From positions 186,001 through 250,000 of the forward strand of contig MEED01000012.1 of assembly GCA_001724855.1 (NCBI GenBank): DNA of 64,000 nucleotides, read 5' to 3'. Below the pieces are notes generated by a model. It saw only the letters and a list, made by a program, of their open reading frames with translations. It ran no database searches and had not been told where the DNA came from. How positions within the stretch are numbered: position 1 is the first letter of the stretch; each line of letters begins with the position of its first letter. This stretch comes from Lautropia sp. SCN 69-89. Lineage in GTDB: Bacteria > Pseudomonadota > Gammaproteobacteria > Burkholderiales > Burkholderiaceae_E. Positions 1-64,000 of the stretch are shown here, in pieces. Position numbers and translations under genes: made by a program.

Positions 1-373
1 CGCGGTGCGTGCGCCCGGACAGCATTCGCAGCATCCGCGCGGCGTCGGCCGCGTCGACCGGCTTGCCGAGGATCTGCCCGCCGATCGCGACCGTGGTGTC
101 GCTGACCACGATCGGTGCCGCGGTCAGCACGCGGCGCGCCAGCCGCTCGCGCGCGGCCTGCGCCTTGGCGAGCGTGACGCGCCGCACGTAGACGGCCGGC
201 GACTCGCCGGCGCGCACGCGCTCCAGCGCTTCGGCGTCTTCGTCGTCGTCGGGCAGCAGTGGCTCGAAATGCACGCCGATCTGGCGCAGCAGCTCCTGGC
301 GGCGCGGGCTCTTCGATGCGAGGTAGACGAAGGATTCGGTCACGGGCTCGGGTGGCTGTGGCAACGGCGTCAT
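1..373 (-). CDS. maf: Maf-family nucleotide pyrophosphatase (C-terminus cut by window edge)
   Basis: Maf proteins hydrolyse nucleoside triphosphates, including modified ones, to monophosphates and are linked to septum control. The visible 124 residues contain the family N-terminus ([12 protein letters not shown], residues 18-29) and the [16 protein letters not shown] segment that carries the catalytic Asp. The ATG sits inside an ATGA overlap with the stop of rlmH, so this is the distal gene of the operon that starts at yebC. The C-terminal third lies outside the window, so the Maf subfamily (dTTP/UTP type or YceF type) cannot be settled. Confidence 0.93.
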
Positions 374-840
374 TCGCGATGATAGGGATGGCCGGCGAGG
401 ATCGACCAGGCGCGGAACAGCTGTTCGGCCAGCAGCACGCGCACCAGGGGGTGCGGCAGCGTCAGGCTGGACAGGCGCAGCGTCTCCTGCGCGCCGCGCG
501 CAAGCTCCGGGTCGAGCCCGTCGGGGCCGCCGATGACGATCGCCACCGGACGCGCGTCGTCGCGCCACGCAGCCACGCGCTGCGCGAACTGCCGGGTGTC
601 GAGATCGCGGCCGCGCTCGTCGAGGACGACCAGTCGCGCCTCGTCGGGCAGTGCCGCGCGGATGCGCGCGGCTTCGCGCTGTATCCATGCGCCGGCGTGG
701 CCCGAGGCACCGCGCGGCTCGGCGCGCACCTCGCGCCAGTCGATCCGCCAGTCGCCCGGCAGGCGTCGTGTGTAGTCGTCGACCGCCGCACCGACCCAGG
801 CCGGCATCTTCGTGCCGACCGCGACGATGCGGATCAGCAT
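370..840 (-). CDS. rlmH: 23S rRNA (pseudouridine1915-N3)-methyltransferase RlmH
   Basis: RlmH is a small SPOUT-class methyltransferase that N3-methylates pseudouridine 1915 in helix 69 of 23S rRNA on assembled 70S ribosomes. The 156-residue length is normal for the family. The knot region shows VIGGPDG (residues 102-108), followed by the [18 protein letters not shown] helix region and the conserved terminal HPYHR that contributes to catalysis. It lies 12 bases after rsfS, another ribosome-associated factor, and its stop overlaps the maf start. The rsfS-rlmH pairing is widespread and supports the assignment. Confidence 0.96.
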
Positions 841-852
841 GCCCGGACGTTC

Positions 853-1383
853 TTACCCTGCGGCCGCGCGGGAGCTGCGCTTGCGTGCCGGGGCGCCGGC
901 TGGCGCAGCGGGCTTGCCGGCCGCGGATCTCTTGGCGGCGGGTTTCCTGGGGGTGCTTGCCTGGGCAGCGGACTTCTTCGTGGCGGGCGCCTTCGCGGCA
1001 GGCTTCTTCGCGGCAGGCTTCTTCGCGGCGGGCGCCGCCGCCTCGATGCGCATGCGCACGGGTTTGGCGCCCCACAGCTCTTCGAGGTTGTAGTAGACGC
1101 GGATCGCCGGCTGCATGATGTGCACGACCGCGTCGCCGAGGTCGACGAGCACCCACTCGCCGGTGTCGGTGCCTTCCATCGAAACGACCTTGCCGCCGGC
1201 TTCCTTGACCTTGTCGCGCACGTGCGCCGCGAGCGCCCGGGTCTGGCGGTTCGAGGTGCCGGTGGCGATGATCACCCGGTCGAAGAGTTCGGTCAGGCTG
1301 GTGGTGTCGAAGACCCGGATGTCCTGGGCCTTGATGTCGTCGAGGGCGTCGACGACGATGCGCTGCAGCTTTCTGAGATCCAT
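853..1383 (-). CDS. rsfS: Ribosomal silencing factor RsfS with a histone-H1-like tail
   Basis: RsfS (Iojap family) binds ribosomal protein L14 and blocks subunit joining when nutrients are scarce. Residues 1-112 form the complete Iojap domain, with the [32 protein letters not shown] and YYNLEELW motifs. Residues 113-176 form an extra tail made almost entirely of Ala, Lys, Pro and Arg ([13 protein letters not shown] and similar), resembling bacterial histone-H1-like tails. Part of the tail is encoded by a 15-base tandem repeat. The ATG was chosen because the Iojap domain starts there; the open frame continues upstream but with no family sequence. It lies between nadD and rlmH in the operon. 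Confidence 0.93.
991..1032. repeat. 15-base tandem repeat inside the rsfS tail
   Basis: The unit CTTCGCGGCAGGCTT occurs twice perfectly (991-1005 and 1006-1020) and then a third time in part. On the coding strand it specifies a repeating Lys-Pro-Ala-Ala-Lys pentapeptide, so copy-number change would lengthen or shorten the basic tail of RsfS in frame. Confidence 0.8.
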
Positions 1384-1411
1384 CCGGTTCCTTCGGATTC
1401 GCGCGCGGCGT

Positions 1412-2113
1412 TCACGGCGAGGCAGCGCCGGCGCGATACAGTCGATGTCGCTCAATATAGTCGAGAACGGCGGGCGGCAACAATTCGGCCGGCCGCTCGC
1501 CGCGGGCGAGCCGCTCGCGCAGCGCCGTGCCCGAGACCGGCACCGGCGGCATGGTGAAATAGACGATCGCACCCGACGGAGCGTCGGGCAGCGCGTCGCG
1601 GCCGTGCGCGGCAAGCAGCGCCTCGACCGGCGGGTCGAGGTCCGCCAGCGGGTGCGTACCGCGCCGAGTGGCCGCGATGTGCGCGTGCAGCAGCAACTCG
1701 CGATAGCGATGCCAGGTGGCGAGGTTGCGCAACTGGTCGCTGCCGAGCACCAGCACCAGCGCAGGCTCGGGCCCGAGCTCGGCGCGCAGCTCGATCAGCG
1801 TGTCGATCGTGTAGCTGGGTCCTGCGCGCCGCACCTCGCGATCGTCGACCGCGAAGCCGGGCGTCGAGCCGACCGCGAGCCGCACCATGTCGAGGCGCGC
1901 CGCCGCGTCGACTTCCGATCCGTGCTTCTGCCATGACTGCCCGGTGGGAACGAAGCGCAGCTCGTCGAGCCGCAGCGCTTCACGCGCCGCGCGCGCCAGC
2001 GCGAGATGGCCCACGTGGATCGGATCGAAGGTGCCGCCCAGCAGCCCGATGCGGCGGCGCGTGGTCGAGCCGGCCCGGTGCTCGTTGCCGGGGCGCGTCG
2101 ATTCCGGGCTCAC
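1412..2113 (-). CDS. nadD: Nicotinate-nucleotide adenylyltransferase NadD
   Basis: NadD transfers AMP from ATP to nicotinate mononucleotide, giving deamido-NAD in NAD biosynthesis. The nucleotidyltransferase signature GGTFDPIHVGH is at residues 26-36, GSDQL lies in the middle, and a C-terminal SGTALRERLARGE segment matches the family's ISSTxIR region. The 233-residue length includes about 20 extra N-terminal residues (MSPESTRPGNEH...). A start closer to the domain is possible, but no better-placed ATG is visible. The gene follows hemF by 21 bases and precedes rsfS by 28 bases; nadD-rsfS-rlmH is a conserved order in proteobacteria. Confidence 0.96.
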   Translation of the reverse strand: MSPESTRPGNEHRAGSTTRRRIGLLGGTFDPIHVGHLALARAAREALRLDELRFVPTGQSWQKHGSEVDAAARLDMVRLAVGSTPGFAVDDREVRRAGPSYTIDTLIELRAELGPEPALVLVLGSDQLRNLATWHRYRELLLHAHIAATRRGTHPLADLDPPVEALLAAHGRDALPDAPSGAIVYFTMPPVPVSGTALRERLARGERPAELLPPAVLDYIERHRLYRAGAASP

Positions 2114-2134
2114 GCAGGGTCGCTCGTGGTGCGA

Positions 2135-5087
<2,953 letters not shown>

Positions 5088-5161
5088 TGCTCCCTCACGT
5101 AGCGGCCGCGCTTGCTGAGCGGGCGCGGCCGTGTTCGAATACCCGCATAGACGAACCTCGT

Positions 5162-5170
5162 ATTCTAGCA
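5162..5170 (-). promoter_or_regulatory. Candidate extended -10 promoter element for the yebC operon
   Basis: On the minus strand the sequence reads TGCTAGAAT, an extended -10 element (TGn plus TAGAAT, one mismatch to TATAAT). It sits in the 91-base divergent gap between yebC and the HerA-like gene. No good -35 box is visible at 17 bases, which fits an extended -10 promoter. Prediction by eye only. Confidence 0.4.
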
Positions 5171-5178
5171 TCGCGACC

Positions 5179-6705
5179 ATGCCCGATCCCCTGCTGATAG
5201 CGCGCAACGACCACGCCGAGCTGTGCCTGCTTCCGGCGATGGGCAACCGTCACGGCCTGGTCACCGGTGCCACCGGCACCGGGAAGACGGTGACGCTCCA
5301 GGTGCTCGCCGAGCGCTTCTCGTCGATCGGCGTGCCGGTGTTCGCGGCCGACGTCAAGGGCGATCTCTCCGGCATCTCGCAGCCCGGCACGCTGTCGCCG
5401 AAGCTGAAGGAGCGGCTCGACCGGCTCGGCTTCGCGGTGCCCGGGTTCGCGGGCGCGCCGGTCGCGTTGTGGGACGTCTACGGCGAGAAAGGGCACCCGC
5501 TGCGCGCCACCGTCTCCGACATGGGGCCGCTGCTGCTGTCGCGAATGCTCGGGCTGAACGACACGCAGGAGGGCGTGCTGCACCTGGTCTTCAAGATCGC
5601 CGACGAGCGCGGGTTGCTGCTGCTCGACGCGAAAGACCTGCGCGCGATGCTGCAGTACGTGGGCGACAACGCGCGCGAGTTCACCACCGAATACGGCAAC
5701 GTGTCGGCGGCCTCGATCGGTGCGATCCAGCGCGGGCTGCTCACGCTCGACCAGCAGGGCGCCGACCGCTTCTTCGGGGAGCCGATGCTGAACATCGCCG
5801 ACCTGATGCAGACCGACGCGCAGGGCCGCGGCGTGGTCAACGTCCTGGCCGCAGACCGGCTGCTGAATGCGCCGAAGCTCTACGCGACCTTCCTGCTGTG
5901 GCTGCTGTCGGAGCTGTTCGAGCAGTTGCCCGAAGTGGGCGACCGCGACAAGCCGCGGCTGGTGTTCTTCTTCGACGAGGCGCACCTGCTGTTCAGCGAC
6001 GCGCCGAAGGCGCTCCTCGACAAGGTCGAGCAACTGGTGCGGCTGATCCGCTCGAAGGGCGTCGGCGTCTACTTCGTCACGCAGAATCCGATCGACGTGC
6101 CCGACACGGTGCTCGGGCAGCTGGGCAATCGCGTCCAGCACGCGCTGCGCGCATTCACCGCGCGCGACCAGAAAGCGGTGCGCGCCACGGCCGAGACGAT
6201 GCGCGCCAATCCGGCGTTCGACACCGAAAAGGCGATCACCGAACTCGGCGTGGGCGAAGCGCTGGTGTCGCTGCTCGACGAGAAGGGCCGGCCGAACATG
6301 GTCGAACGCGCGTTCGTCGCGCCGCCCGCGTCGCGCATCGGCCCGATCACCGATACGGAGCGTGCGGCGCTGATCCAGGGCTCGATGGTCGCCGGCATCT
6401 ACGACAAGGTGCAGGACCGCGAGTCGGCCTACGAGATGCTGAAGGGCCGTGCGGCGAAGCGCGGCACGCAGGCGGCGGGCCAGCCAGGCGGGGCGCAGCC
6501 GGGTGGCGTTGCCGGTGGCGAGGGCGGGGGCATCGGTGGGGCGCTGAAGGATGCGCTGGGCGGCGTGTTGACCGGCAGCGGTCGCAAGGATTCCGCCATC
6601 GAGGCAATGGCCAAGAGCGCGGCACGCTCGATCGGTTCGTCGCTTGGCCGCGAGATCATCCGCGGCGTGCTCGGCACCCTGCTGGGCGGTAGCCGGAAGC
6701 GTTGA
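5179..6705 (+). CDS. HerA-like P-loop ATPase, DUF853 (YjgR) family
   Basis: This 508-residue protein belongs to the DUF853/YjgR group of FtsK-HerA-type ATPases, whose cellular role is poorly known. The Walker A motif GATGTGKT is at residues 30-37. A Walker B-like stretch, [13 protein letters not shown], is followed by a sensor-type YFVTQNP. The C-terminal 80 residues are Gly-rich ([17 protein letters not shown]) and end in an Arg/Gly segment of the kind seen in this family. The ATG was chosen because family members start near [10 protein letters not shown]; an in-frame ATG 48 bases upstream is less likely. It appears to be a single-gene unit, divergent from yebC, with 100 bases before the next gene. 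Confidence 0.88.
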
Positions 6706-6805
6706 CGCACGGGCGCGGGAGGCAGCGCCGCGCGCGGGGTCCGGTCGCGGTGCGCCGCGAGCCGCGCACGTGGCACCATCGCGTTTTGCGTTCGGGAGCT
6801 CGAAG

Positions 6806-7585
6806 ATGGATCTCGGCATAGCCGGCAAGTGGGCGCTCGTCTGCGGCGCCAGCAAGGGGCTCGGATACGGCTGCGCGTTGTCGCTGGCGCGCGAAGGCGT
6901 GAACCTGGTGATCAACGCGCGCACGCCGGGACCGCTGGCCGAGGCGGCGCAGCGCATCGGCGACGATGCCGGTGTCACGGTCGTGGCGGTGGCCTGCGAC
7001 ATCACGACTCCATCGGGCCGCGAAGAGGCGCTGTCGGCGTGCCCGCAGGTTGACATCCTGGTGACCAACGCGGGCGGCCCGCCCCCTGGCGACTTCCGCA
7101 AGTTCACGCGCGACGACTGGATTGCCGCGCTCGATGCGAACATGCTCACGCCGATCGAGCTGATCAAGGCCAGCGTCGACGCGATGATCGCGCGGCGCTT
7201 CGGGCGCATCGTGAACGTCACCTCCGCTGCGGTGAAGGCGCCGATCGACGTGCTCGGCCTGTCCAATGGCGCGCGCTCCGGGCTCACCGGTTTCGTGGCT
7301 GGCCTGGCGCGCACGACGGTGGCGCACAACGTCACGATCAACAACCTGTTGCCCGGCTTCCACGACACCGATCGCGTGCGCAGCATCGTGGGCGCGCAGG
7401 CGAAGGCGCAGGGCATCAGCTACGACGAAGCGCTGCGCAAGCGGCTCGCCACGATTCCCGCCGGCCGCATCGGCGATCCGTACGAGTTCGGCCAGGCCTG
7501 CGCGTTCCTGTGCAGCGCGCAGGCGGGCTGGATCTGCGGGCAGAACCTGCTGATCGACGGCGGTGCGTATCCCGGCACCTTCTGA
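6806..7585 (+). CDS. SDR-family protein with altered catalytic motif
   Basis: A 259-residue short-chain dehydrogenase/reductase fold: cofactor loop CGASKGLGYG (residues 12-21), LVTNAGGPPPGDF in place of the usual NNAG, and C-terminal WICGQNLLIDGGAYPGTF. The usual YxxxK catalytic pair is absent. Where Tyr and Lys are expected the protein reads LSNGARSGLTG, placing Ser and Arg there. A subgroup of bacterial SDR proteins shares this LSNGARSG sequence, so it is probably a real subfamily rather than damage. The substrate is unknown. The ATG has a GGAG ribosome site 7 bases upstream. The gene ends 10 bases before tcdA and may be co-transcribed with it. Confidence 0.85.
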   Translation: MDLGIAGKWALVCGASKGLGYGCALSLAREGVNLVINARTPGPLAEAAQRIGDDAGVTVVAVACDITTPSGREEALSACPQVDILVTNAGGPPPGDFRKFTRDDWIAALDANMLTPIELIKASVDAMIARRFGRIVNVTSAAVKAPIDVLGLSNGARSGLTGFVAGLARTTVAHNVTINNLLPGFHDTDRVRSIVGAQAKAQGISYDEALRKRLATIPAGRIGDPYEFGQACAFLCSAQAGWICGQNLLIDGGAYPGTF

Positions 7586-7595
7586 GGCGCCGGGC

Positions 7596-8390
7596 ATGGT
7601 CGATGCCGCGCGGCGCTTCGGCGGCGTCGCGCGCATCTACGGCGAGGGCGTGCTGGCGGCGCTGGGGCGCGCGCATGTCTGCGTGATCGGCGTGGGCGGG
7701 GTGGGGTCCTGGGCGGCCGAGGCGCTTGCGCGCTCCGGCGTCGGGCAGCTCACGCTGATCGACCTCGATCACGTCGCCGAGTCCAACGTGAACCGGCAGG
7801 TGCACGCGCTCGGCTCGACGCTGGGTGCGGCGAAGGTCGAGGTGATGCGCGAGCGCATCGCCGACATTTCGCCCGATTGCCGGGTGATGGCGATCGACGA
7901 TTTCGTCACGATGGAGAATGTCGAGCGCCTCGTGCCCGAGGGCGCGCTGGTCGTCGACGCAATCGACGCGCCGCGCGAAAAGGCGGCGCTCGTCGCATGC
8001 ATGCGCCGGCGCCGCCAGCCGATCGTCGTCTGCGGGGGCGCCGGCGGGCGCACCGATCCGCTGCGCCTGCGGCGCGACGACCTCGCGCGCACGAAGGGCG
8101 ACGCGTTGCTGGCCGCCGTGCGCGCGCGCCTGCGCCGAGAGCATGGCTTTCCGCGCGACGCGGCAAAGCGCTTCCGCATCGAGGCGATCTACTCCGACGA
8201 GCATCTCGGCCACGCGGCGCGCAAGGCGGCCTGCGAGGAGGGCGCGCGCGGCGGAGCGCCGCTCGCTTGCGCGGGCTACGGCTCGCTGGTCACCGTGACG
8301 GCCACGATGGGGCTTGCCGCCGCGTCGTGGGCGATCGAGCGGGTGCTGGTCGCTGCTGACCGCACTGCCCGGGGCACGAAGCATAGTTGA
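7596..8390 (+). CDS. tcdA: tRNA threonylcarbamoyladenosine dehydratase TcdA
   Basis: TcdA (CsdL) is an E1-like ATP-dependent enzyme that cyclises t6A37 of tRNAs to cyclic t6A. The 264-residue protein shows RRFGGVARIYGEGVL at its start, the adenylate-binding VCVIGVGGVGSWAAEALARSG, LIDLDHVAESNVNRQ and VVCGGAGGRTDPLRL, matching the ThiF/TcdA fold and family. The ATG at MVDAARRFGG was preferred over an upstream start that would overlap the SDR gene by 23 bases; the ribosome site is weak either way. Its stop codon abuts the catalase control region. Confidence 0.92.
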   Translation: MVDAARRFGGVARIYGEGVLAALGRAHVCVIGVGGVGSWAAEALARSGVGQLTLIDLDHVAESNVNRQVHALGSTLGAAKVEVMRERIADISPDCRVMAIDDFVTMENVERLVPEGALVVDAIDAPREKAALVACMRRRRQPIVVCGGAGGRTDPLRLRRDDLARTKGDALLAAVRARLRREHGFPRDAAKRFRIEAIYSDEHLGHAARKAACEEGARGGAPLACAGYGSLVTVTATMGLAAASWAIERVLVAADRTARGTKHS

Positions 8391-8395
8391 CGCCT

Positions 8396-8432
8396 ATCAA
8401 GTGCATCGCAACATTCGATTGGATGCATTGAT
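8396..8432. promoter_or_regulatory. Imperfect inverted repeat upstream of the catalase gene
   Basis: ATCAAGTGCATC and GATGCATTGAT are near-perfect inverted arms (one base missing in the right arm) separated by 14 bases. The right arm overlaps a candidate -35 box of the catalase promoter. The position suits an operator for a dimeric regulator. OxyR or another peroxide regulator would be logical, but the arms do not match the classical ATAG-N7-CTAT OxyR pattern. Confidence 0.45.
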
Positions 8433-8446
8433 CTGAACGCTCTAGA
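8419..8446 (+). promoter_or_regulatory. Candidate sigma70 promoter of the catalase gene
   Basis: TTGGAT (-35) and TCTAGA (-10) are separated by 16 bases, ending 48 bases before the catalase ATG. Both boxes are degenerate, as expected for a promoter that needs an activator; the inverted repeat just upstream covers the -35 box. Confidence 0.35.
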
Positions 8447-8494
8447 CTGGCTGCTCCACTCCCACCTCCACCTTCAGCGGCAAGGAGTACGGCC

Positions 8495-9937
8495 ATGGCC
8501 GGCAAGAAACTCACCACCACCGGCGGCGCGCCGGTGCCCGACAACCAGAACGTTCTGACCGCCGGCCCACGCGGGCCGCAATTGCTGCAGGACGTCTGGT
8601 TCCTCGAGAAACTCGCGCACTTCGACCGCGAAGTGATTCCGGAGCGACGCATGCACGCGAAGGGATCGGGCGCCTTCGGCACCTTCACGGTGACGCACGA
8701 CATCACGAAGTACACGCGGGCGAAGCTGTTCTCGAAGGTCGGCAAGAAGACCGACGTGTTCGCGCGCTTCTCGACCGTGGCCGGCGAGCGCGGCGCGGCC
8801 GACGCCGAGCGCGACATCCGCGGCTTCGCGGTGAAGTTCTACACCGAGGAGGGCAACTGGGACCTGGTCGGCAACAACACGCCGGTGTTCTTCCTGCGCG
8901 ACCCGCTGAAGTTTCCGGACCTCAACCATGCGGTCAAGCGCGATCCGCGTACCAACATGCGCAGTGCGAGGAACAACTGGGACTTCTGGACCTCGCTGCC
9001 CGAGGCGCTTCACCAGGTGACGATCGTGATGAGCGACCGCGGCATCCCGGCCTCGTACCGGCACATGCACGGCTTTGGCTCGCACACCTTCAGCTTCATC
9101 AGCGCGAAGAACGAGCGCCACTGGGTCAAGTTCCACTTCACGACACAGCAGGGCATCAGGAATCTGACCGACGCCGAGGCCGAGGCGTTGATCGGCAAGG
9201 ATCGCGAGAGCGCGCAGCGCGACCTCTACGACGCGATCGAGCGCAAGGACTTCCCGCGCTGGACCATGTACGTGCAGGTGATGCCCGAGAAAGACGCGGT
9301 GAAGGTGCCGTACCACCCGTTCGACCTGACCAAGGTCTGGCCGCACAAGGACTACCCGCTGATCGAGGTCGGCGTGTTCGAGCTGAACCGCAACCCGGAG
9401 AACTACTTCGCCGACGTCGAGCAGGCGGCGTTCAACCCGGGCAACATCGTGCCGGGCATCGGCTTCTCGCCCGACAAGATGCTGCAGGGAAGGCTGTTCT
9501 CGTATGGCGACGCGCAGCGCTACCGGCTGGGCGTGAACCACTACCAGATTCCGGTGAACGCGCCGAAGTGCCCGTTCCACAGCTACCACCGCGACGGCGC
9601 GATGCGGGTGGACGGCAATGCCGGCGGCACGCTCGGCTACGAGCCCAACAGCTACGGCGAGTGGCAGGAGCAGCCCGGCTTCCGCGAGCCGCCGCTGGCG
9701 CTCGACGGTGCGGCCGACCACTGGAACTACCGCGAGGACGATGACGACTACTACTCGCAGCCGCGGGCGCTGTTCCGCTTGATGACACCGGCGCAACAGC
9801 AGGTGCTGTTCGAGAACACCGCGCGCGCGATGGGCGATGCGCCGATCGAAGTCAAGCGCAGGCACGTCGAGAACTGCACGAAGTGCGATCCGGCGTACGG
9901 CGCAGGCGTGGCGAAGGCGCTGGGCATCGGAGGCTGA
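8495..9937 (+). CDS. katA: Monofunctional heme catalase, small-subunit clade
   Basis: The enzyme dismutates hydrogen peroxide to water and oxygen in the cytoplasm. Its 480 residues fit small-subunit (about 55 kDa) catalases. The distal His lies in [15 protein letters not shown], the distal Asn in [13 protein letters not shown], and the proximal heme-ligand Tyr in [14 protein letters not shown]. The NADPH-binding type region [10 protein letters not shown] is also present. The start has a strong AAGGAG-type ribosome site (CAAGGAGTAC). It appears monocistronic: its own upstream regulatory region contains an inverted repeat and a GC-rich hairpin follows the stop. Symbol given by family; katE or katB naming is equally possible. 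Confidence 0.95.
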
Positions 9938-9949
9938 GCAGCATGAGAC

Positions 9950-9978
9950 GGGGCCGGCGAAGGGGGGCTGCCGGCCCC
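9950..9978 (+). terminator. GC-rich hairpin after the catalase gene
   Basis: GGGGCCGGC and GCCGGCCCC form a perfect 9-bp stem with an 11-base loop, starting 13 bases after the catalase stop codon. No T-run follows, so it may be a weak intrinsic terminator or an mRNA 3'-end stabiliser. The rest of the 150-base gap up to the next gene shows nothing else recognisable. Confidence 0.55.
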
Positions 9979-10088
9979 GCCGGCTCCATCTGCACCCGTT
10001 GGCTCGCCGGTGATCCGACGCACAGGGAGGTCATCGCCGCAAACGGGTAGCATCTCGGCTGCATTCAGTCACCCGGCCAGTGATTCGC

Positions 10089-11123
10089 ATGAGTCGACCC
10101 GGAACGGTCGCCGTCTACTTCGTTGCGTCCCCGCTGCAATACCTCGCGGCGCGGCGCATCGCCGGCGAGTTCGAGCGTGGCGCGCGCCAGGTGCTCGTCT
10201 GGTACAAGCCGGGACTCGAGGGCGTGGTCGAGCCCGGCGAGTGGGATGCGTGCAGCTACATGGCGTGGCCGCGCCTGGAGCCGCTTCCGGGTGCGTTCGG
10301 TCGCCACCGCCGCCTGCGGGAGAACATTCGGCTGGTGGCGGGCCTCGTCGGCCCGTGTGAACGCTTGATCCTGCACAGCGCGGTCTACGACACCGAGGCG
10401 ATCAACTACTTCCTGCGCGCGCTGCCCATGACGTGCGGTGCGAGCGAGATGCGTGCGCGCATCCTTCCCGATGGGCTGCTCAGCATCCGCCGTTATCCGC
10501 TGTCGCCGGTCAAGCGGCTGCTGCAGTATCCGCGCAAGTTGCGGCGGCTGTTCGCGCCGGAGCTCGACTACCAGTGTTTCGGCGGCGATCGCATCGGCTC
10601 GGATGCACGGTTCTGCGATCGCATCTACGTCGTGCACGGGCTGCCGAACGAGTATCCGGCCGGCAAGGTGCAGGTGCTGCCGCCTCTCGTCGATCCGATC
10701 CGGGAGGGCGGGCCGCAATCCGGCGAGCGTCGCGCGCTGGTGATCGGACAACCGCTTGCGGCGTTTCGGCTGATGTCGCCCGCGGACGTCTCGGACGTCG
10801 CGTCGCGAATGCGGCAATGGCTCGCGAGGGAGGGATTCTCGCAGGTCGACTACAAGCCGCATCCGAAGGATTCGGCGCACGATCTTGCTCATCCCGACTA
10901 CCGGGTGATCGCGCCGGCGGGTGCGCTGGAGTCGCACATGGCGCAGACGCCGTACGACGCGGTGATCGGGGTGCGCTCCTCGTCGCTGCTGCTGGCGCGG
11001 CAGATCTATCCGGACCGCGTGCGCGTGGTCGCCTTCGGCTGGCAGCGCGTCAGGTTCAAGTCGCAGCAGGAGCGCGAGGACATGCGGCGCGCGTTCACCG
11101 CCTGCGGCGTGGAGTTCGCGTGA
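10089..11123 (+). CDS. Sialyltransferase-like glycosyltransferase (HP / SSS motif family)
   Basis: This 344-residue soluble protein resembles bacterial (poly)sialyltransferases of the GT38/GT52 type. The N-terminus FVASPLQYLAARRI is like their first Rossmann strand. An acidic-Gly site, LPDGLLSI, is at residues 127-134. The two diagnostic C-terminal motifs are present: HP within YKPHPKDS (258-259) and SSS within VIGVRSSSLLLA (297-299). These bind the CMP-sugar in characterised enzymes. It is coupled by a GTGA overlap to the O-antigen ligase gene. The ATG was preferred over an in-frame GTG nine bases upstream; neither has a strong ribosome site. No CMP-sialate synthesis gene is in the window, so the donor sugar is unproven. 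Confidence 0.68.
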   Translation: MSRPGTVAVYFVASPLQYLAARRIAGEFERGARQVLVWYKPGLEGVVEPGEWDACSYMAWPRLEPLPGAFGRHRRLRENIRLVAGLVGPCERLILHSAVYDTEAINYFLRALPMTCGASEMRARILPDGLLSIRRYPLSPVKRLLQYPRKLRRLFAPELDYQCFGGDRIGSDARFCDRIYVVHGLPNEYPAGKVQVLPPLVDPIREGGPQSGERRALVIGQPLAAFRLMSPADVSDVASRMRQWLAREGFSQVDYKPHPKDSAHDLAHPDYRVIAPAGALESHMAQTPYDAVIGVRSSSLLLARQIYPDRVRVVAFGWQRVRFKSQQEREDMRRAFTACGVEFA

Positions 11124-12376
11124 GTCTCGCACAATGGCGCGAGCGGATCCCGCTGGCCAATTCCTGGCTGCTCGCCGCGGTCTTCTTCTGCATCCCGGTG
11201 CAGGTGGCGCCGGCCTACGTGCTGTCGGCGGCGATGCTGCTGCTGTGGCTGGTCGAGGGAGACCTTCGCCGGAAACTGCACGAACTCGCGGACGAGCCAC
11301 TGGTCTGGATCGTACTGGGCTGCTACGGGGTGCTGCTGCTGTCGCTGCTGTGGAGCGACGACCGAGGCTGGGGCTGGCAGACGATGCAGCGGCACAGGTT
11401 CTTCCTGCTGTTCCCGCTCTACTTCAGCGTGGCGCGACGCGAGCACTTCGGGCGCTACGTCGGCGCCTTTCTCGCGTCCATCGCGTTGTGCGAGGCACTG
11501 GCGTTCTACAACTGGGCGAGGCTCTACCTCTGGCCCGGCCTGCCTGAGGGCATCCGGGTCGACAAGTCCCTCGAGGACACCGCACCGTTCGTCGACCGGA
11601 TCTTCTACACGCCGGCACTGGCGCTGGCCGGATACCTCGCGGGACATCGGCTGCTCTTCGATGTGATGACGCTGCGCCGGCGCCTCGTCTACGGCGCGCT
11701 GCTCGCGACGACGACGCTGAACCTGGTGATCGCGGGCGGACGCACCGGCATGGTCGGCTTCCTCGCGTTGCTCGCGCTGCTGGCGTTCCAGCGCCTCGGG
11801 CGCCGCCCGTTGGTCGCCGCGTCGGCCGCGGCGGTGCTGGTGGGCGCCGTGCTCGCGGGCGCCTATCAGGGCAGCAGCTACTTCAGGAGCCGGGCCGACG
11901 ACGCGGTCGATACGTTCCTCCACTACAGGGAGCGACCACAATACTCGGTGAGCGTGCGCCTCGTCTATGCGATGAATGCGCTGCGGATCTACGCGGCGCA
12001 TCCGCTGCTCGGCGTCGGTGTCGGCGACTACCCGAAGGAATACGAGCGGGTCAACGCGATCCATACCCCGCAGTGGGAGCCCGCCTGGAATCCGCACAAC
12101 CATTACCTGTTCGTACTCACCGCCGCCGGGATACCGGGCGGCATCGCGCTCGCACTGGTGCTCGGCTATCCGCTGCGGCGGCGCGGGCCGGCCGACGGGC
12201 GCGAACGGATCCGCCGTGCGGTGCCGGTGCTGATGATCACGATCTGCCTGTTCGAGTCGTACCTGCTGCGCTCGAACGTGAGCATGATGTACATGCTGTT
12301 CACTGCCGCACTGTGGCGCGGTGCGTCTCCCGCGGATCCCGTGCGAGCAGCAAGCCTCCGGCCGCTGCCTGCATGA
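11120..12376 (+). CDS. O-antigen ligase (WaaL)-family membrane protein
   Basis: A 418-residue polytopic protein, about ten hydrophobic segments, with the Wzy_C/WaaL-type layout: a large periplasmic loop (residues about 235-340) holding SVRLVYAMNALRIYAAHPLLGVG and NPHNHYLFVLTAAGI, where the His-Asn-x-Tyr-Leu motif (326-330) is typical of ligases that transfer polymer to lipid A-core. A polymerase (Wzy) cannot be excluded, since the two share this domain. It starts at GTG inside a GTGA overlap with the upstream glycosyltransferase, arguing for a joint role in a surface glycan. Its last 77 bases overlap the convergent flippase-like gene. Confidence 0.82.
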   Translation: MSLAQWRERIPLANSWLLAAVFFCIPVQVAPAYVLSAAMLLLWLVEGDLRRKLHELADEPLVWIVLGCYGVLLLSLLWSDDRGWGWQTMQRHRFFLLFPLYFSVARREHFGRYVGAFLASIALCEALAFYNWARLYLWPGLPEGIRVDKSLEDTAPFVDRIFYTPALALAGYLAGHRLLFDVMTLRRRLVYGALLATTTLNLVIAGGRTGMVGFLALLALLAFQRLGRRPLVAASAAAVLVGAVLAGAYQGSSYFRSRADDAVDTFLHYRERPQYSVSVRLVYAMNALRIYAAHPLLGVGVGDYPKEYERVNAIHTPQWEPAWNPHNHYLFVLTAAGIPGGIALALVLGYPLRRRGPADGRERIRRAVPVLMITICLFESYLLRSNVSMMYMLFTAALWRGASPADPVRAASLRPLPA

Positions 12377-13283
12377 GCCCGAAGACCCCGTAGAGCACCG
12401 ACGCGCCGACGGCCGGCGCGGCCGGTACGCCGAACGCGGACAGCGCAACCACGGCCGCGGCCTCGCGCGTGCCCCAGCCGCCGAAGCTCACCGGCAGCGT
12501 CGCCATCAGGAAGACGGGCACCGCCGCGGCGGCCCAGCCCCAGGCAGCCAGCTCGATGCCCAGCGCGTGGCCGCCCAGTGCGAAGGCTGCGATCGACAAC
12601 GCCTGCACCGCCAGCGATGCGACGATCTGCAGCGCGTATTGCCGCCAGGCGCCCGGCCGCCTCGCGGCGGCGACGAGCCGCGCGCGCCAGCCGCTGGCCG
12701 GCCCCTCGAGGCCACCCAGCGCCGCTCCGAGTTGGCGCAGCGCGACGATGGCCAGCGCCGGCGCCGCGAGCAGGCATGCCGCCAGCGTCGCCAGCGCGCC
12801 AGCCCCCGCCGCGCGCAGCGCTGCCGGCACCAGCGCCTGCGCCGAGGTGCCGGCAACGCCCCAGGCAGCGGCCGCCATGCCCAGCACGACCAGCATCCAT
12901 AGCCCGCTCAGCCGGTCGAGGAACACCGACAGGCCCGCTTCGAGCGCCGGCAGGCCGCGACGGTTCAGCGTCACCGCGCGATAGACGTCGCCGCCGACGA
13001 TCGCGCCGGGCAGCAGCGCGTTGATCGCGACGGCGCGGAAGTAGACGCCGGCGGCCGCCAGCGCGCCGATGCGATGACCGAGCCAGCCGGCCAGTGCCCG
13101 CCAGCGCTGGGCCGACGCGAAGTTCGACAGCGCCGAGGCCGCGAGCCCGGCGAGCAGCCAGGCAGGGTTTGCGTTCGCGACCACGTGGACGACGCGCCCC
13201 GGGTCGGCCCACCAGAGGATCGCCGCGACCAGCAGCGGCGCCGCGATGGTCCGCGCCAGGGCGGTCGCGCGCTTGCGCGTCAT
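12300..13283 (-). CDS. Flippase-like membrane protein (UPF0104 / LPG-synthase TM domain)
   Basis: This 327-residue integral membrane protein has the lysylphosphatidylglycerol-synthase transmembrane (UPF0104) domain: LLAGLAASALSNFASAQRWRAL near the start, GVYFRAVAINALLPGAIVGGDVYRA, and SVFLDRLSGLWMLV. The hydrolase/transferase half of true MprF is absent. Relatives in glycan clusters are thought to move lipid-linked substrates, but this is inference. It is read together with the GT2 gene 31 bases upstream. Its 3' end overlaps the 3' end of the O-antigen ligase gene by 77 bases on the opposite strand. Confidence 0.83.
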   Translation of the reverse strand: MTRKRATALARTIAAPLLVAAILWWADPGRVVHVVANANPAWLLAGLAASALSNFASAQRWRALAGWLGHRIGALAAAGVYFRAVAINALLPGAIVGGDVYRAVTLNRRGLPALEAGLSVFLDRLSGLWMLVVLGMAAAAWGVAGTSAQALVPAALRAAGAGALATLAACLLAAPALAIVALRQLGAALGGLEGPASGWRARLVAAARRPGAWRQYALQIVASLAVQALSIAAFALGGHALGIELAAWGWAAAAVPVFLMATLPVSFGGWGTREAAAVVALSAFGVPAAPAVGASVLYGVFGLMQAAAGGLLLARDPRETHRATVRQ

Positions 13284-13314
13284 CGGCGCGTCCGCGCGGA
13301 ACCGGGCGGACGGT

Positions 13315-14334
13315 TCACGGAGTGCGCCCGGCCGGCCGCTCGCCGGACCGCAGCTCGCGCACGAAGTACTGCGGCGTGCCTCCTGCCTCGTGGTAGATGC
13401 GCGTGAGCAGCTCGCCGACCAGCCCCGCGACGACCAGCTGCACGCCCATCAGCAGCAGCATCACGCCGGCCAGCAGCAGCGGACGGCCGCCGATGTCCTC
13501 GCCCCCCAGCTTCAGCACCAGCAGCCAGGCGAGGATCAGCGCGCCCGGCGCGGCGAGCCACAGGCCGAGAGCGCCGAATGCGTGCAGCGGGCGCTGGCGG
13601 TAGCGCATGAAGAAGACGATCAGCACGAGGTCGAGAATCACCCGGAAGGTGCGGTCGATGCCGTACTTCGACACGCCCCGGGTGCGGGCATGATGGCGCA
13701 CCGGCATCTCGGCGATGCGTGCGCCGGCGTCGCGCGCGAGCGACGGAATGAAGCGATGCAATTCGCCATAGAGCCGGATCCGGTCGATGATCTCGCGCCG
13801 GTAGGCCTTGAGCGCGCAGCCGTAGTCGTGCAGGTGCACGCCGGTGCTGCGCGAGATCAGCCGGTTGGCGATCGCCGACGGCAGCCTGCGCGAAAGCGCC
13901 TTGTCCTGGCGCTGCTGGCGCCAGCCGGAGATCATGTCGATGCCGTCGTCGCGGTCGAGGCGCTCGATCATCGCCGGGATGTCGAGCGGGTCGTTCTGCA
14001 GGTCCGCGTCGAGCGTCACGACGTAGCGCCCGCGCACGCGGTCGAAGCCTGCCTGCAGCGCGCTCGATTGGCCATAATTGCGCGCCAGCAGCACGGGCCG
14101 CAGCCAGGGGTGGTCGGCCGCGAGCCGGGCGAGCGTCGCCGCGCTGTCGTCGCCCGAGCCGTCGTCGACGGCGATCAGTTCGAAGGCGCGACCGGTCGGG
14201 CGCATCGCCTGCTCGATGCGCTCGACCAGTTCGGGCAGGTTGTCGACCTCGTTGTAGACGGGGACGACAATGCTGACATCCGGGTCGGTGGTGGCGTGCA
14301 CGACGGCGGCTTCGGATGCGAGGGAATCGGGCAT
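13315..14334 (-). CDS. GT2 glycosyltransferase of the DPM1/ArnC/GtrB type
   Basis: A 339-residue polyisoprenyl-phosphate glycosyltransferase. The catalytic domain shows VSIVVPVYNEVDNLPELV (residues 20-37), VDDGSGDD (56-63) and the metal-binding DADLQNDP (109-116). Residues 255-315 contain two membrane spans that dock the enzyme to the inner membrane. Such enzymes load a sugar onto undecaprenyl or similar phosphate, supplying GT39/GT-C transferases like the divergently encoded neighbour; the pair probably works together. Start chosen at MPDSLASEAA; an upstream in-frame ATG would run into the divergent gene. Confidence 0.87.
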   Translation of the reverse strand: MPDSLASEAAVVHATTDPDVSIVVPVYNEVDNLPELVERIEQAMRPTGRAFELIAVDDGSGDDSAATLARLAADHPWLRPVLLARNYGQSSALQAGFDRVRGRYVVTLDADLQNDPLDIPAMIERLDRDDGIDMISGWRQQRQDKALSRRLPSAIANRLISRSTGVHLHDYGCALKAYRREIIDRIRLYGELHRFIPSLARDAGARIAEMPVRHHARTRGVSKYGIDRTFRVILDLVLIVFFMRYRQRPLHAFGALGLWLAAPGALILAWLLVLKLGGEDIGGRPLLLAGVMLLLMGVQLVVAGLVGELLTRIYHEAGGTPQYFVRELRSGERPAGRTP

Positions 14335-14392
14335 GGGGGGGCTCGGCGCGATGCGGGCAATGTTAACTGATGACTGATCGGGTTTCGCTTCG

Positions 14393-15880
14393 ATGAGCGC
14401 CGGCGCCACGACGACGGCCGCCACGGCTGCGCCGTCGGGTCGGCATCTGCTGTTGCTGATGCTGCTGTACTTCGGCGCGCACCTGTTGTCGCGGGTGCTG
14501 GTCTCCGGCGCGCTCGAGCTCGACGAGGCCGAGCAGGCGCTGTGGACTCAGCGGCTGGCGGCCGGCTACGGTGCGCAACCCCCGCTCTACACCTGGCTGC
14601 AGTGGGCCGTGTTCCAGCTGGCCGGCGTCTCGGTGTTCTCGCTGGCGCTGCTGAAGAACGTCCTGATCGCGCTCACCTACCTGTTCATCTACCTCGCGGC
14701 GCTTCGGGCGATGCCTGCGCGGCTGGCACTGCTCGCATCGGCCAGCATGCTGCTGATCCCGCACATCGGCTGGGAGTCACACCGCGACCTCACCCATTCG
14801 GTGCTGGTGACGACGATGGCGAGCGCGACGATTCTCGTCGTGATGCGCCTCGTCGAACGACCCCGCGCGGCGCTCTACCTGCTGCTCGGGCTCGTCGCCG
14901 GGCTGGGCATCCTGTCCAAGTACAGCTACGCGCTGTTCTTCGCGGCGCTCGCGCTGGCGCTGCTCGCCAGTCCGCAGGGGCGCAAGGTCGCGCGCAGCCC
15001 GTGGATCCTCGCAAGCGCGCTGGTGGCGCTGGCCGTCGTCGCGCCGCACGCGTGGTGGCTGCTCGACCACTGGCAGATGGCCAGCGAGCGAACGCTGGCG
15101 AAAATGGAGGCCCGGCCCGGGGCGGTCGTCGGCGCGCTGAGCGGGCTCGGCAGTCTCGCCGAGGCGATCGCCGGCACGCTGGTCGTGCTGGTCGTCGTGT
15201 GGGCGGCCGTGTTCGGCCGCGCTGCGTGGCGCGCGCGCAGCGCCGGCCCGCGCAGCGCGCATTGCGTCCTCTGGCTGCGCTACCTCGCGGCGCTCGCGGC
15301 GCTGCTGGCGGCGATGGTGGTGCTGGGCGGGGTCGGCAACGTGAAGGGGCGCTGGCTGCAGCCGCTGCTGTGCATGGCGCCGCTGATCTGGTTCGGCTGC
15401 CGCGCCGACCTCGACGGGCATCCGCGTCTTCGCGCCTATGGCCGCGTGCTGGTCGGCTTCGCGCTCGTCTTCCTGACGCTGCTCACGCTGCGGCCGTTCT
15501 ACGACGGCTGGCGCGGCCGTCCGGGCGACCTGAACCAGCCCGCGGCGACGCTCGCGCGGGCGCTCGAGGCGCAGGGTTACGACGGCCGCGGCACCATCGT
15601 CGCGTCCGATCGCGTGATGGCCGGCGTGCTCAGGACGCGCTTCACTCACGCGCGCGTCGAAACCTGGGCCGCCGGCGCGCCGCCACTGCGGCTCGTCGAG
15701 GGCGAGGCGCTGCTGCTGATCGCCGGCGCCGGTCACGAAGCCTGGCTGCGCGAGCGCACGGCGGCGCTCGGCGTCGGCGCACACGCCGGGGTCGCCGGCG
15801 AACTCATGCTGCCGTTCACCTGGTCACGCCCGGGGCAACCCGAGGCGAAATACCGCTTCGTGCTCGTGCGTCGCCGATGA
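14393..15880 (+). CDS. GT39/PMT-type glycosyltransferase (ArnT-like)
   Basis: A 495-residue integral membrane GT-C glycosyltransferase with about 11-12 hydrophobic segments. The first periplasmic loop contains LELDEAEQALWTQRL and YGAQPPLYTWLQWAVF, the acidic and aromatic signature of the ArnT/PMT group, which takes a sugar from a polyprenyl-phosphate carrier. The C-terminal 150 residues form a periplasmic domain. The acceptor may be lipid A, core or another envelope molecule. It is divergent from the GT2 gene (58 bases apart), the likely supplier of its lipid-linked donor, and meets waaC tail-to-tail with only 5 bases between. Confidence 0.87.
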   Translation: MSAGATTTAATAAPSGRHLLLLMLLYFGAHLLSRVLVSGALELDEAEQALWTQRLAAGYGAQPPLYTWLQWAVFQLAGVSVFSLALLKNVLIALTYLFIYLAALRAMPARLALLASASMLLIPHIGWESHRDLTHSVLVTTMASATILVVMRLVERPRAALYLLLGLVAGLGILSKYSYALFFAALALALLASPQGRKVARSPWILASALVALAVVAPHAWWLLDHWQMASERTLAKMEARPGAVVGALSGLGSLAEAIAGTLVVLVVVWAAVFGRAAWRARSAGPRSAHCVLWLRYLAALAALLAAMVVLGGVGNVKGRWLQPLLCMAPLIWFGCRADLDGHPRLRAYGRVLVGFALVFLTLLTLRPFYDGWRGRPGDLNQPAATLARALEAQGYDGRGTIVASDRVMAGVLRTRFTHARVETWAAGAPPLRLVEGEALLLIAGAGHEAWLRERTAALGVGAHAGVAGELMLPFTWSRPGQPEAKYRFVLVRRR

Positions 15881-15885
15881 ACCGA

Positions 15886-16908
15886 TCAGCCGAGCGCGCC
15901 CAGCTGCTCGAGCGCCGACCACACCTCGTCGACCTCGGGCATCGCGCCGGCGTCCCCGAACGCCGCCATCTGCGACAGCCAGAACGGCTCGGCCCGAAAC
16001 CTCGGCCAGCGCGGCGTGTCGGGGACCATGAACACCAGCGGGCGTTCGAAGGCCGCGGCCAGGTGCGTGAGGCCGGTGTCCAGGCCGACGACCGCGCGCG
16101 CATGCGCGAGCAGCGCGGCGCACTGTGTGAGGCTCAGCCGCTGCGGCACGCGCGCGCGCGGCAGTCCGGCGGCGATCGTCTCTGCGCGCGCGCGCTCGGC
16201 ATCGTTGCCCCAGGGCAGCACGAGGTTGCGGCCGGCCGCGTCGAGCCGCTGCGCGAGGGCACGCCAGCGCCCGGCCGGCCACTGCTTCTCGGGACGCGCG
16301 GTCATGTGCAGCAGCACGATCGACCCCGGCGCGATCGCTCCGCCCGGCATCTGCGCGAGGCTGGCAACCGGCGGCGGTGCGAGCGCGAAGCGCGGCAGTC
16401 CTTCGATGCGATAGCCGAGCGCCTGCGCGGCGAGCGAGCGCAGCGCGCGGATCGCGTGCTGCTTCTGGTCGACGCGAAAGCGTCGTTGGTAGAGGAGCGC
16501 CGCCAGCGGCTCGCGCGCGCTCGCGCGGTCGAAGCCGGCGCGTGGGCCGCGGCCCTGCAGCGCCAGGAACGCGCTCTTGAGCAGGCCTTGAAGGTCGAGG
16601 ATCAGGTCGTAGCGACGGGCGCGAAAGCCCGCGCGAAAGCGCGACCATTCGGTCCGCGTAGTCGCCGACAGCGGCGCCTTTCGCCAGCGACGCATCGCCA
16701 CGCGGTGGATCGTGGCGACGCCGGGGTGCAGCGCCGGAAGCTCGGCGAACGAATCCTCGACCACCCAGTCGATCCGCGCCGCGGGGAAAGCCGAGAGGAT
16801 GTCGGTGACCACCGGCAGCGCGTGGATCACGTCGCCGAGCGAGCTGGTCTTGACCAGCGCCACTTCGAGCGCCGCGGGGGAGAGGCCGACCGTGTCCGGG
16901 CTCGCCAT
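15886..16908 (-). CDS. waaC: Lipopolysaccharide heptosyltransferase I WaaC
   Basis: WaaC adds the first L-glycero-D-manno-heptose to Kdo2-lipid A (GT9 family, inner leaflet). The 340-residue protein shows the GT9 N-terminus VKTSSLGDVIHALPVVTDI with IDWVVEDSF, a central LHMTARPEKQWPAGRW, and the donor-site VGLDTGLTHLAAAFERPLVFMV with the DTGLTH motif of the family. It starts 2 bases after the stop of the FAD-dependent oxidoreductase gene and is therefore probably co-transcribed with it, an unusual partner for an LPS gene. Confidence 0.93.
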   Translation of the reverse strand: MASPDTVGLSPAALEVALVKTSSLGDVIHALPVVTDILSAFPAARIDWVVEDSFAELPALHPGVATIHRVAMRRWRKAPLSATTRTEWSRFRAGFRARRYDLILDLQGLLKSAFLALQGRGPRAGFDRASAREPLAALLYQRRFRVDQKQHAIRALRSLAAQALGYRIEGLPRFALAPPPVASLAQMPGGAIAPGSIVLLHMTARPEKQWPAGRWRALAQRLDAAGRNLVLPWGNDAERARAETIAAGLPRARVPQRLSLTQCAALLAHARAVVGLDTGLTHLAAAFERPLVFMVPDTPRWPRFRAEPFWLSQMAAFGDAGAMPEVDEVWSALEQLGALG

Positions 16909-16910
16909 GT

Positions 16911-18071
16911 TCAGACGACCAGCCGCTCGGCGTGTGCGGCGCCCTTCGCGAAGCGCTCGATCCGCAGCGGGGTCATGTCGATGAACGCCGGCTCGCCGGC
17001 GATCTCCTGCGCGACGATGCGCCCGATCGCGGCGGCCTGCTGCACGCCGTGCCCCGAAAAGCCGCAGGCGTTGTACCAGCCCGGTGCCCCCGGCATCTCG
17101 CCGATCACCGGCTGGTGATCGGGCGTCGTCTCGTAGTACCCCCACCAGCAGGCGCGCCGGTCCAGCGACAGCGTCTCGAACCACGGGAAGTGGCGCAGTG
17201 CCGCCGCGTAGACCGTTTCGAGCCAGCTCCAGTCGATGCCTTCGGCGAAGCCGGTGTCGGCGGGATTGGCGAGCCCGAAGATCAGGCGCTCGCGCTCGGA
17301 GCGGAACCACAGGCCGGTGTCGAGGTCGATGGTGAGCGGATACGACGGCGCCGGCGCGAGCGGGGCCGTCGCGTAGACCATGCGACGCGCCGGCTGCACC
17401 GGCACCTGCAGTTGCGCCATCGCTGCGACCTCGCCGGCCCAGGCGCCGGCCGCGTTGACCACCCAGCCGGCCTCGAACGCCTCGGTCGTCGCAGCCCCGG
17501 CCGCGACCTGCCAGCGCCCGTCGCGGCGCGCGATCGCACGCACCGCGCAGTTCAGCCGCACCGTCGCGCCGGCGGCGCGCGCGCCTGCCAGCCAGTGCAT
17601 CGTGATGCCATGCGGATCGACGACGCCGTCGAGCCCGCAGTACGTGGCGCCCGCATAGCCGTCGACGCCGGCAGGCACGATGCGCGTCGCCGCGGCCGGC
17701 TCGAGGATCTCGACCGGCATCCCGAGCCGTTGCTGCATTCGTGCCGCCTCGCAGTGCGCATTCCATTGAGACTGCGGCACGTAGAACAGGTAGCCGATCG
17801 GCCGATAGCCGGCGTCGGCCATGTCACGGTACTCGGCGATGCTCGCGGCCGACAGGCGGACGTTGACCTCTTCGGAGAACTGCACGCGAACGCCGGCGGC
17901 GCTGCGACCCGTGGAGCCAGCCGCCGGCGCAGGCTCGCGTTCGAGCGCCACGACGCGCAGCCCGCGCTCGGCGAGCCTGCGCGCGCAGGCCGCGCCGACG
18001 ATGCCGGCACCGATGACGAGCACGTCGGCCTGCGTCGTCGTCCTGGCGGGGGGCATGAGTTCGTCGGGCAT
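16911..18071 (-). CDS. FAD-dependent oxidoreductase of the DAO (glycine/sarcosine oxidase) family
   Basis: A 386-residue flavoprotein of the D-amino-acid-oxidase superfamily. The dinucleotide site VLVIGAGIVGAACARRLAERG is followed by VVALERE and the FAD-contact STGRSAAGVR. GWVVNAAGAWAGEVAAM marks the middle, and the C-terminus has TPDHQPVIGEMPGAPGWYNACGFSGHGVQQAAA, typical of sarcosine-oxidase beta-like and glycine-oxidase-like proteins that oxidise secondary amines or amino acids. The exact substrate is not predictable. Start chosen at MPDELMPPARTTT; a second ATG five codons on is possible. It is followed at 2 bases by waaC. Confidence 0.82.
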   Translation of the reverse strand: MPDELMPPARTTTQADVLVIGAGIVGAACARRLAERGLRVVALEREPAPAAGSTGRSAAGVRVQFSEEVNVRLSAASIAEYRDMADAGYRPIGYLFYVPQSQWNAHCEAARMQQRLGMPVEILEPAAATRIVPAGVDGYAGATYCGLDGVVDPHGITMHWLAGARAAGATVRLNCAVRAIARRDGRWQVAAGAATTEAFEAGWVVNAAGAWAGEVAAMAQLQVPVQPARRMVYATAPLAPAPSYPLTIDLDTGLWFRSERERLIFGLANPADTGFAEGIDWSWLETVYAAALRHFPWFETLSLDRRACWWGYYETTPDHQPVIGEMPGAPGWYNACGFSGHGVQQAAAIGRIVAQEIAGEPAFIDMTPLRIERFAKGAAHAERLVV

Positions 18072-18176
18072 CGAAGCGACCGGAATCGCGGGGCGGGTGT
18101 GCCCGAATGATAAACGTCCCGATCGGGGGGCGGCCGGTGCGTTGCATGGCGCGAATGGCGGTACGATCGCGTGGCG

Positions 18177-18821
18177 ATGAATGCAAACCTGACCGTCGGC
18201 GCGCTGTTGTCCGGGATCGAGATCGCGGGAACGCTGGCCTTCGCGCTGTCGGGCTTCATCGAGGCGACGCGCAAGCGAATGGACATCGTCGGCGCGGCGG
18301 CAGTGACCTTCTTCGCCGCGTTCGGCGGCGGGACGCTGCGCGATCTGCTGCTCGATCGCCGGCCGTTCTTCTGGGTGACGCACAGCGGCTACGTCTGGGC
18401 CGTGCTCGCGCTGGTCGTGCTCGGCTGGCTCTGGATGCGCGCCGCGCGTCCGTCGCCGCCGGCCTGGCCGATGCTCTGGGCCGACGCGTTCGGCATGGGG
18501 CTGTTCAGTGCAGCAGGCACCGGGATGGCCTGGGACGCCGGCCAGCCCGCGATCGTCTGTGCGCTGATGGGCGTGGTGACCGGCGTGTTCGGTGGCGTGA
18601 TGCGCGACGTGCTGTGCAACGAGGTGCCGGCCGTGTTCAGCGATCACCGACCGTACGCGGTGTGCGCGTTCGTCGGGGCCTGGGCGTTCCTGGCGGTGGC
18701 GGTCGCCGACGGTCCGGGTTGGTCCGCGCTCGCGGCCGGCATCGCCGTCACCGCGGGCCTGCGCCTGCTCGCGCTGGCGCGCGGCTGGAAGGTGCCTGGC
18801 CTGGGGCGGACTCCGCCATGA
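18177..18821 (+). CDS. UPF0126 / TRIC-type membrane protein
   Basis: A 214-residue inner-membrane protein of the UPF0126 (YadS/YicG) family, homologous to eukaryotic TRIC cation channels. It has seven hydrophobic segments in two glycine-rich repeats. The first repeat holds FAAFGGGTLRDLLLDRRPFFW (in two parts around residues 46-66), the second VFGGVMRDVLCNEVP, the paired GG-x-x-RD motifs of the family. Prokaryotic TRICs conduct monovalent cations; related members may transport glycine. The ATG was preferred to a GTG two codons earlier. It is divergent from the FAD oxidoreductase (105-base gap) and single. Confidence 0.9.
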   Translation: MNANLTVGALLSGIEIAGTLAFALSGFIEATRKRMDIVGAAAVTFFAAFGGGTLRDLLLDRRPFFWVTHSGYVWAVLALVVLGWLWMRAARPSPPAWPMLWADAFGMGLFSAAGTGMAWDAGQPAIVCALMGVVTGVFGGVMRDVLCNEVPAVFSDHRPYAVCAFVGAWAFLAVAVADGPGWSALAAGIAVTAGLRLLALARGWKVPGLGRTPP

Positions 18822-18869
18822 GCATCGAGCCGACGATCGAAGGGTTGCGACGGAACCCGCAGCCGGTGC

Positions 18870-19778
18870 TCAGCGACGGCCGGTCGTCAGCATGACGATC
18901 GCGCCGATCACCACCAGCGCGCCGGCGATCTGGATCGTGGCGACGTGCTGGTCGAGCACCACCCAGCCGAGAAACAGGGCCGCGATCGGCTCGAAGTTCA
19001 TCACTGCGGCATTGTTGACCGCGCCCAGCCGGGGCAGCAGCACGAACAGCGCAGTGATCGCCGACGAGTAGAGGACGGTGAGTGCCGCCAGCGCGGCCCA
19101 GCCGATGCCGTCGGCCGGCCAGTCGAATCTGCCGCCCAGTGCACCGGCGCCGATCGCGACCGTGGTCACCACCAGCATCAGCACCAGCGTGCGCAGGCGG
19201 CCGTCGGTGCTGCCCAGCCAGCGGGTGGTGAGATAGAGCGCGCTGGCGAACGAGGCCGCGCCGCCCAGCGCGAACGCGACGCCGACGCCCATCGACGCGG
19301 GCGCTGTCGCGGCGCCGGCCGGTGGCCGGGCGAGGCCGGCCACGTCGAGCGCGACCGCCAGTCCGAACAGCGCGATCGGCATGGCCACGAAGGCGCGGCG
19401 CGATGGCCGCTCGCCGCCCGCGGCCCAGGAGATCAGTCCGAGCATCAGCGGGAAGGTGTTGAACGCGAGCAGCGCCAGTGCCACCGGGATGCGCGCCACC
19501 GCCGAATACAGGCACAGGCTCTGGATCGCCACGAGCAGGCCGATGCCCACGGCGCGGCGCAGCGTCGGCGCCGACATGCGCAGCGCCACGCCGGCCTGCG
19601 CGAGCAGCGCCAGCACGAACAGCGCTGCGCCCATCGAGCGCACGGCCACTGCGGTGGCAACGTTCGCGCCGTGGTCGAAGGCGAGACGCGCGGCGACGTG
19701 GTTGCTGGCGAACGAGACGGCGATCAGCAGCAGCAGCGAAACGCCGAGCCAGCGGGGAAGGGGCGTCGGGGAACTCAT
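18870..19778 (-). CDS. EamA/DMT-family transporter
   Basis: A 302-residue membrane protein with ten hydrophobic segments in two EamA repeats (residues about 10-140 and 155-300). The N-terminus LLIAVSFASNHVAARLAF and the start of repeat two, VGVAFALGGAASFASALYLTTRW, are typical of drug/metabolite exporters such as RhaT- or YdcZ-like proteins. The substrate cannot be told from sequence. It lies 51 bases downstream of pgaD on the same strand, so read-through from the pga operon is possible, though no functional link to the exopolysaccharide is known. Confidence 0.88.
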   Translation of the reverse strand: MSSPTPLPRWLGVSLLLLIAVSFASNHVAARLAFDHGANVATAVAVRSMGAALFVLALLAQAGVALRMSAPTLRRAVGIGLLVAIQSLCLYSAVARIPVALALLAFNTFPLMLGLISWAAGGERPSRRAFVAMPIALFGLAVALDVAGLARPPAGAATAPASMGVGVAFALGGAASFASALYLTTRWLGSTDGRLRTLVLMLVVTTVAIGAGALGGRFDWPADGIGWAALAALTVLYSSAITALFVLLPRLGAVNNAAVMNFEPIAALFLGWVVLDQHVATIQIAGALVVIGAIVMLTTGRR

Positions 19779-19829
19779 CGAGCCGCGAGGATACCAGCGC
19801 GGCTTTCGCCTCGCGCCGTTCCTGCGGCA

Positions 19830-20327
19830 TCAGGAGGGGGGAGGGTCGACCTGCGGCAGAGGAACGATCTCGATCGATTCGATCCTGCCGGACTCGTCGT
19901 GCCGAAGTCGCAGCACGCGCGCCTGCTGCCAGCGCCGTAGCGCGTCGGGCTCGAGCCCGGCCTGGGCGGCGACCTCGTCGATCGCGGTGGCGCGGCGGGT
20001 CGAGCGTCGCTCGTTGCCGCGAAACCTGAGGAGGTTGTACGAGGCCCAGAGCACCAGCGAACCGGCGAGCAATCCGATCACGAGGGCGTACCAGCCCAGC
20101 ATGTCGAGCAGCGCAGCGCCGCCGCGCTCGACCACCATCTCTTCGTAGAAGCGCGAGGCGCCGAAGGCCCAGCCGAACAGCGCGAAGACCGGCAGCCAGA
20201 GGTAGGCCCAGACGGCCCAGAAGAAGGCCGTCAGCCCCGTCGACACGACGCGCTGCGGCGTCGACTGCAGATCGGGCCGATCGATGATCAGCGGTCGGGC
20301 AGCAGTCCGCGATCCGGGCTTTTCCAT
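19830..20327 (-). CDS. pgaD: Poly-beta-1,6-GlcNAc synthesis accessory protein PgaD
   Basis: PgaD is the small inner-membrane partner that, with PgaC, forms the c-di-GMP-responsive PNAG synthase. The 165-residue protein has two transmembrane segments (about residues 28-50 and 74-96) and then a cytoplasmic tail ending VPLPQVDPPPS, the standard PgaD plan. Its start lies within the end of pgaC, a 40-base overlap in another frame, which implies translational coupling and equal dosage of the two subunits. It is the last gene of pgaABCD. Confidence 0.88.
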   Translation of the reverse strand: MEKPGSRTAARPLIIDRPDLQSTPQRVVSTGLTAFFWAVWAYLWLPVFALFGWAFGASRFYEEMVVERGGAALLDMLGWYALVIGLLAGSLVLWASYNLLRFRGNERRSTRRATAIDEVAAQAGLEPDALRRWQQARVLRLRHDESGRIESIEIVPLPQVDPPPS

Positions 20328-21556
20328 CGTGCTCGCTCTCCCCTGGAACGAAGCAGCGCCCTGGGCACGCCCACCACCGTGGTGAACACGTTGATCAACC
20401 AGAACGCCAGCGGGTACCAGATCATCCAGAAGTAATGCTTGAACAGCCCCTTCTCCACGCGCGAATCGAGCAGCATTCCGGTGGCCACCTGAAGAAGGCA
20501 GGTGGTGCCGACGACGACGCCGCTCCAGTTCGGCAGCAGCGTGGGGATCTCGATCGGCACCGGCAGCCCGAGCACCGTGCCGAGCAGCCAGAGCAGGATC
20601 ACGCCCATCATCGCGTAGGCCCAGACGGCACTGACGACGAACTCGGTGAACACCGGCCACATGCGCCGCATGTTCCACGCGTGCAGACCGTGCCAGTTCC
20701 TGATCAGCACCTGCATGCCGCCAGTGGCCCACCGCAGGCGTTGCCTCCAGAGGCCGCGGAACGTCTCGGGCATCAGGATCCAGCACAGCGCGTTGGGCTC
20801 GAAGCGCACGTCCCAGCGACGCGTCTGCAGCTTCCACGACACGTCGACGTCTTCCGTCAGCATGTCGGTGCTCCAGTAGCCGACGTCGTGCAGCGCGCGG
20901 CGCCTGAACGCGCTGACCACGCCCGAGACGGTGAACACGCGCCCGTAGGTGCGCTGGGCACGCTTGATCAGGCCCACGATCGACGAGAATTCGCCGACCT
21001 GCAGGCGGCCGAGCAGCGTCGAGCGGGTGCGCACGCGGGGGTTGCCGGTCACGGCGCCCACGCGCGGCGAACGGAAATGCCACATCAGCCAGTGCACCGC
21101 CGACGGATCGAGCAGTGCGTCGCCGTCGATGCAGACGAGGAATTCGGCGCGGGTCATCGCCGCCGCCGCGTTCAGCGCCGCGGCCTTGCCCTGGTTGTGG
21201 GCAAGATGAACGACGCGCAGCGCCGGAAAGCGCTCGGCCAGCCGACCGAGCGCGGCTGCCGTGCCATCGGTGCTGCCGTCGTCGACCGCCACCACCTCGA
21301 GGTCCGGATACTTCGAGGCCATCAACCATTCGATCGTCTCGACGACGTGCGCTTCCTCGTTGTGGCACGGCACGATCACGGCCGCCGGCGGATACTCGTC
21401 CAGTTCGGGCGGGTCGTCGGGCCTGCCGCTGCTGCGTTCGTAGTGGAGCCAGTAGTACAGCGCCCCGGCCATCCACAGGTAAGCCATGAACAGCGGATAG
21501 TAGAAGACGAAGCCCAGCAAGGCGTCGGCGATCGCGGAGGGATTCAGGCTGTCCAT
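20288..21556 (-). CDS. pgaC: Poly-beta-1,6-N-acetyl-D-glucosamine synthase PgaC
   Basis: PgaC is the processive GT2 enzyme that polymerises UDP-GlcNAc into beta-1,6-PNAG and feeds it across the inner membrane. The 422-residue protein has an N-terminal span (about 12-38), then AVIVPCHNEEAHV (59-71), VDDGSTDGT (91-99), IDGDALLD (143-150), TED (234-236, catalytic base) and QRLRW (272-276, polymer binding), with three more C-terminal spans. All catalytic motifs of the cellulose-synthase-like group are intact. It starts 5 bases after pgaB and overlaps pgaD by 40 bases. Confidence 0.95.
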   Translation of the reverse strand: MDSLNPSAIADALLGFVFYYPLFMAYLWMAGALYYWLHYERSSGRPDDPPELDEYPPAAVIVPCHNEEAHVVETIEWLMASKYPDLEVVAVDDGSTDGTAAALGRLAERFPALRVVHLAHNQGKAAALNAAAAMTRAEFLVCIDGDALLDPSAVHWLMWHFRSPRVGAVTGNPRVRTRSTLLGRLQVGEFSSIVGLIKRAQRTYGRVFTVSGVVSAFRRRALHDVGYWSTDMLTEDVDVSWKLQTRRWDVRFEPNALCWILMPETFRGLWRQRLRWATGGMQVLIRNWHGLHAWNMRRMWPVFTEFVVSAVWAYAMMGVILLWLLGTVLGLPVPIEIPTLLPNWSGVVVGTTCLLQVATGMLLDSRVEKGLFKHYFWMIWYPLAFWLINVFTTVVGVPRALLRSRGERARWKSPDRGLLPDR

Positions 21557-21561
21557 TGCGC

Positions 21562-23541
21562 TCAGGGCTCCGGGACCGCTCGCACCGAGAACGCGGGCAC
21601 GAGCCGGCGCAGCGTCGGCGTGTCGGCGTGCTGGTCGTCCGGGTAGTAGCCGATGTTGCGTGCGCCGGCGAGTTCGAGCATCCGGATCCAGCCGGTCAGT
21701 TCCCGGTCGGGCACCCGCCGTTCGCTGCGCCAATCGCGCGCCTGCAATTCGAAGACCGTGCGCGCCAGGCCCTGCGGCTGCGCGGCAACCGCCCCGACGA
21801 GCGATTCGAGGAAACGCCGTGGCGACTTCGCGCGCTCCAGGTACGGCATCGCCATCAGCGCCGTGAAGTCGTAGGCTTGCAGGAACGCCGGCAGCGATTG
21901 CGCGTACCAGTCCTGTGCCGCCGGATCGACGACGGGCGCTGCGTAGAGGTTGCGTGCCGTCTTCAGCGGCGCGTTGAAGGTTTCGGCGGCGGCAGCGAGT
22001 TCGCGCGTGAAGTCGACGAGCCATGCGAGCTTGCGGCGCGACCACTCGGCCGCCGCTTGTGGTTCGGCCCTGATCGCGTCGACGGACCCCGGCAGCCCCC
22101 ATCTGTCGCGATAGACCGCGCGGGCCCATGGGCTGTCGTCCTCGTGGTCGCCGATCAGTGCGTCGTCATGGAACAGCAGTCCGCTGAAGCGCGCATGGCG
22201 GCCGAGATCCGCGTAGATCGACGCGATCGCCGCGCGGGCGCGGGCGGAGAACGGCGACAACCGCCGGTAGGTCGTTCCGGCCATGGCGTGCGCCGCCTGA
22301 ACGAGATCGTCGCGCGCCGGGTGGCCTTCGGGCAGCCGGAATGCGAGCACCGGCATCCATGCGTAGACGCGCACCCCGACACGCGTCTCGAGTTGCCAGG
22401 CGACGCGGTTGAACAGGTCGGCGCGCATCGGCATCTGGCTGTTCGGGAAATACAGCGCGTCGGCCTCGCCGTCGCCGTCCGGATCTGCGTACGCCTGCAG
22501 GTAGACCGTCGTGGGCCGGATCGCCCTGATGCGATCGAGCAGCGCCGACAGGTTGCGCTCCTGCTCGCCCGGGTCGGCGCTGTAGACGTAGTCGAGGTCG
22601 ACGTGGACGACGCGCTGCGGCGGCTCGGGCCAGACGCGTTCGATCTCGTCGACGAACTCGCCGAGATCGGGGCTCGATTCGACGATGATGCGACGGATCC
22701 GGTCGAGCGGATCGCCGGCTGCGTTGACGCCTCCGTCGAGCGTGAGCATCAGCGGCATGCCGAGCTCGCGCGCGATCCGCTGCGTTGCGAGGTTGTAGCG
22801 ACCGTACGGCCAGACCATCGCGCGCGGCGCCTTGCCGGTTTCGCGCTCGATCAGGCGCGCGTTGCGTTGCAGGTCGTCGCGGATGCGTGCGAACCAGGCC
22901 TCGTCGTTCTCGTAGCTGCGGGTCGCCGCGTCGTAGATCCTGGCCACCCCCGCGGGCTGCGCGTTGCCCTGCGGGTTCGCGGTCACGCCACGATGCAGTG
23001 CGTACGAATGCGAGGCGACTTCCACCAGGCCCGAGGCCATCATCTCGCGCACCTGCGCCCACGACAGGAAAGCCTCGCGCGCCACTTTCCTTCCGTCGTA
23101 GTCGACCATCGCGCCGGCCGGAGCGTCCATCCAGCTGCCGACCAATGCGATCACCGCCGGATAGCCGAACAGCTTCAGCACCGGATAGACGCGGCTATGG
23201 AAATCGGCATAGCCGTCGTCGAAGCTGAGCAGCACCGCTTTCGGCGGCAGCGGTGTGCCGCCTGCGCGCGCCTGGGCGATCCGGGTGAGGCTGACGGGGT
23301 GGTAGCCGTTTTCGCGCAGCCAGCTGAACTGCGCGACCAGGTGCGAGATCTCGATGCCATAGCGGCCTGCGCCGGGCGCGTCGGCCACCAGTCCGTCGCC
23401 GGATACCTCGTGGTACGAAAGCGCTAGGAACGCGCCCGGCGCCATGTTCGTCTCGCGAGCCGACACGTGCGACGGCGCGAGCCACGGCAACAGCGCTGCT
23501 GCCAGCAGGCACAGGCCACGACGCAGCGAACCGGGCTTCAC
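21562..23541 (-). CDS. pgaB: Poly-beta-1,6-GlcNAc N-deacetylase PgaB
   Basis: PgaB partly deacetylates PNAG in the periplasm, which is needed for export through PgaA. It is 659 residues with a signal peptide (cleavage near residue 28). The CE4 deacetylase domain (about 38-300) shows LSYHEV, LLSFDDGYADF (Asp108/Asp109) and SHSYALH (His178, His183), with the His pair spaced as in characterised PgaB. The C-terminal hydrolase-like GH153 domain (about 315-640) starts with VVHVDLDYVYSAD. Unlike the E. coli enzyme no lipobox Cys is visible. A GTG start with GGGAGG upstream follows pgaA by one base. Confidence 0.93.
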   Translation of the reverse strand: MKPGSLRRGLCLLAAALLPWLAPSHVSARETNMAPGAFLALSYHEVSGDGLVADAPGAGRYGIEISHLVAQFSWLRENGYHPVSLTRIAQARAGGTPLPPKAVLLSFDDGYADFHSRVYPVLKLFGYPAVIALVGSWMDAPAGAMVDYDGRKVAREAFLSWAQVREMMASGLVEVASHSYALHRGVTANPQGNAQPAGVARIYDAATRSYENDEAWFARIRDDLQRNARLIERETGKAPRAMVWPYGRYNLATQRIARELGMPLMLTLDGGVNAAGDPLDRIRRIIVESSPDLGEFVDEIERVWPEPPQRVVHVDLDYVYSADPGEQERNLSALLDRIRAIRPTTVYLQAYADPDGDGEADALYFPNSQMPMRADLFNRVAWQLETRVGVRVYAWMPVLAFRLPEGHPARDDLVQAAHAMAGTTYRRLSPFSARARAAIASIYADLGRHARFSGLLFHDDALIGDHEDDSPWARAVYRDRWGLPGSVDAIRAEPQAAAEWSRRKLAWLVDFTRELAAAAETFNAPLKTARNLYAAPVVDPAAQDWYAQSLPAFLQAYDFTALMAMPYLERAKSPRRFLESLVGAVAAQPQGLARTVFELQARDWRSERRVPDRELTGWIRMLELAGARNIGYYPDDQHADTPTLRRLVPAFSVRAVPEP

Positions 23542-23542
23542 C

Positions 23543-26011
23543 TCAGAACCTCCCGTCGAGAGCGAGCGTCGCGAAGCTTCGACCGCTGCGCTCGCCGTCG
23601 TACGGCCGAAGCAGCCGGCCGATGCCGTAGCGCAGGTACAGGCGGCGGTCGATCTCCCAGATATGCTCGTAGGACAGGCCGAGCACCGCGCCGCTGCCGA
23701 AGCCCTCTTGCGAATAGGTGCCGACCGTGGCGGAGGCGCGCTGCCGGAAGCTGCGTTCGTAGCGCCGCCAGGTGAGCCATTCCGCTGCCGCCTCGACGGT
23801 GGCAGTGGCGTCGCTCGCGGGGTTGAAGTACGGCGCACCGTCGAGCGAACTGCGCGACGTGCCGAGCCAGGCCGTGGTCTCGAAGCGCCACAGCGGCGTG
23901 CTCGTCCAGCGCTCGAACCACGAGAGCCGGCCGCCAGTGCGGTCGTTGCCGTCGCTGAATCCGAGGCGGCTCGCACCCGCCGCGAAACTGCGCGACTCGT
24001 TCACTGCGTACCGTACGGTGGCGGCGGCTTCGTTCGCGCGCACGCCGGCGCGCCAGGCCTGCATCGGCAGGTTGCTCGAAACGCTGCTGCCGAGCAGCTC
24101 GATCGACCAGTGGTCGCCGAACTGCCGGGTCCCGCTCGCTTCGATTCCGGTGCGGCCCGACGAGCCGTCGGTCACCGCCGCCGTCAACCTCAGGTCGCGG
24201 GCGCGGTACTCGGCGCCGAGCCCTTCGCGGTGCCAGCGCACGGCGTCGCCGGCGAACTCGGCGTGCGCGATCGAACTCTGGGCGAAGACGCGCCACCGAT
24301 CGGCGAGCGGCTGCGTGTAGACGCGGGCGTCCAGACGCCAGTCGTCGGTTCCGGTGGGCGTGGCATCGCTCGATCGCCCGAAGCCGGCGGTCAGCACGAG
24401 CTCGCGCATCTGATGCACGGTCCACAGATCCTGCGCGCGGACCACGCGGCTGTCGTCGGGGCGACGTTCGACGGCTTCGCCAAGCTGTGCCCGGGCGTCG
24501 GCCCACGCATGCACGTCGAGCAGCGGCGCGACGCGTTCGGCGTGCAGTCCGGCGTTGCCGGGATCGGCAGCCAGCGCGCGGCGAAACTCCTCGTCGGCCA
24601 GGCGAGGCCAGCCGCGCGCGTACGCGGTCGAGCCGAAAGCCTCGCGGCCCCCGGCGTTGTAGGGAAATGCGTCGCGCAGCGCGTACGCCCTGCGTTCGGC
24701 GTCGTCCAGGCGGTCGCCGAAGATGCGGCCGAGCACCCCGAGACTCTGGGCGGTGACCGCGTCCGCGTTGCCGCGGTGCTGTCCGCGCAGCGGCGGCGTT
24801 CGCGCGGCCAGCGCATCGGCATGGGCGATCGCTTCATCGAGGCGCTCGCTCTCGACCAGCGCGAAGAACAGGCCGAGCGATGCGGCGAAGTCGCCCGGTT
24901 GCGCCTGGAGCACCTCGCGGTACAGCAACGCCGCCTCCTCGGGTCGCCGTACCGCCAGCATCGCGTCGGCGGCGGAAGCGACCGCGTAGACCGGCACCGC
25001 AATGCCGGCTGCGCGCATGTCCTGATGCAGCGCGACCGCGTCGCCGGGGCGGCGGCGCAGCTCGAGCGCCACGATCCGGTCCGCGAGGAGCCGGCGCTCG
25101 GAGGCGTCGAAGCTGGCGGGCGTCGTGGCAGGCGATCCGCGCAATGCTTCGGCGAGCCGGGCCGCCGCACCGTCGCTGCGCTGGAGCGCGCGGTCGAGCC
25201 ACGCGAAGCGGGCCTGGCCGGACTCGATCCGCTCCTGGATGCGCCCCCAGCGGATCTCGATGGCGGCCTGGTCGTCCGCGATCGCGGCGAGCTCCGGGGC
25301 CGGCAGCAGCCCGGGATGCCGGGCTGCGAAGCCGGCCGCCAGACCGGGTGCGCCGAGCCGGGCAGCCGTCCGGATCAGCCCGGCCTGCGCGTCGTTCGAT
25401 TGCGGATCGGCCGCGAGTGCTTCCTGGTACTTCGACAATGCAGCAGGCCACTCGCCTGCGGATTCGGCCACGTTCGCCTGCGCAACCAGCAGCGTTGCGC
25501 GGGCTGCGCCCTGGGGCGCAGCCGCCAGTGCTTCGTCGAGCAGTCGCCGGGCTTCCTCGTGCCGGCCGCGGTCGGCCAGCGTCAGCGCAAGTCCGATCCG
25601 GCTCGCCTGGCGCCCGGGATGCGCCGAGACCGAGCGTCGATAGACCGACTCGGCGAGCTCGAATCGCTTCAGGTTCCGCGCCGAGCGGCCGATGCCTTCG
25701 AGCACGTACGCGGGAGCGCCGGCCAGGTCGAGCCCGGAGGCCCGGGCCAGCGCCTCGGCGTCCCGGCCGGCCCAGCCAAGCACGACGATCCGGTCGAACG
25801 CGATGCGCCGGTCGTCGGGATGCTCGCCCGCCAGGCGCGCGAGCGCGGCGAGTGCGTTCGCGTAATCGCCGCTACGGGCCAGCGCGATGGCCGCTTCGTG
25901 CGCGTCGGGGCCTTGCGCCGCCGCCGTGGATGCCAACATCGTCCAGAGGGCAAGCGCCCACGCGCTCTTGCGCAGGCGGTGGGTGACTGGAGGCGTCGAT
26001 CGGATGGGCAC
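23543..26011 (-). CDS. pgaA: Poly-beta-1,6-GlcNAc outer-membrane export protein PgaA
   Basis: PgaA is the outer-membrane porin of the PNAG secretion machine. The 822-residue protein has a signal peptide (ALALWTMLASTAAAQ), a long periplasmic TPR superhelix (about residues 35-500; for example ALARSGDYANALAALARLA), and a C-terminal beta-barrel (about 530-822) with alternating aromatic strands. It ends in ...LALDGRF, and the terminal Phe is the usual BAM recognition residue. It is the first gene of pgaABCD and lies divergent from the RND efflux operon, sharing a 252-base control region with it. Confidence 0.92.
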   Translation of the reverse strand: MPIRSTPPVTHRLRKSAWALALWTMLASTAAAQGPDAHEAAIALARSGDYANALAALARLAGEHPDDRRIAFDRIVVLGWAGRDAEALARASGLDLAGAPAYVLEGIGRSARNLKRFELAESVYRRSVSAHPGRQASRIGLALTLADRGRHEEARRLLDEALAAAPQGAARATLLVAQANVAESAGEWPAALSKYQEALAADPQSNDAQAGLIRTAARLGAPGLAAGFAARHPGLLPAPELAAIADDQAAIEIRWGRIQERIESGQARFAWLDRALQRSDGAAARLAEALRGSPATTPASFDASERRLLADRIVALELRRRPGDAVALHQDMRAAGIAVPVYAVASAADAMLAVRRPEEAALLYREVLQAQPGDFAASLGLFFALVESERLDEAIAHADALAARTPPLRGQHRGNADAVTAQSLGVLGRIFGDRLDDAERRAYALRDAFPYNAGGREAFGSTAYARGWPRLADEEFRRALAADPGNAGLHAERVAPLLDVHAWADARAQLGEAVERRPDDSRVVRAQDLWTVHQMRELVLTAGFGRSSDATPTGTDDWRLDARVYTQPLADRWRVFAQSSIAHAEFAGDAVRWHREGLGAEYRARDLRLTAAVTDGSSGRTGIEASGTRQFGDHWSIELLGSSVSSNLPMQAWRAGVRANEAAATVRYAVNESRSFAAGASRLGFSDGNDRTGGRLSWFERWTSTPLWRFETTAWLGTSRSSLDGAPYFNPASDATATVEAAAEWLTWRRYERSFRQRASATVGTYSQEGFGSGAVLGLSYEHIWEIDRRLYLRYGIGRLLRPYDGERSGRSFATLALDGRF

Positions 26012-26200
26012 GCGCGAAAAAGGACGTTCGGGCGATGATGATGGCGCAGACTATCGACGGGATTGGTGCGGTGCAATGACAATTCGCACACGCTCCGGGT
26101 CGGCCCGCATGGCCGCACGCGGATACCCGACGCGCGGGCATCGGAGTTGCAGGAATGCGACGGCTCCGGGAACTGCCGACGCGGCCGCGGCCAGGCTTTA

Positions 26201-26218
26201 CATACCTGTCCGGGTATG
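26201..26218. promoter_or_regulatory. CsoR-family-type operator O1
   Basis: CATACC-TGTCCG-GGTATG is a perfect palindrome with 6-base arms and a 6-base centre. The ATACC-N6-GGTAT core matches the general shape of operators bound by CsoR-family tetramers (ATACCC...GGGTAT). It overlaps the putative promoter of the RND operon, whose last gene encodes a CsoR-family repressor. Confidence 0.7.
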
Positions 26219-26225
26219 AGACCAT

Positions 26226-26243
26226 TATACCCCAGACGGTATA
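26226..26243. promoter_or_regulatory. CsoR-family-type operator O2
   Basis: TATACC-CCAGAC-GGTATA is a second perfect 6-6-6 palindrome with the same ATACC-N6-GGTAT core as O1. The two centres are 25 bases apart, and O2 ends 20 bases before the ATG of the adaptor gene, a position where a bound repressor would block transcription. Confidence 0.7.
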
Positions 26244-26263
26244 CAGGAAATGCAGGCTCCCAG

Positions 26264-27331
26264 ATGATCGCAGACCGATTCCCCGCGACCGCGGTCGTTT
26301 TCTCCGCGCTGGCGTGGCTGGCCGGACCGGCAACCGTGGCCGCACAGCCGCCGACGGTGCCGACAGTCACCGCGCAGCCCGGTGCGGTCGGCCTCGGGCT
26401 CGATCTCGACGGCACGCTGCGGGCGGTGCGCCAGAGCACGGTGGCCGCGCAGGTGTCCGGGAACGTGGTGCAACTGCTGGTGCGTGCCGGCGACGCGGTG
26501 CGGACCGGGCAGGTCCTCGCGCGCATCGACGAGCGCGACGCGCAGGCCGGCCTGGCGCGCAGCGAAGCGGCCGTGGCGCAGTCCCAGGCGGAACTGGCGA
26601 ACGCGCAGGCGCAATACGAGCGCAGCCGCCAGTTGCGCGCACAAGGTTTCGTCAGCCAGGCCGCGCTCGACATCGCCGAGGCGCAGTTCCGCGCCGCGCA
26701 GGCCGGCCAGCAGCAGGCGCAGGCAGGCCGCAACCAGGCCGCGCTCGCGCGCAGTTTTACCAGCGTGACCGCGCCGTACGACGGCCTGGTGCTGGCCACG
26801 CACGTCGAGGCCGGTGACCTCGCCGCGCCCGGTCGCGCGATCGTCACCGTCTACGCGCCGCAGCCGATCCGGGCGGTCGCCTACGTGCCGGCCTCGCAGC
26901 AGGCACTGGCGCGCGGCGCGCAACGCATCCAGGTGCGCCTGCCTTCCGGAAACTGGGTGACGCCTTCGATGACCACCGGGCTGCCGGGCGCCGATCCGGT
27001 GTCGCAGACGGTCGAGTTCCGGCTCGAGCTGCCGGCGGCCGCGGTGGCTGGCGCGCTGCCGGGCCAGAGCGTGCGCGTGCGCTTCGGCGGCGGGTCGGCC
27101 GAAAGACTCACGGTGCCGGCCTCGGCCGTGCTTCGGCGCGGTGAACTCACCGGCGTCTATGTGGCGCGCGAGCGGGCGTTCGTGCTGCAGGCGGTTCGCG
27201 TGGGTGCCGATCACGGCGAGGCCGGTGTCGAGGTGCTCGCGGGCCTGAAGGCCGGCGATCGCGTCGCGCTCGATCCGGTCAGGGCCGGCCTGGCCGGCGC
27301 GAGACCGGCGCCCGCCGAGGCGGCGCGCTGA
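26264..27331 (+). CDS. RND efflux periplasmic adaptor (membrane fusion protein)
   Basis: A 355-residue HlyD/AcrA-type adaptor that links an RND pump to an outer-membrane channel. It has a signal peptide ending near AGPATVAA, a first lipoyl half (VSGNVVQLLVRAGDAVRTGQVLARID), a coiled-coil hairpin (about residues 90-150, rich in Ala/Gln/Glu), a second lipoyl half (FTSVTAPYDGLVLATHVEAGD) and beta-barrel domains. There is no lipobox Cys. The ATG sits 20 bases after operator O2. It is the first gene of a four-gene operon and ends one base before the pump gene. No outer-membrane factor follows, so a TolC-like protein from elsewhere must complete the complex. Confidence 0.9.
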   Translation: MIADRFPATAVVFSALAWLAGPATVAAQPPTVPTVTAQPGAVGLGLDLDGTLRAVRQSTVAAQVSGNVVQLLVRAGDAVRTGQVLARIDERDAQAGLARSEAAVAQSQAELANAQAQYERSRQLRAQGFVSQAALDIAEAQFRAAQAGQQQAQAGRNQAALARSFTSVTAPYDGLVLATHVEAGDLAAPGRAIVTVYAPQPIRAVAYVPASQQALARGAQRIQVRLPSGNWVTPSMTTGLPGADPVSQTVEFRLELPAAAVAGALPGQSVRVRFGGGSAERLTVPASAVLRRGELTGVYVARERAFVLQAVRVGADHGEAGVEVLAGLKAGDRVALDPVRAGLAGARPAPAEAAR

Positions 27332-27332
27332 G

Positions 27333-30656
<3,324 letters not shown>

Positions 30657-30659
30657 CGG

Positions 30660-30684
30660 TTTTCCCTTCCCTTCCCTTTCCTTT
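30660..30684 (+). other. Pure pyrimidine tract between pump and DUF2892 genes
   Basis: Twenty-five consecutive pyrimidines built on a CCCTT repeat lie in the 51-base gap after the pump stop codon. The opposite strand therefore carries GG and three GGG runs with short A spacers, a potential two-layer G-quadruplex on the template strand. Such strand bias is rare in this genome. A role in tuning expression of the last two genes is conjecture. Confidence 0.5.
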
Positions 30685-30707
30685 GCCAACCCTGAATGGA
30701 GTCTCAC

Positions 30708-30932
30708 ATGAACGTCGAACGCCTGATCCGCATCTTCGCGGGCTCGTTCATCCTGGTCTCGCTCGCGCTGGGCATCGAGGGCAGCCCGCTTTTCGTCTCG
30801 AGGTGGTTCCTCGCGGTCACCGCGTTCGTCGGCCTGAACCTGTTCCAGTTCGGCTTCAGCAACCTGTGCCCGCTGGGCATGATCCTGAAGAGGCTGGGCG
30901 TGCCCGACACCCCGTCGACCTGCGCGCGCTGA
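30708..30932 (+). CDS. DUF2892 (YgaP-type transmembrane domain) protein
   Basis: A 74-residue protein made of two hydrophobic segments (about 8-27 and 32-55) with the family N-terminus MNVERLIRIFAGSFIL and the diagnostic FSNLCPLGMILKRLGV. The domain is the membrane part of E. coli YgaP, a rhodanese; here no rhodanese domain is attached. DUF2892 genes are often linked to sulfide or persulfide handling. The inner ATG was preferred over one 12 bases upstream because GGAG lies 6 bases before it. It belongs to the RND operon, between the pump and the regulator. Confidence 0.85.
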   Translation: MNVERLIRIFAGSFILVSLALGIEGSPLFVSRWFLAVTAFVGLNLFQFGFSNLCPLGMILKRLGVPDTPSTCAR

Positions 30933-30984
30933 GTGCGCAGCCGGGCGTCGTGGCGCAAATCGTCGTATCTGGGAGACAATCGAG

Positions 30985-31302
30985 GTGAATTCCACGAACG
31001 ACCCCTGCACCATGACCGTACTCAAGGACGAAGCCTCGCGCACCGACCTGCTCAACCGCCTGCGCCGCGCTGAAGGACAACTGCGCGGCATCCAGCGGAT
31101 GATCGACGAGGGCGAAGACTGCATGCAGATCGCCCAGCAGATCTCGGCGGTGCGCAAGGCGCTCGACAGCGCCTATGTCCGGATGACGGTCTGCTTCATG
31201 GAGCAGGAGCTGTCCTCGAAGGTGCGCGACAGCAAGGGGCGCCCGGCCGACCTCGGCCAGCTGCTCGGCAACGTCGAAGTGCTGCTGGGCAAGGTCAGGT
31301 AG
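30985..31302 (+). CDS. CsoR/FrmR-family (DUF156) transcriptional regulator with unusual thiols
   Basis: A 105-residue all-helical repressor of the CsoR/RcnR/FrmR/CstR family, recognised by LLNRLRRAEGQLRGIQRMID, EGEDCMQIAQQISAVRKALDS and the following helix. The first conserved ligand Cys (C46 here) is present. The His expected 25 residues later is Phe71, and the second CsoR Cys position is Glu75. Instead a Cys sits at position 70, and there is an extra C8. The copper site is therefore not canonical; a thiol-based sensor such as CstR is a closer idea, but its Cys spacing also differs. A GTG start was chosen because of GGGAG upstream; an ATG nine codons later is the alternative. Probable repressor of its own operon via O1/O2. 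Confidence 0.85.
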   Translation: MNSTNDPCTMTVLKDEASRTDLLNRLRRAEGQLRGIQRMIDEGEDCMQIAQQISAVRKALDSAYVRMTVCFMEQELSSKVRDSKGRPADLGQLLGNVEVLLGKVR

Positions 31303-32485
31303 CGCGCCGGCTGCGCGTGCGCAGCACGGTGCCGGCCATCCACGCCAGTGCCAGCAGCGCCCACGCGGCTCCGGCGCCGAAGGCCGCCGCGCTGCCGTAG
31401 CGCAGCCACAGCCAGCCGGCGGCGGCACCGCTGGCAAGCTGGAACACGCCGGTGACGAAGTGGAACACGCCGAAGGCCGTCGCCCGAACGGCCTGCGGCG
31501 CCACCGCGGCCACCGCGGCCGACAGCCCACCCTGCGACAAACCCATGTGCAGGCCCCACAGGCCGGCGCCCACCCACAGGCCGACGCTGCCCGCAAGCCA
31601 CGCAAGCGCGAGCTGCGCCACCACCAGCGCCGCGAGCGATGCGGCCAGCAGCGCGCCCCGGCCGTGGCGCGCCCCGAGCAGGCCAGCCGGGTACGCGACC
31701 GCCGAATAGACCGCGCTCATCACGATCATCACCATCGGGATCCACGGCAACGGCAGGCCGATCTCCTGCGCGCGCAGCACCAGGAACGCCTCGGACAGGC
31801 GCGCCATCGCGAATAGCGCCGCCATGACGATCAGCCGCCAGAACGCCGCCGGCAGGGCGGCGGCCCCTGCCAGGCGAATCGCGGCGCCGCGCTCGCGCGC
31901 GCCAACGGTCTCGGGCTCCTCGATGCCGGCGACGATCAGGATCAGGCACGCGAACGCGGGCACGACCGCTACCCACAGCACTGCTCGCAGGTCGTTGGCC
32001 CACAGCCAGAGGAACAGCATCGCCAGCAGCGGGCCGACGAATGCGCCGACCGTGTCGAGCGCCTGGCGCAGCCCGTAGGCGGCGTCGCGCAACGCCGGCG
32101 GCGTCACGTCGGCCACCAGCGCATCGCGTGGCGCACCGCGTATGCCCTTGCCGACCCGGTCGGCAAAGCGCGCGGCGACCACGCCGGTCACTCCCTCGGC
32201 AAGCGGGAACAACGGCTTGGTGAGCGCAGACAGGCCATAGCCGAGCAGCACCAGCGGCTTGCGCCGCGCGACACGGTCGGAGACGAATCCCGAGAACACC
32301 TTCGAGATCGAAGCCGTCGCCTCGGCGATGCCTTCGACGACGCCGACGGCGAGCGCCGACAGGCCGAGCACCGCGGTCATGTAGACCGGCAGCACCGCGT
32401 GGATCAGCTCCGACGACATGTCCATCAGCAGGCTCACGCCGCCGAGGACCCAGACGGTGCGGGGAATGCGGCGGGAACTGTCCAT
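31295..32485 (-). CDS. MFS transporter
   Basis: A 396-residue major-facilitator protein with twelve hydrophobic segments. Loop 2-3 shows GFVSDRVARRKPLVLLGYGL, an MFS signature-A variant, and RVGKGIRGAPRDALVADVTP lies in the region before the central loop, as in a group of uncharacterised proteobacterial MFS carriers. The substrate is unknown. Its final 8 bases overlap the end of the convergent CsoR-family gene. Start chosen at MDSSRRIPRTVW; the frame is open further upstream without family sequence. Confidence 0.88.
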   Translation of the reverse strand: MDSSRRIPRTVWVLGGVSLLMDMSSELIHAVLPVYMTAVLGLSALAVGVVEGIAEATASISKVFSGFVSDRVARRKPLVLLGYGLSALTKPLFPLAEGVTGVVAARFADRVGKGIRGAPRDALVADVTPPALRDAAYGLRQALDTVGAFVGPLLAMLFLWLWANDLRAVLWVAVVPAFACLILIVAGIEEPETVGARERGAAIRLAGAAALPAAFWRLIVMAALFAMARLSEAFLVLRAQEIGLPLPWIPMVMIVMSAVYSAVAYPAGLLGARHGRGALLAASLAALVVAQLALAWLAGSVGLWVGAGLWGLHMGLSQGGLSAAVAAVAPQAVRATAFGVFHFVTGVFQLASGAAAGWLWLRYGSAAAFGAGAAWALLALAWMAGTVLRTRSRRAT

Positions 32486-32581
32486 GGCGGGCGGTGCTCC
32501 GGTCGTGCTGCGCGACTTCGCGATGCTACCGTCTGGCCGTCGCTCGCCGGCAGGCCGCCTGCGTCGCGACCGTGACGCTCG

Positions 32582-32590
32582 TGCTATGGT
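32582..32590 (+). promoter_or_regulatory. Candidate extended -10 element for the cardiolipin synthase gene
   Basis: TGCTATGGT, an extended -10-like sequence (TGn plus TATGGT), is 30 bases before the chosen ATG in the 135-base divergent gap between the MFS and cardiolipin synthase genes. No convincing -35 box is seen. Weak, by-eye prediction. Confidence 0.28.
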
Positions 32591-32620
32591 TGGCCGCGCC
32601 GACTCTGCGTGCACGCCGCC

Positions 32621-34009
32621 ATGCACTGGCCCTTCTCGCTGTCACCCCTCGAGCACGGCGCCTTCGTCTTCGTGGGGCTGCTGGTCTACGTGATGGTGAC
32701 CCGCATCGGCAAGCAGCATCGGCATCCGTCGGCGGCGATCGCCTGGGTCATGTCGATCGCGCTGCTGCCTTATCTGGGCATCCCGCTCTTCCTGGCCTTC
32801 GGCACGCGCAAGCTTCTGCGCGCGCGCCGTCCCGCGCCGGCGCGAGCCCCCGCTGCCGGCGGCACCGCCGGGCCCGACTGGGCCCTTACGCTGCTGGCCG
32901 CGCTCGACGTGCCGCAGCCGGTGCGCAACGTCTCGATCGACTTCTGCGCCGACGGCGAGGTTGCGCTGCGCGAGCTGCTCGCGCTGGTCGACGGAGCCCG
33001 CGAGCGCATCGACCTGTGTACGTACGTGCTGGCCGACGACGCGGTGGGCGCGCAGGTGTCGGCCGCGCTGGCGCGCGCGGCCGGTCGCGGCGTGCAGGTG
33101 CGCGTGCTGCTCGACGCGATCGGCGGGCTGCGCGCCTCCAGGCGCCTGGCGAGCGCGCTGCGCGCCGCGGGCGTTCAGGTGCGCTGGTTCATGCCGGTGG
33201 TGCGCAATCCGGTGCGCGGGCGCACCAACCTGCGCAACCACCGCAAGCTCGCGGCGGCCGATGGCCGTTGCGTCTGGAGCGGCGGGCGCAACCTGGCGGC
33301 CGAGTATTTTCTCGACCTGCCCGGACGTCCGGCCTGGCGCGACCTGAGCTTCGTCGTCTGCGGACCGCTCGCCGCGCAGGCGCACGAGACCTTCGAGCAC
33401 GACTGGGCCGATGCGCGAGGCAAGCCGCCGCGCGCAGCGCCGACGATGATTGCGCCGTCCGGCGTCGATGGAGGCGCCTGCGCGCAACTGGTGCCGAGCG
33501 GCCCCGACCACGCCGACGACACGGTGCACGCGCTGTTGCTGGCTGCCGCGTATCACGCGCGGACGCGGATCCTCGCGGTCACGCCGTACTTCATTCCCGA
33601 CGACGCGCTGCTCGCCGCCTGGTGCATCGCGTGTCGCCGCGGGGTGCAATTGACGCTGGTCGTGCCCGCGCGCTCGAACCACTGGATGGCCGATTGGGCG
33701 CGCGAGCGCGCATTGCGCGCGCTGGCCGCTGCCGGCGCCCAGGTGATGCTGTGTCCCGGGATGATCCACGCGAAGGCGGTGGTCGTCGACCGGGCGCTGG
33801 CGCTGTGCGGTTCGGCCAACCTCGACGGACGCAGCCTGTTCGTGAACTTCGAGCTGATGACCGCCTTCTACGGCGCCGAAGAGATCGCGTGGCTCGCCGA
33901 GTGGATCGAGGCGCAGGCACGGCAATCGGCGGCCTACGAGGCGCGCGCGCCGTCGTGGGGGCGCGACGTGCTCGAAGGCATCGTTCGGTCGGTGGGGTTC
34001 CAGCTCTGA
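32621..34009 (+). CDS. Cardiolipin synthase / phospholipase-D family protein
   Basis: A 462-residue PLD-superfamily enzyme, most like bacterial cardiolipin synthases, which condense two phosphatidylglycerols. Two N-terminal membrane segments (about 12-27 and 38-60) are followed by both HKD motifs: NHRKLAAAD (His207, Lys209, Asp214) and IHAKAVVVD (His383, Lys385, Asp390), each with the trailing Gly-x-x-Asn (SGGRN, CGSANLDGRS). All catalytic residues are present. An in-frame GTG twelve bases upstream is an alternative start. Which Cls type (A, B or C) it resembles cannot be settled; the two N-terminal spans favour ClsA-like. Confidence 0.87.
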   Translation: MHWPFSLSPLEHGAFVFVGLLVYVMVTRIGKQHRHPSAAIAWVMSIALLPYLGIPLFLAFGTRKLLRARRPAPARAPAAGGTAGPDWALTLLAALDVPQPVRNVSIDFCADGEVALRELLALVDGARERIDLCTYVLADDAVGAQVSAALARAAGRGVQVRVLLDAIGGLRASRRLASALRAAGVQVRWFMPVVRNPVRGRTNLRNHRKLAAADGRCVWSGGRNLAAEYFLDLPGRPAWRDLSFVVCGPLAAQAHETFEHDWADARGKPPRAAPTMIAPSGVDGGACAQLVPSGPDHADDTVHALLLAAAYHARTRILAVTPYFIPDDALLAAWCIACRRGVQLTLVVPARSNHWMADWARERALRALAAAGAQVMLCPGMIHAKAVVVDRALALCGSANLDGRSLFVNFELMTAFYGAEEIAWLAEWIEAQARQSAAYEARAPSWGRDVLEGIVRSVGFQL

Positions 34010-34018
34010 CGGGTTGCG

Positions 34019-34480
34019 TCAGTTCGCCAGCCTGCCGAGCGTCGCGACCGCGATCGTCAGGAAGCCGAGCACGAGGTTCAGCACGACGAGGCGGCGGATC
34101 GCATCGAGCGTGGCGGCGGCCTTCGGCCATTCGGCTGCCGCGACCGCGCCGCGCATCCGCGGATGCAGCCTGAGCGCGATGACCGCGAACACCAGCGTCA
34201 TCACCGCGGCGATGGCGGCCATCAGGTTCCACGACATCGGCGGCCGGCCGCCCGAGGACGCCATGGCCGCGAACATCGCCAGCCCGCTGCCCCAGAGCAA
34301 CAGCAGCGACACGGCCACCAGTGTGAAGAATCGCCCGAGCGCTGCGCTCATCAGCGGCAGGCGCTGCGGCGGCTGCAGTGTCGCGAGCGCGGCCGGCCGC
34401 AGGCAGAAGTGCGCGAACACCATGCCGCCGATCCAGACGACGACTGCGGCGACATGCAGGAACAGCCAGAGTTCGGTCAT
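34019..34480 (-). CDS. CopD-like four-helix membrane protein
   Basis: A 153-residue protein with four membrane segments, starting MTELWLFLHVAAVVVWIGGMVF, the pattern of CopD/DUF2269-type proteins in which the helix-1 His may bind heme or copper. No copper-resistance genes adjoin it. It is the last gene on the minus strand after the catabolic cluster, 24 bases downstream of a small unknown gene, and could be co-transcribed with it. Its stop lies 9 bases from the convergent cardiolipin synthase gene. An upstream in-frame ATG eight codons earlier is less likely. Confidence 0.75.
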   Translation of the reverse strand: MTELWLFLHVAAVVVWIGGMVFAHFCLRPAALATLQPPQRLPLMSAALGRFFTLVAVSLLLLWGSGLAMFAAMASSGGRPPMSWNLMAAIAAVMTLVFAVIALRLHPRMRGAVAAAEWPKAAATLDAIRRLVVLNLVLGFLTIAVATLGRLAN

Positions 34481-34504
34481 CGTCGAATGCTCCGCGCGGC
34501 GCAC

Positions 34505-34906
34505 TCAATGCGCAATCGGGCTTCCGGCCTCGCGCCGCCAGGCGCGATGCCGGTCGAAGTAGTCCGCGCACAGGTAGCGCCGCCAGGCGCCCGTCTCGTG
34601 CGCGACCGGCCGCACCGCATCGGCGATCGCCTGCACGACGGCAGCCGGCACCTCGGCGTCGGGCGGCTCGAGCGCCGAGACGACGACGCGATCGCCTTCG
34701 GCAGCGCCGGCGTCGAAGGCTGCCCGCAGCACGAGGCCGGCCTGCGCGATGCCCGGAGAGCGCAGCGCTTCGCGGTATGCGGCGATGCGCTCGTCGAAAT
34801 AGGCGAGCGCATCCCAGTCGTCATCGGCCACCGGCGGGTGCTCGCGCGCGAAGCCCGCGCGGATGCCGGCGACGTCGATCGAGATGCGTACCAGGATGAC
34901 GGGCAC
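34505..34906 (-). CDS. Hypothetical protein, small member of the MarR-controlled cluster
   Basis: A 133-residue soluble protein that I do not recognise. It starts MPVILVRISIDVAGIRAGF and is predicted to be mixed alpha/beta. The second half has acidic and aromatic content (GAWRRYLCADYFDRHRAWRRE). There is no signal peptide or membrane segment. It follows the zinc-ribbon MaoC gene by 31 bases in the same direction, so it is likely the fifth gene of the ligase-reductase-hydratase operon. Function unknown. Confidence 0.6.
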   Translation of the reverse strand: MPVILVRISIDVAGIRAGFAREHPPVADDDWDALAYFDERIAAYREALRSPGIAQAGLVLRAAFDAGAAEGDRVVVSALEPPDAEVPAAVVQAIADAVRPVAHETGAWRRYLCADYFDRHRAWRREAGSPIAH

Positions 34907-34937
34907 GATGCGCTCCTGCGGCAGCTGGCGCGGCGGC

Positions 34938-35600
34938 TCAGGTGGTAACCGGCCTGCGCGCGATCATGTTGACCGCGCGCATCGTCATCACCGGCTCGTG
35001 GCGCTGGTTGAGCACCTCGATCAGCGAGCGCACCACGCCGCGGTCGGGCTTCGAGGTGGAAGCGCGCGCCTCCTCGACCGTGACCCGCACGGACAGCGTG
35101 TCGCCGGGGCGCACCGGCTGCAGCCAGCGCAGCTCGTCGAGGCCGGGCGAAGCCAGGCTCGACGCCGGCGACAGGTAGTTCAGCGCGTACAGCCGCATCA
35201 TCAGGCTGCCGGTGTGCCAGCCGCTGGCGATGATGCCGCCGAACGGCCCGCGCGAAGCGATCGCCGGATCGGTGTGGATCGGTTGCGGATCGAAGCGGCG
35301 CGCGAATTCGAGCACCTCTTCTTCGCTCACCGTTGCGGTGCCCAGCTCGTGCACCGCCCCGGGCACATAGTCTTCGAACCAGCGCTCGGCCATTTGTCGC
35401 TCCTTGCCGTCGTCGTTGGGACGGATGCCGGTGCGTTCGTGAAACGCGCGCAGCGCCGCCTGGTAGGCCTCGATGTCCTGCGGCGGCACCGGCTCGCCGC
35501 ATTCGTAGCAGGCGCCGGTCATGCGGTCGAACCAGCGGCAGCCGCAGGCGTTGCACGCGAGTTCGGGGGCGCCGGCGGGGTTTTCGAAGATCACCGGCAA
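34938..35600 (-). CDS. Zinc-ribbon plus MaoC-type hydratase protein
   Basis: A 220-residue protein with two parts. Residues 1-40 carry a rubredoxin-like zinc ribbon (Cys16, Cys19, Cys31, Cys34, with an extra Cys21). Residues 70-220 are a MaoC hotdog domain with the (R)-enoyl-CoA hydratase motif [10 protein letters not shown] (Asp104, His109) and [15 protein letters not shown]. The fusion recalls DUF35-type ribbons that accompany acyl-CoA enzymes. An internal ATG at residue 70, exactly where free-standing MaoC proteins begin, has a perfect AAGGAG six bases upstream, so a shorter product is likely also made. It overlaps the preceding gene by 10 bases. Confidence 0.8.
35391..35405 (-). promoter_or_regulatory. 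Internal ribosome-binding site and ATG within the zinc-ribbon MaoC gene
   Basis: On the minus strand AAGGAG is followed after six bases by an in-frame ATG (codon 70). The protein from this ATG starts [12 protein letters not shown], the normal start of single-domain MaoC proteins. This is the best Shine-Dalgarno match seen in the cluster and could give a ribbon-less MaoC isoform. Confidence 0.6.
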
Positions 35601-36046
35601 GCTCCCATGAACGCCAGGCCGAGCGTCTCGAGGAAATCCTCGTAGCCGTCGTCGAGCAGCTGCGACTTCGGCGCGAGCACGTACAGCAGCATGCCGCCCT
35701 GGCGAAGCTGCAGCTTCATCTGCCCGAGCGCGTTGTCGTGCAGCCGCTCGTGCACCGCAGCGAGAGCCCCCGGCTCGGCCACGAACAGCACTGCAACGCC
35801 GCGATCGGCGAAGCCGCCGTAGCGGCGTCGCTCCACGTGCATCAGACCGTCGCGCCGCGTCCAGGCGAGCATCTCGCCGTCACCTGCGTCGGCGACCGCA
35901 CGTGGCACGATGCCGACCGCACCGCCGTCGATCCAGGCCTCGAACAGCCGCGCCTCGCGCGCGAGCAGTGCCTGCCAGCCCGGCAGGTCGGCCCAGGCCG
36001 CGACCTCGCAGGCGGCTTCAGATGCGGGCGCCGAGACGGAAGCCAT
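35591..36046 (-). CDS. Hypothetical protein within the catabolic operon
   Basis: A 151-residue soluble protein of unknown function. It has an Ala-rich start, a central [21 protein letters not shown], a basic [17 protein letters not shown] and a terminal [20 protein letters not shown]. No known motif, signal peptide or membrane segment is visible. It overlaps the reductase gene by 29 bases at its start and the zinc-ribbon MaoC gene by 10 bases at its end, so it is translated as part of the operon. This coupling argues for a role with those acyl-CoA enzymes. Confidence 0.65.
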
Positions 36047-37979
36047 CGTGGATCGCTTGAGTGAGCCCGCGCGGTACCAGCGAGTCGCCGCAGCCGTGCA
36101 GTTCGTCGATCATCCATTCGAGCTCGTGGAACAGCTCCTGGTTCGGGCGGCGCGCGACCGCCGCGATGACGGTGTCGGCTGGCAGGAACTCCTCCTCGCC
36201 TTGCGCGTTGCGGATCTTCACCCCGCCGTCGCCGATCGCGAGCACCTTCGCGCTGGTGCGCGTGGGGATGCCCAGTTCCTCGATCCACGCCGTGTGCCGC
36301 CACTTGAACGACGGCATCACGTCGCCGGCGATGCGCTTGTCGCCGTCGACGACCGTGACCTCGCGCCCGTGGTTCTGCCTGAGCGATTCGGCCAGCGTCA
36401 GCCCGATCTTGCCGCCGCCGAGCACGACGACGCGCTGCCCCGTCTGGACCTTTTCGGCCGCCACGTCGAGCGCGTCGACCAGCAGCCCCGGTTGCGTGCA
36501 CTCGGGCAGCAGCATCGCGTCGATGCGCGCGCCGGTGGCCACCACCGCAACGTCGAACTGATGCAGCATCGAGCGCATCGCCTTCGGGTCGATCGTCGTG
36601 TTCAGGCGCACCTCGATGTTCAGCGCCTCGGCCATGTTGCGGTAGTACGCGACGACGCTCGTCAGGTCGTCGCTGTTGGCAAGGTCATTCTTCGCGTACC
36701 CGGCGAGTGCGCCGCCGATGGCCGGGCCGCGATCGAAGACGACGACGTCGTGGCCGCGCCGCCTGGCGGTGATCGCGCACTCCATGCCCGACGGGCCGGC
36801 GCCGATCACCATGATCTTCTTGGGCGCCGGCGCCGGCGTGATCTGGTAGGCCGGGTCGTACTCGTGGCCCAGTTGCGGATTCATCGTGCAGGTGTAGGGC
36901 AGGTCGCGGAACAGCCGCGACAGGCAGTTCAGCGATCCGATGCAGCGCTTGACCTCGCCCATCCGACCGGCCTGCGCCTTGCGCACGAGATCGGGGTCGG
37001 CCAGCATCGGGCGGCAGACCTCCCAGAAGTCGAACTCGCCGTCCTCGATGCACTGGTTGGCCATGGCCGGGTCGGGCAACCGGTTGCCGAACGCGATCGG
37101 CGTATCGGGCAGCAGCTTCTTCGCGCGCGCGGCGAGCCTTCTCCAGTGGCCAGGCGGCACGTCGCGGCCGATCGAGGACTCGGGCGCCTCCTGCCAGCCG
37201 ACGGTGACGCTGATCATGTCGACGCCGTGCTCGGCGGCCAGCGCCATCAGCTCGAAGCACTCGTCCTCGGTGTTGCCGCCCCAGCGGTCCATCAATTCGT
37301 TTCCGTTCAGCCGCACCACGAGCGGCGCGTCGCCCTGCACCTGCTTGATCGCGTCGATCAGCTCGCACATGAAGCGGCCGCGGTTCTTCACCGAGCCGCC
37401 GTACTCGTCGGTGCGACGGTTGGTGAACTTCGAGTTGAAGGTCGCCAGCAGGTAGCCCATGAAGCTCGTGACCTCGGTACCGTCGAAGCCGGCCCGCAAC
37501 GCGCGCTTCGCGGCGTCGGCGTGCTGCCGGATCGTGACCTTGATCTGTTCCTTCGTGATCTCGCGCGGCGGGCGGAAATGCGGCAGCGTCTGCGGAACGA
37601 TCGACGGTTGCAGGCAGTAACCGAGGTCGATGCCGCCGTAGCGCCCGGCGTGCAGGATCTGCTGGATGGCGATCGCGCCGGCCTCGTGAATGTAGCCGGC
37701 GATCTTCTCGAACTCGGGAATGAACCTGTCGTCGTGGATCGCAACCTGCCGGAAATAGGCCTTGCCTTCGCCCAGTGGATCGGGGTAGGCGCCCTGGTTG
37801 GTGATGATTCCGCAGCCGGTCTTCGCGATCACCTGCGTGCGCCCGAGTTCGCGCACCGTGATCGTGCCGTCGCGGTTGTTGTAGTTCGACACGCAGCACG
37901 AGCCGTACTTGATGCGGTTGCGGCTGTGCAGCTTGCCCCATGTGGCGGGCTCGAACAGTCGGCTCAGGCTCTGGGTCAT
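36018..37979 (-). CDS. FMN/FAD/iron-sulfur oxidoreductase (2,4-dienoyl-CoA reductase / TMADH family)
   Basis: A 653-residue protein with an N-terminal FMN-binding old-yellow-enzyme barrel (about 1-345; HAGRYGGIDLG, FDGTEVTSFMGYLLATF, NRRTDEYGGSVKNR), a linker that normally binds a 4Fe-4S cluster, and a C-terminal FAD/NAD(P) module (KKIMVIGAGPSGMECA, VVVLGGGKIGLTLAE). Relatives reduce dienoyl-CoAs or dehydrogenate amines. The cluster motif reads CIGSLNC...C (Cys346, Cys352, Cys364): Ser349 replaces the second of four expected Cys ligands. The ATG overlaps the ligase stop by four bases. It probably acts on a CoA thioester made by the ligase. Confidence 0.85.
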   Translation of the reverse strand: MTQSLSRLFEPATWGKLHSRNRIKYGSCCVSNYNNRDGTITVRELGRTQVIAKTGCGIITNQGAYPDPLGEGKAYFRQVAIHDDRFIPEFEKIAGYIHEAGAIAIQQILHAGRYGGIDLGYCLQPSIVPQTLPHFRPPREITKEQIKVTIRQHADAAKRALRAGFDGTEVTSFMGYLLATFNSKFTNRRTDEYGGSVKNRGRFMCELIDAIKQVQGDAPLVVRLNGNELMDRWGGNTEDECFELMALAAEHGVDMISVTVGWQEAPESSIGRDVPPGHWRRLAARAKKLLPDTPIAFGNRLPDPAMANQCIEDGEFDFWEVCRPMLADPDLVRKAQAGRMGEVKRCIGSLNCLSRLFRDLPYTCTMNPQLGHEYDPAYQITPAPAPKKIMVIGAGPSGMECAITARRRGHDVVVFDRGPAIGGALAGYAKNDLANSDDLTSVVAYYRNMAEALNIEVRLNTTIDPKAMRSMLHQFDVAVVATGARIDAMLLPECTQPGLLVDALDVAAEKVQTGQRVVVLGGGKIGLTLAESLRQNHGREVTVVDGDKRIAGDVMPSFKWRHTAWIEELGIPTRTSAKVLAIGDGGVKIRNAQGEEEFLPADTVIAAVARRPNQELFHELEWMIDELHGCGDSLVPRGLTQAIHDGFRLGARI

Positions 37980-39640
37980 CGCGGTTTTCCTTGTCTTTGA
38001 TCTTCGACCGCAGCCTCGCTGGCGAGGGTCGCGGCGATGCGTTCGCGCAGCTCGCGGCGCAGGATCTTGCCGGCCGGGCTGACGGGGAAGCGCTCGATGA
38101 TCTCGAGGCGCTCGGGAAGCTTGAATCGGGCGATGCGTTGCGCGAGCAGGAAGCTGCACAGCTCATCGAGCGAGAGTGTGTGGCCCGGTTCGAGCACGAC
38201 GAAGGCGCAGGCCTTCTCGCCGAACACCGGGTCGGGCATCGCGACCACGCAGCAGCCGTCGACCGCCGGGTGCTGGAAGATCAGGTTCTCGATCTCGTCG
38301 CTGCTGATCTTTTCGCCGCCGCGGTTGATCAGGTCTTTCCTGCGGCCTTCGGTGAACAGGTAGCGGCCCGACTTGCGCACCACGTCGCCCATCCGGTAGA
38401 AGCCGTCGGGCGTGAAGGCGGCGGCATTGATCTGCGGCGCGTCGTAGTAGCCGCGGATCGTGTAGGGGCCGCGGGTGAGCAATTCGCCGGCCTCGCCGTC
38501 GGGCAATTCGTTGCCGTCGAGGTCGACCACCTTCAGTTCGTCCTCGTTGCAGACCGGCGTGCCCGAGCTCTCCATCAGCAGCTCGTCGGGGGCGTCGAGC
38601 GGGACGATGTTGATCAGGCCTTCGGCGGTGCCGTAGATTTCCTGCGGGGTACAGCCCCACTGCTCGCGCACGCGCCGGCGCAGTTCGGGCGCCAGCCGCG
38701 CGCCGCCGTTCTGCACGATTCTCAGCGAACCCAGGTCGTGCCGCGACGGGACCTCGGAGTTCAGCCACGCGGTAACCAGCGGCACTGCAGCCGGCACCAG
38801 CGTGACCCGATGACGCTCGATCAACGGAAACACCACTTCGGCCGCATGGCCGGGTGCGAGGACGACCGTGCCTCCTGACGCGAAGCAGGCCAGGATGCCG
38901 GGGCTGGCGAGGTTGTAGTTGTGACCGAGCGGCAGGATCGCCAGCATGACGGTGGACTCGTCGATGCGCGCGACGCGGCCCGATGCCTTCGCATTGAGCA
39001 CGTAGTCGTTGTGCGTGCGCGGGATCAGCTTCGGCAGCGCGGTGGTGCCGCCCGACAGCAGCATCAGCGCGACCTCGCCGGGGTCCGGCTGCGGCGGCGC
39101 GCCGGCCTCGGGCGCCGCGGGGTCGTGCAGCAACTGCGTGAGCGAGACCTGGCCGGGCAGCGCCTCGCCGACCACGAACACCTGCTCGAGCGTCGGACAT
39201 TCGGGGCGCAGCTCTTCGGCCATCTGCCGATGGTCGAAGTTGCGCGCGCGCGCAGGCACGAACAGTGCGCGTGCCCGGGCGTGCCGGACGAAGTGCCCCA
39301 GTTCGGCATGGCGGTGCGGCGCCAGCGCCATGACCGGAATGACGCCGATGCGAACGAGCGCGAAGAACGTGAGCACGAACTCGGGGACGTTGTGGATCTG
39401 CATGACCACGCGGTCGAGCGGGCGCAGGCCGGCGGCCGCGAGCCGCCGCGCGAGGCGCTCGCTGTCGGCCAGCAACTCGCGGTAGGCGATGCGCCTTTCT
39501 TCGTGCACCAGCGCGAGCTTGTCGGGCAGCCGCTTCGCGGTCTGCTCGAGCATTTGCCACAACGTGATGTCTTCCCACAGGCCGAGACGCCGCCAACGGG
39601 CGGCGTCTTCATCGGGCCAGGGGATGCAGCCTGCCAGCAT
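37976..39640 (-). CDS. Aryl-acid AMP ligase (EntE/DhbE-like), possible aryl-CoA ligase
   Basis: A 554-residue ANL-family adenylate-forming enzyme. The phosphate loop reads LLSGGTTALPKLIPRTHNDY, almost as in 2,3-dihydroxybenzoate-AMP ligases. The aryl pocket LGHNYNLASPG keeps the Asn-Tyr and the Ser (Asn241, Tyr242, Ser246) that in EntE/DhbE contact the carboxylate and 2-hydroxyl group. YGTAEG, GELLTRGPYTIRGYY and the terminal lysine motif SPAGKILRRELRE are intact. An ortho-hydroxy (or amino) benzoate is therefore a reasonable substrate. No carrier protein is nearby, so CoA is the likely acceptor (inference). First gene of the five-gene operon; a MarR-type operator lies 72 bases upstream. Confidence 0.85.
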   Translation of the reverse strand: MLAGCIPWPDEDAARWRRLGLWEDITLWQMLEQTAKRLPDKLALVHEERRIAYRELLADSERLARRLAAAGLRPLDRVVMQIHNVPEFVLTFFALVRIGVIPVMALAPHRHAELGHFVRHARARALFVPARARNFDHRQMAEELRPECPTLEQVFVVGEALPGQVSLTQLLHDPAAPEAGAPPQPDPGEVALMLLSGGTTALPKLIPRTHNDYVLNAKASGRVARIDESTVMLAILPLGHNYNLASPGILACFASGGTVVLAPGHAAEVVFPLIERHRVTLVPAAVPLVTAWLNSEVPSRHDLGSLRIVQNGGARLAPELRRRVREQWGCTPQEIYGTAEGLINIVPLDAPDELLMESSGTPVCNEDELKVVDLDGNELPDGEAGELLTRGPYTIRGYYDAPQINAAAFTPDGFYRMGDVVRKSGRYLFTEGRRKDLINRGGEKISSDEIENLIFQHPAVDGCCVVAMPDPVFGEKACAFVVLEPGHTLSLDELCSFLLAQRIARFKLPERLEIIERFPVSPAGKILRRELRERIAATLASEAAVEDQRQGKPR

Positions 39641-39711
39641 CGGGGAACCTCGCTTGCGGGACGATCGTCGTGCGATCAGGCCCCGGTCGATGTTACGGGG
39701 AACCCGGTTGC

Positions 39712-39723
39712 TTGCAAGCGCAA
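39712..39723. promoter_or_regulatory. Putative MarR operator in front of the ligase operon
   Basis: TTGCAAGCGCAA, embedded in the palindromic GCTTGCAAGC, lies directly after the marR stop codon and 72 bases before the ligase ATG. Eleven of its 12 bases recur upstream of marR itself. The shared TTGC-N4-GCAA pattern is a typical MarR-dimer site. Confidence 0.65.
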
Positions 39724-40173
39724 TCAATCGGCCGACTTGTCATGCATCAAGACGCCGAGATTTTCGTGGATCTGGGCCAGCAGTCGCTTCAGGATCGCGA
39801 TCTCCGAGTCGCTCATGTCGCGCACGGCGGCCTGCTCGTAGCGCAGCGCGAGCGGCACGATCCGTTCGGTGAGCGCGGCGGCGCGCCGCGTGAGCGACAC
39901 CGCGATCGCCCGCGCGTCACCGTGGCTGCGCGCGCGCCGCACCAGACCTCTTTGCTGCATCTGACCGAGCAGCCGCGACAGGGTCGAGGTTTCGATGGCC
40001 GTCAGTGACGACAGTTCGCCGAGGCGCTGCGGTCCCGCACGGCGCAGCGACGCCATCACCCGCCACATCGGCAGCGTGACGCCGAGGGCGGCAAGTTCAC
40101 GGGAAAACGCGTCGGCGACGCTGCGGGCGGCGCGATTCAGCAGCCAGGGAACGTACTGTGCGAGATCGAGCAC
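39724..40173 (-). CDS. MarR-family transcriptional regulator
   Basis: A 149-residue winged-helix regulator. The DNA-binding region shows LPMWRVMASLRRAGPQRLGELSSLTAIETSTLSRLLGQMQQRGLVRR with the wing HGDARAIAVSLT, and C-terminal helices for dimerisation. MarR proteins that govern aromatic-acid clusters are usually repressors released by the acid or its CoA thioester. A GTG start was chosen since GGAAGG lies five bases upstream and the family sequence (LAQYVPWLLNRAAR) begins there; the longer open frame upstream is not family-like. The matching palindromes before this gene and before the ligase operon imply autoregulation and control of the ligase operon. Confidence 0.9.
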   Translation of the reverse strand: MLDLAQYVPWLLNRAARSVADAFSRELAALGVTLPMWRVMASLRRAGPQRLGELSSLTAIETSTLSRLLGQMQQRGLVRRARSHGDARAIAVSLTRRAAALTERIVPLALRYEQAAVRDMSDSEIAILKRLLAQIHENLGVLMHDKSAD

Positions 40174-40198
40174 GCGGCGGCCTTCCGTGCCAGAATGT

Positions 40199-40210
40199 TT
40201 GCAAACGCAA
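40199..40210. promoter_or_regulatory. Putative MarR operator in front of marR
   Basis: TTGCAAACGCAA, within the palindrome TTTGC-AAAC-GCAAA, is 26 bases before the marR GTG start. It differs by one base from the site in front of the ligase operon. It lies in the 40-base gap after the cysteine desulfurase gene. Confidence 0.65.
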
Positions 40211-40213
40211 ATA

Positions 40214-41362
40214 TTAGCGCTGCTCGCGCAATGCGCGCACGCGTTCCACGATCCGTTGCGCCGCGCGGTCGATTTCTTCTTCGGTGTTGAAACGCCCGAT
40301 GCCGAAACGCAGCGCCGCGCGCACGCCACCGCCCGCTGCGCCGATCGCTTCGAGCACGTGCGAAGGCTTCACCGACCCGGTCGAGCAGGCCGCGCCGGCC
40401 GATACCGCGACGTCGGGCAGCCCGAGCAACAGCGCGTCGGCCTGCACGCCGTCGATGCCCAGGTTCAGATTGCCGGCCAGGCGTTCATCGGGGTGGCCGT
40501 TCAGCACCAGCCCGTCGAGTTCGCGCGCCAGCGTCGCCAGGAGCCGCTCGCGCAGCGCGCGCAGCCGCGTGCGCTCCGAGCCGGTCGCCTCGATCATGAG
40601 TTCGCAGGCGGCGCCCATCCCGACGATCGCGGGCACGTTCAGCGTGCCCGGGCGCAGACCGTTCTCCTGGCCGCCGGCTTCGATGAGCGGCAGCGGCTCG
40701 ACGCGGTGTGGGCGCCGGCGCAGGTAGAGCGCGCCCACGCCCTTCGGCCCGTAGAGCTTGTGCGCCGACAGCGACAGCAGGTCGATCGAATCGGCATCGA
40801 CGTCGAGTGCCATCCGGCCCAGCGCCTGCGTGGCGTCGACGTGGAACAGCGCGCCGCTCGCGCGCACGATCGCCCCGATCTCGCCGATCGGCTGCAGCGT
40901 GCCGATCTCGTTGTTGGCCGCCATCACCGACACCAGCACGGTGTCGGGGCGCAGCGCGCGGCGCACGTCGTCGGGGTCGACGCGGCCATGGCGGTCGACC
41001 GGCAGCACGGTGAGCGACCAGCCATCGGCCTCGAGCCGCCGGCAGGCGTCGAGCACCGAGCGGTGCTCGATCGCACTGGTGACCAGGTGCGCGCCGGGCT
41101 GCCGGTGCGCGCAGCCCTTGATCGCGAGCGCGTTCGATTCGGTCGCGCCGGCCGTGAACACGACCTCCGAGTAGCTCGCCCCGATCGCCTGCGCCACCCG
41201 CTCGCGCGCCTGCTCGACCGCCGCGGCCGCGGTGCGCCCGAACGCGTGGCTGCGGCTCGATGCGTTACCGTAGTGCTCGCTGAACCAGGGCAGCATTGCA
41301 TCGAGCACGCGCGGGTCGACCGGCGTGGTCGAATGGTGGTCGAGGTAGATCGGATGGATCAT
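40214..41362 (-). CDS. Cysteine desulfurase (NifS/IscS-like, class V aminotransferase)
   Basis: A 382-residue PLP enzyme that takes sulfur from cysteine as an enzyme-bound persulfide. It starts IYLDHHSTTPVDPRVLDAM, has FTAGATESNALAI, the PLP lysine in LSLSAHKLYGPKGVG, and the active-site Cys in SAGAACSTGSVKPSHVL, a group-I-type loop like IscS/NifS. No iscU, iscR or other cluster-assembly genes adjoin it, so it is a stand-alone copy, perhaps for tRNA thiolation or a dedicated Fe-S client. It is upstream of marR in the same direction (40 bases apart) and divergent from the FAD monooxygenase (101 bases). Confidence 0.9.
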   Translation of the reverse strand: MIHPIYLDHHSTTPVDPRVLDAMLPWFSEHYGNASSRSHAFGRTAAAAVEQARERVAQAIGASYSEVVFTAGATESNALAIKGCAHRQPGAHLVTSAIEHRSVLDACRRLEADGWSLTVLPVDRHGRVDPDDVRRALRPDTVLVSVMAANNEIGTLQPIGEIGAIVRASGALFHVDATQALGRMALDVDADSIDLLSLSAHKLYGPKGVGALYLRRRPHRVEPLPLIEAGGQENGLRPGTLNVPAIVGMGAACELMIEATGSERTRLRALRERLLATLARELDGLVLNGHPDERLAGNLNLGIDGVQADALLLGLPDVAVSAGAACSTGSVKPSHVLEAIGAAGGGVRAALRFGIGRFNTEEEIDRAAQRIVERVRALREQR

Positions 41363-41463
41363 GGATCGATTCGGGCCGGCGGGTTCGCGAGGGCGCGCGG
41401 TCGTCAGGATACCGCCGTCTCGCGGCGTCACCGGTGCGGACGGTACGCCCCGGAGGGGAACCA

Positions 41464-42603
41464 ATGAAAGTGCTGATCGTGGGTGCCGGCCCGGCCGGAC
41501 TGTATCTCGCCTACCTGCTGAAGCGGCAGGATCCCGCATTGCACCTGCGCGTGGTCGAGCAGAACCCGCCCGAGGCGACCTTCGGCTTCGGCGTCGTGTT
41601 CTCCGAGCGCGCGCTCGAGTTCCTGCGCGGCGACGATCCGCAGACCTGCAATCTGGTCAGCTCGGCGATGGAGCAGTGGTCCGACCTGGCGCTGAACCAT
41701 CGCGGCACCCGCATCGTGATCGACGGCATCGGATTCGCCGCGATCGGACGCCTGAAGCTGCTGCAACTGTTGCGGCAGAGGCTGGCCAGCGTCGGTGAGA
41801 GCCCCGACCATCGCTGCGCGATCACGCAGCGCAGCGAGCTCGACGGCTACGACCTCGTCGTCGGCGCCGACGGCGTGAACTCGTTCGTGCGCAGAGGCCG
41901 CGAAGGCAAGTTCGGCACGAGCGTGGAACACCTGCAGAATCGCTTCGCCTGGTTCGGCACCACGAAGCGCTTCGAGACGCTGACGCAAACCTTCGTCGAG
42001 ACCGGCGAAGGCACCTTCAATGCGCACCACTACCGGTATGCGCCAGGCATGAGCACCTTCATCGTCGAATGCGATCCGCAGACCTGGGAGCGCGCCGGCT
42101 TCGCCGGCATGGACGAGGCGGGCACCAGGGCTCGTTGCGAGCAGGTGTTCGCGGCGACGCTGGACGGCCACCCGCTGGTCGCCAACCGATCGATGTGGCG
42201 CCAATTCCCGAAGGTTCGCAACGAGCGCTGGTTCGTCGGCTCGCACGTGCTGATCGGCGACGCGCTGCGCACGGCGCACTTCTCGATCGGATCGGGGACG
42301 CGGCTGGCGCTCGAGGACGCGATCGCGCTCGCGAAGGCCTTGCGCGAGCATCCCGAATCGATCGCCGATGCGCTGGGCGCATTCGAGGCGGCACGCAGGC
42401 CGATCGTCGAGAAGCTGGTCGCGGCGGCCAACGCCAGCGCCGACTGGTACGAGCACTTTGCCGCGCACATGTGGCTCGAGCCGTGGGAACTCGCCTGGCA
42501 GTACATCCAGCGCAGCGGTCGCGTCGACGTGGAGCGGCTGCGGCGGGTCTCGCCCGCGTTCGTGGCCGGGTACGAGGCGCATCGCGCGGCCTCTGCCCGG
42601 TAG
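41464..42603 (+). CDS. FAD-dependent monooxygenase like the FAD half of salicylyl-CoA 5-hydroxylase
   Basis: A 379-residue flavoprotein monooxygenase. The FAD fingerprint VLIVGAGPAGLYLAYLLKRQ is at residues 3-22, and FGFGVVFSERALEFLRGDD strongly resembles the FAD domain of salicylyl-CoA 5-hydroxylase and 2-aminobenzoyl-CoA monooxygenase/reductase. DLVVGADGVNS and HVLIGDALRTAHFSIGSG complete the fold. In many proteobacteria this domain is fused to an old-yellow-enzyme domain; here it stands alone. A strong GGAGG precedes the ATG. It is transcribed away from the cysteine desulfurase, about 1.8 kb from the aryl-acid ligase, suggesting use of an aryl-CoA made there (inference). Confidence 0.82.
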   Translation: MKVLIVGAGPAGLYLAYLLKRQDPALHLRVVEQNPPEATFGFGVVFSERALEFLRGDDPQTCNLVSSAMEQWSDLALNHRGTRIVIDGIGFAAIGRLKLLQLLRQRLASVGESPDHRCAITQRSELDGYDLVVGADGVNSFVRRGREGKFGTSVEHLQNRFAWFGTTKRFETLTQTFVETGEGTFNAHHYRYAPGMSTFIVECDPQTWERAGFAGMDEAGTRARCEQVFAATLDGHPLVANRSMWRQFPKVRNERWFVGSHVLIGDALRTAHFSIGSGTRLALEDAIALAKALREHPESIADALGAFEAARRPIVEKLVAAANASADWYEHFAAHMWLEPWELAWQYIQRSGRVDVERLRRVSPAFVAGYEAHRAASAR

Positions 42604-42632
42604 AGCGGGCACGCCGCGGATAGACTGCGCCC

Positions 42633-43316
42633 ATGTGCGGTCGCTACGTTCTCTACGGCCCCGACGCCAGGCTGATCGAAACCTTCGACATCCGGGACCT
42701 GCCGGGCCTGCCGCCGCGCTACAACATCGCGCCCACGGCCGACATCCTTGTCGTGCTGCGCGGCGCCAGCGGCGAGCGGATCGCCCGGACGATGCGCTGG
42801 GGCCTGGTTCCGGCGTGGGCGAAGGATCCGGCGATCGGCGCCAGGCTGAACAACGCGCGGGCCGAGACGGTGGACTCGAAACCGGCGTTCCGCGCGGCGT
42901 TCGGGGCGCGCCGCTGTCTCATCCCGGCCAACGGCTTCTACGAATGGCAGGCGCCCGCGGCGGCCAGGGGCCGCAAGCAGCCGTGGTACGTCTCGCCGTC
43001 CGACCGCCCGTTCTTCGCGTTCGCAGGCCTGATGGAGCGTTGGGGGCCGCGCGAGGCGCCGCTGTACACGGCCTGCATCGTCACCACCGACGCCAATGCG
43101 CTGATGGCGCCGATCCACGACCGGATGCCGGTGATCCTCGCGCGCGGGACCTGGAGCGCCTGGCTCGACCCGGCAACGCCGGTCGCCGACGCGAGGGCGC
43201 TGCTGCGCCCGGCTCCCATCGAGGGCATGCAGGCCTGGCCGGTGTCGCTTGCCGTGAGCAATGCCCGCAACGAAGGACCGCAGCTGATCGAACGGGCGCA
43301 GGCGGCGCAGCCCTGA
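42633..43316 (+). CDS. yedK: SOS response-associated peptidase family protein (YedK/HMCES)
   Basis: The 227-residue SRAP protein shields abasic sites in single-stranded DNA by a thiazolidine crosslink with its Cys2. The conserved elements are visible: MCGRYVL (Cys2 exposed after Met removal), PRYNIAPTADI, RWGLVPAWAKD, NNARAETVDSKPAFR, CLIPANGFYEWQ (catalytic Glu) and IHDRMPVIL (His). It follows the FAD monooxygenase by 29 bases on the same strand, which may be simple read-through. No LexA-type CTGT-N8-ACAG box is visible in the short upstream gap. Confidence 0.93.
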   Translation: MCGRYVLYGPDARLIETFDIRDLPGLPPRYNIAPTADILVVLRGASGERIARTMRWGLVPAWAKDPAIGARLNNARAETVDSKPAFRAAFGARRCLIPANGFYEWQAPAAARGRKQPWYVSPSDRPFFAFAGLMERWGPREAPLYTACIVTTDANALMAPIHDRMPVILARGTWSAWLDPATPVADARALLRPAPIEGMQAWPVSLAVSNARNEGPQLIERAQAAQP

Positions 43317-43411
43317 TCAGACACCGTGGCCGCCCGCCAATGCGCGGGCGACCATGGTGTCCAGTCTCGGCGGCGGAGTCCGCAACGAGCGGGCAGGCGC
43401 TTCGGCGAGGG

Positions 43412-44263
43412 TTACTGCGCCGGCCCAGCGTCCACGGTCCCGTCGAGGAACAAGGCCGGATCGACCATCGCGCGGTTCAGGCTCACCGACCAGTGCAGGT
43501 GCGGACCGGTGACGCGGCCGGTGGCTCCGACCGAGCCGATGCGATCGCCGGCGGCGACCACGTCGCCGGGTTTCACCGCGATTGCGTCGAGGTGGCAATA
43601 CATCGTCAGCAGGCCGCTGCCGTGGTCGAGCCAGACCGTGTTGCCGTTGAAGAAGTAGTCGCCAGTGTCGATCACGCGGCCTGCGGCTGCTGCAACGACC
43701 GGGGCACCGGTCGCGGCCGCGATGTCCATGCCGCTGTGCGGATTGCGCGCCTGGCCGTTGAAGACGCGGCGCAGGCCGAACGAACTCGAACGCTGCCCGG
43801 CGGTGGGCTGGCGCAGCCGCAACGATTCCGGGATCGCTTCGCTGCGGGTGGCCACCACTTCGACCAGGTGCGCGCGCTCGCGCTCGTAGCGGGCCAGGTC
43901 TTCGGCCGACAGGTCGACCTTGCCGGGCGCCACCCGGAGCCGCTGCTCGGCGTAGCGCACCGGCTCGATCACGAAGGGAATCCGGATCTCGGCCTCGCCC
44001 GCGCGGCGGACCGCGACGTGGCGCGTACCGGGTTCGGCGCCGAGCGCGACGCCGACCACCGCGGTCCATCGGGCCGGATCGCCGACGACCAGCACCGGCA
44101 CCGCATCGAGGGTGACCTGCGGTGGTTCTGCCGATGCCCCGAGGTCGATGATCGCCACGCCGCCGGGCACGCTTCGATGCTGCGGCAGCTCGAGCGCCAT
44201 CGCGGGCAGGCCGAACAGGCAGGCGGCTACCAGGGGGGCGATGCAGGTGAGGAATCGGGACAT
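43412..44263 (-). CDS. M23-family (LytM) metallopeptidase
   Basis: A 283-residue secreted protein with a signal peptide (CIAPLVAACLFGLPAMA) and a C-terminal LytM domain. The zinc motif is complete: NPHSGMDIAAATGAPV (His and Asp) and TGPHLHWSVSLN (HLH), so it should be an active peptidoglycan endopeptidase rather than an EnvC-like activator. The N-terminal half (about 25-150) is a beta-rich domain of the kind that precedes LytM in many periplasmic hydrolases. Start chosen at MSRFLTCIAP to give a clean signal peptide; the open frame reaches 24 codons further upstream. The 95 bases between its stop and the convergent yedK show nothing notable. Confidence 0.88.
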   Translation of the reverse strand: MSRFLTCIAPLVAACLFGLPAMALELPQHRSVPGGVAIIDLGASAEPPQVTLDAVPVLVVGDPARWTAVVGVALGAEPGTRHVAVRRAGEAEIRIPFVIEPVRYAEQRLRVAPGKVDLSAEDLARYERERAHLVEVVATRSEAIPESLRLRQPTAGQRSSSFGLRRVFNGQARNPHSGMDIAAATGAPVVAAAAGRVIDTGDYFFNGNTVWLDHGSGLLTMYCHLDAIAVKPGDVVAAGDRIGSVGATGRVTGPHLHWSVSLNRAMVDPALFLDGTVDAGPAQ

Positions 44264-44356
44264 GCGTCGGATCGCGGTCGTTCGGGGGCGAAAGACCGAG
44301 TGTACGGCGGGCATGGACGGGCCGGGCGCCTGCATGATGCTGCGCGGGAAAACACA

Positions 44357-44384
44357 AAGGGCCTGACGTCACCGCCAAGCCCTT
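44357..44384 (-). terminator. Intrinsic terminator of tRNA-Lys
   Basis: On the minus strand AAGGGC and GCCCTT form a 6-bp stem around a 16-base loop, starting 8 bases past the tRNA 3' end and followed by the T-rich TGTGTTTT. The stem is short but position and T-run fit a tRNA terminator. Confidence 0.6.
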
Positions 44385-44392
44385 GAAAGTGT

Positions 44393-44468
44393 TGGTAGGC
44401 CGTGCTGGATTCGAACCAGCGACCAACGGATTAAAAGTCCGCTGCTCTACCAGCTGAGCTAACGACCC
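44393..44468 (-). tRNA. tRNA-Lys (anticodon TTT)
   Basis: The 76-base cloverleaf starts GGGTCGTTAGCTCAGC and has the anticodon loop CTTTTAA (anticodon TTT, Lys), the T-loop GGTTCGAATCC and an encoded 3' CCA. The acceptor stem has seven pairs including two G-T wobbles. It is a single tRNA gene with its own strong promoter upstream and a terminator-like hairpin downstream. Confidence 0.98.
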
Positions 44469-44485
44469 ATTTCGCGAAGCCCGCA

Positions 44486-44514
44486 ATTGTAATATTGGCC
44501 CATCCGGAGGTCAA
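44486..44514 (-). promoter_or_regulatory. Sigma70 promoter of tRNA-Lys
   Basis: On the minus strand TTGACC (-35, 5 of 6 matches) and TACAAT (-10, 5 of 6) are separated by exactly 17 bases. The -10 box ends 17 bases before the tRNA 5' end. The bases after the -10 box are GC-rich (TGCGGGC), as expected for a stringently controlled stable-RNA promoter. Confidence 0.82.
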
Positions 44515-44604
44515 ACCGTCCGGCCGTCCTCGCGATCCGGCGCCAGCGCGAGCGTCGCTGAGGCCAGCGTGCGTCCCGGCGGGTCATTGCGCTGCCGGGG
44601 CAGG

Positions 44605-45276
44605 CTACCGATACCGCGTCGGATCCCCCACTCCCGCCGCCGCGAACCCGTCGCGCCGGATCCGGCAGGCGTCGCAGCCCCCGCAGGCGCGGCCTTCGTC
44701 GTCGGCCTGGTAGCACGACACGGTCATCGCGTAGTCGACGCCGAGGCGCACGCCTTCGCGGATGATCCGGGCCTTCGTCATGTCGATGATCGGCGCGGCG
44801 ATGCGCAGCGGCCGGCCCTCGGCCCCGGCCTTCGTCGCGAGGTTGGCCATCTGCTCGAACGCGGCCACGTACTCCGGGCGGCAGTCCGGGTATCCGGAGT
44901 AGTCGACCGCGTTGGCGCCGAAGTGGATCTCGCGCGCGTCGAGCGTCTCGGCCCAGCCCAGCGCGATCGACAGCATGATCGTGTTGCGCGCCGGTACGTA
45001 GGTGACGGGAATCGTGCCGGGCGCGCCGGGCCGTTCGGGGACGGCGATCGACGCATCGGTGAGCGCCGAGCCGCCGAAGCGCGACAGGTCGAGGTCGATG
45101 ATTTCGTGGCGTACGGCGCCCAGCGCCACGGCGATGCGAACTGCGGCATCGAGTTCCGCGGCGTGGCGCTGTCCGTAGCGCAGCGACAGCGCGTAGCATT
45201 CGCGGCCCTGCTCGCGGGCCATCGCGAGCACGGTGGCCGAGTCGAGCCCGCCCGAGAGCAGGACGACGGCGCGCAT
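44605..45276 (-). CDS. queC: 7-cyano-7-deazaguanine synthase QueC
   Basis: QueC converts 7-carboxy-7-deazaguanine to preQ0 with ATP and ammonia, on the way to queuosine in tRNA. The 223-residue protein has the PP-loop SGGLDSAT (residues 8-15), [17 protein letters not shown], and the four zinc-binding cysteines Cys188, Cys198, Cys201 and Cys204 in the C-terminal [18 protein letters not shown]. The ATG shares one base with the cpoB stop (TGATG), so it is coupled to the tol-pal-cpoB operon, an arrangement common in Burkholderiales. Confidence 0.97.
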
Positions 45277-46061
45277 CAGCGCGCCGGCAGCTTGGCCAGG
45301 CGTTCCTTCGCGAGCGGTGCGGCCTGGCTCTGCGGGTACCTCGCGATCACCGACTCGAGCGTGCTGCGGGCCGCGCGCCGGTCGCCGCTTTCCGCCTGCG
45401 CGTAGCCGACGTTGAGCAGGGCGTCGGGCGCGCGCGGGTTGTCCGGGTACCTGGCGATCAGCGCCTGGTGACTGGCGATCGCGCCCTTGTAGTCTTTCAG
45501 TGCGAACTGGCTGCTGCCGATCCAGAACAGCACGCTCGGCATGTAGGGGCTGTCGGGGTACTGGCCCTGGAACAGCTGGAACGCGGTGAGCGCTCCGCGG
45601 AAGTCGCCGTTGCGGAACAGGGCGAGCGCCGCCTCGAACGAGCGCTGCTCGGCCTGGTCGACGGTGACGGTGCGGCCATCGAGCTGCGTGGTGACCGGCT
45701 CGAAGCGCTTGATGCGGGTGTCGACCGTCGCCAGCTGGTCGCGCATCTGGCGCTGCAAGGTGGTCAGCTCGTTGGTCTGCACCTCGAGCTGGCCGCGCAG
45801 CCTGGCGATCTCCTGGCGCAGGGCGTCGAGCTGCGACTGCAGCTCGAGCTGACCGCGCGAGCCCTGATCGAGCCGCTCGACGCGCCGCGCGAGCTCGTCG
45901 AGCCTGTCCTTCGTCTGCTGCTCCAGCACCTGCACGCGACCGCGCAGGTCGAGGATCGCGCGACGCGCCTCGTCGTCCTCGAACAGCGCATGCGCGCCCG
46001 GCGCCACCGACATCAGGCCGGCGGCAACGAAGAACGCGGAGAGCGCGCGGTGCGCGGTCAT
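45276..46061 (-). CDS. cpoB: Cell division coordinator CpoB (YbgF)
   Basis: CpoB is the periplasmic partner of TolA that couples outer-membrane constriction to PBP1B. The 261-residue protein has a signal peptide (about 1-26), a trimerising coiled coil (about 33-110; [20 protein letters not shown]) and C-terminal TPR repeats (about 140-260) beginning [21 protein letters not shown]. The length and domain order match E. coli CpoB. It lies 12 bases after pal and overlaps queC by one base. Confidence 0.95.
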
Positions 46062-46073
46062 TGCGGCCCCTGC

Positions 46074-46619
46074 TTACTGGTAGGCCAGGTCGGCGCGGCG
46101 GTTCTCGGCGTAAGACGCCTCGTCGGTGCCGGTGGCACGCGGGCGCTCTTCGCCGAAGCTTACAGCTTCCATCTGACGGTCGGGCACGCCGAGCGCCGAC
46201 ATCGCGCGGCGCACCGCTTCGGCGCGCTTCTGGCCCAGCGCGAGGTTGTACTCGCGGCTGCCGCGCTCGTCGGTGTTGCCCTGGATGACGACGCGCTTGG
46301 CGTTATGGGCGAGCAGGTAGCGCGCATGCGCGTCGACGGTGCCCCGGTACTCGTCCTTGATCACGAAGCTGTCGAAGTCGAAGTAGATGCTGCGCTTGGC
46401 CAGCGGGCTGTTCGGGTCGTTCAGCGGATCGGTGGCGCCCACCGAGACCGGCTCCACCGCGCGTCCGCTGGCGCCGGCCGCGGCTGCGCCCGCGCCGTCG
46501 CGGCTCTCGATCGGAGCCGGGCCCTTGCCGGCGGTTTCGTCCTCGAGCTTCACGCTCGAGCACGCGGCCAGGAATGCCACCATCGTGGCCACCAGTGCGA
46601 GTCGGATCGTCGGTTTCAT
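46074..46619 (-). CDS. pal: Peptidoglycan-associated lipoprotein Pal
   Basis: Pal is an outer-membrane lipoprotein that binds peptidoglycan and TolB. The 181-residue precursor has a lipobox ending LAAC with the lipidated Cys20, an Ala/Gly-rich linker (about 25-60), and an OmpA-like domain with [14 protein letters not shown] and [23 protein letters not shown], where the Asp and Arg bind meso-diaminopimelate. It follows tolB by 50 bases. Confidence 0.97.
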
Positions 46620-46669
46620 CGTGCCCTCTTCGTGTTGACTGTTCGTGGTTGCAAAAGCCTGCCTCGCGC

Positions 46670-47932
46670 TCACTTCGCGAACGGGCCCCAGGTCGGTTCC
46701 CGGATGTCGCCGGCGTTGGAGGTCAGTCGCTGGCGCACCCTTCCGTCGATGCTGACCGCGACCAGCGAGTCGCGCCCGCCGGATTGCGTGGCGTACATGA
46801 CCCAGCGCCCGTTGGGCGCGAAGCTGGGCGACTCCTCCCGGCCGGACTCGGAGAGCAGCGTCTCGCCGCCGCCGGCGAGATCGCGCACCGCGACCAGGAA
46901 GCGTCCTTCGCGGCGCGTCAGGTAGGCGAGCGTCTTGCCGTCGGGACTGATGCGCGGGCTCACGTTGTACGAGGAGCCGAAGGTGATCCGCGTCGCGTCG
47001 CCGCCGCCGACCCCGATGCGGTAGATCTGCGGCGAGCCGCCGCGGTCGGAGGTGAAATAGATGCTCTTTCCGTCGGGCGCGAAGACCGGCTCGGTGTCGA
47101 TACCGGCTGAACTGGTGAGCCGGCGCGGCGAGCCCGAGCCGTCGGAGTGGATCAGGTAGATCTGCGACAGCCCGTCCTGCGTGAGCGCCACCGCCAGCGT
47201 GCGGCCGTCGGGCGACCAGGCGGGCGCGCTGTTGCTGCCCTTGAAGTTCGCCACCGCCTTGCGCTGGCCGGAGGTGAGCGTGTGCACGTAGACGACCGGC
47301 TTCTTCAGCTCGAACGAGACGTAGGCGAGCCGCGTGCCGTCGGGTGACCATGACGGCGAAATGATCGGTTCGGGCGAGGTCAGCGGCGAGACCACGTTCT
47401 CGCCGTCCCAGTCGGCGACATTGAGGCGGTAGCGGTTGCCCTGCTTCGAGACGAAGGCGATGCGCGTCGAGAAGATGCCCTTCTCGCCGGTGATCTTCTC
47501 GTAGACCCAGTCGGCGACACGGTGGGCGCCGTAGCGCAGGTCGGCCTCGCTCACCACCAGAGACTCGCCCCCGATCGTGTTCTGGCGCACCGTGTCGCTC
47601 AGGCGGAAGCGGATGTCGTAGCGGCCGTCGGCGAGGCGCGCCACCGATCCGGCGAGCACCGAATCGACACCGCGCGCGCGCAGGTCGGGGAAGTTGATCG
47701 ACGAGGTGTCGGACAGCGTCGTCTGCGGATCGATGACGCGGAAGGCACCGCTGCGGGAGAGATCGCCGCGGACCACGCTGGCGACATCCTGCGGGACGCG
47801 GCCGTCGGTGGCGAAGCTGGCGATGGCGATCGGGTACTGGGTGGCGCCCACCCCGGAGACGTCGATGCGCATCTGGGCGTGCCCGACGGGCAGCGCCAGC
47901 GCGAGACACAGCGCCAGGAACAGTCTCCTCAT
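46670..47932 (-). CDS. tolB: Tol-Pal system translocation protein TolB
   Basis: TolB is the periplasmic beta-propeller that shuttles between Pal and TolA. The 420-residue precursor has a signal peptide (LFLALCLALALPVGHA), an N-terminal alpha/beta domain (about 20-160) and a six-bladed propeller with repeated SWSPDGTRLAYVS, AWSPDGRTLAVAL, VFAPDGKSIYFTSDRGG and RISPDGKTLAYLT units. Start chosen at the signal-peptide Met; the open frame extends upstream in non-family sequence. Confidence 0.96.
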   Translation of the reverse strand: MRRLFLALCLALALPVGHAQMRIDVSGVGATQYPIAIASFATDGRVPQDVASVVRGDLSRSGAFRVIDPQTTLSDTSSINFPDLRARGVDSVLAGSVARLADGRYDIRFRLSDTVRQNTIGGESLVVSEADLRYGAHRVADWVYEKITGEKGIFSTRIAFVSKQGNRYRLNVADWDGENVVSPLTSPEPIISPSWSPDGTRLAYVSFELKKPVVYVHTLTSGQRKAVANFKGSNSAPAWSPDGRTLAVALTQDGLSQIYLIHSDGSGSPRRLTSSAGIDTEPVFAPDGKSIYFTSDRGGSPQIYRIGVGGGDATRITFGSSYNVSPRISPDGKTLAYLTRREGRFLVAVRDLAGGGETLLSESGREESPSFAPNGRWVMYATQSGGRDSLVAVSIDGRVRQRLTSNAGDIREPTWGPFAK

Positions 47933-48023
47933 GAAACTCCTCGTGACGACCAATCGGCAATTATAGCGACGCGTGGAACGAACCTCGGGCCGCGTGCGGC
48001 GGCGCGCAGTCGGGCGGCTCGGG

Positions 48024-49061
48024 TCACCGGTCGTCCTTCGGGCCACGCGCGATCTCGAGTTCGGGCGGGCAACTGCCGTCGCGCTGCCGCGGCAGCGGCG
48101 ACGAACGCTCGATGCCGCGCTCGGCCGCCTCGTCCCAGGCGGCGATGCCGCTGGAGCGGCGCAGCTTCACCGACACGATGGTGCAGTCGGGCGCCACCTT
48201 CACGAGGAACACGGCCTTCGGGTTGCCGGCGAGATCGGCCGGCATCTGGTACACGGTGTTCGAGCGGATCAGCGCCGACAGGCGTGCGACGTAGCCGGTG
48301 TCGGTGCCGGCGCCGCCGGCCGCGCCCGGTGCGCCCGAGGTGCCGCCGCTGGCCGCACCGGCGGCCGGCGTGCCGGCCGATGCGCGCAGCCGGTCGAGGT
48401 AGGCCTGGCGCTGCTTCTCGTCCTGCTCGCGGCGCGCCTTCTCCTGCGCTTCGCGCTTGTCCTTCTCGGCGGCTTCGCGCCGGGCCTTCTCGTCGGCTTC
48501 GCGCTTTGCCCTGGCTTCGGCCTCCCGCTTCGCCTTCGCGTCGGCCTCGCGCTTCGCTTTGGCCTCGGCTTCGCGCTTCGCCGCGAGTTCATGGCGCGCC
48601 TTCTCCTCGGCAGCCTTGCGCGCCTCGGCCTCCTTGCGGCGCAGCTCGGCCTGCCGGCGCGCCTCCTCCTCGCGCCGCGCAGCTTCCTCGCGCGCCTTGC
48701 GCTGCTGTTCGAGCACGATGTCGGGCTTTTCGATCGGCGGCGCCGGTTCGGGCGCGCGCGCCACCGGCGGTGGGGGCGGCGCTGGCGGCTCGGGCGCGGG
48801 CTGCGGAACCGGCCGTGGCTGGGGTTCGACCGGCGTGGCGGGTGTCCAGATCTCGGCGGCCACCGGGGCGGGCTGCTGCGTCTGCCAGCGAATGCCGACG
48901 ACCAGCATCAGCAGCAGCAGGCCGTGCATCGCCAGCGCGAGCGCGAACGCGCGTCCGCGTCCCTTCGGCTTCGGTGGCTTGCGCACCGGGCCGGTGCCGC
49001 CCGAGCGCGGCATCGCCGGCGGCGGGCCGCCCGGCGGATCCATGGGCATCAGGGCGCGCAT
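48024..49061 (-). CDS. tolA: Tol-Pal system protein TolA
   Basis: TolA spans the periplasm and transmits the proton-motive force from TolQR to TolB/Pal. The 345-residue protein has an unusually Pro-rich cytoplasmic start (about 1-36), one transmembrane segment (AFALALAMHGLLLLMLVV, about 38-55), a Pro-rich stretch, a long Ala/Lys/Glu/Arg coiled coil (about 115-225, repeating AKREAEAKAKREAD-like units) and a C-terminal domain (about 255-345) with YVARLSALIRSNTVYQMP and the cysteines of the D3 fold. It lies between tolR and tolB. Confidence 0.94.
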   Translation of the reverse strand: MRALMPMDPPGGPPPAMPRSGGTGPVRKPPKPKGRGRAFALALAMHGLLLLMLVVGIRWQTQQPAPVAAEIWTPATPVEPQPRPVPQPAPEPPAPPPPPVARAPEPAPPIEKPDIVLEQQRKAREEAARREEEARRQAELRRKEAEARKAAEEKARHELAAKREAEAKAKREADAKAKREAEARAKREADEKARREAAEKDKREAQEKARREQDEKQRQAYLDRLRASAGTPAAGAASGGTSGAPGAAGGAGTDTGYVARLSALIRSNTVYQMPADLAGNPKAVFLVKVAPDCTIVSVKLRRSSGIAAWDEAAERGIERSSPLPRQRDGSCPPELEIARGPKDDR

Positions 49062-49113
49062 GCGGGTAGTCCGGGGGCGGTGTCGTCGGGCTTCACGCGG
49101 GTGGCCGTCATGC

Positions 49114-49557
49114 TCAGCTGGCGGGCTTGACCATCAGCGCGACGCGGCCGACGTTCAGCCTCTGCAGTTCGCTCATCACGTCGATGATCGCCTCGTAGCG
49201 CACCGAGCGGTCGCCGCTGATCACGACGGCCATCTGCGCATTGTCACCGCGCAACTGCTCGATCGCGCCCGCGAGGTCGCCGCGGGCGACGCGGCGCTCC
49301 GACGGATCGCCGGTGTTCACGCCGCGCACCCGGATGTCGCCGGGGGCGCGCACCTGCACCTCGATGTACTGGTCGGGGCGCGTGTTGCCGCGACCGGCGC
49401 GCGGCAGGTCGATCGCCGCCGGCGGCAGCAGCGGCGCGGTGACCATGAAGATCACCAGCAGCACCAGCATCACGTCGATGTAGGGCACCACGTTGATCTC
49501 GTTGACGAGCCTGCGGCCACGGCCTCCGGAGCGGGAGCGGGGTGCGGCGGCAGCCAT
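49114..49557 (-). CDS. tolR: Tol-Pal system protein TolR (ExbD/TolR family)
   Basis: TolR is the proton-channel partner of TolQ. The 147-residue protein has one membrane segment after NEINVVPYIDVMLVLLVIFMV, where Asp28 is the conserved protonatable residue, and a periplasmic domain ending VNVGRVALMVKPAS-like (LNVGRVALMVKPAS). The ATG shares one base with the tolQ stop (TGATG), showing translational coupling. Confidence 0.97.
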   Translation of the reverse strand: MAAAAPRSRSGGRGRRLVNEINVVPYIDVMLVLLVIFMVTAPLLPPAAIDLPRAGRGNTRPDQYIEVQVRAPGDIRVRGVNTGDPSERRVARGDLAGAIEQLRGDNAQMAVVISGDRSVRYEAIIDVMSELQRLNVGRVALMVKPAS

Positions 49558-50228
49558 CAGTGCGCCTGCCTCTGCAGGATATTGGAGAACTCGTCGATGA
49601 AACTGTCGAACCGGGTCGACAGACGGTCCATGTCGTAGGCGAAACGGTTGTAGGCGACCACCGCGGGAATGGCGGCGAACAGGCCGATCGCGGTGGCGAC
49701 CAGCGCCTCGGCGATCCCCGGCGCCACCGACGCGAGCGTCGCCTGGTGCACGTTTGCCAGCCCGCGGAACGAGTTCATGATTCCCCAGACCGTGCCGAAC
49801 AGGCCGATGTACGGGCTGACCGAGCCGGCCGAAGCCAGGAACGCGAGGCTCGATTCGAGCGCGTCCATCTCGCGCTGGTAGGCGGCGCGCATCGCGCGGC
49901 GCGAGCCGTCGAGCATCGCGTTGATGTCGCCGGGTTTTTGCTGCCGGGTCTTCAGGAACTCGCCCATGCCCGACTCGAAGATGCGCGCGAGCGATCCATG
50001 GTCCTGACCGTCGTTGCGCACCTGCTGGTAGAGCGTGCCGAGGTCGCGGTCTTTCCAGAACTCGGCCTCGAAGCGGTCGGTGGCGAGCCTGGCCGCGCGG
50101 ATCGCGAACCACTTGCGGAAGATCACCGTCCAGGAGCCGAGCGAGATCAGCATCAGCAGCGCCATCACCAGCTGCACCAGCACGCTGGCGTTGACGATCA
50201 TCGAGACGACCGACAGTTCGCTGTTCAT
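49557..50228 (-). CDS. tolQ: Tol-Pal system protein TolQ (MotA/ExbB family)
   Basis: TolQ forms the pentameric motor channel. The 223-residue protein has three membrane segments (about 12-34, 130-152 and 165-190) with the conserved SPYIGLFGTVWGIMNSFRGL and APGIAEALVATAIGLFAAIPAVVAYN, which hold the Thr residues lining the proton path. It follows ybgC by 7 bases and overlaps tolR by one base. The ATG begins the family sequence MNSELSVVSMIVNAS. Confidence 0.97.
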   Translation of the reverse strand: MNSELSVVSMIVNASVLVQLVMALLMLISLGSWTVIFRKWFAIRAARLATDRFEAEFWKDRDLGTLYQQVRNDGQDHGSLARIFESGMGEFLKTRQQKPGDINAMLDGSRRAMRAAYQREMDALESSLAFLASAGSVSPYIGLFGTVWGIMNSFRGLANVHQATLASVAPGIAEALVATAIGLFAAIPAVVAYNRFAYDMDRLSTRFDSFIDEFSNILQRQAH

Positions 50229-50235
50229 TCGCCGT

Positions 50236-50772
50236 TCACTCGGGGACAGGGGATGGGGGGAGCGCCGCGGCGACCCGTTCGGAGAGCCAGCGGGGAAAGC
50301 CCGCTGCGCGGCCGTCGTCGCGCCGGATCGCCGCGATGCGCACGGTGGCCGTGACCAGCGGATCGGGCTGTCCGTCGAGCCGGGCGCACTGCCACAGCGT
50401 CCAGGAAGCGCGCCGGGCTTCGAGCAGCCGCACTTCCACCTGGAGCAGGTCGTCGAGGCGCGCCGGACGGCGGTAGTCGACCGCGATTTCGCGCACCACG
50501 AAGACGAGGCCGGCCTCGTCGGCGATACGGGTGTGCGCGGCGCCGAGCGCGCGCAGCCAGTCGGTGCGGGCACGCTCGAAGTAGCGCAGCCAGTTGGCGT
50601 AGTAGACGATGCCGCCGGCGTCGGTGTCTTCGTAGTAGACGCGCACCGCGATCGAGAACGCCGGCGGAACGCTGGCCGCTGCAGAGGCGCCGCTGCGCGC
50701 CGGTGCCGCTGCGGGCGGCGCGCCGGCGACCGTGGCGTCCGGGTTCGGGCTCGCGGCGGCAGGTGCAGTCAC
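50236..50772 (-). CDS. ybgC: Tol-Pal-associated acyl-CoA thioesterase YbgC
   Basis: YbgC is a 4-hydroxybenzoyl-CoA-type hotdog thioesterase encoded at the head of tol-pal operons. The 178-residue protein contains VRVYYEDTDAGGIVYYANW, where Asp51 is the catalytic residue, then RYFERARTDWLRALG. The first 38 residues are an Ala/Pro/Ser-rich extension not usual in the family; no in-frame later start is available before the domain, so the extension seems real. It starts the ybgC-tolQ-tolR-tolA-tolB-pal-cpoB-queC gene string, 82 bases after ruvB. Confidence 0.93.
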   Translation of the reverse strand: MTAPAAASPNPDATVAGAPPAAAPARSGASAAASVPPAFSIAVRVYYEDTDAGGIVYYANWLRYFERARTDWLRALGAAHTRIADEAGLVFVVREIAVDYRRPARLDDLLQVEVRLLEARRASWTLWQCARLDGQPDPLVTATVRIAAIRRDDGRAAGFPRWLSERVAAALPPSPVPE

Positions 50773-50854
50773 CGGCGGATTCTATCAACGCGGGCCGCGC
50801 AACCTCGCGCCGCCATTGCGTGATCATGGGGCGAGGGCCCTGCCGAGGCTCGCG

Positions 50855-51918
<1,064 letters not shown>

Positions 51919-51922
<4 letters not shown>

Positions 51923-52497
51923 GACTTGGCCAGCAGCTTCAGCGCCTGCTTGATGCCGTCGGAGACCGCGGTGCCGGCCGGCAGCTGGCGGATCGCTGCG
52001 GTGGCCTCGCGCTCGGAGTAGCCGAGCGCGAGCAGCGCGTGCAGCACGTCGATGCCCGCCTCGGCCTCGGCGGCGCGCCCGGCGCCGCCGACCTCGGGCG
52101 CGAGCTTGCCCTTCAACTCGAGCAGCAGCCGCTCCGCGGTCTTCTTGCCGATGCCGGGTACCTTCTGCAGCCGGCCCGATTCCTGCATCGCCACCGACTG
52201 CGCGAGGTCGCCCACCGACATGCCCGAGAGCACCGCCAGCGCGGTGCGCGGGCCGACGCCGGAGATGCGGATCAGCTGGCGGAACGCGTCGCGCTCGTCG
52301 GCGCGCAGGAAGCCGTAGAGCAGGTGCGCGTCTTCGCGCACGACCTGCTGCACGAGCAGGGTGACGCGCTCGCCCGCCGCGGGCAGGTCGTAGAACGTGC
52401 TCATCGGCACGTCGACCTCGTAGCCGACGCCGCCTACGTCGACGAGCAGGGTGGGCGGACGCTTGTCGAGCAGGGTTCCGTGCAGTCGGCCGATCAT
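51919..52497 (-). CDS. ruvA: Holliday junction DNA-binding protein RuvA
   Basis: RuvA tetramers hold the four-way junction and load RuvB. The 192-residue protein starts [28 protein letters not shown] (OB fold, given here in part), has the two helix-hairpin-helix motifs ([18 protein letters not shown] and [19 protein letters not shown]) and a C-terminal RuvB-binding domain ([18 protein letters not shown]). It follows ruvC by 10 bases and overlaps ruvB. Confidence 0.98.
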
Positions 52498-52507
52498 GCG
52501 GGGAATC

Positions 52508-53020
52508 TTACCGGAGCCGGCCGCCGCGCATCCGGCTGCCGCCGGCGGCAGCCGTCATGGCCGCCGCATGCGCATGGCAGATCGCGCAGGCCAGCGCGTC
52601 GGCGGCGTCGGTGGAGGGCACGCCCGGCAGCCGCAGCAGGCGCTGCACCATCGCCTGCACCTGGGGCTTGGCCGCGCGACCGTAGCCCACGACCGCCTGC
52701 TTGACCTGCAGCGCGGTGTACTCGTGCACCGCCAGGCCGTGCGCGACCAGCGTGGTGATCGCCGCGCCGCGCGCCTGGCCCAGCAGCAGCGTGGACTGCG
52801 GATTGACGTTGACGAAGACGATCTCGGCGACCGCGATCTCGGGCCGGTATTCGGCGATGACTTCGGCGACGCCGTCGTGGATCGACTTCAGCCGCGGCGG
52901 CAGCGAGCCGGCGGGGATGCGGATCACGCCGCTGGCGACATAGCGCAGCGTGCCGCCCTGCGCGTCGATGACGCCGAAGCCGGTGAGGCGCAAGCCCGGG
53001 TCGATGCCGAGGATGCGCAC
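52508..53020 (-). CDS. ruvC: Crossover junction endodeoxyribonuclease RuvC
   Basis: RuvC resolves Holliday junctions by paired nicks. The 170-residue protein retains all four acidic metal ligands at the positions known from E. coli: Asp7 (ILGIDPG), Glu66 (AVAEIVFV), Asp138 and Asp141 (STDAADALA). It follows purH by 11 bases. The last 20 residues are Gly/Arg-rich and variable. Confidence 0.98.
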
Positions 53021-53031
53021 CGCGTGCGGAC

Positions 53032-54627
53032 TCAGTGCCGGAAGTGCCGCACGCCGGTGAACACCATCGCGATGCCGCGCTCGTCGGCAGCGGCGATGAC
53101 CTCGTCGTCGCGCACCGAGCCGCCGGGCTGGATGACTGCAGTGGCGCCGACGTCGGCGACCACGTCGAGCCCGTCGCGGAACGGGAAGAAGGCATCGGAG
53201 GCGACCACCGAGCCGGCGAGCTGCAGGCCGGCGTTGCCGGCCTTGATCGAGGCGATGCGCGCCGAATCGATGCGGCTCATCTGGCCGGCACCCACGCCCA
53301 GCGTCATGCCGTTGCCGCAGAACACGATCGCGTTCGACTTCACGTACTTGGCCACGCGCCAGGCGAACAGCAGGTCGCGCAGCTGCGCGTCGGTCGGCGC
53401 GCGCTTCGTGACCACCTTCAGCTCGGCCAGCGTGATCTCGCGGTTGTCGGCGCTCTGGACGAGCAGGCCCGAGCCGACGCGTTTCACGTCCTGTGCGTTA
53501 CGGCCGCGCTCCCAGTCGGTCGCGCCGTCGGGCTTGACGCGGTCGAGCGCGATCTCGAGCACACGCGTGTTGGCCTTGGCCGCGAACACCTGCTTCGCCT
53601 CGTCGGTGTACGAAGGCGCGAGCACCACCTCGACGAACTGCTTGGAGACCGCGCGAGCGGCTTCGCCGTCGACGGGCCGGTTGAACGCGATGATGCCGCC
53701 GAACGCCGAGGTCGGGTCGGTGGCGAACGCGCGCGTGTAGGCGTCGGCCGCGTCGGTGCCGAGCGCCACGCCGCAGGGGTTGGCGTGCTTGACGATCACG
53801 CAGGCCGGGGCGTCGAAGCTCTTCACGCATTCCCAGGCCGCGTCGGCGTCGGCGATGTTGTTGTAGGACAGCTCCTTGCCCTGCAGCTGGTGCGCGGTGA
53901 CCAGCGAGCCCGGCGCCGGATGCAGGTCGCGGTAGAACGCCGCGCGCTGGTGCGGGTTCTCGCCGTAGCGCAAGTCCTGCAGCTTGACGAAGCGGCCGTT
54001 GGCCTGGGCGGGGAACTCGCTGCGGGTGCCGTCGGGGCGCAGCGACGAAAGGTAGTCGGAGATCGCACCGTCGTAGCCGGAGATCGCGTCGAATGCGGAC
54101 ACTGCCAGCGCGAAGCGGGTTTCGTCGGAGAGGCCTCCACTCGCGCGGATCTCGGCCAGCACGCCGGCGTACTGGCTCGCGTCGGTGAGCACGCCGACGC
54201 CGCGCCAGTTCTTCGCACCCGAGCGCACCATTGCCGGGCCGCCGATGTCGATGTTCTCGATCGCCTCGTCGAGCGTGCAGTCGGGTCGGGCGACCGTGGC
54301 TTCGAACGGATAGAGGTTCACCACGAGCAGGTCGATCGGCGCGATGCCGTGAGCGGCGATCGCCGCCATGTGCGCGTCGAGCTCGCGGCGCGCGAGCAGG
54401 CCGCCGTGGATGGCCGGGTGCAGCGTCTTCACGCGGCCGTCGAGCATTTCGGGAAAGCGCGTGTGGTCGGCGACCTCGACGACCGGGATGGCCTGCTGTG
54501 CGAGCAGCTTCGCGGTGCCGCCGGTGGAGAGGATCTCGACGCCCAGCGCGGCGAGTTCTCGCGCCAGTTCGACGATGCCTGACTTGTCGGAGACGCTGAT
54601 CAGTGCGCGGCGGATCGGGCGGATCAT
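53032..54627 (-). CDS. purH: Bifunctional AICAR transformylase/IMP cyclohydrolase PurH
   Basis: PurH carries out the last two steps of IMP synthesis. The 531-residue protein has the N-terminal cyclohydrolase domain (MGS-like fold: [29 protein letters not shown] in part, [12 protein letters not shown]) and the C-terminal transformylase domain ([51 protein letters not shown]) with the catalytic Lys-His pair in VKHANPCG. Its ATG overlaps the fis stop by four bases. Confidence 0.98.
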
Positions 54628-54866
54628 GAGCGCAGCATTCCGTGCTGCTGCAGCTTCTTGCGCAGCGTGTTGCGGTTGATGCCGAGCATCTCGCTCGCGC
54701 GCAGCTGGTTGCCGTGCGCTTCGCGCATCACCACTTCGAGCATCGGCCGCTCGACCGCCTGGATCACCATGTCGTAGATCGAGCTGGGCTGCGTGCCTTC
54801 GAGGTCGTTGAAGTAGCGCTCGAGGCTGCGAGCGACTGCGTCATCCAGGCCGGTCTGTCTGCTCAT
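54624..54866 (-). CDS. fis: Nucleoid protein Fis
   Basis: Fis is a DNA-bending dimer that stimulates rRNA/tRNA promoters and shapes the nucleoid. The 80-residue form is shorter than the 98-residue E. coli protein, as in other betaproteobacteria; the N-terminal beta-hairpin is mostly missing. The helices [21 protein letters not shown] and the helix-turn-helix [20 protein letters not shown] are intact. It is flanked by four-base overlaps with dusB upstream and purH downstream, so its level is tied to the dusB-fis-purH-ruvCAB operon. Confidence 0.97.
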
Positions 54867-55891
54867 GCTGCATGGCTCCGCAGGAACTGGGTGTCGTTGG
54901 CCGCGCCGCAGCAGCCGCTGCGCGCGAGGAACGCTTCGGCCGCAGCGAGCTGCGCCTCGGCGGTGTCCAGCAGGTTGAACGCTGCGAGGAACTGGTGCGC
55001 GCCGGGACGGCCCGACAGGTACCAGCCGACGTGCTTGCGCGCGCTGCGAACGCCGCGCTCCTCGCCGTGAAACGCGTAGTGATCGAGCAGGTGATCGCGC
55101 AGCAGCGCTGCGATCGCCGCGTCGCCGGGCTCGGCGAGCAGTTCGCCGGTTTCCAGGAAATGGGCGACCTGGCCGAAGATCCAGGGCCGGCCCTGCGCGG
55201 CGCGGCCGATCATCACCGCGTCGGCGCCGGTGGCGCAAAGGACCTCGTGCGCGGCCTGCGGCGAATCGATGTCGCCGTTGGCGACGACCGGGATCGACAC
55301 CGCCGCCTTGACTTCGGCGATCGTCGAGTATTCGGCGCGGCCGCCGAACGCGCAGGCGCGGGTGCGCCCGTGCACGGCCAGCATCGCGGCGCCCGCGGAC
55401 TCGAAGGCGCGTGCGAGCCGTACCGCATTGCGCGAGGCGGGCGTGGGGCCGGTACGCATCTTGACGGTGACCGGCACGTGCACCGCGCGCGCGACCGCCT
55501 CGACGATCGCGATCGCCAGCGGCTCGTCGGTCATCAGTGCGGAGCCCGCGGCGACGCTGCAGACCTTCCTGGCCGGGCAGCCCATGTTGATGTCGATGAC
55601 CTGCGCGCCGCGATCGACGTTGTGGCGCGCGGCCTCGGCCATCATCGCGGGTTCGGCGCCGGCGATCTGCACTGCCCTGGGCTCGGTCTCGCCCGCGTGA
55701 TCGGTGCGCCGCGAAGTCTTGATGCTCGCCCAGAGCCGCGGGTTCGACGCAGCCATCTCGGATACCGCGTAGCCGGCGCCGAGTCGCTTGCACAACTGTC
55801 GGAACGGCCGGTCGGTGACGCCTGCCATCGGCGCCACGAACACGCGATTGCGCAGTGTGTACGGGCCGATCTCGAGGGCAGCCGTGGACAT
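54863..55891 (-). CDS. dusB: tRNA-dihydrouridine synthase DusB
   Basis: DusB is an FMN enzyme that reduces uridine in the D-loop of tRNA. The 342-residue protein has LRNRVFVAPMAGVTDRPFRQL, the catalytic Cys105 in INMGCPARKV, VTVKMRTGP, AVHGRTRACAF, and GADAVMIGRAAQGRPWIF. The dusB-fis pairing is classic in proteobacteria. The start at MSTAALEIG was chosen as family-like; the frame is open far upstream. In the 140-base gap before it lie a hairpin and TAGAAT (55932-55937, minus strand), a possible -10 box. Confidence 0.96.
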   Translation of the reverse strand: MSTAALEIGPYTLRNRVFVAPMAGVTDRPFRQLCKRLGAGYAVSEMAASNPRLWASIKTSRRTDHAGETEPRAVQIAGAEPAMMAEAARHNVDRGAQVIDINMGCPARKVCSVAAGSALMTDEPLAIAIVEAVARAVHVPVTVKMRTGPTPASRNAVRLARAFESAGAAMLAVHGRTRACAFGGRAEYSTIAEVKAAVSIPVVANGDIDSPQAAHEVLCATGADAVMIGRAAQGRPWIFGQVAHFLETGELLAEPGDAAIAALLRDHLLDHYAFHGEERGVRSARKHVGWYLSGRPGAHQFLAAFNLLDTAEAQLAAAEAFLARSGCCGAANDTQFLRSHAA

Positions 55892-55948
55892 CGTGGAAAC
55901 AGGGAATTCGCAGAGCGGGGCAGGGAGCGCGATTCTATCGAAAACGAC

Positions 55949-55974
55949 GCTGCCCAAGAAGCGTGCAGGGCAGC
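55949..55974 (-). terminator. Hairpin between the UbiH-type gene and dusB
   Basis: GCTGCCC and GGGCAGC form a perfect 7-bp stem with a 12-base loop. On the minus strand it is followed by GTCGTTTTCG, a short T-run. It lies 58 bases after the UbiH-type stop and just before the likely dusB promoter, so it probably ends the lower-level transcript from the amgK operon. Confidence 0.6.
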
Positions 55975-56031
55975 AATAACGCAAAAAGAGACGTTCGGTG
56001 AAGGACGCGCCCGGAAAGAGCCCCGGAAGAT

Positions 56032-57116
56032 TCAGCCGTTGCGCAGCCCGAACATCAGCGACGCGGCGAAGCCGTTGCGCGCAGGCGCGGCCAGGTCGAG
56101 TGCGCCGAGTGCCAGCGACTCGAGGCGCGCGATCGCGGGCCAGGTGAATGCCTGCGCGAGCGTGTCGGTGATCGCGACCGTGAGCGCGCGATCGGCGCGG
56201 CGCGCGCGCGCGAAGGCGGCCGCGGCTTCGTCGAGCGGGCGGCCGCCCGTGCGCAATTCGCCGAGCAGCGCGGCGAGCTCGAAGGCGTCGCGCAGCCCGA
56301 GGTTCAGGCCTTGTCCGGCCACCGGATGCAGCGCCTGCGCCGCGTTGCCGATCGCGATTCGCCCCGGCTCCCCACCGGGGCCGCGCACCTTGCGCTGCAG
56401 CGGCGCGAGAACCCGCTCGCTGTCGAGCCGCAACGCGCCGAGCGCGTTGCCGAAGCCGGCGCGCAACTCGGCCTCGAACGCCGGTGGCTCGAGCTCGGCG
56501 CGCCGTGCGGATTCGGCGGGACGCGCGCACCAGACGAGCGCGTGCCGGCGCGGCTGCGGCAGCGGCAGCAGTGCCAGCGGTCCTTCGTCGGTGAAGCGCT
56601 CGAACGCGGTGCCGTGGCCGTCGCGTTCGGCCACGAGCTCGGCGAGCAGCGCGGTCTGTTCGAAATCGAGGAGCTTCGAGGCAGCGCCCGGGTCGCCGTC
56701 GGCGACCACGGTGAGGGCGGCTTCGGCGGCGCCGATCTCGCCGGGCGCCGCGTCCGCTTGCCGCGCGGCCAGCGCGGCGGCCAGCGCACGGTGCAGCGGA
56801 CCGTAGCGCAGCACGTGGCCGAGCGCGGGTGCGCGCAGGTCGGTGGCCTGCATGCGCGTGCGTCCCGCGCGTCCGCGCAGCGACGCCTCGACCCGCAGGA
56901 TGGGCGCCGCCGGCGGCAGCGCGGCCACGCGCGACAACAGCTGCCAGCTGCCCAGTGACAGCGCGATCGCGCGCGAGGCGAGCCAGTCAGGCAGCTCGTC
57001 GGGAATCGGGTCGGTGAGGATCGAGCCGGGGCCGAAGCCCTGCCGCGCGAGGAACAGCGCGAGTGCCATCGCGACCGGGCCGCGCCCTTCGATGCGCACG
57101 GCGGTTCGAGCGGCGC

Positions 57117-57120
<4 letters not shown>
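56032..57120 (-). CDS. UbiH/UbiF-family FAD hydroxylase
   Basis: A 362-residue FAD monooxygenase of the ubiquinone-hydroxylase family. The C-terminal FAD motif is clear: RIAIGNAAQALHPVAGQGLNLGLRDAFELA. The N-terminal fingerprint is unusual (VRIEGRGPVAMALALFLARQG, lacking the normal GxGxxG third Gly), and the middle part is more divergent. It may hydroxylate a ubiquinone precursor ring; which carbon cannot be said. It overlaps pepP by four bases. The ubiH-pepP linkage seen in many proteobacteria supports the call. Confidence 0.8.
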
Positions 57121-58517
<1,397 letters not shown>

Positions 58518-58529
58518 GCGGATCCTCGT

Positions 58530-59234
58530 TCAGGCGCCGCCGTGCTGCGGCGCCTGCTGCGTCAATTGTGCATCGAGTTCGGCCAGGCGTTGCGGCGTAC
58601 CCGCGTCGGTCCAGTGCCCGCCGAAGTATTCCGCGCCGGCCAGGCCGCGTCGCGCCGCCTCGCGCAGCAGCGGCGCGAGCGGCGCCTTCGTGCCGGCGGC
58701 CACGCCGTCGAACAGCGCCGCGCGATAGACGCCGATGCCGCTGAAGGTGAGCCGCGGCGCCGCGTCGAGGTCGAGGCGGCCGTCGCGAAGCGCGAAGTCG
58801 CCCTGGGCATGATGGGGCGGGTTGTCGACCAGTACGCACCAGGCCGCGAGCCCGGCGGCCTGCATCTGCGGCGCGATGGTCAGTGCGCGCGCCAGGTCGA
58901 AGGCGGTGTACACGTCGCCGGCCATGACCAGGAACGGCTCCTCGCCGAGCAACGGCAGCGCATTGGCGATGCCGCCGGCCGTCTCCAGTGCCTCGCGTTC
59001 CGGCGAATAACGGATGCGCAGGCCCCAGTGGCTTCCGTCGCCGAGCGCCTGCTCGATCATCGTCCCCAGGTGGGCGTGGTTGATCACCACGTCGACGAAG
59101 CCGGCGCGCCGCAGCGCCAGCAGCTGCCATTCGATCAGCGCCCGGCCGCCGGCGCGCAGCAGCGGTTTCGGACAGGTGTCGGTGAGCGGACGCATGCGTT
59201 CGCCGCGGCCCGCGGCCAGGATCATCGCGCGCAT
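58530..59234 (-). CDS. murU: N-acetylmuramate 1-phosphate uridylyltransferase MurU
   Basis: MurU converts MurNAc-1-phosphate and UTP to UDP-MurNAc in the fosfomycin-tolerant peptidoglycan recycling route. The 234-residue nucleotidyltransferase starts MILAAGRGERMRPLTDTCPKPLL (in part), with VINHAHLG, FLVMAGDVYTAFDL and a C-terminal FGGHWTDAGTPQRLAEL, matching MurU more than sugar-1-P guanylyltransferases. The pairing with amgK 16 bases upstream is the characteristic gene order of this route and confirms the function. Confidence 0.92.
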   Translation of the reverse strand: MRAMILAAGRGERMRPLTDTCPKPLLRAGGRALIEWQLLALRRAGFVDVVINHAHLGTMIEQALGDGSHWGLRIRYSPEREALETAGGIANALPLLGEEPFLVMAGDVYTAFDLARALTIAPQMQAAGLAAWCVLVDNPPHHAQGDFALRDGRLDLDAAPRLTFSGIGVYRAALFDGVAAGTKAPLAPLLREAARRGLAGAEYFGGHWTDAGTPQRLAELDAQLTQQAPQHGGA

Positions 59235-59250
59235 TGCCGGCGGGTCCGCG

Positions 59251-60306
59251 TCAGAAGGTGTAGCCGGCGGCGCGCGCCGGCGCGTTGTCGGCGCCGCGCT
59301 CGACGTCTTCGATCAGTCGCGTCAGCGCGTCGAATTCGCCGTAGCGCCGCGCGGTGCGCAGCACGTAGTCGAGCACCAGCGGCATGTCGGCGAGATAACG
59401 GTCCTTGCCGTCGCGGTAGTTCAGCCGCGCGAAGATGCCGAGCACCTTCAGGTGGCGCTGCAGCCCCATCCACTCGAAGTCGCGATAGAAATCGTCGAAC
59501 GCCGCAGGCACCGGCAACGCGCGCCGGCGAGCGCCTTCCCAGTAGCGCGCTGCCCAGTCGAGCTGGCGCTCCTCGGGCCAGGCGACGTAGGCGTCGCGCA
59601 GCAACGAAACCAGGTCGTAGGTGACCGGGCCGTGGACCGCATCCTGGAAGTCGAGGATGCCGGGATTGGCGTCGCGGTCGAGCACCATCAGGTTGCGCGA
59701 ATGGTAGTCGCGATGCACGTAGACGCGGCCCTGCGCCAGGTTGTTCGCGAGCAGCCGCTCGAAGGCGCTCTCCAGGCAGGCGCGCATCGCGGCGTCGGGC
59801 GTGACGGCCCGATGGCGAGCCAGGTACCAGTCGGGAAAGAGCTCGAGTTCGCGCCCTAGCAGCGCGCGGTCGTAGTCGGGGAAGACGCCGGGGCGACTGG
59901 CGGCCTGCAGCGCGAGCAGCGCGTCGATCGCATCGCGATACATCGCGTCGGCGTTGGGGTCGTCCGTACCCAGGCGCGACAGGTAGGTGGTCGAGCCGAA
60001 GTCGTCGAGCAGCAGGAACCCGCGTTCGAGGTCGGCCGCGCGCACCGCGGGAACGCTGACGCCGGCGGCGGCGAAGACGCGCGCCGCATGCACGAAGGGT
60101 CGACAGTCTTCCATCGGCGGCGGCGCGTCCATCGCGACCAGGCTCGGCGCGCCGGCGCGCGATGCATCGATGCGGAAATAGCGGCGGAAACTGGCGTCGT
60201 CGGAAGCCGGCCGGATCGTGTCGAGCGCGAGCCCGTGTTCCGGGTCGAGTGCGGCGAGCCAGGCGTGCAGTTCGGCGAGCCGGGTGTCGTGGGAAGAAGA
60301 CGTCAT
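59251..60306 (-). CDS. amgK: Anomeric MurNAc/GlcNAc kinase AmgK
   Basis: AmgK phosphorylates the anomeric carbon of MurNAc and GlcNAc released from peptidoglycan. The 351-residue protein has an aminoglycoside-phosphotransferase-like kinase fold: DASFRRYFRIDA for the nucleotide loop, GFLLLDDFGSTTYLS for the hinge, the catalytic loop VYVHRDYHSRNLMVL (His-x-Asp...Asn) and the metal-binding ILDFQDAVHGPVTYDLVSLL. It is first in the amgK-murU-pepP-ubiH string and divergent from lptD, which makes an envelope-centred gene pair. Confidence 0.93.
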   Translation of the reverse strand: MTSSSHDTRLAELHAWLAALDPEHGLALDTIRPASDDASFRRYFRIDASRAGAPSLVAMDAPPPMEDCRPFVHAARVFAAAGVSVPAVRAADLERGFLLLDDFGSTTYLSRLGTDDPNADAMYRDAIDALLALQAASRPGVFPDYDRALLGRELELFPDWYLARHRAVTPDAAMRACLESAFERLLANNLAQGRVYVHRDYHSRNLMVLDRDANPGILDFQDAVHGPVTYDLVSLLRDAYVAWPEERQLDWAARYWEGARRRALPVPAAFDDFYRDFEWMGLQRHLKVLGIFARLNYRDGKDRYLADMPLVLDYVLRTARRYGEFDALTRLIEDVERGADNAPARAAGYTF

Positions 60307-60334
60307 GCGGGAGATGCGCGCGAAGGGCAGTCCG

Positions 60335-60340
60335 TATAAT
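60335..60340 (+). promoter_or_regulatory. Consensus -10 box in the amgK-lptD divergent region
   Basis: TATAAT, a perfect -10 hexamer, stands out in a GC-rich 140-base divergent gap. On the plus strand it would serve lptD (ATG 107 bases on); no good -35 is seen at 16-18 bases. Overlapping bases read TATTAT on the minus strand, so it could also serve amgK. Confidence 0.4.
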
Positions 60341-60446
60341 AGTCGACAGCCGCTCGTGGCCACCGGCTGTCGCCGACGACCGCGATCGAACGGGCTTCCC
60401 CCCACGAACCGCTGCGCGCTCCGTCGCGCCACCCAATGCGCGACGC

Positions 60447-62771
60447 ATGCGCCGGCCACGTTTCCGCACGACCCCTGCGCACGCTGCGACCCTGCTCGCC
60501 GGGTTGCTTGCGGCCGGGCTCGCCGCGGCGCAGCCCGCCGGCCCAGCCGACGCTGCGACCGACGCTGCGACCGATCAGCCGGCGCAGCCGGTCTCGCTGA
60601 AACTCGACGCTCGCCTGGGCGAGGAACGCGCCCGGGTGCGCGAAGGCCGTCCGGTGTTCGGACGCGGCGATCGCCTGTCGGGACGCACCGGGCGCGAAAC
60701 CACGCTCGACGGCGACGCGGAGGTGCGCAAGGCGGGCACGGTCATCCGCGCCGACCGTCTGACCTACTACGAGGTCGACGACGAGGTCGTGGCTGTCGGA
60801 GACGTGCGGATCGCCCGCGAAGGCAACGTCTTCACCGGCCCGCAGCTGCTGTTGAAGCTCGACGCGAACCAGGGATGGTTCGAGACTCCGAGCTACTACC
60901 TGGGTCAGTACGGCGGCCGCGGCCGCGCCGATCGCGTCGACTTCCTCGGGCACGACCTGACGCGGCTGTATCGGGCGACCTACACGACCTGCGAACCCGA
61001 CAACCCGGACTGGCTGCTCGTCAGCGAGACGTTGACGATCGACGAGGCCGCGGGCGACGGCACCGGGCGCTCGGCGAGCCTGTACTTCAAGGGCCTGAAA
61101 ATCCTCGGCGCGCCGGTGTTCGCATTCCCGCTCACCGACGAGCGGCGCAGCGGTTTCCTCGCGCCGTCGGTGTCGATCAACTCGCGCAGCGGCGGCGAGG
61201 TGGTGGTGCCGTATTACTGGAACATCGCGCCGAACCGCGACTTCACCTTGTATCCGGGCGTCAGTGTCAGGCGCGGCGTGCAGCTCGGTGGCGAGTTGCG
61301 CTATCTCGAGCCCACGTATTTCGGCGGCATCCGGTTCGACATGAACCCGTCCGACCCGAAGACCGGCAGTGCCCGCTATTTCTACGACCTCCACAACACC
61401 TTCACCAACTGGAACGGCTGGGGCGGCAACTGGCTGGTGCGCGGGGTGTCCGACGACGACTACTTCATCGACTACTCGCGCTCGATCCTGAACAGCTCGC
61501 AGCGCGTGCTGCCGCGCCAGTTCAACGCGGCGCGATCGCTCGACGGCAACTGGTCGATGCTGTTCAGCGTGCAGACCTGGCAGGCGATCCTCGACGCGCG
61601 CCCCGGGCCGTACGAGAGGGTGCCGCAGGTGCAGTTGCGCAACGTGCAGCGCGACGTACGCGGCTTCGACGTCGACACGCTGCTCGACGCCACCCGGTTC
61701 GGCGCTCCGACCGCAGGCATGGTCGAAGGCTGGCGGCTGGTGGCCAATCCGCACTTCAGTTTCCCGATCGTGCGGCCCGGCTGGTCGATCGTCCCGAAGG
61801 CTTCGCTGCACGCCACCAGCTACGAGTTGCTCGACGCCGGCGCGCTGCCGTCGTCGAGCAGTCGCGTGGTACCGACCTGGTCGATCGACTCGGGCATGGT
61901 GTTCGAGCGCCCTGCGCGCTTCTTCGGACGCGACGTGACGCAGACGCTCGAGCCGCGGCTGTTCTACGTGCGCACTCCGTATCGCGACCAGTCGCAGTAC
62001 CCGGTGTTCGACACGACGGTGGCCGACTTCAACTTCGCGCAGCTGTTCTCCGAGAACACCTTCATCGGCAACGACCGCATCGCCGACGTCGACCAGCTGA
62101 CCGCAGCCGCGATCTCGCGGGTGATCGATCCGGCCAGCGGCGCCGAGCGCTTCCGCTTCGCATTGGGCCAGCGCCTGTATTTCTCGAAGCAGCGCGTCGC
62201 GATCCCCGGCATCCCGCCGCGTACCGACGAACGCTCCGACCTGCTGCTGGCCGCGGCCGGCGAGCTCGGCGGCGGCATGAGCTTCGACACCGGGCTTCAA
62301 TACAGCGTGCGCGACGGCGACATCCCGCGGTTTTCCGCGCTGTGGCGCTACCTGCCGGACGACGGGCGCATCCTGAACCTCGGGCTGCGCTACCGGCGCG
62401 ACGAGCTCGGCCAGCTCGACACCTCGTGGCGCTGGCCGGTGGCGCCGCGCTGGGTCATGCTGGGGCGGCTGAACTATTCGTTCCTCGGCACCGGGGTCGA
62501 TCCGATCAGCCAGGTGCCCAACGAGCGCGGCGTCATCGAGGCCGTGCTCGGGGTCGAGTACAGTTCGTGTTGCTGGGGAACGAGCTTCGTGCTGCAGCGG
62601 TTCCGTACGGCGCAGGGCCAGTCCACCACCGCATTCTTCCTGCAGCTCGAGCTCAAGGGCCTGGCCCGGATCGGCTCCGATCCGTTTGGTATATTGCGAC
62701 GGAACATCCCGGGCTACCGCCTGCCCCACGACCGGCCCGAGCTGCCGTCGCGCTATTTCGGCTACGAGTGA
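60447..62771 (+). CDS. lptD: LPS-assembly protein LptD
   Basis: LptD is the outer-membrane beta-barrel that, with LptE, inserts lipopolysaccharide into the outer leaflet. The 774-residue precursor has a signal peptide (LLAGLLAAGLAAAQP), an N-terminal OstA/LptA-like jellyroll (about 70-200; YYEVDDEVVAVGDVRIARE) and a 26-strand barrel rich in aromatic strands. Cysteines needed for disulfide-based assembly are seen early in CEPDN and in the late SSCCWG pair. Start chosen at the signal-peptide Met; the frame is open further upstream without signal features. Its stop overlaps the surA start (TGATG). Confidence 0.95.
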   Translation: MRRPRFRTTPAHAATLLAGLLAAGLAAAQPAGPADAATDAATDQPAQPVSLKLDARLGEERARVREGRPVFGRGDRLSGRTGRETTLDGDAEVRKAGTVIRADRLTYYEVDDEVVAVGDVRIAREGNVFTGPQLLLKLDANQGWFETPSYYLGQYGGRGRADRVDFLGHDLTRLYRATYTTCEPDNPDWLLVSETLTIDEAAGDGTGRSASLYFKGLKILGAPVFAFPLTDERRSGFLAPSVSINSRSGGEVVVPYYWNIAPNRDFTLYPGVSVRRGVQLGGELRYLEPTYFGGIRFDMNPSDPKTGSARYFYDLHNTFTNWNGWGGNWLVRGVSDDDYFIDYSRSILNSSQRVLPRQFNAARSLDGNWSMLFSVQTWQAILDARPGPYERVPQVQLRNVQRDVRGFDVDTLLDATRFGAPTAGMVEGWRLVANPHFSFPIVRPGWSIVPKASLHATSYELLDAGALPSSSSRVVPTWSIDSGMVFERPARFFGRDVTQTLEPRLFYVRTPYRDQSQYPVFDTTVADFNFAQLFSENTFIGNDRIADVDQLTAAAISRVIDPASGAERFRFALGQRLYFSKQRVAIPGIPPRTDERSDLLLAAAGELGGGMSFDTGLQYSVRDGDIPRFSALWRYLPDDGRILNLGLRYRRDELGQLDTSWRWPVAPRWVMLGRLNYSFLGTGVDPISQVPNERGVIEAVLGVEYSSCCWGTSFVLQRFRTAQGQSTTAFFLQLELKGLARIGSDPFGILRRNIPGYRLPHDRPELPSRYFGYE

Positions 62772-64000
62772 TGCTTCGACACCTGCTTCTCCTGTCCGCG
62801 TCCGGCGCGCGCGACGCCGCGCGCACCGTGATCGCACCTCTGGCGCTGGTCGCCGGCCTCGCGGGCCTGGCTGTGGCCGCGGCGCCCGGGACGGCGACCG
62901 CGCAGGCGGCAGTGCCGGCGCCCGCTGCCTCGGCGGCGGCGAGCGCTGCGCCGGCAAGCGCTGCGCTTCGCCCGATCGACCGGGTCGTGGCGGTGGTCAA
63001 CAGCGAAGCGATCACCGCTGGCGAACTGGCGATGCGCCTGAAGACGGTCGAGAAGCAGTTGCACGAGCAGCGCATCGAGGCGCCGCCGGCCGACGTGCTC
63101 GAGAAGCAGGTCCTCGAGCGCATGATCGTCGACCGCGCCCAGGTCCAGGCCGCCCGCGAAGCCGGCATCCGCGTCGACGACGCGCAGGTCGACCGGGCGC
63201 TCGCGACGATCGCCCAGGAAAACCATCTGACGCTCCCGCAACTGCGCGATCGCGTCGAGCGCGACGGCACCGGCTTCGCGCGACTGCGCGAAGACGTGCG
63301 CGAGGAACTCCTGCGGCGGCGCCTGCGCGAGCGCGAGATCGACAACCGCGTGCAGGTCAGCGACGCCGACATCGACGCCTTCCTCGCTGCGCAGCCCAAG
63401 GGCTCCGAGGCGGGCGCCGAGCTGCATGTCGCGCAGATCCTGCTCGCGTTGCCCGAGGGAGCCACTGCCGAGCAGATCGAGCGCCAGCGCCAGCGCGGCG
63501 AGGAGGTGATCCGCCAGCTGCAGCGGGGTACCGATTTCGCGCGGCTGGCGGCGGCGTTCTCCGACGCGCCCGAGGCGATGAGCGGGGGCTCGCTCGGCTG
63601 GCGAACCGCCGAACGCCTGCCGCAACTGTTCGTCGACGCGGTCGCGCGGCTCGAGCCCGGGCAGGTCTCGCCGCTGCTGCGCAGTCCGGCCGGCTTTCAC
63701 GTGGTGAAGCTGCTCGACCGGCGAGCCGCGGCACCCCAGGCCGTGAGCAGCGCGCCGGTCACGCAAACGCATGCGCGCCACATCCTGATCCGTCCGAACG
63801 AGCTCGTCACCGAAGACGAGGCGCTGCGCCGGCTGCACGACATCAAGCGCCGCGTCGAGGCAGGCAGCGGCGATTTCGCCGAGCTGGCGCGCCAGTATTC
63901 GGTCGACGGCAGCGCGGGCCGCGGCGGCGACCTCGGCTGGGTCTACCCCGGCGACACCGTGCCGGAATTCGAGCGCGCGATGAACGCGCTGGCGCCGGGG
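62771..64000 (+). CDS. surA: Periplasmic chaperone/peptidyl-prolyl isomerase SurA (cut by window edge)
   Basis: SurA escorts unfolded outer-membrane proteins, LptD in particular, to the BAM complex. The visible 410 residues include an N-terminal signal region with a long Ala-rich stretch (to about residue 65), the chaperone domain starting IDRVVAVVNSEAITAGELAMRL, a first parvulin domain (about 217-315; LHVAQILLALPEGA, GGSLGWRTAERLP) and most of a second (from about 333; THARHILIRPNELV, GGDLGWVYPGDTVPEFE). It begins at an ATG that shares one base with the lptD stop, so chaperone and client are translated together. The C-terminus lies beyond the window. Confidence 0.97.
   Translation, partial: MLRHLLLLSASGARDAARTVIAPLALVAGLAGLAVAAAPGTATAQAAVPAPAASAAASAAPASAALRPIDRVVAVVNSEAITAGELAMRLKTVEKQLHEQRIEAPPADVLEKQVLERMIVDRAQVQAAREAGIRVDDAQVDRALATIAQENHLTLPQLRDRVERDGTGFARLREDVREELLRRRLREREIDNRVQVSDADIDAFLAAQPKGSEAGAELHVAQILLALPEGATAEQIERQRQRGEEVIRQLQRGTDFARLAAAFSDAPEAMSGGSLGWRTAERLPQLFVDAVARLEPGQVSPLLRSPAGFHVVKLLDRRAAAPQAVSSAPVTQTHARHILIRPNELVTEDEALRRLHDIKRRVEAGSGDFAELARQYSVDGSAGRGGDLGWVYPGDTVPEFERAMNALAPG

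Follow-up and report, generated by a model that had tools for sequence, protein, structure and literature searches.

Our analysis of a 64,000-nucleotide stretch of DNA from Lautropia sp. SCN 69-89 (the window) suggests, with a probability of about 0.55, that glycosyltransferase P0001 is a GT38-like enzyme that transfers Kdo from CMP-Kdo onto the LPS core with inversion, and that a paralogue in the same genome handles pseudaminic acid (Pse). Kdo, an acidic outer-membrane sugar, is favoured as donor because the Pse cluster contains a separate paralogue of P0001, because orthologues of the type found in the window (window-type copies) recur in genomes for which the searches gave one KdsB-like protein and no other CMP-sugar synthetase, and because P0001 carries Ser132 and not the Asn of the copies in nonulosonate clusters. 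The features of the locus, in window coordinates, are:

10089..11123, + strand: GT38-like glycosyltransferase P0001, 344 aa, ATG start; predicted CMP-Kdo transferase
10467..10475, + strand: PDG, residues 127-129 (P127-D128-G129), presumed to be the counterpart of the D/E-D/E-G catalytic-base motif
10482..10484, + strand: Ser132, which separates window-type copies (Ser) from nonulosonate-cluster copies (Asn)
10854..10865, + strand: KPHP, residues 256-259, putative CMP-binding [KR]xHP motif
10977..10985, + strand: SSS, residues 297-299, S-S/T element
11120..11123, + strand: GTGA sequence, stop/start codon overlap
11120..12376, + strand: Wzy_C family O-antigen (WaaL-type) ligase P0002, 418 aa, GTG start; PF04932, 68.1 bits
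12300..13283, − strand: LPG_synthase_TM (flippase-like) membrane protein; PF03706, 113.6 bits
13315..14424, − strand: GT2 glycosyltransferase, start codon uncertain; PF00535, 104.2 bits
14393..15880, + strand: PMT_2 (GT39-like) membrane glycosyltransferase; PF13231, 88.4 bits
15886..16908, − strand: LPS heptosyltransferase I (waaC); TIGR02193, 347.3 bits (cut-off 185.3)

Both frames of the gene pair are present at these coordinates and have the four bases 11120-11123 in common, confirming the overlap described in the initial annotation; the HP pair (258-259), the SSS element and the acidic-Gly site that it listed are all present in P0001, and profile searches of the window matched the GT2, GT39, flippase-like and waaC neighbours that it named. 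Of the 38 window-type loci, 13 (that of the window among them) show the four-base overlap when the ligase start is taken from the start of the alignment. A long antisense frame overlaps the P0001 gene; the P0001 frame is a real gene, since relatives with 39-94% identity match it at full length.

The window contains neither neuB nor a CMP-sugar synthetase gene, in line with the earlier remark that neuA and neuB are lacking; matches to PF03102 (the NeuB search) and PF02348 (the CMP-sugar synthetase search) all lie on other contigs. A search of the rest of the genome for CMP-nonulosonate synthesis genes revealed a Pse cluster outside the window, with pseB, pseC, pseF, pseG-pseH and pseI on another contig, so that the source genome carries a CMP-sugar pathway besides that for Kdo. 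Specifically, PseB, PseC, PseF, PseG and PseI score above the NCBIfam cut-offs, and the PseH-like domain scores below its own. The genome also has kdsB, and waaA is located on contig C42. A third cytidylyltransferase match is weak and was read as IspD by eye from its neighbourhood. The donors first proposed were sialic acid, another CMP-linked nonulosonate or Kdo: Kdo is the one now favoured, and sialic acid proper, which has no support, was rejected as first choice, because the sole NeuB-family protein of the genome scores as PseI, the neighbouring cytidylyltransferase scores as PseF, and the remaining two cytidylyltransferase matches are kdsB and the weak IspD-like one. The paralogue of P0001, on C42, is 53% identical to it, adjoins pseB in the Pse cluster as well as a Capsule_synth protein, and probably adds pseudaminic acid.

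Relatives of P0001 fall into two branches distinguished by residue 132. The family tree comprises 53 rows, nine duplicate loci having been dropped beforehand and a fragment with an internal stop (L149, in G416) having given no row. Position 132 is Ser in 38/38 window-type copies and Asn in 12/12 copies beside pseudaminic or legionaminic (Leg) genes, in 1/1 copy at a contig end (L124, classed as nonulosonate-type by clade, with a contig that ends 199 bases past the gene; the count without it is the 12/12), and in 2/2 Armatimonadota copies. Twelve of the 13 copies classed as nonulosonate-type adjoin Pse or Leg genes. Both S132 and R296 of P0001 differ from the residues of every nonulosonate-type copy, and five columns other than that of residue 132 likewise have no residue common to the two groups. 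The Ser/Asn difference follows one main split of the tree and a second contrast on long branches, and so represents few events. As a control, all clades of a FastTree tree that have at least four rows and do not hold the four f17 rows, each joined to L147/L148, were searched for columns fixed differently between groups: 2 of 26 groups gave one such column, namely the nonulosonate-type clade plus Armatimonadota (column 132) and a trivial 49-row group. With the Armatimonadota rows left on the Ser side there is no such column, because both rows carry Asn.

This distribution bears on an unlikely alternative, in which P0001 would use CMP-pseudaminic acid from the C42 cluster and the two paralogues would place Pse on two acceptors. 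The Pse genes of the source genome and the pseB-adjacent paralogue agree with it, as does the presence of a second copy in 6 of the 9 genomes of the genus that have a window-type copy, source genome included. Against it stand, besides S132 and R296, the orthologues L011 (66% identical; from Parazoarcus communis SWub3), L010 (69%) and L008 (80%), each from a genome whose only PF02348 match is named kdsB, and genome G370, in which the second copy is located in a Leg and not a Pse cluster (L014/L094) and the window-type copy is 88% identical to P0001.

The reading of P0001 as a Kdo transferase draws on 32 genomes for which only window-type copies are known (three of them, G003, G011 and G013, were reached through loci and may hold a second copy), in which profile searches scored the best 5 to 29 candidates per genome. 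Within that scope, PF02348 matches just one protein, KdsB-like, in 17 of the 32, and NCBIfam names it kdsB in all four of the 17 looked at. Of these 17, 13 also have no PF03102 match; completeness is 95% or more for nine of the 13, among them G498, which consists of a single contig. A PF02348 match of at least 175 bits is present in 31/32, with kdsB named in the four and in the source genome; the exception at 175 bits, G003, was taken as incomplete. NeuB is present in 16/32, making a nonulosonate donor possible in those 16, and in 14 of the 15 genomes, two of them Armatimonadota, that have nonulosonate-type copies; a Fisher test on these counts gives p 0.004 but carries little weight, because the genomes are related.

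Within family f20, the link between NeuB and the glycosyltransferase is weak: NeuB is present in 17/27 glycosyltransferase-positive and 95/222 glycosyltransferase-negative genomes, and two of the 17 (G519 and G710) have only a nonulosonate-type copy. Some f20 NeuB matches, at E about 1e-34 to 1e-45, are weaker and may belong to proteins other than nonulosonate synthases. Four NeuB-positive genomes have one synthetase: in G599, G606 and G657 the matches are of this weaker kind, and G634 has a stronger match too. A gene missing from a metagenome bin says little, as exemplified by G471, which scores no NeuB yet carries, at a contig end, the end of a cluster with pseB and a pseC-like part (L083).

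That the operon place is the same in NeuB-positive and NeuB-negative genomes would also be expected of a promiscuous ulosonic-acid transferase using whichever CMP-ulosonate the cell makes, and parts of PMC11339370 report a Maf glycosyltransferase with donor promiscuity that includes Kdo; we regard this as quite improbable for P0001, because Asn132 copies are kept beside nonulosonate clusters in the same genomes, which would be needless for a promiscuous enzyme.

The surroundings of the window-type loci point to the LPS core. In particular, a ligase gene lies downstream on the same strand in 34/38 loci, a heptosyltransferase gene lies within 9 kb in 38/38, and an MsbA-like exporter gene is present in 19/38. 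In the stretches examined, nonulosonate-type labels near window-type loci occur only at L123, as two weak LegB matches (26-28% identity), which were read as GDP-sugar enzymes and left out of the count. P0002 combines a Wzy_C domain with an LPS-core neighbourhood, both as expected of a WaaL ligase, and is the only PF04932 match found in the source genome. Judged by a Wzy_C domain alone, a protein could be WaaL, Wzy or PglL, and P0002 reaches the cut-off of no NCBIfam model (RfaL model, 14.1 bits, cut-off 277), leaving room for a reading in which the pair makes a lipid- or protein-linked glycan and the Wzy_C protein is an O-oligosaccharyltransferase or polymerase; the heptosyltransferase and exporter genes and the single Wzy_C match make that reading improbable.

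Profile and fold both support P0001 as a GT38-like glycosyltransferase of the CMP-ulosonate type, with its gene coupled to that of a Wzy_C ligase. Its sole Pfam match is PF07388 (A-2_8-polyST), at a low 26.4 bits (cut-off 23.3) over residues 213-310 only, a score that counts against our reading; orthologue L085 is below the cut-off (20.7 vs 23.3), and relative L147 matches nearly the whole profile over residues 10-311 with 55.7 bits. An AlphaFold (AF2) model of P0001 (pLDDT 92) was compared with PDB structures, as proposed in the initial annotation, and among the matches listed the closest by Z are the GT38 entries 5wc6 (Z 17.1, 306 residues aligned, rmsd 5.7) and 5wcn (Z 16.8), the two together giving 306-313 aligned residues, rmsd 5.7-5.8 and 11-12% identity. 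The best GT80 sialyltransferase listed has Z 15.3; other GT-B folds listed have Z of at most 13.2, many at 12-13, a range that the lower GT80 rows overlap. A model of relative L016 gives 5wc6 and 5wcn in the same order (Z 16.5 and 16.2, among the matches listed) and matches GT52 entry 2yk7 (NST, named LOS-specific sialyltransferase) with Z 11.3 over 212 residues. The profile match and the model together thus agree with the GT38/GT52-like class first assigned. Ordered by Foldseek E-value, the best 50 matches are general GT-B enzymes, UDP-/dTDP-sugar enzymes first, with no sialyltransferase among them; Foldseek against viral proteins gave general glycosyltransferases and other weak matches. Entries of GT99, GT107, GT140 and GT30 are not among the 50 structural matches listed, which says nothing on difference. 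A PDB sequence search with P0001 gave no match at E 10, and one with profile A2 gave four matches (best E 0.078), none of which is named as a glycosyltransferase.

The short motifs of P0001 are not due to chance, since PDG and [KR]xHP are kept in 53/53 family rows and D128, G129, K256, H258, P259 and S297 are invariant in 17- and 18-row alignments. The D/E-D/E-G motif, whose role in GT38 is described in part of PMC5517516, is replaced by P-D-G, with [DE][DE]G in at most 2/53 rows at any column; the lack of the first acidic residue counts against our reading. The QxxxD motif of retaining Kdo transferases occurs in at most 9/53 rows at any column, and P0001, judged by its sequence, is not of the retaining Kdo type. 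Sections of PMC12887879 give the CMP-binding meaning of [KR]xHP, and those sections and parts of PMC5517516 place HP in sialyl- and Kdo transferases alike, so the HP motif is no guide to the donor. That P0001 merely resembles sialyltransferases and uses an ordinary UDP-, dTDP- or ADP-sugar fits the Foldseek order and the many GT-B folds at Z 12-13 but is highly improbable, given the lead of GT38 by about 4 Z units and of the best GT80 by about 2, the universal [KR]xHP and the Pse or Leg genes beside 12 of the 13 nonulosonate-type copies.

Beside the observed gene order, family, fold match, motifs, distribution and residue split, we infer a donor, acceptor, stereochemistry, cellular side and set of residue roles. 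P0001 would be a GT-B enzyme of the GT38-like sialyltransferase clan with Kdo instead of sialic acid as donor sugar: it would take Kdo from CMP-beta-Kdo, invert it to an alpha-Kdo product and put it onto an LPS-core sugar at the cytoplasmic face. The core would be exported afterwards, and the coupled Wzy_C ligase would then attach O-antigen. D128 of PDG likely activates the acceptor, K256 and H258 likely hold CMP, and S297-S298 likely hold phosphate; the C42 paralogue would work in a similar way with CMP-pseudaminic acid as its donor. More tentatively, and somewhat short of an even chance, the GT38-like family may have two donor classes, one for Kdo (Ser132, LPS-core operons) and one for nonulosonates (Asn132, Pse/Leg clusters), in which case P0001 would have become a Kdo transferase on the scaffold of a bacterial GT-B sialyltransferase, and residues beside the catalytic loop would largely set the donor class.

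Kdo transfer by the P0001 family in LPS-core operons was not found in the literature surveyed (titles and abstract starts, few subscription journals). The Pfam name polysialyltransferase implies sialylation in bacteria of which many apparently lack the means to produce sialic acids. If our reading is true, the entire window-type branch is misnamed, a hitherto unassigned LPS-core Kdo step of the genus and of f20 (which includes Parazoarcus) gains a gene, and the paralogue pair in one genome offers a clean test of the choice between an eight- and a nine-carbon acidic sugar. The reading is also relevant to the search in sludge aggregates, described in part of PMC8053191, for the producers of sugars that resemble sialic acids.

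Among known systems, the GT38 polysialyltransferases (Mannheimia MhPST, 5wc6/5wcn) are closest to P0001, with the GT-B fold, the best structural match among those listed, the [KR]xHP, acidic-Gly and S-S/T elements, and the PF07388 match. They differ from it in having D/E-D/E-G instead of P-D-G, in sharing only 11-12% identity and in making capsule, according to the title of PMC5517516, from alpha-2,8-polysialic acid built with CMP-Neu5Ac, whereas the P0001 family resides in LPS-core operons and many of its carriers have no sialic-acid pathway findable by our searches. The GT52 and GT80 sialyltransferases (Neisseria NST; Pasteurella PmST1) have the GT-B fold in common with P0001, at Z below GT38. 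WaaA/KdtA (GT30), the inverting lipid IVA Kdo transferase, transfers Kdo from CMP-Kdo to LPS, as predicted for P0001, but belongs to a different family. The Kdo transferases GT99 (WbbB), GT107 (KpsC) and GT140 (KrkA) have the HP motif and the CMP-Kdo donor predicted for P0001; sections of PMC12887879 describe them as retaining enzymes with a QxxxD nucleophile motif, not conserved in the P0001 family, and a beta-Kdo product. GT118 KpsS1, which those sections describe as KpsC-related and retaining, has the Pse donor predicted for the C42 paralogue, and the Capsule_synth protein beside that paralogue may be its nearer relative. Finally, plant RCKT1 (GT29) is, according to parts of PMC11288761, a sialyltransferase-family protein for which inverting transfer from CMP-beta-Kdo has been proposed, in organisms that have hardly any sialic acid or none; in contrast to P0001, it has a modified GT-A fold and a plant pectin acceptor.

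The gene pair lies at the following positions of the window:

10089-11123, + strand: P0001, GT38-like glycosyltransferase, 344 codons, ATG start
11120-12376, + strand: P0002, Wzy_C/WaaL-type ligase, 418 codons, GTG start

The overlap of a sialyltransferase-like gene with an O-antigen ligase gene, claimed in the initial annotation, is confirmed: both frames are present and have GTGA in common, and the P0001 motif positions given there proved correct when checked on the sequence. The pair is flanked upstream by a catalase gene and downstream by genes for an LPG_synthase_TM protein, a GT2 enzyme, a PMT_2 (GT39-like) protein, and heptosyltransferase I. P0002 is the sole Wzy_C match found in the window genome.

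Against the Pfam A-2_8-polyST profile, whose cut-off is 23.3, P0001 reaches 26.4 bits. The match spans residues 213-310 of its C-terminal half, where the HP and SSS motifs also lie. No NCBIfam model names P0001, a PDB sequence search matched no chain, and the family profile gave PDB matches at chance level alone. An AlphaFold model built from a 17-row alignment has a mean pLDDT of 92. By Foldseek E-value, general GT-B enzymes appear in the best 50; rescoring with VIA-align places GT38 polysialyltransferase on top (5wc6, Z 17.1, rmsd 5.7, 306 aligned; 5wcn, Z 16.8), GT80 sialyltransferases second (best Z 15.3, lower rows to about 13), and the remaining GT-B enzymes at Z ≤ 13.2. The model of a relative from a pseudaminic acid (Pse) cluster (L016) gives the same ranking (Z 16.5, 14.5, and 12.1).

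Relatives were drawn from 16 loci, 399 genomes of the order (6 positive), 74 genomes of the own family (10 positive), and 249 genomes of f20, the family including Parazoarcus (27 positive); profile searches scored the best candidates per genome, and 53 rows were left once duplicates were removed. All 53 contain PDG and [KR]xHP. According to PMC5517516, the catalytic base of GT38 is E153, in a D/E-D/E-G motif, and H291 of HP is thought to serve the leaving group. No conserved D/E-D/E-G was found in the P0001 family rows, and from the sequences we take P-D-G as its probable counterpart. The QxxxD conserved in retaining Kdo enzymes (PMC12887879) is not conserved across the 53 rows. Because of the fold ranking, the conservation of PDG and [KR]xHP, and the lack of conserved QxxxD, we infer that P0001 transfers a CMP-linked ulosonate with inversion and uses D128 as its base.

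By neighbourhood, the 53 rows split into 38 window-type rows, a second group of 13, and 2 Armatimonadota rows apart. All 38 window-type rows have a heptosyltransferase within 9 kb; of these rows, 34 have a Wzy_C-type ligase downstream on the same strand and 19 an MsbA-like exporter within 9 kb. In L015 the ligase is on the opposite strand; in L017 the stretch stops soon after the gene, with no downstream ligase in view; in L085 and L091 no ligase was found in the stretches examined. No nonulosonate genes were seen in the 38 rows within stretches of up to 9 kb each side, setting aside two weak LegB matches in L123, which we read as GDP-sugar enzymes. The second group lies beside Pse genes (L012, L016, L024, L083, L084, L087, L088, L146) or legionaminic acid (Leg) genes (L013, L014, L147, L148), with its 13th row, L124, at a contig end. 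In the midpoint-rooted 53-row tree, the second group minus L147/L148 plus Armatimonadota forms a single branch (support 99/100), and L147/L148 cluster with ligase-type L015/L017 on long branches.

Position 132, three residues past PDG, is Ser in 38/38 window-type rows. Asn occupies it in 12/12 rows that adjoin nonulosonate genes, as well as in L124 and in 2/2 Armatimonadota rows, whose genomes have NeuB. No other alignment column is fixed differently between the two groups; five further columns have no residue common to both, including 296 (R/N vs C/H/Y). L015/L017 (Ser, no NeuB match) and L147/L148 (Asn, Leg cluster) provide a second such contrast. Among 26 tree groups used as a control, a differently fixed column appears only for the residue-132 split and one trivial split.

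The sugar cassette adjoining the transferase varies within one genus (L014/L094 vs L024): a second copy lies in a Leg cluster in G370 (L014/L094) and in Pse clusters in G000, G464, G469, G471, and G473. The neighbours of the Armatimonadota copies (L018, L019) seem non-glycan, although the genomes have NeuB; by eye, we read them as electron-transfer flavoprotein and transporter genes. Proteins of 342-347 aa without a Pfam match (L146:5858-6886, L124:5519-6562) are encoded directly after MsbA and shortly before the nonulosonate-type copy.

The window genome (assembly 3.8 Mb, 95.6% complete), in which the window occupies C12:186001-250000, has, by gene content, the means to make both CMP-Kdo and CMP-Pse. 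Specifically, contig C42 carries waaA together with pseI, a pseG-pseH fusion, pseF, pseC, and pseB, and contig C21 carries KdsB. The Pse proteins score above their NCBIfam cut-offs, the PseH part alone falling short (58.1 bits vs 93.1). A P0001 paralogue (53% identity, PF07388 score 40.4) and a Capsule_synth protein adjoin pseB. The PseG/PseH-like fusion, at L024:1-1521, has 506 residues, and frames similar in length and sequence occur in L016, L084, L087, and L088. The Capsule_synth (KpsS-like) protein of the window genome is a frame of 317 aa (L024:5417-6370); such proteins also lie beside nonulosonate-type copies in L083, L087 (463 aa), L088, and L124, and are candidates for a second Pse transferase.

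We know 32 genomes with window-type copies only: 29 that were profile-searched (25 in f20, G467, G468, G470, and G054) and three reached via loci only (G003, G011, and G013). A strong match (≥ 175 bits) to the cytidylyltransferase profile PF02348 is present in 31/32. In 17/32, one KdsB-like protein is the sole PF02348 match:

f20: G498 (one contig), G507, G561, G571, G581, G599, G606, G634, G643, G653, G657, G694, G705
Others: G467, G468, G470, G011

NCBIfam names kdsB for 4/4 of these matches checked: G643 (= G008, isolate Parazoarcus communis SWub3, contig and coordinates identical), G470 (= G007), G467 (= G005), and G011. A NeuB match is also missing in 13/17, the exceptions being G599, G606, G634, and G657. 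The other 15 comprise G003, with no PF02348 match, and 14 with additional matches. NeuB was found in 16/32 window-type-only genomes and in 14/15 genomes with nonulosonate-type or Armatimonadota copies; in the exception, G471, pseB and a pseC-like end lie at a contig end. Because NeuB-less genomes with a single KdsB-like protein carry it, the window-type enzyme seems not to need a nonulosonate. The initial annotation, which named sialic acid, another CMP-nonulosonate, or Kdo as donor, is partly supported: its enzyme class is borne out, and Kdo is the best of those donor options for P0001.

Short GT29-matching genes sit after the ligase in bacterial LPS-core operons:

L011:10326-10931: short gene, GT29 sialyltransferase (PF00777) match, 42.1 bits
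L086:11076-11699: short gene, GT29 sialyltransferase (PF00777) match, 40.7 bits

Further genes in L122, L125, L129, and L133 are labelled GT29 by similarity, and GT29-matching genes occur in single-PF02348 genomes such as G498, G581, and G643. These short genes possibly encode a second Kdo transferase.

With donor, acceptor, and linkage all inferred, P0001 would act in the cytoplasm, transferring Kdo with inversion from CMP-beta-Kdo to an LPS-core sugar to yield alpha-Kdo; the Kdo-bearing core would then be exported via the MsbA route, and the coupled ligase P0002 would attach O-antigen. Nonulosonate-type copies would perform the equivalent transfer with Pse or Leg. In L013 and L016, such copies come after genes for a heptosyltransferase and a GT4 enzyme; in G710 (L146) the copy and its Pse genes sit between MsbA and a heptosyltransferase.

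Among the papers listed by our searches, no title or abstract opening reports Kdo transfer by a GT38-like enzyme encoded in LPS-core operons. GT118, a Pse transferase, belongs to a different clan (PMC12887879). By VIA-align, the P0001 model is closest in fold to GT38 polysialyltransferase, but its family has P-D-G where GT38 has D/E-D/E-G; unlike retaining Kdo enzymes, the family does not conserve their QxxxD. A precedent is the plant GT29 protein RCKT1, a sialyltransferase-family member proposed to be a CMP-Kdo transferase (PMC11288761).
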